Assembly (NCBI GenBank): GCA_938010715.1
Contig: CALLVG010000047.1
Location: 1-56,120 of the forward strand
Length of the DNA stretch: 56,120 bases
From: an uncultured Saprospiraceae bacterium
GTDB lineage: Bacteria > Bacteroidota > Bacteroidia > Chitinophagales > Saprospiraceae
Direction: 5' to 3'
Shown: one piece after another, positions 1-56,120 of the stretch
Position numbering within the stretch: position 1 is the stretch's first letter
Layout: each line of letters starts with the position of its first letter
The notes under the pieces: generated by a model
What the model was told of the DNA's origin: nothing
Databases searched by the model: none
What the model saw: only the letters and a program-made list of their open reading frames with translations
Position numbers and translations under genes: made by a program

Positions 1-429
1 CCCAGTTGGGTTGTTATTAAAAACACCATTTCCATTTTGTTGGAAAGTTCCATAATTTAGGAAGGTACCATCGTTGGTAAAAGGACCATCATTGGTAAAG
101 GATACAGAACCAGAATTTAGAAATAAGGCACCGTTTGAAAGCGACATATTTCCACCCGAGTTGACAAAATTTCCAATGTTGAAGACATCGGCATTGACCG
201 CAATGTTACCACTAAAGTTGGTTACACTGTAATCAATAATTAATGGGTTGTTGATAGCGATATCGCTACCTCCTGTGATAAGGGCGTCATTGCCAGAAGC
301 TGGAATCCCATTGGTCCAGTTTGCAGCAGTTGACCAATCTCCTCCCGCAGGGCCAATCCACTGAGTGGTTTGAGCATAAGTTAGGAATGTGCATAGCATT
401 AGCACGATCGTAAAGAACAGTTTACGCAT
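1..429 (-). CDS. Secreted Asn/Gly-rich surface protein, N-terminal part only
   Basis: An open frame of 143 codons runs off the left edge of the window, so only the N-terminus is visible. It begins MRKLFFTIVLMLCTFLTYAQ, a clear Sec signal peptide. The mature part starts with a W-x-G-P-x-GG-x-W-S-x-A-x-NW pattern, which is common at the start of bacterial beta-helix or autotransporter-like surface proteins. It then has short Phe/Asn/Gly-rich repeats of the form F-x-N-x-G that are typical of a parallel beta-helix. A T9SS C-terminal sorting domain would be expected but lies outside the window. Function is unknown. An exact CAAAnnTA box (minus-strand TAnnTTTG) lies about 200 bp upstream of the start. 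Confidence 0.75.
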   Translation of the reverse strand, partial: MRKLFFTIVLMLCTFLTYAQTTQWIGPAGGDWSTAANWTNGIPASGNDALITGGSDIAINNPLIIDYSVTNFSGNIAVNADVFNIGNFVNSGGNMSLSNGALFLNSGSVSFTNDGPFTNDGTFLNYGTFQQNGNGVFNNNPTG

Positions 430-939
430 TGTAAGTTATTTGATTGATAAAAAAATGTAAGTATTGTCAAAGAGGGATTTGAACGTCAACTGAGGCAATT
501 GAATAGGGAGGTAGGTACAAAATAGAATCAATCAGAATGGTCTGATTGCCAATTGCTTATTAAATAGTAAAACTTGTGTAAGTGAGAACTGAACTAATAA
601 GTTCTAATTCAGTAAATTGTAAGTGAGAGCACAAAAATAAGGGATATTTAGTTACAAGGTTGTGTTTTGTGGATATAATGGTGAAGAATACCAAGTTTGG
701 GGTAAGTCCACACAAAAGAAATAATTTGCCAGAAGCCCAATCGACTCTTTTTTAAATCATTAGAATTCATCTCTCGAAAATCATATAAAATCGTATTTTT
801 GCACTTCTAAATTTTTTATATGATTTCAATACAGCAATTTTTTCGTTAGCTGGTCATTTCACTTCTTTGTCAGGAACCATTGCCTGGCCTTTATTTGTTA
901 TCGTATTTGTTTCAAAACATACTATCAATTTTCAATAAA
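430..939. other. Divergent intergenic region upstream of prfA
   Basis: This 510-bp AT-rich stretch separates the minus-strand secreted protein gene from prfA. It contains a good prfA promoter box (794-801) and a possible minus-strand -7 box CAAAAATA at 632-639, whose -33 partner is imperfectly spaced. I see no ORF, RNA gene or terminator in it. Confidence 0.5.
794..801 (+). promoter_or_regulatory. Bacteroidota -7 box for prfA
   Basis: TATTTTTG matches the Bacteroidota TAnnTTTG -7 consensus. It would give a leader of roughly 130 nt before the chosen prfA ATG. No convincing -33 TTTG element was identified. Confidence 0.5.
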
Positions 940-2010
940 ATGCTGGATAAATTAAGAGCAATCGAAGATAAGTTTCTTTACATTCAAGACCAATTGAGTG
1001 ATCCGACCGTTATTTCTGATAATAAAAAATGGTCAAATTTAAATAAGGAATATAAAGGAATGACTGAGGTCGTAAATGTGTATCGAGAATATGCAAAAGT
1101 CATGAGCAACCTTGACGAAGCCAAAGAAATGCTAAGCGACCCTGAGATGAAAGAAATGGCGCAGGACGAAATCAAATCACTCAATCCTCAAAAAACAGAA
1201 CTTGAAGAGCGGCTCAAAATTCTTTTGATCCCTAAAGATCCAGAAGATACCAAGGATGTGATTTTCGAAATCAGAGCAGGTACTGGAGGAGACGAGGCAG
1301 CAATTTTCTCAGGCGATTTATATCGAATGTATATGAAATATTTCGATACGCAAAAGTTTAAGCATGAGGTGATTACAATCAATGAAGGGAGCTCTGGAGG
1401 TTATAAAGAAATCGTTCTGGAGGTCACAGGCGATGAAGTTTATGGTACTTTGAAATTTGAATCTGGTGCTCATCGAGTACAGCGAGTGCCCAAAACAGAA
1501 TCAGCAGGAAGGCTTCATACCTCCGCTGCCACTGTTGCAGTTATTCCAAAATTGGAGCTGGAAGATGTCAATATTCGGAAAGATGAAATTAGAGTAGATA
1601 CGTATCGGTCGAGTGGGGCAGGTGGTCAGCATGTAAACAAAACGGAATCGGCGGTACGTTTGACACACATTCCAACTGGTACGGTTGCGGAAAGTCAGGA
1701 TGGCCGTTCGCAACATAAGAATAAAGACATTGCGATGGGTCGTTTGATACAAGAAATCCAAGACAAAAGAAGGAAGGAACATGCAGATGGATTGGCGGCT
1801 GATAGAAAGTCTCAAGTAGGTTCGGGTGACCGATCCGAAAAGATTAGAACTTATAATTATCCGCAGAACCGAGTGACCGATCATCGGTTAGATGGGGATA
1901 ACAAAAATCACAGTTTACAAACTGTGATTGATGGTGATTTGAGTGGCGTCATTGAAGCGCTCAAATTGTTGGAAAGTACAGAAAAAATGAAGGCATCAAT
2001 TGAAGAATAA
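940..2010 (+). CDS. prfA: Peptide chain release factor 1
   Basis: RF1 recognises UAA and UAG stop codons in the ribosomal A site and triggers peptidyl-tRNA hydrolysis. The catalytic GGQ is at residues 228-230 inside RSSGAGGQHVNKTES. The codon-recognition tripeptide that separates RF1 (PxT) from RF2 (SPF) is PKT at about 184-186, in HRVQRVPKTESAGRLHTS, so this is RF1. The length of 356 aa is normal. An upstream in-frame ATG at 880 would add 20 residues with no homology to the family (MPGLYLLSYLFQ...), so I place the start at 940, which gives the typical MLDKLRAIEDKF N-terminus. The lipoprotein gene follows after 8 bp. Confidence 0.97.
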   Translation: MLDKLRAIEDKFLYIQDQLSDPTVISDNKKWSNLNKEYKGMTEVVNVYREYAKVMSNLDEAKEMLSDPEMKEMAQDEIKSLNPQKTELEERLKILLIPKDPEDTKDVIFEIRAGTGGDEAAIFSGDLYRMYMKYFDTQKFKHEVITINEGSSGGYKEIVLEVTGDEVYGTLKFESGAHRVQRVPKTESAGRLHTSAATVAVIPKLELEDVNIRKDEIRVDTYRSSGAGGQHVNKTESAVRLTHIPTGTVAESQDGRSQHKNKDIAMGRLIQEIQDKRRKEHADGLAADRKSQVGSGDRSEKIRTYNYPQNRVTDHRLDGDNKNHSLQTVIDGDLSGVIEALKLLESTEKMKASIEE

Positions 2011-2018
2011 TTAAGCTA

Positions 2019-2786
2019 ATGCGAATTTTAGGATTATTTCTGCTGGTTGTTTTGATGGGAAACTGCGACAAACTCGGTTTGACCACGCAGCCCCTTTCTA
2101 TCAAAAATCATGAAATTGAAAAGAAGTTGGGGGATTGTAACTCGAAAGAAGGTCGATGCTTAGATCTAAAATTGAAGTACCCAGAAATTGTAGATGGAAA
2201 CGATGATTTACGAAATTCAGTCAATGGAATTATTAAAGAATTTTTAATAAATAGCATGGTCATGGGAGCGGGTGGGAATGATGGAAATGTCGTGACGATT
2301 GACACTGCAATCATGGAATTGGAAGAAGAGTTTAGAGATTTTATTGACGATTTGGATTTTCCTACTCCAAACTGGAGTATCGAATCTACAGTTGATGTTA
2401 CATTTTCAGATTCGGCCTATTTTGCGATAAGCATGAACAACTATAGTTATACTGGCGGCGCGCATCCTAATTATAGTATTTCAAAAAAAATTTTCGATAA
2501 AGAAACTGGACAAATAATAAAATTGGTCGATTTGGTAAAAGATGTTTCCGCTATCAAGAAGTTGGTTGAAATTAATTTTAGAAAAGAAGTAAAAGTGCCT
2601 GTACCAATTTCTCTTTCTGAATCAGGTTTTTGGTTTGAAAATGATCAGTTTACCTTACCTGAAAATGTTGGAATGACTAATGACGGATTGGAATTTTACT
2701 ACAATCCTTACGAGGTTGCTCCTTATGCGCAAGGCGCAATTGAGATTGTACTTCCTTTTAGTAAAATAAAAAAAATGCTTAGGTAG
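2019..2786 (+). CDS. Lipoprotein with DUF4163/DUF3298-like region
   Basis: A 255-aa protein with a short hydrophobic signal ending at Cys16 (VVLMGNC), which fits a lipoprotein anchored in the envelope. Residues about 35-75 (C-x-LDLKLKYPEI) and the central NYSYTGGAHPNYS segment resemble the DUF4163 plus DUF3298 pair found in RsiV/PdaC-type proteins. The YTGGAHPN motif is diagnostic of DUF3298. In RsiV this fold binds lysozyme, but no sigma-factor partner is adjacent here, so the ligand is unknown. The gene starts 8 bp after prfA and probably shares its transcript. Its last 8 bp overlap the convergent dehydrogenase-like gene. Confidence 0.8.
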   Translation: MRILGLFLLVVLMGNCDKLGLTTQPLSIKNHEIEKKLGDCNSKEGRCLDLKLKYPEIVDGNDDLRNSVNGIIKEFLINSMVMGAGGNDGNVVTIDTAIMELEEEFRDFIDDLDFPTPNWSIESTVDVTFSDSAYFAISMNNYSYTGGAHPNYSISKKIFDKETGQIIKLVDLVKDVSAIKKLVEINFRKEVKVPVPISLSESGFWFENDQFTLPENVGMTNDGLEFYYNPYEVAPYAQGAIEIVLPFSKIKKMLR

Positions 2787-4002
2787 TAGTTTCTATTCCT
2801 TCTGAAACGTAGTCTGACAAATACTTAAATTTATTTGTTAATTGTCCATTGGAAGTAACCATGGCATCCTCAATCATTCGGCTATCTGCTCCTTTTTTCA
2901 ACTCGTTTAAAACAAGGTTTAAGAAAGTATTTCCGAATTTTTCAGAGGCATCTTTTGCCAACTCGTTTGGCAGATTATCGATTGACATAACATCGATCAC
3001 TTCATCAGTGTGCGGTGGAGCTTCCATTTCAGTTTTTGGATTGTAGCCAAAAACTGGTTCAGCAATCGTAGAAGCGTAAAGCGTAGAAGGGACAGAACTT
3101 TCTGGTGCGATATCACAGGTGACATCTGCAATGACTTTAATATTAAAATCAGGTGATTTCATATCTTCTTTTGTAAAAAAAGCAGGGGCATTTTTATCAT
3201 AAAAAATACCGTTGACGAAAATATCGGCCACCTTGGTATAGGGTAAGAAAATACTTTCAAATCGTTTTGGAAATTTATAAAATTCCTTTTTTTCGAAAGG
3301 TGTATTATTCCGAGCTTTTACATAATCCTTACAATCAAGTTGTGTGAAAACAGGATATGGAAATTCTTTTTTTAGAAATTCTCGCGGTTCTATTTTTTTG
3401 ATTTTCATGTCCAATAAAACTTGAGTTGCTCCAGAACTTACTCGACCCGAACCCGTCAAAACAATTTTCATGGGAGGCAATTCCAATTTAGAATAAACCT
3501 TTTTCGCTTCTTCGTAACCTGATAGGTCTTTCATTCGAGGCAGTTCAAAAGATTTAGTTCTTTGAGCATAAGTCCAGAGGCCATTATGTGCTCCAACCAT
3601 GCCAGCAAATTTCCCAAAGGCAATCACCCGTTTTCCTGAGGCGTCAGTCAGCACTTCGTAATCGATCATCTTGATATTCTTCTTCAAAATGTTTTGTAAC
3701 AACTTGCGATTATAAGATTGCTCTTTTATCGTATGAGAAAAGAAAAAATAAGTTTTTCCAGATAATAAACTATCAATAGGAACTTCTTTGACCCCCATCA
3801 AGACGTCACAATCGGATAAGTCATTATTCAAGGGAACACCTGCCATTTTGTACTCTTCATCTTTGAAACATCTGGAGTCAGATGGTTCTACGACGACCTC
3901 AATTCCTTGTGCGATGATGTTGGCACAAACCGAAGGACTCAGTGGAACCCTATTGTCTGGTGGATTTTTACGCTCTTTAATGATTCCTATCTTCATCTTC
4001 AA
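2779..4002 (-). CDS. LYS1-like saccharopine dehydrogenase / alanine dehydrogenase family enzyme
   Basis: A 407-aa NAD(P)-dependent oxidoreductase of the alanine dehydrogenase/transhydrogenase superfamily. The N-terminus (MKIGIIKERKNPPDNRVPLSP) carries the conserved substrate-domain start. Residues near 120-135 (GKFAGMVGAHNGLWTYAQR) resemble LYS1. The nucleotide-binding segment is MKIVLTGSGRVSSGA. The C-terminal half (VIADVTCDIAPESSVPSTLYASTIAEP) resembles the lysine-forming saccharopine dehydrogenase LYS1 more than bacterial Ald. Many Bacteroidota genomes carry such a homologue. Whether the substrate is saccharopine, alanine or another amino acid cannot be settled from sequence alone. The enzyme should be cytoplasmic. 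The start was chosen at ATG 4002; an ATG two codons in is equally possible. Confidence 0.8.
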   Translation of the reverse strand: MKMKIGIIKERKNPPDNRVPLSPSVCANIIAQGIEVVVEPSDSRCFKDEEYKMAGVPLNNDLSDCDVLMGVKEVPIDSLLSGKTYFFFSHTIKEQSYNRKLLQNILKKNIKMIDYEVLTDASGKRVIAFGKFAGMVGAHNGLWTYAQRTKSFELPRMKDLSGYEEAKKVYSKLELPPMKIVLTGSGRVSSGATQVLLDMKIKKIEPREFLKKEFPYPVFTQLDCKDYVKARNNTPFEKKEFYKFPKRFESIFLPYTKVADIFVNGIFYDKNAPAFFTKEDMKSPDFNIKVIADVTCDIAPESSVPSTLYASTIAEPVFGYNPKTEMEAPPHTDEVIDVMSIDNLPNELAKDASEKFGNTFLNLVLNELKKGADSRMIEDAMVTSNGQLTNKFKYLSDYVSEGIETTT

Positions 4003-4073
4003 TTCAAATTTTTAGGAAAGAAATATGCACATTTAGGAGCATCTTCTTTCAGAAGGTTCAAGAATATATTTTA

Positions 4074-4086
4074 GAATAAAGTCTAA
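4074..4086 (+). repeat. Dispersed repeat end (GAATAAAGTCTAA)
   Basis: GAATAAAGTCTAA is the right-hand end of the TTAGACTTTAT element family seen at 5769-5932 and 42481-42790. Here it stands without a visible left partner and lies 13 bp before the 164-bp element, just as a matching end does at 42778-42790. Confidence 0.6.
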
Positions 4087-4099
4087 CTTCTAAAGCATT

Positions 4100-4263
4100 T
4101 AAGTAGCATGGTTCAAATAATCGACACATTTTGTGACAAACATATTTTCCGCTACTCTGCGTTAAAAAATAATTCCGTAACTCGGCTATGCAATGATTTT
4201 TTGCCTCAATTAGCGAAAAATTTGCGCTCTCAAAAATGACGATTATTTAATCCACGCTACTTA
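4100..4263. mobile_element. MITE-like element, TAAGTAG family, copy 1
   Basis: A 164-bp non-coding segment bounded by imperfect inverted repeats of about 23 bp (left TAAGTAGCATGGTTCAAAT, right arm ending CACGCTACTTA). Its interior aligns with the reverse complement of the 162-bp element at 42805-42966 through shared blocks such as CCGC-ACTCT-CGT, TTCCGTA, TATGCAA and TGCCT. No ORF is present. The arms are more diverged than in copy 2. Confidence 0.65.
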
Positions 4264-4401
4264 TTTTAGGAATAGAGGCGAAAGTATGGAAGTTGTTTAA
4301 TGATTCAGGATAAAATTTGTTGCTTTTAGCCAATCAATGAGTTTTTAAACAACTTCATAGACTTGTTTACGGAGTTTTAGCCTCAAGTTTACATTTAGGA
4401 C

Positions 4402-4436
4402 AAAAAAAATCCACTTCTTATGAAGTGGATTTTTTT
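4402..4436 (-). terminator. Terminator downstream of rpoD
   Basis: A perfect 9-bp stem ATCCACTTC/GAAGTGGAT with a 4-nt loop, flanked by A-run and T-run. It lies just past the rpoD stop codon on the minus strand. Confidence 0.85.
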
Positions 4437-4441
4437 AGTGA

Positions 4442-5311
4442 TTATCCTAAGTAGGAGCGCAAAGCGTTTCGATTGTAAGACTTTCGAAGTCTTCGAATGG
4501 CTCTTTCCTTTATTTGCCGAACTCTTTCTCTTGTCAAACCGTAAAGTTCTCCGATTTCTTCAAGCGTAAGCGATTTATATCCATTCAAACCATAATAAGA
4601 AGAAAGTACTTCTACCTCACGAGGTGAAAGAATAGAAAGTCCATTTTGGACTTCATCCTTTAGAGATTGTTCCATCAAACTATTATCAGGACTCAAACCT
4701 TCTTCAGAAGTTTGGAAGACATCCAACATCGTCGAGTCACCTTCGTCTCCGCTCAACGGAGCATCCATAGATAGGTGGCGACCGTTGCCTTTCATCATTC
4801 TGATGATTTCTTTTGGCTTCATTTCCAAAACAGCAGCCAATTCTTCAGTCGAAGGTTCTCTTTCGTTCGCTTGAACAAAAGTGATGTAAGCTTCATTGAC
4901 TTTATTATAGGAACCTACCTTATTAAGTGGTAATCTTACGATTCTTGAGTATTCAACAATAGATTGAAGGATAGATTGTCGAATCCACCAAACTGCGTAA
5001 GAAATGAATTTGAAACCCTTGGTTTCATCAAATCTTTTGGCAGCTTTCATCAAACCGACATTTCCTTCATTAATCAGATCACTAAGAGAAAGTCCTTGAT
5101 TTTGGTATTGTTTCGCTACCGAAACCACGAATCTTAGATTTCCTTGAGTTAATCTGTGCAATGCTTCTTGGTCACCTTCTCTGATACGACGAGCCATTTC
5201 TGCCTCTTCGTCAGGTGTGAGCATAGAGATTTTACCAATATCGTTGAGATATTTATCGAGAGCAACACTTTCTCTCTTGGTAATTTTATTGGTTATTTTT
5301 AATTGACGCAT
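4442..5311 (-). CDS. rpoD: RNA polymerase primary sigma factor (RpoD/SigA family)
   Basis: A 289-aa sigma-70 protein, the short form typical of the Bacteroidota housekeeping sigma. It lacks the long N-terminal region 1.1 and non-conserved insert of proteobacterial RpoD. Region 1.2 is LDKYLNDIGKISMLTPDEE. Regions 2.1-2.4 run through NLRFVVSVAKQYQNQG, LINEGNVGLMKAAKRFD and FKFISYAVWWIRQSI. Region 4.2 is LTLEEIGELYGLTRERVRQI, a helix-turn-helix that reads the -33 element. Bacteroidota primary sigma recognises TTTG/TAnnTTTG promoters, consistent with boxes found elsewhere in this window. The gene is monocistronic, with a strong terminator right after the stop. Confidence 0.96.
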   Translation of the reverse strand: MRQLKITNKITKRESVALDKYLNDIGKISMLTPDEEAEMARRIREGDQEALHRLTQGNLRFVVSVAKQYQNQGLSLSDLINEGNVGLMKAAKRFDETKGFKFISYAVWWIRQSILQSIVEYSRIVRLPLNKVGSYNKVNEAYITFVQANEREPSTEELAAVLEMKPKEIIRMMKGNGRHLSMDAPLSGDEGDSTMLDVFQTSEEGLSPDNSLMEQSLKDEVQNGLSILSPREVEVLSSYYGLNGYKSLTLEEIGELYGLTRERVRQIKERAIRRLRKSYNRNALRSYLG

Positions 5312-5975
5312 ATGTTCAGGAAAGTTTTTAGGAATTGTAAAGTTAATACGTATTGAATATCAAAAAAGTTGCCACATCCATCAAATTACTTGACTTTCTC
5401 AAAATTAATTTTTATGCAAGTTAATTGAAAAATAGACATATTAAAAAAAAATTGCTATTTACTTTCGTACTTAAACAAATTCAGTGGACAGTTCAAAGTG
5501 TAAAATTCATTGCTCGATAAGAAGTATGAAGTTTTACATTTCGAAGTGGACTTATTATCCCAAACATTGTTTAAGAAACACTACTTTAGAAGTAGCGACA
5601 GCAAGAATTATGGACACCCTTACTTTATAGACCTATTTTTTTGAGTTTTGTTACCTATTTGTCAAAACCAATGATTAGTCATGTTAAGAAATGCAACTTT
5701 TGCGACTTGGGTGGTTTATATAGTAACCTTGATGGGAAATATTTATAAATTTACGTTTTACTTATATATTAGACTTTATCCTGAAATATTTCGTACGCAA
5801 TCGAACACTTCTTTTTTCGATACTTTTCGTTAAAAAAAAGAACTATAATGTGGTCTATGCTTAGATTTTTGCATCAATTTAACAAAAAAATAAGTACTCT
5901 TTGCTTTACAAAATATTTCAGAATAGATTTTATTATAAAAAAAAATACATTCTTAATTTTTAAATTGTATAAAAC
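5312..5975. other. Divergent intergenic region between rpoD and a T9SS cargo gene
   Basis: This 664-bp AT-rich stretch has no credible ORF. It contains the promoters of both divergent genes, which I could not place with confidence, and a 160-bp element with terminal inverted repeats at 5769-5932. Confidence 0.6.
5769..5932. mobile_element. MITE-like element, TTAGACTTTAT family, copy 1
   Basis: The left end (TTAGACTTTATCCTGAAATA, continuing TTTCGTACGCAA) and the right end (TTGCTTTACAAAATATTTCA, continuing GAATAGATTTTA) are inverted repeats of about 30 bp with several mismatches. They bound a non-coding segment of about 164 bp. The same ends recur at 42481-42790 and 47391-47578, and as single ends at 4074, 15340-15380, 18107, 18323 and 22525. 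The right end is about 45 bp upstream of the next gene's ATG. Confidence 0.6.
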
Positions 5976-7847
5976 ATGAAGAAATTTTTTACACAAGTTT
6001 TAGCTTCTGCAATCCTATTATTATTCGTAGGATTCACAGTGAATGCTCAAGATGTTCTTTTTGAAGAACAATTTGACGGAGGCCTCAATGGTTGGACGGT
6101 CAATACGATAGATAACGATGGAGTGGATACAATGGAATGGACTTATTATCCTACAGGAGTATCAGGTCCGTTATTTGGAAATGCTACAGGTTCAACTATT
6201 GCTTCTCCATCCGCTGCAAATGGAGCAGTAGGAGTTAATTTCTTTTACATGAGATATGGTGGTGACCAAGCAAATTTACCTGCTTCATTTCCATACGGTC
6301 AGTACATTGGTGAGATTATTTCTCCAACTATGAACTTGGATACAGTAACTGCACCATTGTCAATTACCTTCTTTAGTGATACTCGTATCTTGAATGAAGC
6401 TGACAATAGCCAACCGCACACAGGTGTTGCTTTCAGTATTGATGATGGCGCTACATGGTCAGCTACATTAAATGCCAACGAAGGTATGATGGCAAATGAT
6501 GCTGCTTTTAATGGAATGAGAACAGTAAATATTCCTTCAAGTTTAGGCTTACAAGGAAGTTCAACAGTGAAAGTTAAGTTTATCTACAACCAAGATTTCT
6601 ATTACTGGACGATTGATGATATTATGGTTATCACCAGACCAGAGGTCTTGGATATGCAAGCAAACACAAACTTTTTCGCGATTCCACCAAACTATTCAAC
6701 TCCGGCATGCCAAGTTGATGAATTTGGATTTTTGGTTGATGTAGAAAACGTAGGTGGTCTTGCAGCTGAGAATGTAAGCCTTAACGTTCGTATTCAAAAT
6801 AGTGCAACTGGTGCTCTTGTCTATGAAGCTGACCAAGCTTATGGTACAATTGCAATTGATTCTTTAGCAGAGAATGTTCCTTTTGGTTCATTCACTCCGG
6901 ATGCTACAGTAGCTAATTATGTTGGAACTTATTCGCTTACTTCTGACGGTACGGATACTGACCTTGCAAACAATGCAATTACTTTTGAGTTTGAAGTAAC
7001 AGAAGGATTATTTGCAAAAGAAAATGGTGCTACACGTGATGTTGCTCCAGCGGCTGATGCTTCTTTTGGATATGGTTGTTCTTACTATATCCCAAATGAA
7101 GGATCTTTGGCTAAAGACATTACTTTCGGTGTTGCAAATGCATCTTCATTACCAGCAAATAGTTTCATTACTATCAAGTTATTAGAATGGGATGGTGACC
7201 TTAACGAAGATGGTCAAGCCCAAATTGATGATGAGTTCAGAATCGTATCATTCAGTGGATATTCCTTTGATGGGACTGAAGATGATATGCTTTTAACTGT
7301 TCCAATCAATATTGATGGAGATTTGGTACCATTAAATGCAAATAAACATTACGTTGCTTTAATTGAGTATGCAGATGTTTCAGATAATTCATTATTCTTC
7401 TTAGCAAATGATGAAATAAACTATGGTGCAATGAGACTGAGATCTGATTCACTTGGTGCTCCAAGATACGCTTCTTTATTGGATGTAGGTGGTGCAGGAC
7501 AAGAGTACAGCATTATTGGATTCGGTACTGATCTTGTTCCTGTTGTGAGACTAAATGTTGTTAAGCCAGTACCCGTTAAAGAGTTATCTGATGATAATAT
7601 CGTTCAAGTATATCCTAACCCAACTGCTGATGAATTGAATATCAACCTTGAGCTGATTGAAAATACAGATGTATTGAACGTTAAGATTGTTGACTTGGCT
7701 GGAAAAATTCTTTTCCAAGAAAAATACGATGACATTCAAAGCACAACTTTGGAGTATGATGTAAGAAATTACACATCAGGTTCTTACATGGTACACCTTG
7801 AAACAGCAGACGGAATTAAAACAATTCCTTTCGTTATTCAGAAATAA
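5976..7847 (+). CDS. T9SS cargo protein with type A sorting domain
   Basis: A 623-aa secreted protein. The N-terminus (MKKFFTQVLASAILLLFVGF, then TVNAQ) is a signal peptide. The N-terminal 200 residues (EEQFDGGLNGWTVNTIDNDG to FYYWTIDDIMVI) look like a jelly-roll or MAM-like carbohydrate-binding domain of the choice-of-anchor type. A CARDB-like segment follows (VDVENVGGLAAENVSLNVRI). The last 75 residues form the T9SS type A sorting domain (VQVYPNPTADELNI to VIQK), which directs export across the outer membrane and usually surface attachment. No catalytic motif is visible. Substrate is unknown. A strong terminator follows immediately, so it is probably monocistronic. Confidence 0.88.
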   Translation: MKKFFTQVLASAILLLFVGFTVNAQDVLFEEQFDGGLNGWTVNTIDNDGVDTMEWTYYPTGVSGPLFGNATGSTIASPSAANGAVGVNFFYMRYGGDQANLPASFPYGQYIGEIISPTMNLDTVTAPLSITFFSDTRILNEADNSQPHTGVAFSIDDGATWSATLNANEGMMANDAAFNGMRTVNIPSSLGLQGSSTVKVKFIYNQDFYYWTIDDIMVITRPEVLDMQANTNFFAIPPNYSTPACQVDEFGFLVDVENVGGLAAENVSLNVRIQNSATGALVYEADQAYGTIAIDSLAENVPFGSFTPDATVANYVGTYSLTSDGTDTDLANNAITFEFEVTEGLFAKENGATRDVAPAADASFGYGCSYYIPNEGSLAKDITFGVANASSLPANSFITIKLLEWDGDLNEDGQAQIDDEFRIVSFSGYSFDGTEDDMLLTVPINIDGDLVPLNANKHYVALIEYADVSDNSLFFLANDEINYGAMRLRSDSLGAPRYASLLDVGGAGQEYSIIGFGTDLVPVVRLNVVKPVPVKELSDDNIVQVYPNPTADELNINLELIENTDVLNVKIVDLAGKILFQEKYDDIQSTTLEYDVRNYTSGSYMVHLETADGIKTIPFVIQK

Positions 7848-7873
7848 AAAACCTTAACAGGTTCTTTAAATAT

Positions 7874-7912
7874 AAAAAAGCCTTTCAGCCGTTTTGGTTG
7901 AAAGGCTTTTTT
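7874..7912 (+). terminator. Terminator after the T9SS cargo gene
   Basis: A long stem AAAAAAGCCTTTCAGCC / GGTTGAAAGGCTTTTTT with a GTTTT loop and one G-U pair. It lies 27 bp after the stop at 7847. The A-run makes it potentially bidirectional. Confidence 0.9.
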
Positions 7913-7932
7913 CTTTTATCCTTGTCCCGATT

Positions 7933-9810
7933 ATGATTAAGACATTTTTTAAGGCGGTTTTACTCTTCTTCCTTTTTGTGAATGCAGCAAGTGTTCAAGC
8001 ACAAGATATCAATGAATCTCCCGATACGACCAAAAAGGTATTGGTAGATTTTGCCAATATTTTTGAATACATCGTAGAAGGTGCGGATACCTATCAGCGG
8101 CTCTTGGGAGAAGTCGAAATGCGTCAGGATAGTATTTATTTGTATTGTGATTCTGCTTTTATCAAAAATGAAACCCAAGTAACTGCTCAAGGAAATGTCT
8201 TGATTCAGCAAGGAGACACTTTAAATGTTTTTGCAGATAGTGCCAACTACAACGGATTGACAAGACAAGCTAAACTTTTTGAAAACGTGGTTCTACTCAA
8301 TAAAAATCAAAAACTATTCACGGATTCGTTGCTGTACGATATGAATACTAAAATTGCCACCTATGTCTCTGGGGCAACTTTTACAAATGATACAACCCAA
8401 TTGACCAGCCAAAAGGGATATTATTATACCGCTTTTGATGTCGCTTATTTTAAAGAGGATGTTTTGGTCGTTAATCCCGAATTTAGCCTTAAAGCAGATA
8501 CGCTTCGATTTAATACCAAAACGAGGGTGGTTCACTTTCTTGGGCCAACCCTTATCTCAACCAAAGACAATGGTAAAATTTATTGTGAAGGTGGTTTTTA
8601 TGATATTAGAAATAAAAAAGCGGAATTTTATCAAAATGCTCAATATGTAAAAGATGCGCAGCAAGCAGAAGCTGATGTCATCGTTTATGATGGGGCAACA
8701 GGCATTTATACACTTGAAGGCAATGCCAAATTCAAAGACGAAAATCGAAATGCCACAGCGGATTTGATTAAATACGATGAAAAAAATGACCAAACATTCT
8801 TAATTGGAAATGCGCGATATAAAGATGACCAGCAAAACGTCGTCGCTGATGAAATTTTTTATGATGCTAAAAATAAATCTTACAGAACCAGTGGAAGGTC
8901 AGAGGTAAAGGACGGTGCACAAACCATCACTGCTGACAAGTTAGATTTTGATGATTTAACTGGATTGGGCATCGCAGAGGGCAATGTAGTTTGGATAGAT
9001 ACGGTTCAAAATTTTGTATTGTACGCAGACGCAGCAGACTATGACAAGGAAAGCAATTATGTCAAAACAAAAGGTGGCAGACCGCTTTTTGTAAGCATCG
9101 TAGAGGGCGATTCTTTATTTATGAAAGCCGATACCCTAATTTCCAAAATGAAAGAACCGGATACGTTGACGATGGATTCGATTGTGGTGGATACCATTTC
9201 AGCCGACTCTTTTAGTATAGATACTATCAAAATACAGACAGGAATCGATACAGGGCGTATTGTTTTGGCCTATAATAATGTTCGTATTTTCAAAAGTGAT
9301 TTGCAGGCGATTTCTGATTCAATGGTTTATGATGTTTCCGATTCTCTTTTTTACTTTTATGATGACCCTATCATTTGGTCAGACACTTCCCAATTTTCGG
9401 CAGATTCGATTTGGATGTCGATGAAGGATAATGAGTTGCATAGGATATTTTTAAAACAAAAAGCATTCATTCTCAACTCGCCCGATCAGATTCTTTTTAA
9501 TCAAATAAAAGGAAAAGAAATCACTGCCTTTTTCAAAGATCAAGAACTTCGAAAAATGCATGTCGAGGGCAACGCTGAATCCGTTTATTATGCCATTGAT
9601 GAAAAGGATGGATATATCGGAGTCAACAAATCTGTATGTAGCGAAATGAATATTTACTTTGGAAATAATCAGGTAGATCGCATTAAATTTTTCACTCAGC
9701 CACAGGCGAAACTCACCCCAATGAGCCAAGTGGTTGACTCAAAATTCAAGTTAGAAGGCTATAATTGGGTCGAGCCGCCAAAACGCCCACTCACCAAAAA
9801 TGATTTGTAG
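7933..9810 (+). CDS. OstA-like (LptA-related) periplasmic protein
   Basis: A 625-aa protein with signal peptide MIKTFFKAVLLFFLFVNAAS followed by VQAQ. The N-terminal half has repeated short beta-strand units of the OstA/LptA type (GEVEMRQDSIYLYCDSAF, AQGNVLIQQGDTLNVFADSA, FTDSLLYDMNTK, EGNAKFKDENRNATADLIKY). In Bacteroidota such large OstA-like proteins take the place of the LptA bridge that carries LPS between the membranes; this role is inferred from the family. A TTG-initiated extension to 7894 would start inside the terminator stem, so the ATG at 7933 was chosen. A hydrophilic linker with DTI/DSI repeats lies around residues 405-440. Confidence 0.85.
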   Translation: MIKTFFKAVLLFFLFVNAASVQAQDINESPDTTKKVLVDFANIFEYIVEGADTYQRLLGEVEMRQDSIYLYCDSAFIKNETQVTAQGNVLIQQGDTLNVFADSANYNGLTRQAKLFENVVLLNKNQKLFTDSLLYDMNTKIATYVSGATFTNDTTQLTSQKGYYYTAFDVAYFKEDVLVVNPEFSLKADTLRFNTKTRVVHFLGPTLISTKDNGKIYCEGGFYDIRNKKAEFYQNAQYVKDAQQAEADVIVYDGATGIYTLEGNAKFKDENRNATADLIKYDEKNDQTFLIGNARYKDDQQNVVADEIFYDAKNKSYRTSGRSEVKDGAQTITADKLDFDDLTGLGIAEGNVVWIDTVQNFVLYADAADYDKESNYVKTKGGRPLFVSIVEGDSLFMKADTLISKMKEPDTLTMDSIVVDTISADSFSIDTIKIQTGIDTGRIVLAYNNVRIFKSDLQAISDSMVYDVSDSLFYFYDDPIIWSDTSQFSADSIWMSMKDNELHRIFLKQKAFILNSPDQILFNQIKGKEITAFFKDQELRKMHVEGNAESVYYAIDEKDGYIGVNKSVCSEMNIYFGNNQVDRIKFFTQPQAKLTPMSQVVDSKFKLEGYNWVEPPKRPLTKNDL

Positions 9811-9923
9811 AAATTACTTGCTTTCCTAATTAAGTTTGGCTAAATTGTCATTGAAGCGTTAAATGTTGAAGGCTTGATTAGAGTTCGAGTTTTTCGACGT
9901 TTAATCTTAGAGATTAACTTACT

Positions 9924-10817
9924 ATGCAGATACAAACATTCCTACATTATTTAGAATTTGAGAAACGGTATTCGAGTCATACTATTTTGGCTTATAAGAC
10001 CGATTTGAATCAGTTCTTTGACTTTCTGAGCATTACCTATCAGTTCCAGAAATTAGAAGAAATCGAATCTACCCACATCCGTTCTTGGATGGTTGATTTG
10101 ATTACGCAAGAAGTTGCTCCTCGCTCTATCAATCGCAAATTATCGGCGCTTAAGTCTTTCTTCAAGTTTCATTTGAAACATAGAAGGATAAAGAGTAATC
10201 CAATGTGGAAAATCCAGACACCAAAGTCTGGTAAAAAATTACCTGTTTTCGTAAGTAAAGAACATTTGAAAAGACTTTTTGAGGATATTATTTTTCCTCC
10301 TGGGTTTGAAGGCGCAAGAGATAAATTGATTTTGCAAATGTTTTACGCGACTGGAATGCGATCTGCTGAATTGGTTGCATTGAATCGAACCGATATAGAT
10401 TTTCAAAAACAAGAAATAAAAGTTTTTGGGAAAGGTAGTAAGGAACGTTTAATTCCTTTTACTCATAAAATGAGTGATCAGATTGAGGATTATTTAAAAT
10501 TATTAGATACGACCTTTCCTGATTTAGGGTTTTTCTTATTTGTGAACGATAAAGGAAAACCAGTCAATGCAGGCTTTGTAAGCCGAATCGTAAAGAAATA
10601 TTTGTCATTGGTAACAACAGTCGAACAGAAGAGTCCGCACGTTTTGAGGCATTCCTTTGCGACACATTTATCGGACAATGGAGCCGATCTAAATGCCATC
10701 AAGGAATTATTGGGGCATTCGAGTTTGGCTGCCACACAAGTTTATACACATAACTCAATTGAAAAACTAAGAAAAGTCTATGAATTGGCGCATCCGAAAG
10801 CTAAAGAGAAAGACTGA
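9924..10817 (+). CDS. Tyrosine recombinase XerC/XerD
   Basis: A 297-aa site-specific recombinase, the usual size for Xer proteins that resolve chromosome dimers at dif. The N-terminal SAM-like core-binding domain (FLHYLEFEKRYSSHTILAYK) occupies residues 1-85. The catalytic domain carries Arg146 (GMRSAEL), Lys170, His239 and Arg242 (SPHVLRHSFATHL), His265 (LGHSSLAATQ) and the nucleophile Tyr274 (VYTH). All catalytic positions are present. The gene is 65 bp upstream of the hibernation factor gene, an order often seen in Bacteroidota, so a housekeeping Xer is more likely than a phage integrase. I cannot assign it to XerC or XerD. Confidence 0.93.
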   Translation: MQIQTFLHYLEFEKRYSSHTILAYKTDLNQFFDFLSITYQFQKLEEIESTHIRSWMVDLITQEVAPRSINRKLSALKSFFKFHLKHRRIKSNPMWKIQTPKSGKKLPVFVSKEHLKRLFEDIIFPPGFEGARDKLILQMFYATGMRSAELVALNRTDIDFQKQEIKVFGKGSKERLIPFTHKMSDQIEDYLKLLDTTFPDLGFFLFVNDKGKPVNAGFVSRIVKKYLSLVTTVEQKSPHVLRHSFATHLSDNGADLNAIKELLGHSSLAATQVYTHNSIEKLRKVYELAHPKAKEKD

Positions 10818-10882
10818 AAACAAAACCTTGAGAACGAAGCATTAAAAAACCTCCTTTTTTAAATCTTTAAATTTTTAAAATA

Positions 10883-11185
10883 ATGAGAGTACAATTGAAT
10901 GCAGTTCAGTTCAAAGCTGACAAGAAATTAATCCAACTAATCGAAAAGAAATTACAAAAATTAGAACAACTTTTTTCAAAAATCATCAACGCAGAAATTT
11001 TTTTAAAGCTCGAAAATTCAGGAAAAATAAAAGATAAAATTGCTGAAATTAAATTAAAAGTACCTGGTGATATTCTTATAGTGAAAGGAACCAGCAAAAC
11101 TTTTGAAGAAGCAATTGATCAAACTATTAAAACGATGATTAGAGTGCTCAAGCGCTACAAACAGAAGAAGTTGAATATTGGTTAG
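10883..11185 (+). CDS. hpf: Ribosome hibernation-promoting factor, short form
   Basis: A 100-aa HPF/RaiA (YfiA) family protein that binds the 30S decoding region and silences ribosomes in stationary phase. The sequence starts MRVQLNAVQFKADKKLIQLI and has the family's beta-alpha-beta pattern, an acidic/basic mid-region (AEIFLKLENSGKIKDKIAEI) and the conserved FEEAIDQTIKTMIRVLKRYKQ C-terminal helix. It lacks the long-form C-terminal dimerisation domain. A terminator follows, so it may be co-transcribed with xer. Confidence 0.93.
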   Translation: MRVQLNAVQFKADKKLIQLIEKKLQKLEQLFSKIINAEIFLKLENSGKIKDKIAEIKLKVPGDILIVKGTSKTFEEAIDQTIKTMIRVLKRYKQKKLNIG

Positions 11186-11223
11186 GCACAATTTTATAAT
11201 CAAGAAATAATAAAGACTAATAT

Positions 11224-11260
11224 AAAAAGGGCTGCAAAAGTAAATTTTGCAGCCCTTTTT
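11224..11260 (+). terminator. Terminator after hpf
   Basis: Perfect stem AAAAGGGCTGCAAAA / TTTTGCAGCCCTTTT with a 5-nt loop, located 39 bp after the hpf stop. It is symmetric and could serve either strand. Confidence 0.9.
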
Positions 11261-11356
11261 CACTTGTAGAAACAAAGTTTAAAACCAGAATTAAAATTCA
11301 AATGATGAATATCAGTTTTGATTTTAATTACTCATTTTAATTTTGATTAATAAACT

Positions 11357-12250
11357 CTACTCAAGTTTGAAACGAACAGGTAAGTTGAACTGTACAGGTA
11401 CAGCTTTACCTCTTTGCTTACCAGGATTCCACTTAGGCATCTTTTTCACGATACGTAAAGCTTCATCTCCACATCCAGCACCAATGTCACGAAGAATCTT
11501 TGGAGCAGTAATAGAACCGTCTTTCTCAACTACGAAAGTTGCAACGACTGTTCCTTCTACGCCATTCTCACGAGCGATAGCAGGGTACTTGATGTTTTTA
11601 TAAATGAACTCTAACATTTTTTTGGTCGCACACTGCTTTTTCACCGTTTTGTCAGATTCACCCTCACATCCAGGGAATGTAGGCATCTCTTCTACCACTT
11701 TAAAGATCTCCGGTGCTTTTGGAGGCGGTGGCGGTGGCGGTGGTGGTGGCGGTGGAGCAGGTTCAGGTTTTTCCTGAACAACTTCCGTCTCTTCCTCGAT
11801 ACTTTGATCGATGAACTCAGGCTCATCTTCTTCTTCAATTTCTTCTTCCGGAACCTCTTCAATCACCGGTGGTGGTGGGGGAGGTGGCGGCGGTGGCGGT
11901 TCTGCGGTACGCGGTGGCTCAATTTCGATGTCATCTGGTAATTCCATTGCATCTTGCGGGATGAAGATAGCATCTTCGTAGTCGGTCCAGTTAAAAGCAA
12001 AAAGGACTAACAACAAAGACAAAACCATACCCAGGTTTAGGAAAGTACCTCTATTGGCAAAAACATCTGCCATCGGATACTTTGTCCTGTTCTTCGTGTA
12101 GGAACCTTCACCTGCGCCTGCTTTCATCTTATCTTCGTTAGAAGAAATTCTATTGCGCATCATGAAAACCAGAAACACAATAAGCAATAAGACCCCAAGA
12201 AAAACCATCGCTACAGTCGAACCTGAAAAGTTTATACTTGAAAAATCCAT
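11357..12250 (-). CDS. tonB: TonB-family energy transducer
   Basis: A 297-aa inner-membrane protein that would link the ExbB/ExbD motor to TonB-dependent outer-membrane receptors. It has two hydrophobic segments (about residues 14-31 and 73-88). The periplasmic linker contains proline runs of 11 and 12 residues separated by an acidic stretch (EEVPEEEIEEEDEPEF). The C-terminal 90 residues form the TonB domain (IKYPAIARENGVEGTVVATF, VVEKDGSITAPKILRDIG, ALRIVKKMPKWNPGKQRGKA). Two membrane segments instead of the classical one make the topology unusual, though related Bacteroidota proteins exist. It lies 63 bp downstream of vanZ-like, same strand. ExbB/ExbD are not in the window. Confidence 0.88.
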   Translation of the reverse strand: MDFSSINFSGSTVAMVFLGVLLLIVFLVFMMRNRISSNEDKMKAGAGEGSYTKNRTKYPMADVFANRGTFLNLGMVLSLLLVLFAFNWTDYEDAIFIPQDAMELPDDIEIEPPRTAEPPPPPPPPPPPVIEEVPEEEIEEEDEPEFIDQSIEEETEVVQEKPEPAPPPPPPPPPPPPKAPEIFKVVEEMPTFPGCEGESDKTVKKQCATKKMLEFIYKNIKYPAIARENGVEGTVVATFVVEKDGSITAPKILRDIGAGCGDEALRIVKKMPKWNPGKQRGKAVPVQFNLPVRFKLE

Positions 12251-12312
12251 AAATAAGATTTTAATCAGAGTAGAAGAAGTTACGAGTTGATTTTCGCTTT
12301 TTCTTTACTCTA

Positions 12313-12699
12313 TTATTGAGAAAATTTATTCTTTGTTAATTGGAACAATGTCAATCCGATTAATACGCCGCTAATATTAGCAACATTGTCCAGAAATTCA
12401 AAATATCTACCAGGGAAAAAATAATATTGAAAGGTTTCCATCAAAAAACCATAAAAACTGCACCAAATTACGACGCTGACCCTTACAATTTGAGTATCCA
12501 TTCCAGATAATTCAAATGCCTTTAAGCATAAAAAAACATAAATACCATATACTACAAAATGGGCTGCCTTATCCGTTGAAATTAAATTCAAAAGTGATTC
12601 TGGCAAATTAACTGCTCCAGCAAATCCCGATAAAAACAGAAGCAATAAACTCCAGAGGATAGCCCATTTAAAATTCGATAATCTTAATTCTTCTTTCAT
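12313..12699 (-). CDS. VanZ-like membrane protein
   Basis: A 128-aa protein with about four transmembrane helices and the VanZ-like signature (NLISTDKAAHFVVYGIYVFL, then FYGFLMETFQYYFFPGRYFE, DNVANISGVLIG). VanZ-like proteins are small membrane proteins of unclear molecular function; one member confers low teicoplanin resistance, but that role should not be assumed here. In Bacteroidota this gene often sits beside a tonB gene, as here. Confidence 0.85.
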   Translation of the reverse strand: MKEELRLSNFKWAILWSLLLLFLSGFAGAVNLPESLLNLISTDKAAHFVVYGIYVFLCLKAFELSGMDTQIVRVSVVIWCSFYGFLMETFQYYFFPGRYFEFLDNVANISGVLIGLTLFQLTKNKFSQ

Positions 12700-12813
12700 T
12701 TAAAAAAGTTCGCTTTTCGAGCTTTTGATAGGTTAGATGCAAAGACAATTATTTTTGGTGGTTAAATGAAGTTTTTTCTTAAAAAAATTAATCTTGCACT
12801 CTAATTTGTTTCA

Positions 12814-13953
12814 ATGAGAATAGGGGTCAACACTCGGACATTGCTGAAAAATAAAATGGAAGGCGTCGCAGTCTTTACCGATGAAGTAATGAAACGAATA
12901 GTAAACGACCACCCTGAGCATGATTTTTTTTTCTTTTTTGATAGGCCTTTTGATGGGTCTTTTGTTTTTGCAAAAAATGTAACCCCAGTCGTTCTTTTCC
13001 CCCAAGCACGTCATCCTTTCTTATTTGTTTGGTGGTTTGAGTGGAGTATTACCAGAGCGCTCAAAAGGCATGAAATTGATATTTTTATTTCTCCTGATAA
13101 TTTTTGTAGCCTAAGGACTTCGGTTCCGACCCTTTTGGTGGTGCATGATGTGGCATTCAAACATTATCCAGAACAGGTTGGATGGTTGGTGAGACATTAT
13201 TATAATTTTTTCATGCCTCGCTTTTTGCGAAAAGCAGATCAAATCGTTACTGTTTCCAAATTTACAAAAGCAGATTTGAAGGTTCAGTTTCAACTTTCAA
13301 ACAAAAATATCGCTGTAGCTTGTAATGGCACAAACAGTCGATTCAAACCAATTGAATCAAAAAATCAGGAATTGATTAGAAATAAATACACAAAAGGAGC
13401 TGCCTATTTTGTTTTTGTTGGTTTGATTCATCCACGCAAAAATGTACATCGCTTGATAATTGCTTTTTATCAATTTAAAATGCAAACGGGGTCTGATATG
13501 AGGTTGGTTTTGGTTGGTAGAAAAGGTTGGATGGCCGATGAAGTGAAGGAGGCGTTGGTGCATCCTGAGTTTGAAAAAGACGTGATTTTTACTGGTTTTG
13601 TAGATCATGATGAGATTCCAAAAATTATCGGTTCTGCATTTGCGATGATGTATGTTTCACTTTTTGAAGGGTTTGGAATTCCTATCTTGGAAGCTTTTCA
13701 AACAAATACGCCCGTGATTACTTCAGATAGATCGAGCATGCCAGAGGTTGGGGGAGAGGCAGTCCTATATGCCAACCCTGAGTCAATTGATTCAATTGCT
13801 GAACAGATGATTCAGCTCTATCAAAAACCAGATTTGCAAAAGGATTTAATTGAAAAAGGAAAACATCAAAGAACTTTATTTACTTGGGAAAAAGCAGCAA
13901 AAGTGGTTTACGAACAAATTGAAAAAATAGCTGCACAAAAATCTACTACATGA
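12814..13953 (+). CDS. Glycosyltransferase family 4 (GT-B fold)
   Basis: A 379-aa retaining glycosyltransferase. The N-terminal acceptor domain starts MRIGVNTRTLLKNKMEGVAV, where the loop after strand 1 resembles the mannosyltransferase type. The C-terminal donor domain has YFVFVGLIHPRKNVHRLI, VIFTGFVDHDEIPKIIGSA and the EX7E-like SLFEGFGIPILEAFQTNTPV, which binds the sugar nucleotide. It probably adds a sugar to LPS, exopolysaccharide or a glycolipid. No export signal is present, so it is cytoplasmic or peripheral. Its stop codon overlaps the next ATG (ATGA), suggesting translational coupling. Confidence 0.92.
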   Translation: MRIGVNTRTLLKNKMEGVAVFTDEVMKRIVNDHPEHDFFFFFDRPFDGSFVFAKNVTPVVLFPQARHPFLFVWWFEWSITRALKRHEIDIFISPDNFCSLRTSVPTLLVVHDVAFKHYPEQVGWLVRHYYNFFMPRFLRKADQIVTVSKFTKADLKVQFQLSNKNIAVACNGTNSRFKPIESKNQELIRNKYTKGAAYFVFVGLIHPRKNVHRLIIAFYQFKMQTGSDMRLVLVGRKGWMADEVKEALVHPEFEKDVIFTGFVDHDEIPKIIGSAFAMMYVSLFEGFGIPILEAFQTNTPVITSDRSSMPEVGGEAVLYANPESIDSIAEQMIQLYQKPDLQKDLIEKGKHQRTLFTWEKAAKVVYEQIEKIAAQKSTT

Positions 13954-14627
13954 AAATCCCTGAATGGAAAAGATGGTTGAGCTATTTATTCGAAATACAC
14001 ATCGAAAGTGCTCCGAGTGAATTGAATCCGCATTTATATGTGAGTTTGAAAAACGGTCGATTGCAATTATCAACGGCCAATGCAGTGTATTCTTACGAAG
14101 ATTTGTATGATAATTTTACAAAGACTTTTGCCAAATTTCGTAAAGATTTCGAGATAGGGAATCAGGTCTTAGTTTTAGGTTTTGGACTTGGGAGCGTTCC
14201 GCTAATTATGGAAAGAATGTTTGAAAAGACTTTCCAGTTTACGGGCATTGAATTGGACGAATCAGTTATCTATTTAGCTAATAAATATGCATTAGAAAAT
14301 ATTGAATCTTCAATTCAATTAGTTACCGCGAATGCTTTTGCTTACGTTTTTCAACCCGCTCAAAAATATGATGTGGTCGTGATGGACGTGTTTTTGGATG
14401 ATGTGATTCCAGATGATTTTGAAACGACTGATTATCTGGAAGCATTAAAATCATTATTGAAACCAGAGGGAATTTTACTTTACAATAGATTGGCACTTTC
14501 AGAAGAGGACGTAACCAAAACCACTACTTTTTTTGAAAATGAATTTAAAGCTGTTTTTGAAAATGGACACTACCTGGATGTAGAGGGCAATTGGATGTTA
14601 ATGAATAATGCAAAACCAATTGCCTGA
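13950..14627 (+). CDS. Spermidine-synthase-like methyltransferase-fold protein
   Basis: A 225-aa class I SAM-binding-fold protein. Motif I is QVLVLGFGLGSVPLIMERMF, motif II ends in FTGIELDESVIYLANKYA, and the acidic motif is KYDVVVMDVFLDDVIPDDFE. The layout matches the spermidine synthase-like subfamily, but whether it uses decarboxylated SAM, SAM or neither is not visible. It overlaps the upstream glycosyltransferase gene by 4 bp, so the two are likely translated together. Substrate is unknown. Confidence 0.82.
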   Translation: MKIPEWKRWLSYLFEIHIESAPSELNPHLYVSLKNGRLQLSTANAVYSYEDLYDNFTKTFAKFRKDFEIGNQVLVLGFGLGSVPLIMERMFEKTFQFTGIELDESVIYLANKYALENIESSIQLVTANAFAYVFQPAQKYDVVVMDVFLDDVIPDDFETTDYLEALKSLLKPEGILLYNRLALSEEDVTKTTTFFENEFKAVFENGHYLDVEGNWMLMNNAKPIA

Positions 14628-14712
14628 TTTTTGGTTTCATAGTATTACCTTTGCTTTTCATAGAGAAAACTTTTTCGGCTTGACCGAATTATCCATAAAA
14701 AATACATTTAAC

Positions 14713-15321
14713 ATGTTTACAATTAATATTTATTTACGCTTTGCGTTGATTGCACTTTTCCTTTTTGGAGGTATTGGATTGGCGTTTGTTTACGGGTTTT
14801 GGTATGCTTCGCTTCCAATTCTAATAGGGCTAATTCTTTTGGGAGGTTATATTGCTTTTGGGACGGTGATCTCGGCAGGGCAGCTTGCTCAAACGCAAGA
14901 TTTTGTTGGCGCCGAAAAGCGATTAAACCTAACCTTCAAACCAGATTGGTTGTATTCAACCAATCGTTCGATGTATTATATGATGAAGAGTTCATTTGAA
15001 ATGAACAAAAACAATAATGCAAAAGCAGAAGAGTACCTTGAAAAAGCAGGTTCTATCGAGTTGAATACGGACAATGAAAAAGGAATGATTGAATTTCAAA
15101 TGGCTGGCATTGCAGCCAAAAAGGGAAATTTCAATAAGGTTAAAATTCACATGAAAAACCTTAAAGCATTGAATATTACTGAACCTGCCCTTAAAGAACA
15201 AGTAAACGAATTTGAGAAAATGTTGAAACAAGCTGGTGGGGGAAAACAAGCTAACCTTCAAAGAAAACGAGGGTTGGGGTATCAGCCAGGCGGCAAGAGG
15301 AGAAGACCTAAGATGCGTTAA
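14713..15321 (+). CDS. Small membrane protein with TPR-like cytoplasmic domain
   Basis: A 202-aa protein. Two adjacent hydrophobic helices (FALIALFLFGGIGLAFVYGF and SLPILIGLILLGGYIAFG) are followed by a soluble helical region with TPR-like spacing (AKAEEYLEKAGSIELNTDNE). The C-terminal tail is very basic (QRKRGLGYQPGGKRRRPKMR). The frame is open from 14608, but the extension overlaps the upstream gene and lacks the expected start context, so ATG 14713 is preferred. No specific function recognised. Confidence 0.72.
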   Translation: MFTINIYLRFALIALFLFGGIGLAFVYGFWYASLPILIGLILLGGYIAFGTVISAGQLAQTQDFVGAEKRLNLTFKPDWLYSTNRSMYYMMKSSFEMNKNNNAKAEEYLEKAGSIELNTDNEKGMIEFQMAGIAAKKGNFNKVKIHMKNLKALNITEPALKEQVNEFEKMLKQAGGGKQANLQRKRGLGYQPGGKRRRPKMR

Positions 15322-15450
15322 GAAACGCTCAAAAAATAACCATCTGTTGCGCTACAAACTATTTCGGAATAAAGTCTAATGTTATTTTTTCAACATTTGT
15401 AAACTAATTTTTTGAATTGAAGAGGGAAGTTATTTTTTGAGTTAGAGCAT
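15321..15450. mobile_element. Composite remnant of the 121-bp element with a TTAGACTTTAT-family end inside
   Basis: The left edge (AAACGCTCAAAAAATAA) and the right part (TAATTTTTTGAATTGAAGAG, GGAAGTTATTTTTTGAG) match the two ends of the 121-bp element at 34355-34475. Between them sits GTTGCGCTACAAACTATTTC continuing GGAATAAAGTCTAATG (about 15337-15381), which is the end sequence of the TTAGACTTTAT family. The segment therefore looks like one element interrupted or rearranged by another. It begins at the last base of the preceding stop codon. Confidence 0.6.
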
Positions 15451-15480
15451 GTTTAAATTTCTGGTCTAAGAACGAAAAAA

Positions 15481-15534
15481 AAATTAAAAAGGTGATATTT
15501 GGAGTTGTTCCAAATATCACCTTTTTAATTTTTA
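15481..15534. terminator. Bidirectional terminator between convergent genes
   Basis: Near-perfect stem ATTAAAAAGGTGATATTTGG / CCAAATATCACCTTTTTAAT with a short loop and A/T flanks, between the convergent TPR-protein gene and the K+ channel gene. Confidence 0.88.
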
Positions 15535-15583
15535 CAAAACGTTGTTTTTTTAACGGTAGCAATGCACATTAATCATCGGACAT

Positions 15584-16438
15584 CTATTTTTTTTCATTAA
15601 TCCTTTCTCCACAGGTTTTACAAAAAATAGCATCATCATCATGATCTTCTTCCAAACAATATCTGCAAACTTGTGTGTTATGATATTTGTTATCTTTCGT
15701 TTGAGGAGCATTATTGGTATTGGTCATTTCTGCCGAGACGATACCCGTAGGAACAGCTATTACTGCATAACCTAATATCATAACCAAAGCGGATAAAAAT
15801 TTACCAAAAGGAGTAAGGGGCGAAATATCACCATAACCTACCGTGGTCAAGGTTACGATTGCCCAATAAATACTATTCGGAATATTGTTGAAACCATCAT
15901 TGATACCGCCCTCAATAAGGTGCATGATAGAACCCATCAAAATGACCATTACGATTACAAAAAACATGAAAACTGAAATCTTCGCTCTACTAGCTTTCAT
16001 CGCATTAAGAATCTGAGTGCTTTCACCCATGAAATGCCCTAATTTGAAAATTCGGAAAATACGAAGCAATCGAAGGATTCGGATAATCATTAGTTTATTA
16101 ACTCCTCCAGACATGAATAAACCTAAATAAGTAGGAAGTATAGAGAGCACATCCACTATTCCAAAAAAGCTAAAAGCATACTTTCTTCGACTTCTAACAC
16201 AATACATCCTTAGTGCATACTCAATTGAAAAAAGAATTGTCAAAACCCATTCTGCAAAAAATAGTTGGTTATGATACTTTTCGTTAATTGATTCAACTGA
16301 TTCTAACATCACCGCAATGATGCTGAGCACAATCATTACCAATAAAACAATATCGAAAGTCTTTCCTTCAGGAGTGTCCGCCTCGAAAATGATTTCGTGA
16401 ATTCGGTCTTTTCTTCGGTTGATTTGTGCTTCGTTCAT
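15584..16438 (-). CDS. Voltage-gated-type potassium channel with C-terminal zinc ribbon
   Basis: A 284-aa six-helix ion channel. S1-S3 fall within residues 28-110. The voltage-sensor S4 is RILRLLRIFRIFK (about 120-132), with Arg at every third position. The pore has the K+ selectivity filter TVGYGD at 199-204, flanked by S5 (FMFFVIVMVILMGS) and S6 (FLSALVMILGYAVIAVP). The tail carries four cysteines (C258, C261, C273, C276) as CRYC and CKTC, separated by an acidic EEDHDDDA loop, resembling a zinc ribbon. Ligand-gating domains such as RCK or cNMP are absent. It should sit in the inner membrane. Confidence 0.92.
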   Translation of the reverse strand: MNEAQINRRKDRIHEIIFEADTPEGKTFDIVLLVMIVLSIIAVMLESVESINEKYHNQLFFAEWVLTILFSIEYALRMYCVRSRRKYAFSFFGIVDVLSILPTYLGLFMSGGVNKLMIIRILRLLRIFRIFKLGHFMGESTQILNAMKASRAKISVFMFFVIVMVILMGSIMHLIEGGINDGFNNIPNSIYWAIVTLTTVGYGDISPLTPFGKFLSALVMILGYAVIAVPTGIVSAEMTNTNNAPQTKDNKYHNTQVCRYCLEEDHDDDAIFCKTCGERINEKK

Positions 16439-16586
16439 TAATATTATAAAAAGATTTGAGGGCGAAAAATACTATATTGTGAAAATATAACGTCAATAAT
16501 CTTCAATCAATTTATTTTTGCATTTTTAGATACCCTAATATTTTGTGGGATCTAGAGATAATTTACTGTAGATTTATATGATTGTC

Positions 16587-16720
16587 CTTAGTACAGGACA
16601 AAACATAGGTTTACTAAACTTCGCCTTAAATTAAAGGCTCGATTTTAAGAGGTTGATATCGGAAGTTACATTAAAATCAAGTTTAGTAAATCTCCGATTC
16701 TAATTTTGTCCTGTACATAG
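16587..16720 (+). mobile_element. 134-bp MITE (GTACAGGAC family), copy 1
   Basis: A non-coding element with terminal inverted repeats: left CTTAGTACAGGACAAAA and right TTTTGTCCTGTACATAG. An inner inverted pair (TTTACTAAACTT / AAGTTTAGTAAA) follows. A perfect 9-bp direct repeat ATGATTGTC flanks it at 16578-16586 and 16721-16729, as expected of a target-site duplication. A near-identical inverted copy of the same length is at 42492-42625, and a more diverged copy is at 39587-39719. Confidence 0.85.
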
Positions 16721-16782
16721 ATGATTGTCATATTAGATAATTTTCATATTGAAAAAAATTAGTATTCATCTTTTTCATTTTA

Positions 16783-16790
16783 TATCTTTG
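16783..16790 (+). promoter_or_regulatory. -7 box upstream of the LytTR regulator
   Basis: TATCTTTG matches the TAnnTTTG consensus exactly and gives a leader of about 110 nt. I did not find a well-spaced -33 TTG. Confidence 0.45.
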
Positions 16791-16903
16791 CAGAACCTAT
16801 CCGATTTATTCGCGCGCTTCTCACTTTAAAACCAAGGTTAATAAAACTCAAAGAGGGAATCTGATTTTTTGATTGCCTTGGACAAACAAATTTTTTAAAC
16901 ACT

Positions 16904-17674
16904 ATGAACATGTTAAAAGCCATTATTTTAGAAGATGAGGTCAAAGGGTTACAAAACCTACGAACTCAATTACGTCAGCATTGCAAAAATGTTGAGATTG
17001 TTGCAGAAGCTCGGAGCATTGCCGAATGCAAAGACCTGTTGCAAGATGAAAAATTGGAGATAGACCTCGCATTTATGGACATCGATCTGCCCGACGGTCT
17101 TGTTTTTAGTCTTTTGGAAGATCTTCCAACCATCAACTTCGAAATCATTTTTGTTACCGGTCACAATCAATATGCCTTGAAAGCCTTTGATTTTGCGAGT
17201 ATAGGCTACATCATGAAGCCGATCGATCCAGAAAAATTGATTCAATCTGTTTCGAGAGTCATGCCAAAGCAAGACAATCAAATGGAGCAGCGAATGGAAG
17301 TTTTCAAAGACAGCTTCAATAATCCAAAAGGATTGGGAGGAAAACTCACGATATCTGCATTAGATGGAATGTATTTTATCAACTTCAGCGAAATCCTTCG
17401 ATTTGAAGCAGAAGATAACTACACACACATTTACAAAACAAATGGCGAAAAAATTACAGTTTCTAAAACCCTAAAGGCATACGAGAAAATGCTTCATGGG
17501 TTAAACTTTTATCGAGTCCACAAAGGACACATGATTAATATGCACCACATCGACCGATTTGTAAAAGGAGACGGCGGTTATATTGTCATGGAAGACGAGA
17601 AAAAAATTGATGTTTCCAGAAGAAGAAGAGGGCCATTTATGGAAGCACTCAAGAATATGCATACCACCATATAG
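16904..17674 (+). CDS. LytTR-family response regulator
   Basis: A 256-aa two-component transcription regulator. The receiver domain (residues 1-125) has the acidic pair in IILEDEVKG, the phospho-acceptor Asp59 in FMDIDLPDG, the Thr switch in IIFVTGHNQYA and Lys in GYIMKPIDPEKL. The LytTR DNA-binding domain (about 150-256) has ILRFEAEDNYTHIYKTNGEK, FYRVHKGHMINMHHIDRF and VSRRRRGPF. The His_kinase-type sensor that normally pairs with this class is encoded 0.7 kb downstream, and a small peptide gene lies between. The peptide gene is a plausible target. Confidence 0.94.
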   Translation: MNMLKAIILEDEVKGLQNLRTQLRQHCKNVEIVAEARSIAECKDLLQDEKLEIDLAFMDIDLPDGLVFSLLEDLPTINFEIIFVTGHNQYALKAFDFASIGYIMKPIDPEKLIQSVSRVMPKQDNQMEQRMEVFKDSFNNPKGLGGKLTISALDGMYFINFSEILRFEAEDNYTHIYKTNGEKITVSKTLKAYEKMLHGLNFYRVHKGHMINMHHIDRFVKGDGGYIVMEDEKKIDVSRRRRGPFMEALKNMHTTI

Positions 17675-17834
17675 GTCGGGTTTAAAAAGATTGTCATTAT
17701 ACGAAATTTTAATTCATATTTAAAATAAATATGTATCTAAATTCTGGGTATTTTTCAATCTTAATTAAAAAAAAACCTACCTTTACAGGGTACTTATAAA
17801 CACTATTGTATTTTACTTTGAAACACGTTTTACT

Positions 17835-18020
17835 ATGTACACAACTTTACAAAACCTACTACCTATGGGAAAGTCAAAAAAGTCTATCGACAAGGTTATT
17901 GAAAAGGACATTCAGATACTCAAAGAAGGCGAGATGTCTCGTTTGCTTGGTGGTAAATTGAATGGAAAATCGGGTAACAAATGGAATAATACTGGTTTAA
18001 ATACCATTATGCCACAGTAA
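17835..18020 (+). CDS. Small peptide with double-glycine-type leader
   Basis: A 61-aa ORF (or 51 aa from the second ATG at 17865, which I consider at least as likely). It has a charged helical leader ending in ILKEGEMSRLLGGK, which resembles the LxxxEMxxLxGG leader of Bacteroidota natural-product precursors and double-glycine bacteriocins cleaved by C39 peptidase transporters. The putative core after GG has 21 residues, is rich in Asn, Gly and Lys, and has no Cys (starts KLNGKSGNKWNN). A strong terminator begins 33 bp after the stop, consistent with a real, separately transcribed gene. It lies between a LytTR regulator and a TPR histidine kinase. No maturase or exporter is present in the window. 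The leader match is visible; the secreted-peptide role is inferred. Confidence 0.65.
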   Translation: MYTTLQNLLPMGKSKKSIDKVIEKDIQILKEGEMSRLLGGKLNGKSGNKWNNTGLNTIMPQ

Positions 18021-18052
18021 TTCATTTTAAATCCTTTGAACAGCCTTACTAC

Positions 18053-18089
18053 AAAAAGGGCTACTCAACTTAGTTGAGTAGCCCTTTTT
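18053..18089 (+). terminator. Strong terminator after the small peptide gene
   Basis: Perfect 17-bp stem AAAAAGGGCTACTCAAC / GTTGAGTAGCCCTTTTT with a 3-nt loop. It isolates the peptide gene from the downstream kinase gene. Confidence 0.92.
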
Positions 18090-18398
18090 CCATTTTATAT
18101 TTTTTTAATAAAGTCTAATTGATTTTGATAAAAACGAAAAGCAATCATTCAAATACAAAACTTACTAACTAAAGTAAATTGACAGTGAACACGGTCTGCT
18201 TTGTGCTTCAATAAAAACAATCTTCGGCGTAACTGAAGTTCCGCATACACAAGGCAAAACAACATTTTTTTCTTCTTTCTTAGCCGGAAAAAGAAGTATT
18301 TGCTTGCATGTGAAATACTTTAAAATAAAGTCTATTGGGCTAAGTTATTTTTGAAACTTCACTTAGAAGTCTTATTTTTATGAAAATTATAAATCTAC
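18090..18398. other. Intergenic region upstream of the TPR kinase
   Basis: A stretch of about 310 bp. It carries two single TTAGACTTTAT-family ends in the same orientation (AATAAAGTCTAATT at about 18107-18120 and AAAATAAAGTCTATT at about 18321-18335). An ATG at 18380 lies in another frame and stops after 30 codons. No promoter could be placed with confidence. Confidence 0.5.
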
Positions 18399-20327
18399 GT
18401 GGAAAACAAATTAAAAGCATTAGAATTGGAAGGGAATGGCCGCAATCGGTCGAGTACGATCGCATTGAGTAAGCTAGATGCCAAAATTCGGAAATTAGCT
18501 TTTACCGATGTAAACCGCACAAAAGAATTGCTTCTCGAAATGAAGCTTTTGCTTTCCAAAGAACCTCATCCCGATTTTCAGTTTAGCTATGATTTACATT
18601 TAGGCTTTGTGGAGAATCAACTCTACAATTTCAAAAAAGCAATCAAACGACTAAATGCTGCTTTGCGGGTGCAAGAGCAGCAAGGTGATATTCAGCAACG
18701 TGTCGAAACACTCATCGACCTCAGTGCAGTATATACCAATATGGGAGAGATGGAACTTACCAATGATATTTTGGAGGAATCCAGAAAACTGCTGAAAGCT
18801 TTCCCCAATAAAATTATGGAAGCGCGGTTTTTGTGTAGAAGAGGATATACCAAATTACACTACAATAATTTGGGAGATGCTATCGAATTCTTTTTAGAAG
18901 CTGAAAAAATACTCAATGAAAGTTTTGATGATTTAGAATATAAGGATTACTACTTTCTTACCTTGATTTATAACGGACTGGGGCAAGTTTATGCAAAGAG
19001 TAACGAACCAGATAAAGCAATTAGAGCACACTTGAATGCGGTGAATCTTTGTGATCAAGTCGGGATGAAAACTCGTATGAGTTGGCATTATCTTTCTGTT
19101 GGAAATGCCTACATGTCAATCAATGATATCTCAAATGCAGAGGAGTTTTTTACGAAAGTAATTTCTATTGAAAACGATAGCAGCATACTTTCTAGGGCAC
19201 TAGCGTATGGAAATATTGGCTTCTTAGCTTTACAGAAAAAGGAGTTGAAACAAGCACTCGAACTTTTTGATAAAGCAGAGTATATATACAAAGAAAGTGA
19301 TGCAACAGATTACGGAAACTTTGCAAAATTAAATTTTTGGAGAGGTCAATTATTTGCTGAACTCGGTAGAGAAAATAAGGCTTTATCCTTTTTTGAAAAG
19401 GCGTATAAGCAGGCCTCAAGGGTCAATGACTTCATCCAATTATTGGCAATTACCAAGGAATTGGTCACCTATTATGCGGAGTTAAATGATTACGAAAACG
19501 CCTACCATCACCAGATGCTTTACGAAAATTTTCACGAAAAGCACTTGGAAGAAGTGCGCACTCGAAAGACTTTGGAATTGGATGTTAGGTATGAAGCAGA
19601 TAAAAAGCAGCAAGAAGCAAATCGCCTTAAATTGCAAGCGACCAAACTTCAACTAAAAGCATTGCGCGCGCAGATGAATCCGCATTTTATGCATAATGCG
19701 TTGAATGCCATTCAAACCTATATTTCGACTGGAGATGTCAAAAATGCTTCTTCCTATCTCGCTCGTTTCTCTGAGTTGATGCGAAAGAGTCTTGATTTTT
19801 CTGACGTTGAGATTATTTCATTGGAAGAAGAAATCGACTTTTTGAGAGAGTATTTGTCTCTAAATCAAAAGTTGAGATTTGAAAACAATCTTAATTTTAA
19901 AATAATGGTGGCTGATGATGTTGAAGAAGATATTTGTGGGATACCGACGATGATCATTCAGCCTTATGTTGAAAATGCAATTGAGCATGGTATTCGTCGT
20001 ATTCAAAATGGAAATATATTGGTTGCGTTTGAAATGTTAGAAGATGACAACCTGTTATGTATTATCCAAGATGACGGAATTGGTAGGGATGAAGTTCGCC
20101 GAATCCAATCTGAAGATCCTAAGTTTAAGAATCATCGTTCAAGAGGGACAAAAATTACAGAAGACCGTTTGAGGATTCTTTTTAATGTTCCAGAAGAAGA
20201 AAGTTTTGTGCAAATTATTGACCTCAAAGATGATAATGGAAAAGGCATTGGTACAAGAGTTGAAATTCAAATGCCAATAACTGAAACAAACATGGTCGCT
20301 AATGAGGATACTAATACCTCAATTTAA
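18399..20327 (+). CDS. Cytosolic TPR histidine kinase (His_kinase/LytS type)
   Basis: A 642-aa sensor kinase. Residues about 50-390 form an array of TPR-like repeats (for example LIYNGLGQVYAKSNEPDKAI, AYGNIGFLALQKKELKQALE, NFWRGQLFAELGRENKALSF). A coiled coil (about 390-420) leads to the His_kinase domain with the phospho-acceptor His429 in QMNPHFMHNALNAI. The ATPase domain shows the N box PYVENAIEHGI and the G1 box IIQDDGIGRDE. Related Bacteroidota kinases usually have a signal peptide and a membrane helix between TPR and kinase; neither is visible here, so the protein appears cytoplasmic. It starts at GTG; the only nearby ATG is out of frame. It probably phosphorylates the LytTR regulator at 16904. 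Confidence 0.9.
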   Translation: MENKLKALELEGNGRNRSSTIALSKLDAKIRKLAFTDVNRTKELLLEMKLLLSKEPHPDFQFSYDLHLGFVENQLYNFKKAIKRLNAALRVQEQQGDIQQRVETLIDLSAVYTNMGEMELTNDILEESRKLLKAFPNKIMEARFLCRRGYTKLHYNNLGDAIEFFLEAEKILNESFDDLEYKDYYFLTLIYNGLGQVYAKSNEPDKAIRAHLNAVNLCDQVGMKTRMSWHYLSVGNAYMSINDISNAEEFFTKVISIENDSSILSRALAYGNIGFLALQKKELKQALELFDKAEYIYKESDATDYGNFAKLNFWRGQLFAELGRENKALSFFEKAYKQASRVNDFIQLLAITKELVTYYAELNDYENAYHHQMLYENFHEKHLEEVRTRKTLELDVRYEADKKQQEANRLKLQATKLQLKALRAQMNPHFMHNALNAIQTYISTGDVKNASSYLARFSELMRKSLDFSDVEIISLEEEIDFLREYLSLNQKLRFENNLNFKIMVADDVEEDICGIPTMIIQPYVENAIEHGIRRIQNGNILVAFEMLEDDNLLCIIQDDGIGRDEVRRIQSEDPKFKNHRSRGTKITEDRLRILFNVPEEESFVQIIDLKDDNGKGIGTRVEIQMPITETNMVANEDTNTSI

Positions 20328-20620
20328 CTGAAACAATTCTTAGATAGCACACCGTTTAATCTTAAATTTCTACCGTTTACCATTCGCTCAACCATTTCTA
20401 CCAATTTCATATTAACGACACCGTTGCATAAAAAATAAATGCCTTTTATGCTGATTATCAAGCCGTTCCGTCAATAGTTGGAATAAAAACTTATGTATAT
20501 ACTTATATTCGTTTTAGTTTTCTCATAGTATGTTTGTTTAGTCTTCCTGTACCACACTTCCCTCCTTTGGTACAGGAATTTTTTTTTGTACATACTGTTG
20601 AATCTGGATTCATCCTTACA
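20328..20620. other. Intergenic region between convergent genes
   Basis: A 293-bp region with no ORF, holding a terminator at 20544-20587. The terminator is over 200 bp past the kinase stop, so a long 3' untranslated region or a small RNA ending there is possible, but I see no well-formed promoter for one. Confidence 0.4.
20544..20587 (+). terminator. Terminator on the plus strand
   Basis: Perfect 11-bp stem TTCCTGTACCA / TGGTACAGGAA followed by a T-run. It is the first terminator after the kinase gene. Confidence 0.85.
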
Positions 20621-22498
20621 TTAACCTCCAAACCTTTTTGCTGAATTTTGATCTTGTTGTGCAGCCGCGTTGTTTCCTAATTTTAAATAAGAATTAGATC
20701 GTTCTCTGTAATATTGAGGATTGGTATTATTTAGCTCAATTGCTCTTGTTAAATATGGAATTGCCTCTTGCGGCTTGTTCGCCAAATTCAAATAATTACC
20801 ACATTCAAAATGATTTTTATCAGAATTGGGAGTCAATTTTACAGCTTCCTTCATGTCATTAGCAGCTAAATCATATTGCTGAGTGGCGTAATACAACAGC
20901 GACCTCATCAAAAAACCTTGCTTAAAAGTTGGGTCTAATTCAATGCCTTTGGTGAAGTCGGGTAGGGCAGCTTGTAAATTTCCAGACTGTGCAAAAGCAG
21001 AACCACGGTTGACATAAATTTCTGCCAAATCCGTTCCAGCCAAAACTGCATTATTAAAATCGTCTAATGCTTTTTGGGTTTGGCCTTTGTCAAAATACAA
21101 TTTACCACGACTATTATATGGCACATCTTTGTCGGTTGCTGTGGCAATTGATTTGGTAAAATCTGCTTCTGCTTTATCATTTTGTCCAATGGATTGATAA
21201 TATTTTCCTCTGTTTTGATAGGGCGTAAAAGTTTCTGGATAGCACTTAGAAGCATGTGTCCAAAGCGTTTCTCCGTTTTTCCATATTTTATTTTGATTGA
21301 AAGTTAGAAAACTCATCAAAAGCATATAAGCACCAACTCCTGCAAAAATCGCTGTTTTGTTTTTTGCTTGAGCGGCCAATAATTTTTCTAAATAAAAAGC
21401 CATCAAAAAGAACAGTCCTAAATATGGAATATAAGTAAATCGGTCAGCAATAAATCCTTGACCTGCACCAACCACCTGAAGCATAAACATTACATTAAAC
21501 GTGAAAAAAGCGATAGCAAAAACGACAGCTCTTTTTTCTTTTATGAATGCCCAATAAAAAATTCCTAATGTGGCCAAAACGCCCAATGGCGCAACGTAGG
21601 CGAGGGTAGGGATTTCTTTTTCATAAGGATAAAGTGGTGACATTTCATAAGGAAGTATCCATTTTACAATATAAACGCAGTAGGAATAGGCTCCGATAAG
21701 TAATCTTTCAAGAATTGAATAATTGGTCGCATCTTCCAATGATCCATCATTTCCAAGAAAATAAATACCAGCCAAACCAGTCAAAAGTGAAATGGCGAAA
21801 AAAGGAATTTTTTCAATTATCAAACTGAATTTTAAATTTCGTTTGAAATAATAATCAATGGCTAACATCGAGAGTGGAAGTGAGACTGCTTGTATTTTTG
21901 AAAGGCAAGAAAAAACAAAAAGACCTATGGTCAAAGCCAACCATTTTTTTGCTTGTTTCGGTCTTTCGAGACTTTTGATATAAGTCAGTAACGCACCTAA
22001 ATAAAATGCTCCAAAAAGTACATCCTTTCGTTCTGTAACCCAAGCTACAGATTCAACTCTCATTGGGTGGATTCCGAACAATAATGCTCCAAAAGCCGCT
22101 GCCAATGGACTCAACTTCAATTTTAATAAAAGTTTATAAACCAAAAACACACAAACCAAATGCAGTAGTACATTATTGAAATGAAATACCATGGGTTCCA
22201 AACCAAAAATTGCTTTTTCAATCGCAAACATGAAGATGGGAAGTGGATTGTAATTCCCGATAATAGTTGAGGTGAAAATGCCTTTTAGGTTTTCAAAAGT
22301 AAATCCATTGAGATTAGGATTTTCAAGCAAATTGAGGGGGTCATCCCAGTTAACGAATCCATTTTGAAGGGTGTTCAAAAACAAGATAGCGGTGATTCCT
22401 AATACTGCATACAAATATACTGAAGTGCTTTTTTGAGCAATGTTTGCTTTGGTAGCAACTTGCTTTTTCTTTTGTTTTTTGACCTTGGTTTTTGCCAT
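20621..22498 (-). CDS. Multi-pass PMT-like glycosyltransferase with C-terminal TPRs
   Basis: A 625-aa membrane protein. A Lys-rich N-terminus (MAKTKVKKQKKKQ) precedes the first helix, and about 10 transmembrane segments run to residue ~400. The lumenal loop after helix 1 has the NGFVNWDDPLNL motif, whose acidic pair is characteristic of GT-C/PMT-type enzymes; a second motif is FGIHPMRVESVAWVTERKDV, typical of TMTC/DUF1736-like proteins. Five or more TPRs follow (YQNRGKYYQSIGQNDKAEAD, YVNRGSAFAQSGNLQAALPD). The likely role is transfer of a sugar from a polyprenyl donor on the periplasmic side; the acceptor is unknown. An upstream extension to 22552 is possible but starts unnaturally; ATG 22498 was chosen. 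Confidence 0.87.
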   Translation of the reverse strand: MAKTKVKKQKKKQVATKANIAQKSTSVYLYAVLGITAILFLNTLQNGFVNWDDPLNLLENPNLNGFTFENLKGIFTSTIIGNYNPLPIFMFAIEKAIFGLEPMVFHFNNVLLHLVCVFLVYKLLLKLKLSPLAAAFGALLFGIHPMRVESVAWVTERKDVLFGAFYLGALLTYIKSLERPKQAKKWLALTIGLFVFSCLSKIQAVSLPLSMLAIDYYFKRNLKFSLIIEKIPFFAISLLTGLAGIYFLGNDGSLEDATNYSILERLLIGAYSYCVYIVKWILPYEMSPLYPYEKEIPTLAYVAPLGVLATLGIFYWAFIKEKRAVVFAIAFFTFNVMFMLQVVGAGQGFIADRFTYIPYLGLFFLMAFYLEKLLAAQAKNKTAIFAGVGAYMLLMSFLTFNQNKIWKNGETLWTHASKCYPETFTPYQNRGKYYQSIGQNDKAEADFTKSIATATDKDVPYNSRGKLYFDKGQTQKALDDFNNAVLAGTDLAEIYVNRGSAFAQSGNLQAALPDFTKGIELDPTFKQGFLMRSLLYYATQQYDLAANDMKEAVKLTPNSDKNHFECGNYLNLANKPQEAIPYLTRAIELNNTNPQYYRERSNSYLKLGNNAAAQQDQNSAKRFGG

Positions 22499-22524
22499 TT
22501 TTACTCGATTTGTGCAGACAATAA

Positions 22525-22600
22525 TAGACTTTATTCTAATTTTTTTTTGCAATCAAATACTTCTTTTTCCGCTACTTTTCCCCGATTTTAATCGGGGAAG
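22525..22600 (+). repeat. TTAGACTTTAT-family left end with CCCGAT hairpin
   Basis: The left-end motif TAGACTTTATTCTAA (22525-22539) is followed by GCAATCAAATACTTCTTTTT, CCGCTACTTTTC and the hairpin CCCCGATT-TT-AATCGGGG (22580-22597). The same succession appears inverted at about 47503-47578 and, less well, at 5769-5830. No matching right end was found here, so this copy is truncated or diverged. Confidence 0.55.
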
Positions 22601-22673
22601 TATAATGGAAAAAGAACAGCTTCAAATCGAAAGGTTATTTTTTCAGCTTTACTTAAATACAAAAATAAAAAAA

Positions 22674-22699
22674 GGGGAAACTCTTTCGAGTCACCCCAT
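22674..22699 (-). terminator. Terminator downstream of rpoN
   Basis: Stem GGGG-AAACTC / GAGTCA-CCCC with an internal mismatch and a TTTC loop, preceded on the plus strand by an A-run that becomes the T-run of a minus-strand terminator. It lies about 65 bp past the rpoN stop. Confidence 0.65.
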
Positions 22700-22764
22700 T
22701 ATGTTTTCTTTTGTTCAGTAGGATATAAATTCTAAAGTAGATTGTTTGGGGGGAATTTCTTAGA

Positions 22765-24285
22765 TTATAATTCTTTACGCAAACGTGCAACAGGAATATT
22801 CAATTGTTCGCGGTATTTGGCTACCGTCCTCCGAGCAATATTGTATCCTTTTGCTTGCAACATATTTTTCAATTTCTCATCTGAGAAAGGTTTCTTTTTA
22901 CTCTCATCTTTGATAATGTTAGTCAATATATTCTTGACTTCAAAAGTTGAAACTTCTTCTCCTGAACTGGTTTGCAGGGACTCCGAGAAAAATTCTTTCA
23001 ATCTTTTTGTACCAAATTCAGTTTGAACAAATTTACTATTTGCAACTCTTGAAACTGTGGAAATATCTAACCCAGTAATGTCCGCAATATCTTTCAAAAT
23101 CATTGGACGCAATTTCTGAGCATCTCCTGTTAGAAAGAAATCATATTGAAATTGCATAATGCAGTACATCGTTTTGAGCATGGTTTGTTGTCTCTGACGA
23201 ATTGCATCAATAAACCATTTAGCAGAATCAATTTTTTGTTTGATAAACATGATGGCTTCTTTTTGCTGCTTATTTGGGCGTTTGCCCGAATGAGTAGTTT
23301 TGTAAGCAGACAACATATCTCTGTAATAATCATTGACACGTAACTCAGGTGCATTTCTTGAATTCAATGATAAATCCAATTCACCTTCTCTATTTTCAAT
23401 AATAAAATCAGGAATAACATAATTCACCGAATTTCTCGTAACAGATTGATTGAAACCGCTTGCTGGTTTAGGATTCATTTTCAAAATCTCACCGATGGCC
23501 AATTTCAAATCTTCTTCGGTCAAGTTCAGTTGTCGCTGTAACTTGGAATAATGTTTTTTTGTGAATTCATTGAAATGATTTTCAACAATTCGTTTTGCCA
23601 AATTTAGGCTGACCAATTCGACTTCGTCCAGATAAGTATCATTCTTCAACTTAGCATTAATTTGAAGCATGAGACACTCTTGCAAATCTCTCGCTCCTGT
23701 ACCAGCTGGATCAAATTTTTGAACTTTCTTTAAAATTTTAATAATTTCCTCCTCCGTTGCAAATACGTTTTGAGAAAACATTAAATCATCAATGATTGCG
23801 ATTGGCTCTCTTCTAAGGTATCCGTCATCGTCGATACTTCCAACGATTTGATAAGCAATATTCATTTCTCTTTCGTCCATGAGGTGCAACATACCAAGTT
23901 GTTGCTCCAAGTAATCGTGGTACGTTTTCTCAACAGGAATCGGAATTGATTTTTCCTCTTCATGACTGTTAGAATAAGTAGATTCTGTTTTGTAGCAAGT
24001 CGGATCGTCGTCGAGGTATTCTGTTAAATACTCATCGAGTTCAAAGTCTTCCTCTTTTACATCAGCTTCATCTGGCTCTTCAACAGTAGCGCTCTCTTCG
24101 TTGTCTTTAGTGCCAAATGGGTCTTCAAGTTCATCTTCTCCTTCTTCGAGAGCAGGATTTGCTTCGAGTTCTTCTTGGATACGTTGATCCAAGGTAGCAG
24201 TAGGTATCTGTAGCAATTTCATTAACTGAATTTGCTGTGGCGATAGCTTCTGCATCATCTTCTGCGACTGGGTCTGTCTAAGCAT
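22765..24285 (-). CDS. rpoN: RNA polymerase sigma-54 factor
   Basis: A 506-aa RpoN. The activator-interacting region I is at the N-terminus (QKMMQKLSPQQIQLMKLLQI, then TATLDQRIQEELEANPALEE). An acidic region II follows (residues 47-115). The core-binding domain runs about 115-330, and the C-terminal DNA-binding domain ends with the RpoN box ARRTVAKYRE at the -24 recognition helix, in RRTVAKYREQLNIPVARLRK. The DIADITGLDISTVSRVANSKFVQTE helix-turn-helix is also present, quoted here in part as TGLDISTVSRVANSK. No bacterial enhancer-binding protein is in the window. Confidence 0.96.
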   Translation of the reverse strand: MLRQTQSQKMMQKLSPQQIQLMKLLQIPTATLDQRIQEELEANPALEEGEDELEDPFGTKDNEESATVEEPDEADVKEEDFELDEYLTEYLDDDPTCYKTESTYSNSHEEEKSIPIPVEKTYHDYLEQQLGMLHLMDEREMNIAYQIVGSIDDDGYLRREPIAIIDDLMFSQNVFATEEEIIKILKKVQKFDPAGTGARDLQECLMLQINAKLKNDTYLDEVELVSLNLAKRIVENHFNEFTKKHYSKLQRQLNLTEEDLKLAIGEILKMNPKPASGFNQSVTRNSVNYVIPDFIIENREGELDLSLNSRNAPELRVNDYYRDMLSAYKTTHSGKRPNKQQKEAIMFIKQKIDSAKWFIDAIRQRQQTMLKTMYCIMQFQYDFFLTGDAQKLRPMILKDIADITGLDISTVSRVANSKFVQTEFGTKRLKEFFSESLQTSSGEEVSTFEVKNILTNIIKDESKKKPFSDEKLKNMLQAKGYNIARRTVAKYREQLNIPVARLRKEL

Positions 24286-24747
24286 TTGAATTCTTCTTTT
24301 TTAGCAGTGTTTCAAAAAATCCTAATTTGGCAGCATACCAAACCGATTTGCTTATACGGTTTAACAACCAATTAGGTTTTACTTTTTTAAGGTAAAGGTG
24401 TTAATAAACTAAAATCGAAATACGTAATTTACTAATAATGAGAGTTTTATATGTTTATATATTTTTAACATAATGTTGGTTTGCAAAATATATGCCAAAA
24501 AATAATATATGTTAGAAAGAACAGAATGTCTTTTTAAATTTGCACTTTAATTTTGACACGCAGATCAAAACCAAGTTTTAAGTAAAGCCAATGTTAGTCA
24601 AACCTGAACCTATTCAGATTTGAAAATTGAGATGTGTTGTTCAGAATGAAGGGAGCGATACGGAGGGAAAAATAAAAGCTCACTAAATTGTATAAGAGCG
24701 CGTTTTTGTTTTTGTATCAGTGCAAATTTAAATATAAAATCTTTACC
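24286..24747. other. Divergent intergenic region between rpoN and the acyltransferase gene
   Basis: A 462-bp region with an exact -7 box TAAATTTG at 24535-24542 and no ORF on either strand that looks real. No repeat element was recognised. Confidence 0.45.
24535..24542 (+). promoter_or_regulatory. -7 box upstream of the acyltransferase gene
   Basis: TAAATTTG matches TAnnTTTG. It lies about 205 bp upstream of the chosen start. No clear -33 partner. Confidence 0.35.
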
Positions 24748-25311
24748 ATGCAGAAGAGTTTTAGTGAAATTATGTTAAAATTGATAGGTTGGAAAGTCGT
24801 TGGTGACTATCCACACCAATATGATAAATGTATCTTAGTCTCTGCACCTCATACCTCCAATTGGGATTTTCCTGTTGGGATATTTGTAAGAGGGGCAGTC
24901 AGTAGTGGTTGTACTTTTGTGGCTAAGGATAGTCTTTTCAAGCCGCCTTTTGGATTTATCTTCAAAGCCTTGAATGGAGTGCCGGTAGATAGATCCAAGA
25001 ATAATAATTTTGTGGATGCAATTGTAGCAGAGTATAACAAACGCGAAAAATTACATATTATCATTACGCCAGAAGGCATGCGTAAAAAAGCAGAAAAATT
25101 TAAATCTGGATTTTATCATATTGCAAAAGGAGCCAATATTCCGATTATTCCAGCTATTTTTAATTGGAAGAACAAAGAGATGATCTTTGAACCCGCTTTT
25201 AAATTAACTAACGATAAAGCTGCTGATATGAAAAGATTGATAAATCTTTTCATTGAAAAAGGAGCAGCATATTATCCGAAAGAGGGATTAGACGAAAAAA
25301 CTAAATATTAA
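24748..25311 (+). CDS. 1-acyl-sn-glycerol-3-phosphate acyltransferase-like protein
   Basis: A 187-aa PlsC-family acyltransferase. The catalytic HX4D motif is HTSNWD in ILVSAPHTSNWDFPVG. The second block is FVAKDSLFKPPFGFIFKALN, followed by GVPVDRSK; the EGxR-like block is IITPEGMRKKAEKFKSGFYH; the fourth block is ANIPIIPAIFNW. It probably acylates a lysophospholipid or another hydroxyl acceptor at the inner membrane. Its stop overlaps the convergent cdsA stop by 4 bp, so the two phospholipid genes are tail to tail. The upstream in-frame ATG-like start at 24688 was rejected because the family similarity begins at MQKSFSEIML. Confidence 0.85.
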   Translation: MQKSFSEIMLKLIGWKVVGDYPHQYDKCILVSAPHTSNWDFPVGIFVRGAVSSGCTFVAKDSLFKPPFGFIFKALNGVPVDRSKNNNFVDAIVAEYNKREKLHIIITPEGMRKKAEKFKSGFYHIAKGANIPIIPAIFNWKNKEMIFEPAFKLTNDKAADMKRLINLFIEKGAAYYPKEGLDEKTKY

Positions 25312-26138
25312 CAAAAAAGGTAGATATAGATTCCTGTAAATGGCAGGACAAAAACAAATGCGTCAAATCTATCCAATGCTCCACCATGCCCTGGCATAAA
25401 GTTACCTGAATCTTTTACGCCTTTGCTTCGCTTGAGCATACTTTCTACCAAATCTCCTATCGTACCAAAAACAGCTGCAATTAATCCAATTGCCATCCAA
25501 TGCTCTAATTCTATTTCTTTGAAAATTAGAGAAAGAAGGAATGCAACTATTAAGGTACAAATGCCTCCTCCAATGGTTCCTTCCCAAGTTTTACCTGGTG
25601 AAATTCTTGGAAAAAGTTTATTTTTTCCGAATTGAGAACCTACCAAATAGGCGAAAGTATCGTTTGACCATATTAAAAGAAAGATACCCATAAGGAGGTT
25701 AGGACGATACTGGTTGTTTTCAAAAAGGGCTACCATTAATAAGGAAATAGGAAGAGCTACATAAAAAATGCCCAGAAATATTTTACCAATATTTTCAAAT
25801 GGGGACTTTGTCTTTTGATAAAGTTCGAAAATAAAAAGTAGGGGAGTGATTAAGATTAAAAAGAACATAGAATCTAAAAATTCAAATTCACGAATTATTC
25901 CTATTTTTTGCTCATTATAAAAACCATGAAAAACTTTTAGTCCCAGCGCAGTTCCAATAATTTTTCGGAGCGTTTTATTATTAGTTTCAGTAAAAACTAA
26001 ATTGAAATATTCCCAAAGGCAAAGCAGGCAAATTAAACTCAAAAGCAGCTTCATTGGCAATGCACCTCCATAAATTCCTCCGACCATGACTGCCACAAAA
26101 ACGACTGCCGTCAAAGCACGTGTTTTTAATCCTTTCAT
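25308..26138 (-). CDS. cdsA: Phosphatidate cytidylyltransferase
   Basis: A 276-aa multi-pass inner-membrane enzyme that makes CDP-diacylglycerol from phosphatidate and CTP. The CdsA signature is complete: SMLKRSKGVKDSGNFMPGHG followed by GALDRFDAFVF, with the metal-binding acidic residues present. The upstream block SPGKTWEGTIGGG is also conserved. About seven membrane segments are predicted. The start ATG overlaps the stop of the upstream sensor kinase gene by 4 bp, so the two are likely translationally coupled. Confidence 0.95.
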   Translation of the reverse strand: MKGLKTRALTAVVFVAVMVGGIYGGALPMKLLLSLICLLCLWEYFNLVFTETNNKTLRKIIGTALGLKVFHGFYNEQKIGIIREFEFLDSMFFLILITPLLFIFELYQKTKSPFENIGKIFLGIFYVALPISLLMVALFENNQYRPNLLMGIFLLIWSNDTFAYLVGSQFGKNKLFPRISPGKTWEGTIGGGICTLIVAFLLSLIFKEIELEHWMAIGLIAAVFGTIGDLVESMLKRSKGVKDSGNFMPGHGGALDRFDAFVFVLPFTGIYIYLFC

Positions 26139-27127
26139 TTCAAACGCTGGGTTTTCGGTAGTTTTATTTTGAAAATAGTTCCTTCGGGTAAATTTGTTTT
26201 TACTTCAATCGACCCTTTGTGAGATTCAATGATTTCTTTGACAATATAGAGCCCCAAACCAGTTCCTTTTGTTTTTCTGGTTTCCTCATTTCCAGACCGA
26301 AAGAATTTGTTGTAAATTTTCTTTTTATCTTTATCATCAATACCATTTCCATTGTCAGATATTTCTAAAATTATAGAATTTTTATTATCTAATAATTTGA
26401 TATTCAGTTTTTTAGGCTCTTTGAAGTTATACTTTACGCCGTTTTCTAATAAGTTGGAAATTACCAAAATAACCCCTTGACGATCGCACTCGATTTTGGA
26501 AAGAGTGGCATCAATATCTGTAGAAATATTTACGGTGGGATGTGATTCCGAAAATTTGTCTGTCACCACATTTATCAACTCGGCGAGGTTGACAATTTCA
26601 ATATTTAGGTCGTATGAGTTTTCAAGTTTAGCACTGAGCAGTAAATCATTCACTAATTCGTTTAATCGCTCTGTTTCGTAAAGTGCTCCTTTGCTTAAAC
26701 TTGTAATTTGGTCAGAATTTAAATCTCTCTTTAGGAAAGTATCAAAAGCTAATCTAATGGAAGCAATCGGCGATTTTAATTCATGTGTGATAGAAAGTAA
26801 AAAATTTTTCTGTTGATTGGCAGTTTCCAATTCTCGTCTATTTGCTCTATTGATGAGCCATATCCCAATCAGTAAGGTAATCGTAAAAACAGCACCTTCT
26901 CCCAAAATCATACTTTTTTGTCTCCGTTTTTCTTCCTTAATTATTGTCAAATTTATTTCATCAAAATTACTGGCTTTTAGTCCTTTTTTCAAATTGATGA
27001 TATCTGTTTTGGCCTGATAAATTTCTTCGTTTTTATTATACAATAAAATGGCCCACCAAACGAAAGCCATCAACATGTAAGTCATGATGAAGAATGGAAA
27101 GTATTTTAAAGACCAAAATTTTTTCAA
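26135..27127 (-). CDS. Membrane sensor histidine kinase (HisKA type)
   Basis: A 330-aa sensor kinase with two membrane segments (about residues 10-30 and 77-93) bracketing a short periplasmic region of about 45 residues. The HisKA domain has His115 in LSITHELKSPIASIR. The ATPase domain has the N box VISNLLENGVKYNF, the G1 box LEISDNGNGIDDKDK, the F box FFRSG and the G2 box TKGTGLGLYIVKEI. No response regulator gene is adjacent, so its partner is encoded elsewhere. It is upstream of and overlaps cdsA by 4 bp. Confidence 0.92.
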   Translation of the reverse strand: MKKFWSLKYFPFFIMTYMLMAFVWWAILLYNKNEEIYQAKTDIINLKKGLKASNFDEINLTIIKEEKRRQKSMILGEGAVFTITLLIGIWLINRANRRELETANQQKNFLLSITHELKSPIASIRLAFDTFLKRDLNSDQITSLSKGALYETERLNELVNDLLLSAKLENSYDLNIEIVNLAELINVVTDKFSESHPTVNISTDIDATLSKIECDRQGVILVISNLLENGVKYNFKEPKKLNIKLLDNKNSIILEISDNGNGIDDKDKKKIYNKFFRSGNEETRKTKGTGLGLYIVKEIIESHKGSIEVKTNLPEGTIFKIKLPKTQRLK

Positions 27128-27683
27128 AGGAGATATTTTGAGCGAAATTAATAGGATTTTTTAATAAAACTCTAAACATTTGGATTGATAGAGACAAAGA
27201 CTTAATTACGTTGATTATATAGTTTTGCCTAAAATTGAATCAAGTATTTTCTGTTTTTTCGAAAAAAATTGAGAAAAAAGAAAAAGATGACACTTTAAAT
27301 TTACTTGATAATAGTCTTAACATTACTATTTAGGTTAAATAATTAACTTTTTTTTCTGAAAAATGAGTACTTAATTTAAAAAAGAAGTACATTTGGTTAG
27401 CAAATAATAGTTGCTTCTCTACGAAAAAGGTCTCAATTAAAAATTTGGGATTGTTTTATCCAAAAAAATATTGTGTGGAATTTAGCTATGTGTCCAAGTT
27501 TTTTACTTTTGTGACACTACCTCAAATTTCCATATTTTCAAACTCAATTAGAAACAGCCTTAATTAGAAGAATTTTAAGTGTATTTATTTATCATAAATG
27601 ATAAATAAATATATTTTGTTGTTTCAAAAATTAGATATAAAAATTACCTCTACATATTATTATATTTTTCAAATTTTCATTTT
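27128..27683. other. Divergent intergenic region upstream of the giant adhesin
   Basis: A 556-bp very AT-rich region without a credible ORF. It contains a -7 box at 27504-27511 for the adhesin gene and no recognised repeat. Confidence 0.5.
27504..27511 (+). promoter_or_regulatory. -7 box upstream of the 2199-aa adhesin
   Basis: TACTTTTG matches TAnnTTTG and sits in TTTTTTACTTTTGTGACAC, much like the promoter at 55131 (TTTACTTTTGTGTGCAC). It gives a leader of about 170 nt. The -33 region is only weakly matched. Confidence 0.5.
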
Positions 27684-30600
27684 ATGAAAAAAGTATTACC
27701 TCTGATTTGTTTATTAAGCTGTTTCATTTTTACTCAATTAAAAAGTCAGGTAGGAGTGCCTTGTTGTACCGCACCAAATACTCCAGCAGGCTGTGCTGAA
27801 GCTGGAACTTCCCAAGCAAACGCATGTATTATTTGTAGTTTGGCTGGTGTTTATAGCGGGAATAATAGTGCTTACGGTGCAACTGGTTCTTTCAGTTGCG
27901 GTGTTCCTCACAATAGTGCTTATGTATCTGTTCTTGCAGATGCAAATGGTGTAATTGATGCAACAGTACTTACCTCAAATTGTAACACTGGAGAAGGTCT
28001 TCAACTGATCCTTTTTGATCAGGCAGGAAACGAAATTGACTGTTTCTCCGTTGGTGGTTCTCCAACTGCAACAGTGGGTGCATCTGGATTGACACCCGGC
28101 GGACTTTATACTTTCCAAATTGATGGATTTAACGGAGATGCTTGTGATTTTACAATCATTGTCTCTGGAGCAGATACTGGTACTATTCCTGACCCTCCAG
28201 GACCTATTATGATGGATCCAGATACAACACTCTGCGTTGGTGCAGAAGTTTGTTTCGAAATAGATCCTGTAAATAATGCAAACTCTTTCGAGTGGACTGT
28301 TCCAGCGAATATTAGAGTAACAAGCGGAGGTGGTCCAATGGATTTATTCGTTTGTGGAGTTGTAGAAGCTATAGGTGGTGGAGCGGTAACTGTTTTGCCT
28401 TCAAACTTCTGTTTCAACGGTATTCCTGGAATTTTGCCTGTTGTGGCACTTCCTATTCCACCGTCTATTTGGCCTCCAACTTTTGTATGTCAAAGTGATA
28501 TGCCGTGGGATACGACTATCAAAGGGAAAAGATATGTATTTGATGATTTTGGTGGCCATGAGATCAATATTGTTACCGCTTTGGGTTGTGATAGTATTAT
28601 CACATTTAGTCTAATTCCAAAAGTACAGATTCCTGGAATTGTAGATACTACGATTTGCGAAGGTGATTGTGTTATGGTAGGTCTTGATTGTTATGATCAG
28701 ATAGGGTCAACTACGATTATTTTGACTGATCCAAGATTCCGCCAACAAAATGGATGTGATAGTACAGTAACCTTGATTCTACAAAAATTGAATCCAGTAG
28801 CAAGCGTAGCTGAGCCAGATGACTTACCTTGTATGGCTGGTGCAACTGTTGCTTTAGATGGATCTACATCCTCTAGTGGAGCAGCAATTACTTATAATTG
28901 GGTTGCAATAAATGGAGGTACATTTGCCTCCACGACGAATACTAATGTTTCAGCGGCGTCTAGTCCTGGGACATATATACTTGAAGTTACTGAAACAAAT
29001 TCAGATGGAACGATAACTTGTATTGACAGGGATTCTGTAGAGGTTGAACAGGAGGTTCAAGTCCTAAATGATCCTGCTTTTGTCCAACCAGCAGTAACAA
29101 ATACTTGTTTGGGGCAAACATATACTTATAATATTAGTCCTGTTGCAGGTGCGACGAGCTATGTTTGGACGGTTCCAAATGGCGCTACAATGACTGGTTC
29201 AGGTACCTCCATTATGGTTACCTTTGCTTCTGGAACTGGTGGCCCAATCACTGTACAAGCAATAGGCGAATGTGGAGAATCAATGGTTGCTACTTTACCC
29301 GTTACCATAAATCCTATTCCAACTGCTGATTTTACAGTGACAGGTCCTATATGTATTGATGGAAGTTCAACAATTCAATATACTGGTTCTGCTTCTCCTT
29401 TTGGAACTTTTACTTGGAATTTTAATGGTGGTGAGCCAGCAGCAGTTACTGGCCCTGGCCCTCATACTATTAATTGGACTTCACCTGGTGTCAAAACGAT
29501 TACCTTAAATGTTGAAGAGAACGGATGTGAGTCTCCTCAGGGAACACAAACAGTACAGGTTGATGCTGAATTAGCAACGCCTGTTATTGGTTGTGACCCA
29601 ACTCAAACAAGTGTAACATTTAATTGGGGAGCAATTCCTGGTGCATCAGATTATACAGTAACCGTAAATGGCACAACAACAACGCAAGCAAGTACAACTT
29701 TTCCAGTTACGGGTTTAAGTCCTGGAGATGCTGTAACTATCACTGTTGTGGCAAATAGTACTTCAGCTTGTCCTTCAACAATGGAGACGCTAATGTGTAC
29801 AGCACAAGATTGTCCAACAGTAACTATTGATATACCTCCAGTTGCATCTATATGTAGAGATGCAGCTACTTCTGCAATTACGCTAACTGCTACCCAAATG
29901 GGAGGCCTCGGAGGAGGAGCTTTCACTTGGAGTGGACCTGGAACTTCTGCAAATGGTTCTTTTGATCCAAATGCAGCAAGTGTAGGAACAAATACCATTT
30001 CAGTACAATATATGGAAGGAACTTGTACCTATACAGGTTCAATTAATATTGATGTAAATGATGTGCCAGATCCAGCATTCACTGTTTCAAGTCCAATTTG
30101 TGAGACTGAAACTTCGACTGTTACTTATACGGGTTCAGCTTCTGCTGCTGCCGGTTATACTTGGGATTTTGGTACAGGTAGTTCTGTTGTAAGTGGTACA
30201 GGTGCTGGTCCATACGAAATAAGCTGGGGAGCAGCAGGAAATCAAACTGTTTCCCTTGGAATTACCGAAAATGGATGTTCTTCTCCAACGAGTACACAGC
30301 CAGTTGTGGTTGACCCAGAATTAGCAGCTCCGAACATTAGCTGTGGTCCTTCTACGACCACTTCTGTATCTTTCACATGGGATGCAGTTCCAGGTGCAAC
30401 AACTTACCAAGTTAATGGCCCTGGTGGAGAAATCGTTGATTTAACAGCAAGAACTGTTTTAGTGAATGGAGTAGCGCAAGGAGCGGATGTTATTATTGAA
30501 ATAATTGCGATTAGCGGAAATTCTTGTCCTAATAGTAGTGCAACTTTTACTTGTACTGCTTCGAATTGTCCACCAGAAACGATTACGCCAACGGCTATAG

Positions 30601-33600
30601 GTCCTTTCTGTGATGACGGAACTGGAACTCCAATTGCGTTGATGGCAAGTTCAACTGCACCAGGTGGTACTTTCGAATGGAGTGGTCCTGGAGTTTCAAA
30701 TAATATGTTCGATCCAAATGCGGCTGCAGTTAATGCTGGAGATTTGACATTGAGGGTTACACAAACAGAAGGCATCTGTGAATGGACAGAAACAATGATT
30801 GTTACTATTTATGATAAACCAAATTCACCATTTACAGTGGAAGGTCCAGTTTGTGAAGGTGAAGTTTCGAATATTACTTACACTGGTAGTGCAGATGTTG
30901 CAAACGCAACATTCAATTGGACTTTTGATGGCGCAATGGGCGGAAATGCAACAGCAGCAGGCCCACATGCGCTTACTTGGGATAATGGAGGAACAAAAAC
31001 CATTACATTAAATGTAACTGAAAATAATTGTGTTTCTGACGAGACCGTACTTACAGTTGACGTTGATGAACCATTGGTCCCATCACTTATAACTTGTACA
31101 TCTGACCAGTCAGGAATTTACTTTTCTTGGGATTTTATTCCAAATGCACTTGATTATACTGTAAGTGTAATTAGTGCTCCTGCCGGAGCAGTGGGTGATT
31201 CACCAACTCAAAACACATACAATGTCACTGGTTTAGTACCAAACGACGAGGTAGAAATAGAGGTTTTGGTTGAAGGATTAACTTCTTGTGGACCAATTAC
31301 GATGACAGCAGATTGTATCGCTCAGTCATGTCCTGATATTATTGTTAATTGGCCAGTATATGATCCAATTTGTGCTTACCCTGGAACAGGGAGGTTCAAC
31401 TTAGATACCGTTGGTGGTTTCCAGATTACAAATCTTGGTACCGGTAATGTTATTAATGATAGTGTAAGAATGAGCTGGAGTACTGGAGATCCTAACACTA
31501 ATTATTTAACATTGGGAGGTAGCTTTGCACCGCTTCAATCTATTATTGAATTTGGAGAAGGAGATGTTCCTATTATTTTAGAAATTGAATATCCAGTTGG
31601 TCAAAATTGTTTCCAAACATTTACGAGTTCAATTCCAATGAGAGATATTCCGGTATTTGGATTTTTCTTAGACGAAATGGTTTGTGAAACGGAATCACTT
31701 GATCTCGAAGTTAATACTGGAACTTACTCAGATCCAGCAGCGACCTATACTTGGGACTTCGGAAGAGCAAATGCTAATCCAGGAGGAACAGATGTCATGG
31801 GCCCTCATGTACTTTCATGGAATGAAGGCGGTTTTACAGATTTGATTACGTTGGATGTGACAACGCCAGACAATTGTGTGTTGGGTCAGTCAAGTGCCAA
31901 TGTAAGAATTGATACAACCTTGAATGCGCTTGCAGCTAATTTAAGCTGTAACCCTGCAAATACTGGAAACCAAATGATTGAATTCATTTGGGATGATAAT
32001 GTTCCTGGAGTAACTAATTATACAGTTGATGTAATAACTCCAGGCTTTACGATTTCTTCGCAAACTGGAAGTTCAGTATTCTTTGATGGTTTAACTCCTG
32101 GTGATGTAATTGAAATTGAACTCGAACTTTCTGATGCAAATTCAGAATGTCCTCCTGTTACAATTACTCAAACCTGTGAGGCAAAATTCTGCGACCCTGA
32201 TGTAATGGTCTCATTCGAGCCAATTTTAGATAATTGTTTGAATGCAACAGGTTCGACAACCATTCAACTTCAAGAAATTATTACAAACGACCCAAGTGGT
32301 GGTGCTGGAATAAGAACTTGGAGTGGTGGACCTCACATTTCACCAACTGGTGAATTTACGGCAAGTACTCAAGGTAATTATCCAATTGCTTTTGAATTAG
32401 AATTCGATGGTTGTAATTTCAACGGAAATACAAGCATTACGATGATAGAAACACCAATTGCAGACTTTACTTTGGATGATGTAATTTGTATCGCAGATGC
32501 ATCGACTTTAACTAATAATAGTACTGCTCACCCTGATGCAGTATTTACGTGGGACTTTGATGGTGGTTCTGCTGCTACATCTGATTTGAGAGAGCCAGGC
32601 TCAGTAGAATGGGCTGCTGAAGGTGATTATACTGTTTCACTTAGTATTGATAATGGTGGCTGTACGGATGGACCAATTACACAAGGTGTGCAAGTTGATC
32701 CAGAATTACTTCCATTGAATATTACTTGTGGTGGTTCAACAACTTCGAGTGTTACCTTTACTTGGGATTCAGATCCTAATGTAACTGAATACGATATTCG
32801 AATTTTCTACCCAGTCGGTACTGGTGCTCAAGTACAACCAAGACAAACTGGAACTTCGTTTACTTTCGATGGTGTACCAGTAGGAAGCATGCAAAATATG
32901 GTTGAAATTCTTATTACACCAATTTCTAATTCAGCCTGTCCAGCTATTGCTCAGCCATTTACTTGTGCAGCAGATGGATGTCCACCAGTAATGTTTGATT
33001 ATACTCCAATGGGACCTTATTGTGTAGATGAGCAAAGATGTTTTCCTATCGTAGCATCTACTACAGGTGACGATGGTTCAGGAACTTTAGAAGTAACTGG
33101 CCCAGGTGTCACAAATGGAGAATTCTGTCCAAGTGATGCAGGTGTCGGAACTCACACACTTAGGTTCACTTACTCTGAGCAAGGATGTGATTTTGATTGG
33201 ACTGAGCAGATTGTTGTAAATGACTTGCCAAGGGTAGATGCCGGAGCAGATATGATTTTATCATGTAATGATTTATCTGTTGACCTTAGCGGAAACGAGA
33301 TGACGGGTGCAACTTATAGTTGGACTGATATGGACGGAACAGTTATTGGAACCTCATCCAATCTTACAGTTGCTGACGGAGGAATCTATACTTATGAAAT
33401 CACAGATGCAAATGGTTGTACAGATTCAGACGACTTGTTTGTAGATGCTTCTTTCTCTGACCCATCGTTAGCATTTGAATTAGAAAATATTTCATGTTTT
33501 GGTAGAAATGATGGAATTATTACTATCGAAGGATTAGAGCCTGGTGTTCCTCCATTTGAATATTCATTTAATGGAAGTCCTTTCTCGACAACAAATACGT

Positions 33601-34283
33601 TCTTCTCAAATCTTGGAGAAGGTACATACACAATAGTTGGTAGAGATGCCAATGGTTGTGAAGTAACAGAAACGATTACAATTACAGAACCAGAAGAATT
33701 ATTTGTTGAAATCTTAATTTCTGGCGGTGAAAACCCAGTTCCATTTGGTGATAGTATCGAATTGACTGCAAACACTAACTTCGATCCAGCTGATTTGACA
33801 GCGATTACATGGTCACCTGCGGATCAATTCCCAATTTGTGAACCTGGTCAACTTGACAACTGTATTAGCCTTTGGGTAACTCCGGCTGGTCAAACAGTTT
33901 ATACTGTAAGAGTTGAATCTGGCCCTGGATGTGCAGATGAGGATAATATCAATATTGTTGGTATTAAAGATCATCCAATTTATATCCCTTCAGGTTTCTC
34001 TCCAGGTAATAAAGATGGTAACAATGATTTCTTTAATGTCTATGGAAACCCTGATGTTGTTAGAGAAGTTAAATCATTTTTAATCTTCAATAGATGGGGA
34101 GAAGCAATGTTTGAAAATTTCAATTTCCCAGTTACTACTGACGCTTCACTTGATGCTACAAACGGTTGGGATGGAACCTTCAGGGGAAAACCTTTAAATT
34201 CTGGCGTATATGTTTATATGGTAGAAGTTGAATTCTTCGATGGTTTAGTTGAAATCTTTAAAGGTGATATTACTATAAAGTAA
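27684..34283 (+). CDS. Giant modular adhesin with T9SS type B sorting domain
   Basis: A 2199-aa secreted protein with a signal peptide (MKKVLPLICLLSCFIFTQLK). From about residue 546 it has five copies of a module of about 250-275 residues, starting near residues 547, 794, 1045, 1322 and 1590. Each module consists of a PKD-like domain (FTVxxPxC ... FxWxFxGG), an FN3-like domain (FxWDxxPGAxxYxV) and a Cys-containing domain with WSGPG and FDPNAA motifs. Near 1900-2010 a SprB-like repeat is seen (ISCFGRNDGIITIEGLEPGV). The last 90 residues are the type B/CHU_C domain (YIPSGFSPGNKDGNNDFFNV, FNRWGEAMFENF, GWDGTFRGKPLNSGVYVYMV), directing T9SS export. Cysteines recur at fixed positions, suggesting disulphides. 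Role: probable cell-surface adhesion or gliding. A terminator follows. Confidence 0.9.
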   Translation: MKKVLPLICLLSCFIFTQLKSQVGVPCCTAPNTPAGCAEAGTSQANACIICSLAGVYSGNNSAYGATGSFSCGVPHNSAYVSVLADANGVIDATVLTSNCNTGEGLQLILFDQAGNEIDCFSVGGSPTATVGASGLTPGGLYTFQIDGFNGDACDFTIIVSGADTGTIPDPPGPIMMDPDTTLCVGAEVCFEIDPVNNANSFEWTVPANIRVTSGGGPMDLFVCGVVEAIGGGAVTVLPSNFCFNGIPGILPVVALPIPPSIWPPTFVCQSDMPWDTTIKGKRYVFDDFGGHEINIVTALGCDSIITFSLIPKVQIPGIVDTTICEGDCVMVGLDCYDQIGSTTIILTDPRFRQQNGCDSTVTLILQKLNPVASVAEPDDLPCMAGATVALDGSTSSSGAAITYNWVAINGGTFASTTNTNVSAASSPGTYILEVTETNSDGTITCIDRDSVEVEQEVQVLNDPAFVQPAVTNTCLGQTYTYNISPVAGATSYVWTVPNGATMTGSGTSIMVTFASGTGGPITVQAIGECGESMVATLPVTINPIPTADFTVTGPICIDGSSTIQYTGSASPFGTFTWNFNGGEPAAVTGPGPHTINWTSPGVKTITLNVEENGCESPQGTQTVQVDAELATPVIGCDPTQTSVTFNWGAIPGASDYTVTVNGTTTTQASTTFPVTGLSPGDAVTITVVANSTSACPSTMETLMCTAQDCPTVTIDIPPVASICRDAATSAITLTATQMGGLGGGAFTWSGPGTSANGSFDPNAASVGTNTISVQYMEGTCTYTGSINIDVNDVPDPAFTVSSPICETETSTVTYTGSASAAAGYTWDFGTGSSVVSGTGAGPYEISWGAAGNQTVSLGITENGCSSPTSTQPVVVDPELAAPNISCGPSTTTSVSFTWDAVPGATTYQVNGPGGEIVDLTARTVLVNGVAQGADVIIEIIAISGNSCPNSSATFTCTASNCPPETITPTAIGPFCDDGTGTPIALMASSTAPGGTFEWSGPGVSNNMFDPNAAAVNAGDLTLRVTQTEGICEWTETMIVTIYDKPNSPFTVEGPVCEGEVSNITYTGSADVANATFNWTFDGAMGGNATAAGPHALTWDNGGTKTITLNVTENNCVSDETVLTVDVDEPLVPSLITCTSDQSGIYFSWDFIPNALDYTVSVISAPAGAVGDSPTQNTYNVTGLVPNDEVEIEVLVEGLTSCGPITMTADCIAQSCPDIIVNWPVYDPICAYPGTGRFNLDTVGGFQITNLGTGNVINDSVRMSWSTGDPNTNYLTLGGSFAPLQSIIEFGEGDVPIILEIEYPVGQNCFQTFTSSIPMRDIPVFGFFLDEMVCETESLDLEVNTGTYSDPAATYTWDFGRANANPGGTDVMGPHVLSWNEGGFTDLITLDVTTPDNCVLGQSSANVRIDTTLNALAANLSCNPANTGNQMIEFIWDDNVPGVTNYTVDVITPGFTISSQTGSSVFFDGLTPGDVIEIELELSDANSECPPVTITQTCEAKFCDPDVMVSFEPILDNCLNATGSTTIQLQEIITNDPSGGAGIRTWSGGPHISPTGEFTASTQGNYPIAFELEFDGCNFNGNTSITMIETPIADFTLDDVICIADASTLTNNSTAHPDAVFTWDFDGGSAATSDLREPGSVEWAAEGDYTVSLSIDNGGCTDGPITQGVQVDPELLPLNITCGGSTTSSVTFTWDSDPNVTEYDIRIFYPVGTGAQVQPRQTGTSFTFDGVPVGSMQNMVEILITPISNSACPAIAQPFTCAADGCPPVMFDYTPMGPYCVDEQRCFPIVASTTGDDGSGTLEVTGPGVTNGEFCPSDAGVGTHTLRFTYSEQGCDFDWTEQIVVNDLPRVDAGADMILSCNDLSVDLSGNEMTGATYSWTDMDGTVIGTSSNLTVADGGIYTYEITDANGCTDSDDLFVDASFSDPSLAFELENISCFGRNDGIITIEGLEPGVPPFEYSFNGSPFSTTNTFFSNLGEGTYTIVGRDANGCEVTETITITEPEELFVEILISGGENPVPFGDSIELTANTNFDPADLTAITWSPADQFPICEPGQLDNCISLWVTPAGQTVYTVRVESGPGCADEDNINIVGIKDHPIYIPSGFSPGNKDGNNDFFNVYGNPDVVREVKSFLIFNRWGEAMFENFNFPVTTDASLDATNGWDGTFRGKPLNSGVYVYMVEVEFFDGLVEIFKGDITIK

Positions 34284-34306
34284 ATAAGTTTTCGAACTTA
34301 AAATAT

Positions 34307-34350
34307 AAAGCCCGGACTTTTGCTGACGCAGAAGTTCGGGCTTTTTTTTT
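34307..34350 (+). terminator. Terminator after the giant adhesin
   Basis: Stem AAAGCCCGGACTT / AAGTTCGGGCTTT with one G-U pair and a 12-nt loop, followed by a T-run, 24 bp after the stop. Confidence 0.88.
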
Positions 34351-34354
34351 GTTA

Positions 34355-34475
34355 AGGAACGCTCAAAAAATAAGTTCCCGATTTCAAAAAATTAGTGAAG
34401 GAAAAGTGATTGATAATGAGGTTTTTCGAGCTAATTTTTTGAATTGAAGAGGGAAGTTATTTTTTGAGTAATACT
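34355..34475 (+). mobile_element. 121-bp MITE-like element (CTCAAAAAATAA family), copy A
   Basis: A non-coding element with imperfect terminal inverted repeats: left AGGAACGCTCAAAAAATAAG and right TTATTTTTTGAGTAATACT. An inner inverted pair (AAAAAATTAG / CTAATTTTTT) gives a long hairpin. Copy B at 44305-44425 is inverted, the same length, and differs at two positions by my reading. It lies between the adhesin terminator and the convergent receptor gene. I see no target-site duplication. Confidence 0.8.
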
Positions 34476-34509
34476 AAATGTTTTTCTTTTTTATCAAATT
34501 GAATTTGAT

Positions 34510-37008
34510 TTAAAAATCTTCACCACCTCCATCAAATCCACCTCCGTTTCCTCTTCTTCTTTTCTTTCTGTCTTGCTCTCCAAATTGGTAGCTAAATGCC
34601 AAACTAACTGCCTGACCAGGTCGCTGAAATTGACGCCTCATCAAAGTACTTGGAGTTTCTAAATCGAATCTAAATTTTCTACTATTAAATGGGTCAGAAA
34701 ACTTGACTGTAATTGAGCCACGTTTTTTTAAAATAGGTTTTCTAAAGGCGAGGTCAGTCCATACAAAAGGGTAGCGCGTGCCCTGGGGCGTAGCTGCTTT
34801 AGAACGATAGAAAACCATCCATTGAATACTCATGTCTTTCCAAACTGTGAAATTAGAAACAATTCTACCGCTCCATTGGAATCCAGATGAAGTTGCACCG
34901 TCCAACACTTCGCCCGCATCAATGGTTTGCCAATAACCACTTAAACTACCATTCATGCTCAACCATTTTTTTTGGCGGAAACTTCCAATGAATTCAACTC
35001 CATAATCTTGCCTTGATTCAAAATTATCAGTCGTGCTGATATTGACACCTGGCACAGAAGTCAAGTCAAGAAAACGTCCAAAAGCATCATTTACATCGCG
35101 AAAGAAAAAATTGGTATTGAAGGTTCCTTTTTCAAAACTTTTCAAATATCCAATTTCATAAGAGTTGATAAATTCTGGTTTTAAAAATGGATTTCCTACA
35201 CGCCAATTAGTTGGATTACTGATATCAATTGCTGGGTTTAATTGTCGGCCCCTTGGTCGATTTACTCGACGGCTATAATTCAATTGAACTTTGCCACTTT
35301 CGGAAAACGGATAGGCAATCGCAGCAGTTGGATAAAGCTCGAAGTAGTTGTTTTCAATGGGAAAATTTTCAATTATGGTAAATCTTTGGTCTTCCAAATT
35401 GCTGGTTGTAAATGCTTGTTCGGCACGCAAGCCGAAGGAGTATTCAATTTTTCCTTCGTTGCCAGCAATCAAACCATAAAGAGCATAAACATCTTCGTCA
35501 TATTTGAAAACGTTTGTAAAAGTGTCATTTTTTATAAATTCATTTTTACTAAAATCAAAATCATTTCGTTCATAATCGCTGCTTCTATCGGCAATTGTAA
35601 CTCGGTATCCCGTTTCAAATTTCCAATTATTTTTCCATTTTTGAGTATAATCGCCTTGGAGTAACCACTTTGAATCTTCATCAAAAACTGGTGTGTTTTG
35701 TCGAAGCTGTTGAGGTGTCAAGTTGCCTTGAGCATCAAAAAAATCTTCCTCAAATTGCTCAAGTTCCAATTCTTCTGATTGAGCAAATGAAGCCATCAAA
35801 GTTAAGGTTTGATCCTCATTATTGAACGTTTTGTTGTAGGTAGCAGAGTAGTCAAAATTTTGTTCCTCTTCTGTGTCCCTATCCGTTCTTTCTGAACGCT
35901 CCGTCAGCAGTTTCTCATTATCAAAAAATTGAAAAGTATTGAGTCCATCCGAGTAGCTTTCTCGCGGACTATAAGTGCCACTCAAAGACAACACCGAACG
36001 CGCATTAAAATAATATTCAAATCCGCCAGTGAAGGTGTGAGAGGTTCTGAATCCATCAGCATCAAAATTGATTTCTTCAAAATCAATAGTCGGTAAAAGG
36101 TTATCGGTATCAATGAACCCTCTGCGTAAGCGCCTCCCGTTTCTATAACTGTAATTTGAAAATAAGTTGAATTTGCCAATTCTGTAATTCAAATTTAAAG
36201 CAGCCTGTTTGCTTCGATAGGAATCATAGGATACCGTTGCATTTAAATTGAAGCCTTGCTTATTTTGTTTTTTTGTAATGATATTGATGATACCCGTTTG
36301 CCCTTCTGGAGAATATTTTGCCGAGGGATTGGTCATCACTTCGATTCTTTTGATAATATTGGCAGGTATTTGTTGCAAAATGGCCGTCCTACCCAAACCT
36401 GTCAAAGCAGAAGGGCGACCATTGACAAATATTTTTACATTCGAATTACCGCGTAAACTGACATTACCATCAATATCAACTTCTACAGAAGGTAAGTTTT
36501 TTAAGATTTCAGTTGCATCTCCGCTGACGGCTCCCAAATCTTTATCTACATTAAAAACTCTTTTGTCTAATCCGAATTGGACCATTTCTCTTTTGGCTAT
36601 GACCTCAACCTCGTCAAGTTGCTGAGTATCTTCTTGTAAATAGACTTGCCCAACTCGTCCAAATTGGTTGTCAGCATTGAGTTCAATTTTTTCCTTTAGA
36701 AATGGTTTGTAGCCTAAGAAATTGATTTTCAAATCATAAGTTCCGTAATCCAAATCTTTTAAGAAAAAACGGCCATTTTCTTTGCTGTTTTCTCCAGCAA
36801 CCATTTCATCTGTACCTGTTTTGAAAACGGCAATACTGGCAAAGCCAATGCCCAATCCAGTGCTTTCGTCCAAAATTTTGCCGACAATTGCTCCTTTGTT
36901 CGGCGCTAATTTCATGCGCCCTTCACCTCCTCTGCCACGTCCGGGTGGTTGGGTGAAAAGAGCAAAACTGATCAATCCAAAAAGGAGAACTAATGAATTT
37001 TTTTTCAT
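34510..37008 (-). CDS. Outer-membrane beta-barrel receptor (TonB-dependent receptor-like)
   Basis: An 832-aa outer-membrane protein. A signal peptide (MKKNSLVLLFGLISFALFTQ) precedes a short Gly/Arg-rich stretch (PPGRGRGGEGRMK). A carboxypeptidase-regulatory-like beta-sandwich follows (GAIVGKILDESTGLGIGFAS to IELNADNQ). The plug domain has LKNLPSVEVDIDGNVSLRGN and VKIFVNGRPSALTG. The rest is a beta-barrel (GYWQTIDAGEVLDG region and other alternating strands) of the outer_membrane beta-barrel family PF14905 type. It ends in a Gly/Arg/Asp-rich tail (RKKRRRGNGGGFDGGGEDF), which is unusual because barrels normally end with an aromatic residue; it does end in Phe. The ligand is unknown. Confidence 0.88.
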   Translation of the reverse strand: MKKNSLVLLFGLISFALFTQPPGRGRGGEGRMKLAPNKGAIVGKILDESTGLGIGFASIAVFKTGTDEMVAGENSKENGRFFLKDLDYGTYDLKINFLGYKPFLKEKIELNADNQFGRVGQVYLQEDTQQLDEVEVIAKREMVQFGLDKRVFNVDKDLGAVSGDATEILKNLPSVEVDIDGNVSLRGNSNVKIFVNGRPSALTGLGRTAILQQIPANIIKRIEVMTNPSAKYSPEGQTGIINIITKKQNKQGFNLNATVSYDSYRSKQAALNLNYRIGKFNLFSNYSYRNGRRLRRGFIDTDNLLPTIDFEEINFDADGFRTSHTFTGGFEYYFNARSVLSLSGTYSPRESYSDGLNTFQFFDNEKLLTERSERTDRDTEEEQNFDYSATYNKTFNNEDQTLTLMASFAQSEELELEQFEEDFFDAQGNLTPQQLRQNTPVFDEDSKWLLQGDYTQKWKNNWKFETGYRVTIADRSSDYERNDFDFSKNEFIKNDTFTNVFKYDEDVYALYGLIAGNEGKIEYSFGLRAEQAFTTSNLEDQRFTIIENFPIENNYFELYPTAAIAYPFSESGKVQLNYSRRVNRPRGRQLNPAIDISNPTNWRVGNPFLKPEFINSYEIGYLKSFEKGTFNTNFFFRDVNDAFGRFLDLTSVPGVNISTTDNFESRQDYGVEFIGSFRQKKWLSMNGSLSGYWQTIDAGEVLDGATSSGFQWSGRIVSNFTVWKDMSIQWMVFYRSKAATPQGTRYPFVWTDLAFRKPILKKRGSITVKFSDPFNSRKFRFDLETPSTLMRRQFQRPGQAVSLAFSYQFGEQDRKKRRRGNGGGFDGGGEDF

Positions 37009-37027
37009 GGTATTTGTTTCTTTAATA

Positions 37028-37066
37028 ATTTGAGTTGAAGAGGGAAGGTAATTTTTGTGTAATACT
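37028..37066 (+). repeat. Right-end fragment of the 121-bp element
   Basis: GAGTTGAAGAGGGAAGGTAA followed by TTTTTGTGTAATACT matches the right third of the 121-bp element at 34355-34475 with a few changes. It lies 20 bp upstream of the receptor gene start, in the same orientation as copy A beyond the gene's 3' end. Confidence 0.6.
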
Positions 37067-37092
37067 AAATGAATTCATTTACTATTACCAAT

Positions 37093-37131
37093 AAAAAAAC
37101 AGGCACTCAAAACTAATTGAGTGCCTGTTTT
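37093..37131 (-). terminator. Terminator downstream of beta-helix gene 1
   Basis: Stem AAACAGGCACTCAA / TTGAGTGCCTGTTT with a 6-nt loop and an A-run on the left, which is a T-run on the minus strand. It lies 26 bp past the stop of the 37157 gene. Confidence 0.85.
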
Positions 37132-37156
37132 AGTACTATTGAACGAAATCCTTTGG

Positions 37157-39562
37157 CTAAAGTTTAATCATTCGTTTTGAAATGGTTTGATTTCCATTTT
37201 TCAAAACTAAATAATAAGAACCTTTTGGCAAATGATTGACTCTAATGGCAAAGTCTTGCTTTTCAGATGTTTTTGAAAAGGCTTTTCTTTCTAATAACTG
37301 ACCATTGATGTTGATGATGTCTAATTCAAATTCACCTTTCCAATCGTTATCTACGGTTAAGGTAGTTTGGAAAACCACTGGATTTGGAGTCAATTTTAAA
37401 TTTTTATCATCTTCAATAATGTCTTTTGTTGATACATTTCCTTGGAACTCATAAGCACCAATATCTGTCTGACCAGTACGACCATTTCCATCCAAATCGG
37501 TTGGAGGTGCACCTGCTGAGACACCTGCTTCAATAAATGGACTTCCTTCCAATATATGATAATCGAAGCTTGCTGCATCTGCATACGACGGAGATTCTTT
37601 TGAATCACTTAAATCAAGCGTCGCATCAAAAATACCATCTGTTGTATTGTTATTGGAGAAATTTCCGCCCAAAGAAACAACCAACGTGTTGCCAGCTTCA
37701 ACTCCGTAATTATTCGAAAAGCCATTCGTAAACGCATTATTTTGAAGGAAGAGGGTTGCGGCTGTGGAGTCTTCTGTCCAGGTTGCGATGCCAGCTGCCA
37801 ACTCTCCAAAATTGTCAGCGAGCGTATTGTTCGTCATTTTTACTGTCAATTCATTCGGGCCAGAAGCATTCATCGAAATTGCACCTCCAGTACCAATCTC
37901 ATTCGCGATATTATTGACAAAAAGACAATTTGCAATATTTGAATTCGCATTTCCAATATTCAGACCGCCACCTTGCGTTGCAGCCAAGTTAAAATTGAAA
38001 ATGGTATTGGTTAGATTTAGAGTTGATAAATCCAAAGAATCTTCTCCCATAGAAAAGCCACCGGCAATGCCAGAGGATTGATTCCCTTCAAAACTACAAT
38101 TTTCTACAGTTACATTTTGGCCACCGCCACAAAAAGCTCCTGCACCGTTTACTTCAGCGGTGTTACTAAAAAAAGTTGTGTTTTTATAAGTAAGCGAAGT
38201 GTAATCACTTTGAGCATAAGTTCCCCCTCCGAAACGTGCTGTATTCGTATCAAAAATACAATCTTCATAAGTCACATTTGCCCCGAAACCTGCCGTTGCA
38301 CCACCACCACTTGTCAATGCTTCATTGCCTTTAAAAGTTGTTCCTTTTACAACTGCAAAAGTAGAATCTCCGTAAATGGTAAGACCTCCTCCCCAGCCAC
38401 CGCCAGCATTGTTTCCTTCAAAAGTACAATCGGTAATAGTGAGTCGCTTTGCATCACCATTTGCATTTACGGCACCTCCTGTGCTTGCTGCAGTATTATT
38501 GGTAAAATTGCAATTTAGTAAATGTAAACTTCCTGTAAAGGTTCTAACTGCTCCACCTCCCCAGCTACTCGCAAAATTTCCGTTGAAATTACAATCTTTG
38601 ATGAGCATGTTATCTGCTTCTTGTTCTGCAAGCGGAAAATCTCTGTAGTCTCCATAAATCCCCCCGCCATTGGTCGCACTGTTGTTTGAAAAGGTACAAC
38701 CTTGAATAGTCAAGTTTCTGGTGTGCCAATTGAACATTCCTCCACCTGAACCTGTGTCGTTGATATTGTCATTGAATTCGCAATTTGTAACTGTAATATT
38801 ATTACATCGGCTTGGATATAGGGCGCCTCTATTCACTGCGTTATCAAAGAATTGGCAATCTTTTACCTCTATATTTTGAGTTCTAAGAATATAAAATGTA
38901 GCTTGATCAAAGGCCGTATTTTTATAAAATCTACAATTTTGAACAATCGAATTGGAAGTTATTCCTTCCAATAGCAATAATCCTACACCTGAACCACCAT
39001 AATTGCCCGTAAAATCACAACGAGAAATAGACACTCTGGCTTCAGAATAGATACCAGCACCTCTTCTCAAGAAAAGCGGGATGTCGATTGAATCATTGAA
39101 CGCAAGATTTGTACCTCCAGTAACGGTCAATGCATCGATGATGACCATTTCTGCCGAGCTATCAATGAGCATAACATGAACTGAGTTGTCTTCTCTATTG
39201 ATAAAGTTATTTCCAAAAACATCATCTCTAGCTAAATCACCACTGATTATAGTTGGATTTGAATCTATCACTCTATCATCTTGACTGGTTTCGGTTCCCG
39301 CAAAGCCACCAAAAATATTGACTGGCCGATTTACATTAAAAGTAGAAAAGGTATCTAATGATCCAGCGCCTGGTGTGTAGATTCCAGCTGCAATCCAAAT
39401 GGTATTATCGGAAGAATCATCTAATGCCGATTGCAAATCAGTGTAGGCATTGTCCCAAGAGGTGCCGTCATTTGCGCCAATAGCGGAATGATTGACATAT
39501 AATTGTGCTTGCAATAAGCCGCACGAAACAAATAAAAACGCGAGGAGTATAGTTTTTTTCAT
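37157..39562 (-). CDS. Secreted right-handed beta-helix protein with T9SS type A domain, paralogue 1
   Basis: An 801-aa secreted protein. The signal peptide is MKKTILLAFLFVSCGLLQAQ. The domain that follows (LYVNHSAIGANDGTSWDNAY, TDLQSALD) is the start seen in choice-of-anchor-Q/pectate-lyase-like proteins. Then come about 20 beta-helix turns with patterns such as CxFxGNxAxxGGG and NxTFxxNxA. A DLDGNGRTGQTDIGAYEFQG motif closes the helix. The type A sorting domain is LKLTPNPVVFQTTLTVDNDW to RMIKL. The frame is open to 39601, but the signal peptide fixes the start at ATG 39562. Role: likely polysaccharide-binding or adhesin; catalysis is not shown. Paralogous to the gene at 39951. Confidence 0.9.
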   Translation of the reverse strand: MKKTILLAFLFVSCGLLQAQLYVNHSAIGANDGTSWDNAYTDLQSALDDSSDNTIWIAAGIYTPGAGSLDTFSTFNVNRPVNIFGGFAGTETSQDDRVIDSNPTIISGDLARDDVFGNNFINREDNSVHVMLIDSSAEMVIIDALTVTGGTNLAFNDSIDIPLFLRRGAGIYSEARVSISRCDFTGNYGGSGVGLLLLEGITSNSIVQNCRFYKNTAFDQATFYILRTQNIEVKDCQFFDNAVNRGALYPSRCNNITVTNCEFNDNINDTGSGGGMFNWHTRNLTIQGCTFSNNSATNGGGIYGDYRDFPLAEQEADNMLIKDCNFNGNFASSWGGGAVRTFTGSLHLLNCNFTNNTAASTGGAVNANGDAKRLTITDCTFEGNNAGGGWGGGLTIYGDSTFAVVKGTTFKGNEALTSGGGATAGFGANVTYEDCIFDTNTARFGGGTYAQSDYTSLTYKNTTFFSNTAEVNGAGAFCGGGQNVTVENCSFEGNQSSGIAGGFSMGEDSLDLSTLNLTNTIFNFNLAATQGGGLNIGNANSNIANCLFVNNIANEIGTGGAISMNASGPNELTVKMTNNTLADNFGELAAGIATWTEDSTAATLFLQNNAFTNGFSNNYGVEAGNTLVVSLGGNFSNNNTTDGIFDATLDLSDSKESPSYADAASFDYHILEGSPFIEAGVSAGAPPTDLDGNGRTGQTDIGAYEFQGNVSTKDIIEDDKNLKLTPNPVVFQTTLTVDNDWKGEFELDIININGQLLERKAFSKTSEKQDFAIRVNHLPKGSYYLVLKNGNQTISKRMIKL

Positions 39563-39586
39563 TACGAAAGTTTTTAAAATTATTTG

Positions 39587-39719
39587 CTGAGTACAGGACA
39601 AAACATAGTTTTACTAAACTTCGCTTTCGCTAAATGCACTGATTTAATTAATTCTATTCACGAATTTTTTAGAAATTAAGTTTAGTAAACCTCTTATTTT
39701 ACTTTTGTCCTGTACTTAA
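39587..39719 (+). mobile_element. 133-bp MITE (GTACAGGAC family), copy 3
   Basis: The ends are CTGAGTACAGGACAAAACAT and TTTTGTCCTGTACTTAA, with the inner pair TTTACTAAACTT / AAGTTTAGTAAA conserved, but the middle differs from copies 1 and 2. A 9-bp direct repeat AATTATTTG flanks it at 39578-39586 and 39720-39728 (the match extends to 13 bp if the element's outer bases are included). It lies 25 bp upstream of the beta-helix gene 1 ATG, so it must be in its leader or promoter. Confidence 0.8.
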
Positions 39720-39831
39720 AATTATTTGTTACGAAGATAATTATTGTCGGGATTAAAAGATTATCAATCTACTTGTTTTGGTCTATATGTCACATGTTAA
39801 AAATTATAAATTGTATTTTATTAATAAAAAA

Positions 39832-39863
39832 TACGGGTTGCGAAGATAAGTTCGCAACCCGTA
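39832..39863 (-). terminator. Terminator downstream of beta-helix gene 2
   Basis: Perfect 13-bp stem TACGGGTTGCGAA / TTCGCAACCCGTA with a 6-nt loop. The A-run to its left is a T-run on the minus strand, 88 bp past the stop of the 39951 gene. Confidence 0.85.
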
Positions 39864-39950
39864 GATTTGTATTTGAAAGTTGAATGTTAAAAATTGGACA
39901 ATTCGCATTAGGAACCTCTAATTTTCCAATTAATAACTTTCAAAAAAAAA

Positions 39951-42344
39951 TTAGATTTTGATTAATTTTTTAGAAATGGCGCGTTGATTATTCTTTAGAA
40001 TCAAAACGTAACTGCCTGATTTTAAGTGATTTGTATAAAGTACGAAGTCTTCCTTTTGATGCGTTTTTATCAATTTTTCTATTAAAATTAATTTTCCATT
40101 CAAATCAAATACTTCCATTCTTATCTCACCTGTCCAGTCATTTTCAATAGCAATTGTTGTCATGTAATTTGCTGGATTTGGTGTGAGTAATACAGCGCCA
40201 TTGTCTTGCTGTAGGTTTGCTGTTCCGACTGTTTGTGTAAATTCAAATGCACCAATATCAACTTGATTCGTTCTTGAATTTCCTTCCAAATCTGTAAGCG
40301 GAGCACCAGTTTCGATGCCCGTATCAATCAATGGGCTTCCTTCCATCAAATGATAATCATTGGCAGATGGATTCGAGAACATTGGATTTCTATCATCATT
40401 ATTAAAATCAGAAGCATTGTTGAAGTAGTTCACAGTTGATTGGTCAGACGAGAAATTTCCACCCAAAGATTGGACAACTGCGTTACCAGCCGCGATACCA
40501 TAATTTGGCCCCAAATTGTTGACAAACGCATTGTTGAGCAATTGTAATTGTGCTGCGGTATTGTTTGCAGTCCAGGTAGAAATTCCTGCTGCAAGACTAC
40601 CTTCATTATCTGCAAATGTTGAATTAGTAATATTTAGAAACAAGTCAAAATTACCCGTCGCGTTAGTCGAAATTGCTCCACCAATACCTGCATCTATTGC
40701 TTTGTTTTTAGTAAATAAACTACTGACAATGTTCGTGTTAGCGGATGAAATATTCAAAGCGCCGCCTTCTTCGTTTGCAGTGTTATTATTGAAAATTGTA
40801 TTGGTAATATTCATTTGGGCTAAATCTGCACCTTCTTCTACGATATTGATTGCGCCACCAGTTTTAGCAGTATTTCTTTCAAATTTTGAATTTTCGATGG
40901 TAAGATTTCCTTCTCCAGTTAGGCTAATCGCACCGCCAAAGTTTTCACTTGAGTTGGAGAGATAGGTGGTGTTTTTGATGGTTGCTATTGTCTTCTTATC
41001 TTGAACAAACATTGCGCCTCCCCAACGCGCAGTGTTACTTGCAAAAAGACAATCTTCAAAAGTCCCATCTGCTCCCATGCCGAGTAGAACTCCACCTCCA
41101 GCAGTCGAAGCGTTGTTTTTTAGAATGGTAGAGTTTTTAATAATTACAAAAGTAGATTCATCAAAAAATGACATTCCAGCTCCATTTCCAGCTTCATTTC
41201 CTTCGATAGTGCAATTACTTATTAAGGCATGTTTTTCTGAACCGCCAGCATAAATAGCACCACCAGTTTCAGCTGCTTTGTTTCTATTAAAGCTACAGGC
41301 TAATGCTTCAAAAGAACTTTTCCAAGCATAAATTGCAGCTCCTTTTTGCCCAGCAATATTATCTGAGAAGTTACAATTCTGAATCAAAATATTGTCCACA
41401 TCTTGGTTAGAAAATGGAGTAGATTGATTGTTGATGAAAATGGCAGAACCATTGGTAGAAACATTATTTGTAAAAGAACAATCAACAATATCAAGCTGTT
41501 TGGACTGCCATGAAAAAATGCCTGCACCATTCCCTGCATTGCTTTGATTGTATGAAAAATTACAATTGGTCAAAACAATATTTGAACTTTCAAAAGCATG
41601 GACGCTTCCACGGTTGGTGATGTTGTCACTAAAATCACATGAATTTACTTGAATATCTCTCGTATCTTCTAAATGAAGAGGCCCTCTATCGAAACTTTTG
41701 TTTTTGTAAAATTTACTATTCTGAATAATAGAACCTTTGGTTTGGTCAGTTCCTAAATGAACTGCGCAACCATTTCCACCAATATTTCCGTAGAAATTAC
41801 ATTTGTTGATAGAGATCTTACTACTAGAATGAATCGCGGCTCCTGAATATAAAAAAGGGTCGAGGTTTGTATTAATTTCACTGTTGGAACCACCTGCAAA
41901 AGCAAGTCCGTCAAATGTAACATTACCCGCTGATGACTCAATTACCACAATATGCAAAACATTATCTGCTCGATTGAGATCGTTGTTTCCGAAGACGTCA
42001 TTTTGAGCCAAATCACCACTTAAAATTGTCTGATTTGCATCAATGACACGGTCGTCGGGCGTGGATTCCGTACCAATAAAACTACCGATAATATTGACTG
42101 GTCGATTGATTCTAAAAGTTGCGTTGGCATCCATGCTACCATTGTTGGGTAGATATGTACCTTTGGCAACCCAAATATCAGTTGTCGAGTTGTCATCAAT
42201 GGCTTGTTGCAAGTTGGTGTAGGCATCTTCCCAAGTAGTACCGTTATTAGCGCCTGTAGCGGCATTGTTAACAAAAATTCGGGGTTGTGCTTGCAATGTT
42301 ATTGCAAAAAAAAGAGCAATTAAGGGAATCAAAGTTTTTTTCAT
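39951..42344 (-). CDS. Secreted right-handed beta-helix protein with T9SS type A domain, paralogue 2
   Basis: A 797-aa paralogue of the 37157 gene, in the same order: signal peptide MKKTLIPLIALFFAITLQAQ, then FVNNAATGANNGTTWEDAYT, then DDRVIDANQTILSGDLAQND, beta-helix turns, TDLEGNSRTNQVDIGAFEF, and the type A domain VLLTPNPANYMTTIAIENDW to KKLIKI. The two proteins align throughout, so one arose by tandem duplication. The middle helix turns differ more than the ends. The start was moved from 42395 to ATG 42344 by the signal peptide. A MITE lies 148 bp upstream. Confidence 0.9.
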   Translation of the reverse strand: MKKTLIPLIALFFAITLQAQPRIFVNNAATGANNGTTWEDAYTNLQQAIDDNSTTDIWVAKGTYLPNNGSMDANATFRINRPVNIIGSFIGTESTPDDRVIDANQTILSGDLAQNDVFGNNDLNRADNVLHIVVIESSAGNVTFDGLAFAGGSNSEINTNLDPFLYSGAAIHSSSKISINKCNFYGNIGGNGCAVHLGTDQTKGSIIQNSKFYKNKSFDRGPLHLEDTRDIQVNSCDFSDNITNRGSVHAFESSNIVLTNCNFSYNQSNAGNGAGIFSWQSKQLDIVDCSFTNNVSTNGSAIFINNQSTPFSNQDVDNILIQNCNFSDNIAGQKGAAIYAWKSSFEALACSFNRNKAAETGGAIYAGGSEKHALISNCTIEGNEAGNGAGMSFFDESTFVIIKNSTILKNNASTAGGGVLLGMGADGTFEDCLFASNTARWGGAMFVQDKKTIATIKNTTYLSNSSENFGGAISLTGEGNLTIENSKFERNTAKTGGAINIVEEGADLAQMNITNTIFNNNTANEEGGALNISSANTNIVSSLFTKNKAIDAGIGGAISTNATGNFDLFLNITNSTFADNEGSLAAGISTWTANNTAAQLQLLNNAFVNNLGPNYGIAAGNAVVQSLGGNFSSDQSTVNYFNNASDFNNDDRNPMFSNPSANDYHLMEGSPLIDTGIETGAPLTDLEGNSRTNQVDIGAFEFTQTVGTANLQQDNGAVLLTPNPANYMTTIAIENDWTGEIRMEVFDLNGKLILIEKLIKTHQKEDFVLYTNHLKSGSYVLILKNNQRAISKKLIKI

Positions 42345-42491
42345 AAAGACCATAATTTGTAAAGTGAGGAATGTAAGTTTTCGGTATTTTCGCAAAAATA
42401 GGCCTTAAAATATATGAATGGATTTTAAATGGGGATTAATTTTATATATAAATTATTATAATGTATTTTAACGCAGATTATTAGGCTTTAT

Positions 42492-42625
42492 CTATGTACA
42501 GGATAAAATTAAAATAGGAGGTTTACTAAACTTGATTTTAATGTAACTTCCGATATCAACCTTTTAAAATCGAGCCTTTAATTTAAGGCGAAGCTTAGTA
42601 AACCTATGTTTTGTCCTGTACTAAG
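42492..42625 (-). mobile_element. 134-bp MITE (GTACAGGAC family), copy 2
   Basis: Reverse-complement copy of the element at 16587-16720, with the same length and only a handful of differences. The ends are CTATGTACAGGATAAAA and TTTTGTCCTGTACTAAG. A perfect 9-bp direct repeat AGGCTTTAT flanks it at 42483-42491 and 42626-42634. Confidence 0.88.
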
Positions 42626-42750
42626 AGGCTTTATACCCAAATAATTTGTAGCGCAACGCGAGCATGGATTGCTTTTTTTTGCTCTATGTCGAATGAAGTG
42701 GGTGAACCAATTTTCAATGAGTTGATTTAGCGAACCTCAGAGAGGCGGCA

Positions 42751-42764
42751 TCCGCCGCGGCGGA
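42751..42764. repeat. GC-rich perfect palindrome
   Basis: TCCGCCGCGGCGGA is a perfect 14-bp palindrome within GGCGGCATCCGCCGCGGCGG, in otherwise AT-rich DNA. It may be a protein-binding site or a hairpin of the surrounding element; no function is known. Confidence 0.5.
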
Positions 42765-42804
42765 CGGGTCTATTTTAGAATAAAGTTTAATATCCTTTTA
42801 AATT

Positions 42805-42966
42805 TAAGTAGTCTGACAAAATTATGTTAGAAAAACTTTTTGAGCTATTTTTTCGTCAATCAAGGCATTTTTTCTTTGCATATCCGTAGATACGGAACTA
42901 AAAAATCACGAAGAGTGGCGGAAAAAGAGCCGAAAAGTTATTAAGCTAATTCTGTCAGACTACTTA
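42805..42966. mobile_element. MITE-like element, TAAGTAG family, copy 2
   Basis: A 162-bp non-coding segment with near-perfect inverted repeats: left TAAGTAGTCTGACAAAATTA and right TAATTCTGTCAGACTACTTA (one mismatch). It is homologous, inverted, to the segment at 4100-4263. It ends about 60 bp upstream of the lipoprotein gene start. Confidence 0.75.
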
Positions 42967-43025
42967 GGTCATTCAATAATCAATACTACTTTTTATCTTT
43001 ACACAGAATTAACTACCCAACAAAC

Positions 43026-44165
43026 ATGAATAAGTTTTTATTTTTTTTACTTCCTTTCTTTCTTTTTTCTTGTGAAAATATCCCCAACCCTTTTCAGGAG
43101 GATGAAACAGAAGTGATTGTTGATCCAACTGAGGAAGAAGAGGAATACATTGATATTGAACATGAATCTCCCTATCTCATTGCAAAACTTGATAGATTGA
43201 CCATCAGAGCAGATAGTTCACGAACCGCTGATTTTTTGACGAAAGTCGGAGTAGGTGACACCCTGATTTACCTTGGAGAACATTCTCAAAGTAGATTAAA
43301 CTTGGTCATCCGGAAGAAATATTATCACGAACCGTGGCTCAAGGTGAAAATTCAAAAATCTGAAAAAGAGGGTTGGGTCTATGCTGGAGGAGTGAAATTT
43401 GCTTCCAATGCACTGAAAAGAGCCATCCGAAATACTGGTTATTATTCTAAACAAATACATGGCCCAGAGCGAAAAGAAAAAGGTGCAGTTCCGACTTCAT
43501 GGTCAACTGCCAGTATTTCTAACCCAAAAGATTTCAAAACATTTTTAGTTCATTTTAAAGAATGGGTCGCAATGGATAATATTGAAGAAATTTCAAAACA
43601 TATTGACTACCCCGCAGACCCTGTTTGGAATAAAGGGTACTTCAAAGAGTATTATTCAGAGATTTTTGATGATAGTTTGAAAACAATTATACGCAATCAA
43701 CGATTGGATAATATTTTCAGAAAAGAGGAAGGTGCAATGTTCGGAAATGGTGAAATCTGGTTTGCTAAAAGAAAAGAAGGATACCGAGTCGTTGCCTTCA
43801 ACGCTTTTGCCAAAAAAGTAAAAGATCTAAAGGAAATTAATGATTATCGAACGGAGTTTGCTGCCCTTGAAAACTTCTATACCCGCCCTACAAAAGAAGC
43901 AAATCCTCCTTCACTCAACATTACATTTGAAGAACAATTGTTAATTGCCCATAAAATAGCTTACCTCGGAAATCAAAAACAAGAGATAAATTTAGGTGGG
44001 TTTAAATATCGTTTTTCTGAGTCAAGTGACATTCTTTTTGAACAAAAGGTAGGAAGAGATATTCAAAGAAAGCTTACGTTCAAACCAAAAAAAGACAGCA
44101 CGTATCATGTAATACTCGATGATATCAAGGATTATAGCATGGGCCAACGATTTATTTTGAAGTAG
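43026..44165 (+). CDS. Lipoprotein with SH3-like domain
   Basis: A 379-aa envelope lipoprotein. The signal peptide ends at Cys16 (FFLFSC). An acidic linker (EDETEVIVDPTEEEEEYIDI) precedes a bacterial SH3-like domain at about 50-125 (LDRLTIRADSSRTADFLTKV ... EKEGWVYAGGVKF), a fold that often binds cell-wall peptides. The C-terminal 250 residues (FKEWVAMDNIEEISKHIDYP, and later) do not match a family I recognise. Function is unknown. It sits just downstream of the repeat island, so its promoter must be short or element-derived. Confidence 0.82.
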   Translation: MNKFLFFLLPFFLFSCENIPNPFQEDETEVIVDPTEEEEEYIDIEHESPYLIAKLDRLTIRADSSRTADFLTKVGVGDTLIYLGEHSQSRLNLVIRKKYYHEPWLKVKIQKSEKEGWVYAGGVKFASNALKRAIRNTGYYSKQIHGPERKEKGAVPTSWSTASISNPKDFKTFLVHFKEWVAMDNIEEISKHIDYPADPVWNKGYFKEYYSEIFDDSLKTIIRNQRLDNIFRKEEGAMFGNGEIWFAKRKEGYRVVAFNAFAKKVKDLKEINDYRTEFAALENFYTRPTKEANPPSLNITFEEQLLIAHKIAYLGNQKQEINLGGFKYRFSESSDILFEQKVGRDIQRKLTFKPKKDSTYHVILDDIKDYSMGQRFILK

Positions 44166-44304
44166 TTTTCCAGTTGCCAATTGCACGTTTCCCGTTGCGA
44201 ATCGCTCAATGGGCGAGTTCAAATTTTATGAATTTCATGGGCGATTTACCGTGTTCTTAAATTTTAACAAGTAAGCAGGGCAACAACTGGCAACTGGCCA
44301 ATTA

Positions 44305-44425
44305 AGTATTACTCAAAAAATAACTTCCCTCTTCAGTTCAAAAAATTAGCTCGAAAAACCTCATTATCAATCACTTTTCCTTGACTAATTTTTTGAAATC
44401 GGGAACTTATTTTTTGAGCGTTCCT
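44305..44425 (-). mobile_element. 121-bp MITE-like element (CTCAAAAAATAA family), copy B
   Basis: An inverted copy of 34355-34475 with identical length. By hand alignment only two substitutions separate them. It ends 24 bp before the ATG of the next gene, so it occupies that gene's promoter region. Upstream of it, CCAGTTGCC (44170) and GGCAACTGG (44289) form a further inverted pair. Confidence 0.82.
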
Positions 44426-44448
44426 AATCATAAAAATTACCCGTAACT

Positions 44449-47070
44449 ATGTATCGGATTTTTATCTTTTTGCTTAGTATCTTTCTTTCTAATTCGTTGG
44501 TAGCACAACAAGAATTTATAATGGGAATAGATACTTCTGCTGCTTTATGTGAGGGAATATTGTATGACTCGGGAGGTTCCAATGGTCGTTACCAAGCACG
44601 TGAAGATTTTTTGTTTACAATTTGCCCGACCACGCCACCTGAGTGCTTGAGGTTGAATGTCGAGACATTTGATATAGAACCTATTTTTGACAAATTATAC
44701 ATTTTTTCTGGCTCAGGTATCAATGGTGTTTTATTGGGCGAATTGGACGGAAGTGGCTCCAATCGTAGCTTCGAAACAGCGGAAGGCTGTATCACTGTTC
44801 ATTTTGTAACAGACGAAGTGACTCAAGCTAATGGGTTTAAAATTACATGGAAATGTGAAACGGCTCCATGTTTCAGTCCAAGTTTTTCGACTTGTGATGA
44901 TCCTTTTTTGGTCTCAAGTTTGCCTTTCGAGGCAAGAGATTTTACAACCTGTGGTGCGGGGAACTCAATTCAAACCAGTCCATGTTTTTCTAATTATTTA
45001 GAAAATGAAGAGTTCATTTTTGTTTATGATTCTCCTGGTAATGAGTGTTTAGAATTGAGAGCAACTAATATGCGATTTGATACGGGGTTGGGCGTTTATG
45101 CAGATTGCCCAGATGTTGCGAATGATTGCATTGCTTATGAAAATTCTTTTATGTCTCCTCTTATTCGGGATGCTTATATTCCTGTTTTGAAATTGGAGGC
45201 ACCAGGTCGATACTACTTTGTAGTCGGTCATCCTGATGATTGTACAAATTTTGATCTGATAATCAATCGTATTGATTGCCCAATCACTTTCCCAACTGCG
45301 ACCAGATGCGAAGATGCCTTGCCAATTACAGGCTGCAATATTGAGGTTCCAGCGTCAATCTCGGTCGCTTTGGGAAATTCAGAGCGGTCGTTTATACAAG
45401 ATGGAATAAATAATGGGTGTTGGAAAACTTTAATTTCCCCCAATTTTTCATGGTTTTATTTTGAAGCTCAAGCGGATGGTAAATTCGGTTTTTTGGTTGA
45501 AAGTTTGAACCCGAATGATACTTCCGATTATGACATAAATATTTGGGGCCCTTTAAATAGTCCAAATCAATTTTGTGATTTTTCAAGAAACAATCAACCC
45601 ATACGAAGTACTTATGCCGATGATCGTGATTATGAATTAACTGGTTTGGTTGATTTCAATCCATTTACAAATCAAGCAATTTTTGATGAATGTGAAGATG
45701 AAAACGGAGACGGTTTTGTTACAAAATTGGATGTGAAAGAAGGGGAGTATTATACTATTTTGGTCAATGATTTTGATGGGATTATTTTTTCGGGTGGGGT
45801 AGCAATCGACTTTTCGGGGACGACAGAAGGCGTCTTGGGAACACCCAATGATAATTTCTCTCTGACCGATGACTTGACTATATGTAATGGAGGAAGTGCC
45901 CAGTTGGAAGTAAGCGGAGGGTTACTTTATCATTGGTTGAATTCTGATTTTTTAAGTTGTGATGATTGTCCAGATCCAATTGCAAATCCTTCTGAATCAA
46001 TGACTTATGAGGTGGAAGTGAAAGGCGTTTGTAATACGGATACACTTTCGGTTAAGGTATCTGTAGATGAATTAAATTTTAATAAAAACATTGCTGGTTG
46101 CGCAGGAGATGATCTGATTTTAGAAACAAATCTGCAAAATGGAAATTTTTCTTGGACGATTTCTGATGGAAATTTGAGTTGTGATGATTGTCCGAATCCG
46201 ATTTTGACGCTTCCTGACGGCGAAACCATTATTCAAGCAATTTTTGAAACTCAAGTCGATAATTGCGATTTTAAGGATACTATTTTTGTAGAAGTGATGC
46301 CTATCGCTACGGTTGACATTCAACCATCGGAAGTGAGTGTCTGCGAGGGGGAAGTAGTTGAACTAAAGGCAGTAAGTTCGATTTCTGGTGGGACATTTTT
46401 TTGGTCTAACAATGAAGAAACAGCTGCCATTCAGATTGAAGCGGACGCGGACGAAATTTACATCGTAACCTTCCAATCTCCAAATGGATGTGGGGAAGCG
46501 ACTGATTCTGTTGAGGTCTTGGTGACACCTACTTTTTCAATTGAAAGTTTACAATTATTGCCTTCGACAGATACCCTTTATGTTGGATGTGAAATTGAAG
46601 CATCATTGTCAATTTTACCATTTAATTTACCAGATCTAACCTATGAATGGTACATCAATAATGAGTCGGTATCGGACGAAGAAATACTGACCGCGATGAC
46701 AATGGAAGAAGGTGAATTAACAATAGAAGCCAGGGTGACTTCCCACCCAAATTGTATGCAATCCATTACTATAAAAAGAATCGTATTACCAGTTGATGAA
46801 ATTATTATTCCTAATATTTTTTCACCCAATGGAGATAGTCGAAATGCAGTATTCAAACCCTTCATTTCACCCAAAGCGAAGCTGATAGATATGAAAATCT
46901 ATAACCGTTGGGGCCAAATGATTTATAACAATGATTCCAATCAAATTGGGTGGGAAGGAAAATTTAAAGATAAAGATCAACCTGTTGGCGTTTACATCTA
47001 TCAGATTTCTGTGGAGCTGCCAAATGGGCAAATTGTTCCCAAACACGGAGATATTACTTTAATGAGGTAA
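44449..47070 (+). CDS. CUB-like surface protein with T9SS type B sorting domain
   Basis: An 873-aa secreted protein with signal peptide MYRIFIFLLSIFLSNSLVAQ. Residues about 20-140 resemble a CUB domain (CEGILYDSGGSNGRYQARED, LYIFSGSG, FETAEGCITVHFVTDE). A middle region has paired LSCDDCPDPI and LSCDDCPNPI motifs within Ig-like repeats. The last 90 residues form the type B/CHU_C domain (IIIPNIFSPNGDSRNAVFKP, IYNRWGQMIYNND, GWEGKFKDKDQPVGVYIYQI). It is likely cell-surface attached. No catalytic motif recognised. The immediate upstream DNA is a 121-bp MITE. No convincing terminator follows. Confidence 0.88.
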   Translation: MYRIFIFLLSIFLSNSLVAQQEFIMGIDTSAALCEGILYDSGGSNGRYQAREDFLFTICPTTPPECLRLNVETFDIEPIFDKLYIFSGSGINGVLLGELDGSGSNRSFETAEGCITVHFVTDEVTQANGFKITWKCETAPCFSPSFSTCDDPFLVSSLPFEARDFTTCGAGNSIQTSPCFSNYLENEEFIFVYDSPGNECLELRATNMRFDTGLGVYADCPDVANDCIAYENSFMSPLIRDAYIPVLKLEAPGRYYFVVGHPDDCTNFDLIINRIDCPITFPTATRCEDALPITGCNIEVPASISVALGNSERSFIQDGINNGCWKTLISPNFSWFYFEAQADGKFGFLVESLNPNDTSDYDINIWGPLNSPNQFCDFSRNNQPIRSTYADDRDYELTGLVDFNPFTNQAIFDECEDENGDGFVTKLDVKEGEYYTILVNDFDGIIFSGGVAIDFSGTTEGVLGTPNDNFSLTDDLTICNGGSAQLEVSGGLLYHWLNSDFLSCDDCPDPIANPSESMTYEVEVKGVCNTDTLSVKVSVDELNFNKNIAGCAGDDLILETNLQNGNFSWTISDGNLSCDDCPNPILTLPDGETIIQAIFETQVDNCDFKDTIFVEVMPIATVDIQPSEVSVCEGEVVELKAVSSISGGTFFWSNNEETAAIQIEADADEIYIVTFQSPNGCGEATDSVEVLVTPTFSIESLQLLPSTDTLYVGCEIEASLSILPFNLPDLTYEWYINNESVSDEEILTAMTMEEGELTIEARVTSHPNCMQSITIKRIVLPVDEIIIPNIFSPNGDSRNAVFKPFISPKAKLIDMKIYNRWGQMIYNNDSNQIGWEGKFKDKDQPVGVYIYQISVELPNGQIVPKHGDITLMR

Positions 47071-47214
47071 TTTTGTTTTTAATGAATTGATTATCAAAGT
47101 GTTACGTGGAAGAAGTTGCGAGGTTTTCTCTATTCACATTTTGTGTTTTTTATAAAAAAGTAGAAATAGCTAACCTTCGGTTAATAGTAAGACAAAAAAT
47201 AAAATCGCCCACAC

Positions 47215-47244
47215 TTGACAAAAAAAGTTAATTCCATATCTTTG
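47215..47244 (+). promoter_or_regulatory. Bacteroidota-type promoter upstream of the SprB-repeat adhesin
   Basis: TTG (47215-47217), a 19-bp spacer and TATCTTTG (47237-47244) fit the Bacteroidota primary-sigma consensus exactly. The next gene starts about 550 bp downstream, which is unusually far; the element at 47391-47578 lies between. Confidence 0.6.
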
Positions 47245-47390
47245 GGCATCGAAGTATTTTTATTAGTTTTTTTGGTACTTCAGCTTCGAGAAAGTAAACG
47301 AACATACAGTAAAAGCCTAATCCAAATAAGCCCATTGCTTTTTCCAACGAATTTTAAATAACCAAAACTTGGTCATTTTCCCCTGATCAG

Positions 47391-47578
47391 TAGTCTTTAA
47401 TCTGAAATGGGTTGTAGAGCAATCAACATTTATTTTTTCGATAATTGAGGCAAAAAATTTAAGAATAGCCTTAGCTATAGTCCAATTTTTTAACGCGTGT
47501 CCCGATTTTATATCGGGGAAAAGTAGCGGAAAAAGAAATTGTTGAATTGCATACAAATTATTTTAGAATAAGGACTAT
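47391..47578. mobile_element. TTAGACTTTAT-family element, copy 3
   Basis: The left end TAGTCTTTAATCTGAAATGG continues GTTGTAGAGCAATCAAC, and the right end GAATTGCATACAAATTATTT continues TAGAATAAGGACTATT. Both match the ends of copy 1 at 5769-5932. An internal hairpin CCCGATTTTATATCGGGG (about 47502-47519), with AAAAGTAGCGGAAAAAGAAA beside it, is shared with 22567-22600. Confidence 0.55.
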
Positions 47579-47794
47579 TAGGAATGGTTCAGCAATAAAT
47601 TGCGTTTCTATGAGCCGTTATTTTTTTCTTCTGCAAGGCGAAAAACATAGGCGATGCAACGCATCTACGAGGCTTTTCAACGCAGCAGAAGGGAAAAAGA
47701 ACAAGCAAAGGACTGTAAATTTATTTTTGAACCATTCCTTACCTAAATCCTGTTTTTTTAAGACAACTGATTACAAGAAAAATAAAGGAAAAGC

Positions 47795-50700
47795 ATGAAG
47801 TCATTCCTGTTTCCCAAAGGAACTGTTATACCAATAATTGTCTTTATTTTAGCCCTCTGTCACCTGTCAGTCATTGGGAGTAATCATTCCAATTCCCATA
47901 TAGGCAATACGCCTCCGTTGGGACTAAATTCGGTTGTACTTTCCGATTCTTCAGCGAATCTATTTTGGCAGTCGTTTAACAATCCACGAGAAACAGAATG
48001 GGATCTCGAAATCGTCAGGCAAGGAACACCTTTATCTGGAATCCCAACACATTTTGGAATCACAACTGGACTTGGCTCCAACAATCCTTTTATGATAGAT
48101 ACCTTGGCGCAAGGAATCGAATACCATTATAAGGTCAGAGCAATTTGTGGAGGAGTCGCTACCAATTGGTCAAACGAAACCCATTCCTTTTTTACTCATA
48201 TTTTGAATGGAAGCGCTTGCGGTATTGATTTAGAAATTCCTGATGTTAGTTGTAATAATCCGACACCTTATCCAATTCAAGTTCGAAATGAAACAGGAAC
48301 CAGTTTGGGTGCCGATGTTGTTTTGCAAGAGATACAATTGATTATTGAGCATGATTGGTTGATAGATTTGGAACTTTGGCTAAAATCTCCAAGTGGGCAA
48401 TTGGTTAGGTTAATTGATGAAAACGGTGGAACTCAAAATAATTTTGGAGATCCATCTGATCCAACTTGTACTCAAATTATGACCTTAGTCAATGCCAATG
48501 CCTGTAATGAACAGCCGATTTTGGGAGCAGGTCCTCCTTACACAGGCAGATATTTTCCGTTAGGTAATTTAAATGCATTCAATGACAGTGCGAATCCAAA
48601 TGGAATTTGGGAACTTATCATTTGCGACGACGCTGCGACAAATGTAGGTCGTCTCAGGTTTGTCGAGCTTGTTTTTGACCTGGTCAGTTGTACTGCACCA
48701 ACGGGTTTGGTTGCCACCTCAATAGATTCTACTTCCATTTCGCTTGATTGGTCGCCAGGCGGATTTTGTGACAGTACTTTCTTCGAATATGGTTCACCTG
48801 GGTTTAGCCCCGGTAACGGAATCATAGTCTCCGCTACCTGTCCACCTTATGTATTGGCAGATTTGACGGGCGGTTCCGATTATGAAATTTATATCTACGA
48901 AAATTGTCCAGGAGGAAATAGTGCTACTTCTTGCTCCAGTATTTTTGTCACGACAGATTGCTCATCTCCACCTGTTACCATAGCTTCAGATTTTGATAAT
49001 TTGCAAAGTTGTTTTGGAGTGGCTTGCACCAATACCTGCGATATCAATAATTATCCCTGGCAGAATGCACGAAATGATGAATTAGAATGGGCAGTTTATA
49101 GAACAGGAACCCTGACTTCAGGTACGGGGCCAGTTTCTGATGCTTCTGGCAATGGGAAGTACATCTATATGGAGGTTAGTTCATTAGGCTTTTTTGGAAT
49201 TGGTAATTGTTCTGCTGGCGCTGAGGGAGTATTGCTATCAAATTGTATGACGATTGATACCAAAAACACTGACACCTGTCATGTAAGTTTTGAATATCAC
49301 ATGTTTGGAAATTCTATCGGAAGTTTGAAATTTCAGATTACAACCGATGGTATCAATTGGATAAACCTTTGGACTCAATCTGGCAACCAAGGCAATCAAT
49401 GGCGTGAAATAAAATTATCACTTTCGCCTTACGATGGGATGAATGCTCAATTTAGATTCGTTGGAACAAAAGGCAATGGTTCAAAAGGAGATATTGGATT
49501 AGATAATATAAATTTTTACGGTTCGATAGATAATGGTACACCATCTTTTACTTTTTATGTAGATAATGACGGAGATGGGTTTGGTTCAGAAAATGGTTTT
49601 GTACAAAACTGTTTCAATTTCATGCCACCTGGTTATGTTGACAATGACTTGGATTGTAATGATTTTAACGCAGCAGTAAGTGTTGGTGGGCAAGAAATTC
49701 CTTGCAATGGAATTGATGAAAATTGTAGTGGCAACCTAAATGGTGTCAATGATGATGAATTTTTACCACCTCCAACCGTCAATAGTCCTATCAGTGTTTG
49801 CGAAGGGGAGACTTTTAATTTGGTCGCAACGGCTAATTATGGAGGCAGCATCTTCTGGTGTGATTCCTTTTGCCTCAATGGCAGTTTCGGTGACACCTTG
49901 ACTATCAATGGATTAGCAGCAATAAATGGTATGCCAACCATTTATCATTATTACGCTTATGAAGAAGGATTCTTTTGCTATTCTACTGATTCAGCAGGAG
50001 TAGATGTGATAGTAAATCCGTTACCAAAAATTTCGACTCAAGATCAACCTGTAATTTGTCAAGGCGAAATATTTGACCTTTCTACTTTGCAAATTAGCGA
50101 TCAAAATAATACTGTAGGAGTTGCATTGACCTATCACTCTGGTTTCCCAGTCAATAGTTCCAATTTGATTTCAAATTTGGTTAGTCCAAATTCTACACAA
50201 GATTACTATATTCGAAAAATAGCTAATGGAGGATGTGAAGACACGACGATGGTAACAATCACAGTACTATCCTCTCCGACTGCCAATATTATCCCAGATC
50301 GAGATACTTTTAAAACATGTAAAGGATCCTCTGTTTTCTTGACGGGTTATGGCACAGGTGGAGTACCCAATTACAGCCAATTATGGAGTACTTTCGAAAC
50401 CGCCAATTCCATAAATGTAAATTCTGGAGCATTCAATGGTGAAGCAAATTTGATCACCTACTCTGTCACTGGTCAAAACCAATGTACAGATACAGATTCG
50501 ATAATTATATTGACAAAAAGTAGTGTCGATACAGTAGAAATTCTAAACATCAATCCAGTTTCTTTTTGTTTTGGAAACAACGGTTCGATTTCTTTGAATC
50601 CAAAAGATGGCGTGCCCAATTATGGTTACGAATGGTTTGGTCCACTTTCGTCTAATGGCCCGACTTTTACAAGTGGCGCTTATACTATTCCAAATTTAAT

Positions 50701-53700
50701 TCAAGGGAGTTACTCCATAACGATAACCGACAATTCGCCTGAGGGCTGTGATTTTGTTTTAAATAATGTAATCGTTGACGGGCCTTCTGCAACAGTTTTA
50801 TTAGATAGCATCAGACCAGTCAGTTGCAATGGTGCCAGTGATGGCGGAGTTTTTCTTTCCGTTACTGGAAACAATCCAACTATTGCATGGAGTGGTGGTA
50901 TTTCAAGTACCAGTGAAGATGTCATTGGTTTGGCGGCTGGTACTTATAGTGTCACTGTGACCGATAGTGGGTGTCAAACAATTTTGTCAGATATTAAAAT
51001 TCAGCAACCAGATCCGGTCACAGCACTTTCCAACTCAAAAGATGTTGGATGTTTTGGTGGAAATGACGGAAAAATAGAATTAAGTGTTTTTGGCGGAGTA
51101 CCTAATTATTCTTTCAATTGGAATAATGCGCCGTCTGTCCAAAATCCATCTGGATTGTCAGCCGGTAATTATTATTTTACCATAACAGATTCGCAAGGAT
51201 GTACTTTTGAATCTGATACAATTTCGATTTCAGAACCCACGAATTTATCCGTTTTAGTAGTTCAAAAATTAAATCCAATATGCTTTGGGGAAGCAAGTGG
51301 TTCGATAGAAACTTCAGCAATTGGAGGAACACCTCCTTACCAATATTTTTGGAGTGATGGTGGAGTAGGGGCAACGCGCAGTGGCTTAGCAGCTGGTTCA
51401 TTTGATGTGACTGTCGTCGATGCCAATAATTGTGAGAATGCTCAATTAGCTATTACAATTGATAATCCGCCACTGTTGACCGTTGATACCGTTCAAAATA
51501 CCAATGCTTCCTGTTTTGGTATCGCTGATGGAGTAATTGATATGACTGCCACTGGCGGCACTGGTGCCATCGGATACATCTGGAATACAGGAGACAGAAC
51601 GCAAGATCTTGCTGGTCTTGCGGGTGGTGATTATGTGCTCACCGTCATTGACGGGAATAGTTGTAAGGCAATTTCAGATACGATTACCATCAATGCACCC
51701 AATAATTTAAATGTAAATTTTGATATTATAAGCCCATTTTGTGTAGGTACTTCTGATGGTGGAATTGATTTAGAAATTTTATCTGGTGGAACCAGTCCTT
51801 ATACTTTTCTTTGGAGTGATTCGACGACCAATGAGGATTTAGCAAACGTACCTGTCGGTTTTTATGATGTAACAATCACCCATGACAATGGCTGTATTTC
51901 AACTTTTACAAAAATAAAAGTTGATGCGCCACAAGTGATAGAAGGAGAATCAGTCGAGTCCCTTTCGCCTATTTGTTTTGGTGATTCTACAGGTCGAATT
52001 TTCTCAAATATACTCGGAGGAACAAGGCCATACCTCTACAATTGGAGCAACGGATTGTCAAGCCAAAATTTACAAAACCTTTCAAGCGGATTTTATGGAT
52101 TGAAAGTAACAGATGCCAATAATTGTCAGTTGCAAATTGACTCAATAGAGATTATAGAAAATGATAGTTTGACGGTTGAGATATTGGCTGTAGATCAAGT
52201 TCTTTGTCATAATGATAGCACGGGTGGCATCACTGTTCAAGCGTCTGGAGGCAATCCAAACTATACTTATTCATGGAATGGAGGAGCCTTTTCTGGTGCA
52301 AATATTACTGGGTTGAGCCCAGGTGATTATGATCTAATACTCACAGATTCAGCAAATTGTATATTGGAATATCCTTCAATTATTATTAATAATCCGCCAG
52401 AGATTGACGTGACTTATCAAGTCAGTCTTGATCCGGATTGTACAGGTGGACTCAATAGAGATACTATAAAGTTGGCGGCAACAGGAGGAGTAGGGAATCT
52501 TCAATTTATGTGGAGTGACAGCACGACGGGCGCTAATTTAATTAATATCCCAGCAGGCGAGTATGAGGTGACCGTGACAGATGATAATGACTGTGAAGTG
52601 GTAGTTGATGAGATTAAAGTACCAACAATTGCGTCAAGTTTTTATTTTAATAACTTCTCAAAAGATGACGTTTCTTGCTTCGGAAATGAAGACGGAAGTA
52701 TCTGTATTTCTTTTAGTGGAGGGATGCCACCTTTTCAATATTCTTGGAGTGACGGCGCTGGTGCTACTGGTGGAGGAGGTCTAACAAATGATAGCACAAT
52801 TTGCCTTGCAAATGAAGAAGAAGGCATTTACGTACTTACCGTTGTGGACTCAAAAGGATGTGAAATCAATTCATTGCCAATCGAAATTTTAGAACCAAAT
52901 CCAATCATTGGTGAAATAATTAATGTAGAACATGTTCGTTGTGCGAATGGTAGTGGAGGTGTAATTTCAACACTTATTTCTGGAGGGAACCCACCTTATG
53001 ATTTTGCTTGGATCGATACCCAAACAGGTGATTCTATTATTTTTACTCAAAGTGCCAATAGTTTTCCTGCGGGAGATTATGTTTTAAGAATAACCGATAA
53101 TATTGGTTGCAGTTGGGAACTTCCTGAGCCAGTAAGGATATTTGAACCCGATTCAATTTATATTGATTCAATTGAAATTAATCACGTAAAATGTTTTGAA
53201 GATTCCACAGGAAGTGTAGCGTTTAAAATTTTTGGGGGAACCCAGCCTGTCAATGCATTTTGGGGCAACGGAATAGATCCAACTCAATTATCAATTGGCA
53301 CCTATGATGTGACTATTTCTGATGCCAATGGATGTGTTCTGCCACAAACATTTACGATAAATGGGCCTACATCAGGGATGACCTTTGATACTGTGCTTTC
53401 CAAAAATCCAATTTGCCATGATGAATCGACAGGTGAAATATCGTTCATAATTACAGGTGGACTTTTAGATTATCAATATTTTATTAATGGAGTGTTTACG
53501 AATAATCCAGTCGCCACAGATCTGGCTGCTGGAGTCCATGATATTTTGGTTATGGACGCCAATCAATGTTCTATCACTACCTCGGTAACATTAAATAATC
53601 CCCCAGAATTAGAAATCAATATTTATGAAAAACCTGTCTCAATGCATATTGGAGATGATGGAGAATTGACTGCCAATGTCTCTGGAGGGGTAGGAAATTA

Positions 53701-54100
53701 CCAGTATCTTTGGAGTAATGATAGTACAACTCAAACGATAACTGGTTTGACTGCGGGGCCGTACTTTGTAACTGTAACAGATGGTGTTGGATGTCAAAAA
53801 GAAGCGTTCGTAGATTTAGATTTTACAAATAGTGTAAATGAGTTAGAAATTGATGGAGCGATAACTTTGGCACCAAACCCCACAAATGGTTTGGTGCGGA
53901 TAGATTTTGAATTAAACGCACCTGAAAATTTCCAATATTTCATAATCAATCAAGAAGGTAAATTGATTCAAAAAAGTAAAGTAGATGTTCCATTGAGGAC
54001 AAGTTTAGAAGTTGATTTAGCGACATATTCTTCAGGAACCTATTACTTTGTACTCCAAAAAGACAATGCTTGGAAATCTTGGAAAATCACTAAAATTTAG
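47795..54100 (+). CDS. SprB-repeat surface adhesin with T9SS type A sorting domain
   Basis: A 2101-aa secreted protein. After the hydrophobic N-terminus (VIPIIVFILALCHLSVIGS) come: FN3-like domain; proprotein-convertase P-like domain (about 142-299; VVLQEIQLIIEHDWLIDLEL, PNGIWELIICDDA); a second FN3; a jelly-roll domain (about 400-580); a MopE-like putative metal-binding motif (DNDLDCNDFNAAVSVGGQEI, PCNGIDENCSG); Ig-like domains; then about 14 tandem SprB-like repeats from about residue 910 to 2006 (pattern CFGxxDGxIxLxxxGGxPPY ... GxYxVTVTDxxxC). The C-terminus is the type A domain LAPNPTNGLVRIDFEL to WKITKI. SprB in flavobacteria is the mobile gliding adhesin; this resemblance suggests, but does not show, a role in gliding or attachment. 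Confidence 0.9.
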   Translation: MKSFLFPKGTVIPIIVFILALCHLSVIGSNHSNSHIGNTPPLGLNSVVLSDSSANLFWQSFNNPRETEWDLEIVRQGTPLSGIPTHFGITTGLGSNNPFMIDTLAQGIEYHYKVRAICGGVATNWSNETHSFFTHILNGSACGIDLEIPDVSCNNPTPYPIQVRNETGTSLGADVVLQEIQLIIEHDWLIDLELWLKSPSGQLVRLIDENGGTQNNFGDPSDPTCTQIMTLVNANACNEQPILGAGPPYTGRYFPLGNLNAFNDSANPNGIWELIICDDAATNVGRLRFVELVFDLVSCTAPTGLVATSIDSTSISLDWSPGGFCDSTFFEYGSPGFSPGNGIIVSATCPPYVLADLTGGSDYEIYIYENCPGGNSATSCSSIFVTTDCSSPPVTIASDFDNLQSCFGVACTNTCDINNYPWQNARNDELEWAVYRTGTLTSGTGPVSDASGNGKYIYMEVSSLGFFGIGNCSAGAEGVLLSNCMTIDTKNTDTCHVSFEYHMFGNSIGSLKFQITTDGINWINLWTQSGNQGNQWREIKLSLSPYDGMNAQFRFVGTKGNGSKGDIGLDNINFYGSIDNGTPSFTFYVDNDGDGFGSENGFVQNCFNFMPPGYVDNDLDCNDFNAAVSVGGQEIPCNGIDENCSGNLNGVNDDEFLPPPTVNSPISVCEGETFNLVATANYGGSIFWCDSFCLNGSFGDTLTINGLAAINGMPTIYHYYAYEEGFFCYSTDSAGVDVIVNPLPKISTQDQPVICQGEIFDLSTLQISDQNNTVGVALTYHSGFPVNSSNLISNLVSPNSTQDYYIRKIANGGCEDTTMVTITVLSSPTANIIPDRDTFKTCKGSSVFLTGYGTGGVPNYSQLWSTFETANSINVNSGAFNGEANLITYSVTGQNQCTDTDSIIILTKSSVDTVEILNINPVSFCFGNNGSISLNPKDGVPNYGYEWFGPLSSNGPTFTSGAYTIPNLIQGSYSITITDNSPEGCDFVLNNVIVDGPSATVLLDSIRPVSCNGASDGGVFLSVTGNNPTIAWSGGISSTSEDVIGLAAGTYSVTVTDSGCQTILSDIKIQQPDPVTALSNSKDVGCFGGNDGKIELSVFGGVPNYSFNWNNAPSVQNPSGLSAGNYYFTITDSQGCTFESDTISISEPTNLSVLVVQKLNPICFGEASGSIETSAIGGTPPYQYFWSDGGVGATRSGLAAGSFDVTVVDANNCENAQLAITIDNPPLLTVDTVQNTNASCFGIADGVIDMTATGGTGAIGYIWNTGDRTQDLAGLAGGDYVLTVIDGNSCKAISDTITINAPNNLNVNFDIISPFCVGTSDGGIDLEILSGGTSPYTFLWSDSTTNEDLANVPVGFYDVTITHDNGCISTFTKIKVDAPQVIEGESVESLSPICFGDSTGRIFSNILGGTRPYLYNWSNGLSSQNLQNLSSGFYGLKVTDANNCQLQIDSIEIIENDSLTVEILAVDQVLCHNDSTGGITVQASGGNPNYTYSWNGGAFSGANITGLSPGDYDLILTDSANCILEYPSIIINNPPEIDVTYQVSLDPDCTGGLNRDTIKLAATGGVGNLQFMWSDSTTGANLINIPAGEYEVTVTDDNDCEVVVDEIKVPTIASSFYFNNFSKDDVSCFGNEDGSICISFSGGMPPFQYSWSDGAGATGGGGLTNDSTICLANEEEGIYVLTVVDSKGCEINSLPIEILEPNPIIGEIINVEHVRCANGSGGVISTLISGGNPPYDFAWIDTQTGDSIIFTQSANSFPAGDYVLRITDNIGCSWELPEPVRIFEPDSIYIDSIEINHVKCFEDSTGSVAFKIFGGTQPVNAFWGNGIDPTQLSIGTYDVTISDANGCVLPQTFTINGPTSGMTFDTVLSKNPICHDESTGEISFIITGGLLDYQYFINGVFTNNPVATDLAAGVHDILVMDANQCSITTSVTLNNPPELEINIYEKPVSMHIGDDGELTANVSGGVGNYQYLWSNDSTTQTITGLTAGPYFVTVTDGVGCQKEAFVDLDFTNSVNELEIDGAITLAPNPTNGLVRIDFELNAPENFQYFIINQEGKLIQKSKVDVPLRTSLEVDLATYSSGTYYFVLQKDNAWKSWKITKI

Positions 54101-54926
54101 CACCAACATTAAATTTGGAATTGGATTATTATGTACATTTTTTTCTGCTAACATTCTAATTGCCCAAGGCCCATTTGATGGTTGGATGAAAGGCAAAAAT
54201 AAAACAGATTTTGCGCTTTCTTTCAATCAAGAATCATACGATACCTATGCTTTCGGAAAAGAAAGAAGAGCTGAAAAAAATACTATTCAATCCGCAAGTC
54301 TTTTCTTAGAACACGGATTTTCAGATTCGCTCGATTTGGTAGTGACAATTCCATATTTGAGAACACCAAGTTGTGAAAATTGCGATGTTTACAATCAAGG
54401 GATTCAAGATGCAATCGTTGCCTTAAAATATCGCTTTTCGAAAACAAAAAAAGAGAACGAGACTATGAAATCTTTTACTGCGATCGGCTTGAGCTTTCCT
54501 GCTTCAAATTATAGTGATTCGCTTGAGAGACCTATCGGTGCTCGAAACACTTCTTTTCTCGCCAGATACTTTTTTCAAAAAGACTTTAACAACGGATTGT
54601 TCTTACATTTTCAGACTGGAGTTGATGTCAGATTTATCCCTTCGCCACTCACTTCTGTACCAATAGTAACAAAATTTGGTTATGCTGGAAACAAGATATT
54701 CTTAGAAGGCTTTGCAGAATATTTTTACACGTTTAATGGTGGAACAGACACACAAATATCTGGTGGAACAGGTTCCATTTGGCTCAAAATGGGCGCCACT
54801 ATTTATTATCCAATCCAACCTAATTTTGGTGTGTATGTAAAAGCTGCTTTTATACCTGATGGCGAAAATATCGGGCTCTCCAATACTTATGGTTTTGGAG
54901 CGGCTTATCGGTTGAAATGGAAGTAA
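54066..54926 (+). CDS. Predicted outer-membrane beta-barrel protein
   Basis: A 286-aa protein whose signal peptide spans MLGNLGKSLKFSTNIKFGIG to ANILIAQ. The mature part alternates polar and hydrophobic residues in beta-strand fashion (TDFALSFNQESYDTYAFG, SLDLVVTIPYLRT, KSFTAIGLSFPAS, WLKMGATIYYPIQ) and ends GFGAAYRLKWK. This fits a small outer-membrane barrel of the transporter-like type. ATG 54066 lies 35 bp inside the upstream adhesin gene, in another frame; the alternative TTG at 54048 is less likely. The overlap suggests coupling. It is in the position where sprB-like genes have a PorP/SprF-type partner, but I do not see the PorP/SprF sequence signature. Confidence 0.8.
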   Translation: MLGNLGKSLKFSTNIKFGIGLLCTFFSANILIAQGPFDGWMKGKNKTDFALSFNQESYDTYAFGKERRAEKNTIQSASLFLEHGFSDSLDLVVTIPYLRTPSCENCDVYNQGIQDAIVALKYRFSKTKKENETMKSFTAIGLSFPASNYSDSLERPIGARNTSFLARYFFQKDFNNGLFLHFQTGVDVRFIPSPLTSVPIVTKFGYAGNKIFLEGFAEYFYTFNGGTDTQISGGTGSIWLKMGATIYYPIQPNFGVYVKAAFIPDGENIGLSNTYGFGAAYRLKWK

Positions 54927-55457
54927 AACTTTAATTCACGAATACCAACATATAGGTATTTTTAATCATGTAAGTGTATTTATTTTGACAATGTTTAAGG
55001 ATTTACGTCAAAAAAAGCGAATTTACACCACGAACACAATACATTAAATTTAGTTTATTTGACAAGTTCGGACCCTCCTTATTTTTTTTAGAAATTCAAT
55101 TGTTAATGTTGTAACTGTTGAAAAAGTGTTTACTTTTGTGTGCACTTCAGAACGACCTTTATGCTGGTCTCGCATCCTAATACCCAATACAAAAACTGCT
55201 CTTAGACTAATACCAAACCCGCACGTTAACTACTTTCCAGCATATACTTAACTAAGTTACAATTTAGAGAGAACCATCAAGGGAACTACCTAGTACTGAT
55301 TATGATTTTGTCATAATGAGATCAGTGTTCCCATGCCTCAAACCTAGTTTGAAAGGCTTGAAATATGCCAGCCTTTCAGTCAAGAATATGCCTCCACACA
55401 CACAATAAAACGTGCAGGCACTTTTAAATCTATTTTTTTACCAAAACATTTTATTTT
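54927..55457. other. Intergenic region with promoter and long leader
   Basis: A 531-bp region. A weak stem AATACC / GGTATT followed by TTTTT (54941-54963) may terminate the beta-barrel gene. A consensus promoter is at 55109-55138. Between it and the next ATG lie about 320 bp containing a hairpin TGAAAGGCT / AGCCTTTCA (55350-55378, 11-nt loop). No ORF was recognised. Confidence 0.55.
55109..55138 (+). promoter_or_regulatory. Bacteroidota-type promoter upstream of the last secreted protein
   Basis: TTG (55109-55111), a 19-bp spacer and TACTTTTG (55131-55138) match the consensus. The predicted transcript has a leader of about 310 nt, unusually long, containing the hairpin at 55350-55378. Confidence 0.6.
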
Positions 55458-56120
55458 ATGTTTAAATCTGCTTTACAAATCCAAAGAAAAGGCTTAGTAG
55501 CCTTTTGCCTCTTTGCCCTAGCTGGTTTGCTATCATTTAGCACCTCAGCCAATGCTCAAAGTTGTAATGCTACCGTTTCTGTTAGCGGTAGTACCATCAC
55601 CGTTAACAACATAGGTGGTAGTCACAGCGAGGTTAATTTTTTGAACAGCCAATGGTCAAGTGTAAAAACTTGTAGCTCATGGGGGTCTAGCCCATGCGGT
55701 AACAGTACAAGCTATACTGCTCCATCTGGTGGAACTTATTATGTATTAATTAAAACTTATACTTCTGGTTGGAGTGTAATTTGTAATGAAACTGAAACTG
55801 TAAATGTAGGAGGAACGCCTCCTCCTCCTCCAGGAGTTTGTAGCGTTTCTGCAACCGTGTCCAACATCCAATGTAATAACAGAGGAACAGCTTCAGGAAG
55901 TGATGATACTTATTCCTTCCGTGTAACGGCTACCATCACTAATGGTGGCGCATGGGGTTACGATGTAGTTGGGACAACCAGAAATATGATTGGAAGCGGT
56001 TCAAGTACTACTGTCGGCGGAGGTTTGATTAGTGGTGGTACAAAAACTTACAAAATTATTGACCACGATGATCCAAACTGTTTTACAAACGTAACTGTAA
56101 CACCTCCTGCTCCTTGTTCT
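55458..56120 (+). CDS. Secreted protein with Pro-rich linker, N-terminal part only
   Basis: An open frame of 221 codons that runs off the right edge. The signal peptide is MFKSALQIQRKGLVAFCLFA followed by LAGLLSFSTSANAQ. The mature part is rich in Ser, Thr, Gly and Cys (SCNATVSVSGSTITVNNIGG), with a PPPPP linker (GGTPPPPPGVCSVSATVSN) between two Ig-like or CARDB-like segments. Cysteine pairs recur. Domain identity is unclear and the C-terminus is absent. A T9SS sorting domain is likely but unseen. Confidence 0.75.
   Translation, partial: MFKSALQIQRKGLVAFCLFALAGLLSFSTSANAQSCNATVSVSGSTITVNNIGGSHSEVNFLNSQWSSVKTCSSWGSSPCGNSTSYTAPSGGTYYVLIKTYTSGWSVICNETETVNVGGTPPPPPGVCSVSATVSNIQCNNRGTASGSDDTYSFRVTATITNGGAWGYDVVGTTRNMIGSGSSTTVGGGLISGGTKTYKIIDHDDPNCFTNVTVTPPAPCS

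Follow-up and report, generated by a model that had tools for sequence, protein, structure and literature searches.

The described systems closest to the locus considered here are the ComC/ComD/ComE and BlpC/BlpH/BlpR circuits of streptococci and the RRNPP systems, such as Rap-Phr, NprR-NprX and PlcR-PapR. In the streptococcal circuits a double-glycine (GG) precursor, the C39 exporter that processes it and a LytTR output are combined, with the kinase and peptide encoded together, and the receptor is a polytopic membrane kinase of the HPK10 type. In RRNPP systems a small peptide gene lies beside that of a cytosolic TPR protein, the conserved end of the peptide is its C-terminus, and the precursors leave the cell via Sec or other non-C39 routes. 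The receptors are either transcription factors (HTH) or Rap phosphatases, and there is no kinase. A large RRNPP survey covered Firmicutes genomes (PMC10075063). The Bacteroidota themselves offer two further points of reference, namely the TIGR04149-type GG natural-product precursors and the FimS/LytS-type kinases, in which TPRs are joined to a His_kinase domain (PF06580). To our knowledge, accounts of peptide quorum sensing come almost exclusively from Gram-positive bacteria, and we know of no autoinducer of such a kind established in the Bacteroidota.

How does a locus from an uncultured member of the Saprospiraceae compare? The window, which is the whole 56,120-nucleotide stretch of DNA analysed, contains a response regulator gene, a small peptide gene and a sensor kinase gene (Table 1). 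The GG precursor, C39 exporter, LytTR output and joint encoding of kinase and peptide known from the streptococcal circuits recur, but the host is Gram-negative, a separate promoter and terminator flank the peptide gene, the exporter is unlinked, and in place of the membrane kinase there is a soluble LytS-type TPR kinase without a transmembrane segment. With the RRNPP systems it shares the pairing of cytosolic TPR protein and small peptide gene, the former being here a putative receptor, as well as the conserved peptide C-terminus and a TPR domain similar in size and fold; unlike them it has a GG leader of the C39 type and a TPR protein that is itself a histidine kinase. The leader type is also that of the TIGR04149 precursors, to which some homologues give weak leader matches, but here no conserved radical SAM or other modification enzyme lies nearby, a short C-terminus is conserved, and the peptide is tied to a two-component pair. 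The kinase has the domains of the FimS/LytS type, yet its TPR and kinase parts are not separated by a transmembrane helix; three other LytS-type kinases from the genus were compared, and at least two of them have a clear one. The reading preferred, with a probability of roughly 0.6, is a family-specific peptide signalling circuit with a GG pheromone, a LytTR output and a cytosolic TPR kinase as receptor.

Table 1 Features of the regulator-peptide-kinase locus, with positions in the window.
Feature	Position	Strand	Basis or remark
Voltage-gated-type cation channel gene, divergent	15584..16438	-	Pfam Ion_trans E=5e-34
Bacteroidota-type -7 element TATCTTTG, 5' of regulator gene	16783..16790	+	consensus match TAnnTTTG only
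LytTR response regulator, 256 aa	16904..17674	+	Pfam Response_reg E=7e-13, LytTR E=1e-19
Operator-like motif TCATATTTAAAATAAATATGTAT, 64 bp 5' of -7 box	17714..17736	+	motif search
-7 promoter element TACCTTTA, peptide gene	17778..17785	+	motif upstream of homologues
Peptide ORF from first ATG	17835-18020	+	61 aa
Candidate N-terminal extension MYTTLQNLLP (first in-frame ATG)	17835..17864	+	extra in-frame ATGs in two congeners too
Peptide gene, preferred start (second ATG)	17865-18020	+	51 aa, MGKSKKSIDKVIEKDIQILKEGEMSRLLGG then KLNGKSGNKWNNTGLNTIMPQ
Double-glycine leader MGKSKKSIDKVIEKDIQILKEGEMSRLLGG	17865..17954	+	alignment, leader statistics over 103 homologues
Core peptide KLNGKSGNKWNNTGLNTIMPQ and stop codon	17955..18020	+	C-terminal Pro-Gln kept in 86/103 homologues
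Intrinsic terminator, peptide gene	18053..18089	+	perfect 17-bp stem, 3-nt loop
TPR sensor kinase, 642 aa, GTG start	18399..20327	+	TPRs and His_kinase PF06580 E=6e-21
Kinase TPR helices	residues 14-361 (18438-19481)	+	AlphaFold2 model

Conservation and co-inheritance of the three genes

The regulator, peptide ORF and kinase have the coordinates and shared orientation given in the preliminary description, and the receiver domain of the regulator carries a phospho-acceptor-type Asp59 (AFMDIDLPDG), its position being read from the sequence. Among 110 non-redundant peptide homologues there are 103 with flanking DNA sufficient to judge the neighbours, and in these the order regulator-peptide-kinase is found 71 times, regulator-peptide 16 times, peptide-kinase 6 times and the peptide alone 10 times. 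The peptide with its GG is kept between the same two genes in relatives, where its loss had been named as grounds for rejecting the locus. At the level of the family, the peptide gene is conserved in 127 of 296 Saprospiraceae genomes, mostly as one copy per genome, with an ortholog of the regulator (E<=1e-60) in 136 and of the kinase in 141 of 294. Fisher odds ratios for co-occurrence within the trio are 188, 114 and 388, counts that come from related and hence non-independent genomes. One genus (g41) retains all three genes although each is on a different contig. As a test of prediction, 15 regulator-bearing genomes below the peptide profile threshold were inspected, and a diverged peptide was found beside the regulator in ten, with GG in eight. 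Over the class but outside the Saprospiraceae the peptide profile finds essentially nothing, with one short match at 2e-4 and others near threshold, many of the latter lying inside long frames. The recurrence of the trio in nearly half of the Saprospiraceae examined suggests a peptide signal that controls genes in these Gram-negative bacteria.

Could the peptide gene be simply an unrelated small gene whose place between the two regulatory genes reflects common descent? The ten homologues away from both genes are in keeping with such a neutral history, but co-inheritance persists after unlinking and the peptide promoter has its own phased motif, nearly absent at the other two genes, which makes this explanation scarcely credible. 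Beyond the trio, 12 loci of about 13-20 kb were compared, in 8 of which the cation channel gene is preserved; they hold no further conserved neighbour, and neither an immunity gene nor a modification enzyme, radical SAM or other, is among the conserved neighbours. Readings of the peptide gene as a bacteriocin, a RiPP or a chance ORF were set aside; its conservation in the family, the coding constraint and the frequent terminators go beyond chance.

Precursor, core and exporter

Translation of the precursor likely starts at 17865, since the cross-family alignment begins at the second ATG; the extension MYTTLQNLLP shows no conservation past the genus. The hallmarks of a double-glycine precursor (GG; hydrophobic residues at -4, -7 and -12; an acidic residue at -8) are found across the 103 homologues. 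Thus, GG and the leader spacing are preserved in all 103 distinct profile-found peptides, position -12 is hydrophobic in every one, -8 is D/E in 84 and -7 is M/L in 89, the corresponding residues of the window peptide being L-4, M-7, E-8 and L-12, with I-15. As a DNA pattern, the GG motif occurs in the genome itself in three unrelated places only. The predicted cores of the family are basic and about 16-20 residues long, with C-termini that are mostly G-C-G-G-I-V/L-P-Q; in 71 of 103 a Cys stands seven residues from the C-terminal end. The window core has 21 residues and has lost this Cys, such that the Cys-free core of the preliminary description is a trait of this genus and a minority of others, and not of the family. 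The peptides are under strong purifying selection, as nearly all changes between close relatives are synonymous (13 synonymous/0 non-synonymous and 14/0 in example pairs); an absence of coding constraint, also named earlier as grounds for rejection, is not what is seen.

The likeness to natural-product precursors that had been proposed holds for the leader, where 7 of 21 homologues match TIGR04149 (leader only, best E 2e-4); it does not extend to the window copy, which gives no match even at E<=10, nor to any modification enzyme. A basic core behind a bacteriocin-type leader, with weak leader matches to the bactofencin A and TIGR01847 models, might be taken for a short cationic bacteriocin under the control of a kinase-regulator pair that senses something else. 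Bacteriocins usually diversify fast, whereas the C-terminus of this core is conserved family-wide, most genomes have one peptide copy, kinase and regulator genes are inherited with the peptide even if unlinked, and the sole conserved neighbour is a cation channel rather than an immunity gene, all of which renders a regulated antimicrobial decidedly unlikely.

For a peptide signal with a GG leader, an exporter would have to be encoded elsewhere, as had been anticipated. The genome has two C39 matches, one of which is full length with an HlyD partner on an unlinked contig (C247), and across the family C39 tracks the peptide, being present in 131 of 135 peptide genomes as against 46 of 159 others, in the former often as an orphan C39-ABC/HlyD pair. 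The HlyD partner of the exporter is itself enriched, though not exclusive (30 of 35 peptide genomes at E<=1e-90 versus 8 of 45 in which no peptide was found), and no exporter adjoins the solitary peptide copies that were inspected. In two genomes of genus g80 the peptide C-terminus is kept and a C39 protein still encoded, and the GG motif is absent. These genomes, together with a cytosolic kinase, would suit a peptide that is never exported and acts as a kinase subunit, either inhibitor or adaptor, its leader being a helical binding domain that resembles a GG leader. Such a role is highly improbable given the invariance of GG and leader spacing in the profile-found peptides, the co-occurring exporter, and the fact that the single regulator+kinase genome encountered without any peptide in between is also without C39.

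Promoter, operator-like motif and terminator

A promoter motif of its own precedes the peptide gene. The pattern TTt.TA..TTTa is near-universal 5' of the peptide homologues, with a log-likelihood of 270 compared with 70-94 in shuffles. Further upstream lies an AT-rich operator-like motif (log-likelihood 223 against 82-108 in shuffles, over 89 non-redundant intergenic regions) whose spacing from the promoter is fixed and helically phased, the 42 scored sites including 18 at 64-65 bp, 6 at 75-77 bp and 1 at 54 bp. The operator-promoter pair occurs in 29 of 89 peptide upstream regions, 2 of 114 regulator regions, none of 102 kinase regions and none in shuffles, and in its strong form is confined to about one third of the peptide upstream regions. 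No regulon was found, because the motif does not mark the promoters of the C39 exporter, the kinase or (2/114) the regulator, and the genome itself has no other copy within 3 mismatches. An AgrA-like LytTR direct repeat is not clearly above background (7 vs 2 at lag 21, 2 vs 2 at lag 22). The perfect terminator claimed for the peptide gene is confirmed, its hairpin having an energy of -25.7 kcal/mol (z=-7.9), and 80 of the 108 homologues have a terminator past the stop codon, where shuffles give 1. We infer that the precursor is made as a short separate transcript running from its own promoter to this terminator.

The kinase and its TPR domain

In the AlphaFold2 model (pLDDT 82) the TPR helices are followed by a continuous helix, residues 365-444, which leads into the His_kinase domain (H429) and then the HATPase. 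Residues 187-418 are matched by the FimS model (E=1e-10), well short of its cut-off. No transmembrane segment was found ahead of the H-box in the kinase orthologs, and on its sequence the kinase is cytosolic and not a membrane LytS. The TPR kinase of the preliminary description is confirmed, and its reading of the locus as a regulator-leader peptide-sensor circuit is supported, with the kinase as the putative receptor of the peptide. Over 343-358 residues the fold of the TPR domain is similar to those of RapF, phage Rap, RapI and NprR (Z 24-26, 12-14% identity), although TPR superhelices are widespread and the eukaryotic LGN matches slightly better (Z 27) than Rap. No RRNPP chain is among the sequence-profile matches of the kinase. 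Polar invariants (N73, N114, R147, D183, R226, N272 and N307) lie on the TPR A helices.

As the kinase is cytosolic, sensing would be intracellular, unlike the membrane sensing of Firmicutes ComD-type circuits. This leaves room for an internal gauge, in which the TPR domain binds the precursor prior to export. The circuit would then report on how much peptide is made or on the capacity to export it instead of on cell density, and once exported the peptide may play no part at a receptor, or serve some other purpose. No import step is required of the trio under such a scheme, and the g80 genomes lacking the GG site accord with it. It is unlikely all the same, as a GG leader and the association with C39 would be puzzling if export did not matter, and conservation within the core peaks at its short C-terminus, a pattern shared with peptide signals that are re-imported.

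A proposed circuit

The trio, its conservation and co-inheritance, the leader, the presence of an exporter, the promoter/operator architecture and the lack of a transmembrane segment are computed directly. In the signalling circuit that is favoured, a regulated promoter would give rise to the precursor as a short transcript of its own, and the C39-ABC/HlyD exporter, to judge from leader and co-occurrence, would cleave after Gly-Gly and export a basic core ending W-N-x-G-C-G-G-I-V-P-Q. The peptide, or its C-terminal part, would re-enter the cell, for which in a Gram-negative host it would have to pass the outer membrane again, and bind to the concave face of the TPR domain, thereby changing autophosphorylation of the LytS-type kinase, which in turn would phosphorylate the LytTR regulator. 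Binding of the regulator to the phased operator 5' of the peptide gene would close a feedback loop, with other targets probably also controlled. That the circuit represents an undescribed Gram-negative pheromone family, with ComC-type export and RRNPP-type reception of a GG peptide by an intracellular TPR histidine kinase in one phosphorelay, is a more tentative proposal, somewhat short of an even chance.

The open-access literature on Bacteroidota peptide quorum sensing, Gram-negative RRNPP systems and TPR/LytTR kinases yielded no description of the locus. The circuit would join two receptor designs that have been treated separately, the membrane kinases of GG pheromones and the cytosolic TPR receptors of re-imported peptides. 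Saprospiraceae are prominent in activated sludge and on marine particles, and a conserved, mostly single-copy peptide-kinase-regulator set would supply a defined signal to test in them. Cultured carriers exist in Phaeodactylibacter luteus and Flavilitoribacter nigricans, the peptide core of the latter being KNDKNKKKFNNGCGGIVPQ.

The peptide gene and its product

The best reading of this locus is a peptide pheromone circuit in which a TPR histidine kinase would serve as the intracellular receptor. The genes for the LytTR response regulator, the small peptide and the kinase lie on the plus strand at the positions and in the common orientation that the preliminary description gave them, and the perfect terminator that it had placed after the peptide ORF is present. 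The second in-frame ATG, at 17865, is the likely peptide start because the peptides of relatives align from that ATG with M-G-K; from there the peptide has 51 residues, a leader of 30 and a core of 21. The cation channel gene is kept upstream of the regulator in 8 of 12 long loci and may share an intergenic control region with it.

Features of the trio locus and of one further gene pair in the window
Feature	Position	Strand	Remark
Voltage-gated-type cation channel gene	15584-16438	-	divergent, upstream of regulator gene; Pfam
LytTR response regulator gene	16904-17674	+	Pfam
Operator-like motif	17714-17736		
-7 box of peptide gene	17778-17785		
Small peptide ORF	17835-18020	+	from first in-frame ATG
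Terminator of peptide gene	18053-18089		perfect 17-bp stem, 3-nt loop
TPR kinase gene	18399-20327	+	Pfam
814-aa protein gene	37157-39601	-	
814-aa protein gene	39951-42395	-	

The leader had been described as of the double-glycine type, and among 103 homologues it follows that pattern, with a hydrophobic residue at -12 in all 103 and an acidic one at -8 in 84; position -7 is M or L in 89, and -4 is mostly I, V or L. The NCBIfam leader models TIGR04149, TIGR01847 and bactofencin A give weak matches to some homologues and none to the window peptide. The core is usually 16-20 residues long, with a basic start followed by W-N-x-G-C-G-G-I-V/L-P-Q; towards its end Pro stands at -2 in 98/103, Gln is last in 88/103 and Cys is at -7 in 71/103. 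The description of the core as Cys-free holds for the window's genus, which has lost the Cys (TGLNTIMPQ), and for a minority of others. Coding constraint, the absence of which had been named as a ground for doubt, is evident, for example, between the peptide genes of loci L021 and L023 (13 synonymous and no amino-acid changes) and of L029 and L031 (14 and none), and purifying selection on the peptide is strong. A chance ORF was considered and is excluded.

Conservation and co-inheritance

A single-sequence search of 298 genomes of the family was enough to detect homologues, in most cases a single copy in each genome, and a profile (A1) from an alignment of 21 of them matches 127 of 296 family genomes, which belong to 56 of 112 genera. 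Against 395 genomes of the class Bacteroidia it finds next to nothing outside Saprospiraceae, the 17 matches comprising two within the family, one at 2e-4 and the rest near threshold. The family is identified as Saprospiraceae by its named carriers, which include the cultured species Phaeodactylibacter luteus and Flavilitoribacter nigricans. Conservation of the peptide between the same two genes, the check proposed initially, is found in 71 of 103 non-redundant homologues with sufficient flanking DNA; in 16 the peptide gene has the regulator only, upstream, in 6 it is upstream of the kinase only and in 10 it is solitary. A bacteriocin is a less likely reading of the peptide, given a core that is kept throughout the family and the lack of an immunity gene nearby.

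Further copies also occur. In genus g41 unlinked copies (L118, L124, L130) adjoin what looks, by sequence, like a MerR-like regulator gene. In genome G071 the second copy (L144) and the main-locus copy both end in CGGIMPS, and in G038 the second (L143) and main-locus copies end alike in CGGIIPH and CGGIIPQ, which suggests that similar signals come from more than one source.

Strict orthologues of the regulator and kinase occur in 136 and 141 of 294 genomes, the peptide (E<=1e-3) in 122 and all three in 114. The odds ratios for co-occurrence, inflated by the relatedness of the genomes counted, are 188 for peptide and regulator, 114 for peptide and kinase and 388 for regulator and kinase; in g41 the three genes lie on three different contigs, every one present. 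A sharper test than these ratios is the prediction that regulator genomes under the peptide threshold hide a diverged peptide, and 15 of 19 such genomes were inspected. Eight have a GG peptide adjoining the regulator despite the sub-threshold score, and in genus g80 two carry a peptide whose C-terminus, KWNSRCGDLLPH, is of the family type but which has no GG. These GG-less peptides, at L173 (G084) and L179 (G173), lie between regulator and kinase, in genomes that keep a protein of the C39 class, the peptidase-containing ABC exporters that cut after Gly-Gly; there the C-terminus is constrained more deeply than the site of cleavage. In one genome (G015, L170) regulator and kinase directly adjoin without a peptide gene, and no C39 protein was found in that genome; in the remaining four the flanks are short or a candidate peptide is absent. 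A kinase orthologue with no regulator orthologue or peptide found is seen in G031, G135, G206 and G252 (g27), in which no C39 was found either, and in G033 and G136 (g29).

Exporter genes and putative transcriptional control

C39 proteins are encoded in 131/135 peptide genomes vs 46/159 others. The 730-aa C39-ABC gene is adjoined by a gene for its 430-aa HlyD partner, remote from the trio, in 12 of 18 inspected loci, several of the other six ending at contig ends; HlyD is enriched in peptide genomes and found also in some others. The exporter that was said to have to lie elsewhere in the window's genome is there, as a C39-HlyD pair on contig C247 (Pfam). A second C39 transporter gene of this genome (L192, 8692-10881 of contig C294) is broken into two frames close to the end of its contig, which may reflect decay or a sequencing error.

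Across 89 non-redundant regions upstream of peptide genes a Bacteroidota-type promoter is nearly universal, and about 60% contain a further motif, approximately TTATGTGTAATAAAAATATGTAT. The spacing between this motif and the -7 element is 64-65 bp in 18 of 42 scored, 75-77 in six and 54 in one, in steps of one helical turn, the pattern expected of an activator site. The motif-promoter pair precedes 29/89 peptide genes, 2/114 regulator genes and 0/102 kinase genes, and is absent from shuffles; the regulator would bind this operator-like motif. A terminator-like hairpin lies 3' of the stop codon in 80/108 homologues vs 1 in shuffles. The stems, such as that in the window, have a common core like GGGCTACAT/ATGTAGCCC across genera, with paired changes (GGACTAC/GTAGTCC), and are more alike than a plain terminator needs.

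The kinase as proposed receptor

The kinase is soluble: no hydrophobic segment precedes the H-box in any orthologue examined, and inspection revealed no signal peptide at the likely starts. Most hydrophobicity values of about 1.6 to 2.2 belong to the very N-terminus of stop-to-stop frames, near or ahead of the likely start codons, and one (1.6) lies within the ATPase domain. An AlphaFold2 model (pLDDT 82) has about nine TPR-like helix pairs and one continuous helix running from them into the dimerisation domain. In the PDB the TPR domain is closest to LGN (Z 27), followed by the peptide receptors RapF, phage Rap, RapI and NprR (Z 24-26, 343-358 residues), a likeness that amounts to a shared fold and is no proof of function. 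Near-invariant residues across 59 diverse kinases include N73, N114, R147, D183, R226, W229, N272 and N307, placed by the model on or at A helices lining the concave face.

What the sequence and model comparisons establish is the trio with its conservation and co-inheritance, the leader, the exporter, the promoter design and the soluble kinase. In the pheromone circuit the peptide gene would be expressed and its precursor processed and exported, after which the peptide would re-enter the cell and bind the TPR kinase, leading to phosphotransfer to the regulator and then to its action on DNA. In the chief competing explanation the kinase senses the precursor while it has yet to be exported.

By its parts the trio is a variant of known designs. 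The proposed export route and LytTR output are those of ComC-type systems, but the membrane HPK10 kinase is missing; the proposed TPR receptor is of the RRNPP type, but here the TPR protein is neither an HTH nor a phosphatase receptor. As one defining feature of each fails, the trio is filed under neither. No description of such a circuit, by combination, phylum or family, was found in the open-access literature: the RRNPP survey covered Firmicutes genomes (PMC10075063), and the part consulted of a Bacteroidales RiPP survey describes C39 exporters alongside GG precursors, one cluster also including a kinase-regulator pair, with no regulator-peptide-kinase trio found in that part (PMC10352776).

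Elsewhere in the window, two adjoining genes encode similar 814-aa proteins of repeated-motif architecture with a C-terminal sorting-like domain, an apparent tandem duplication.
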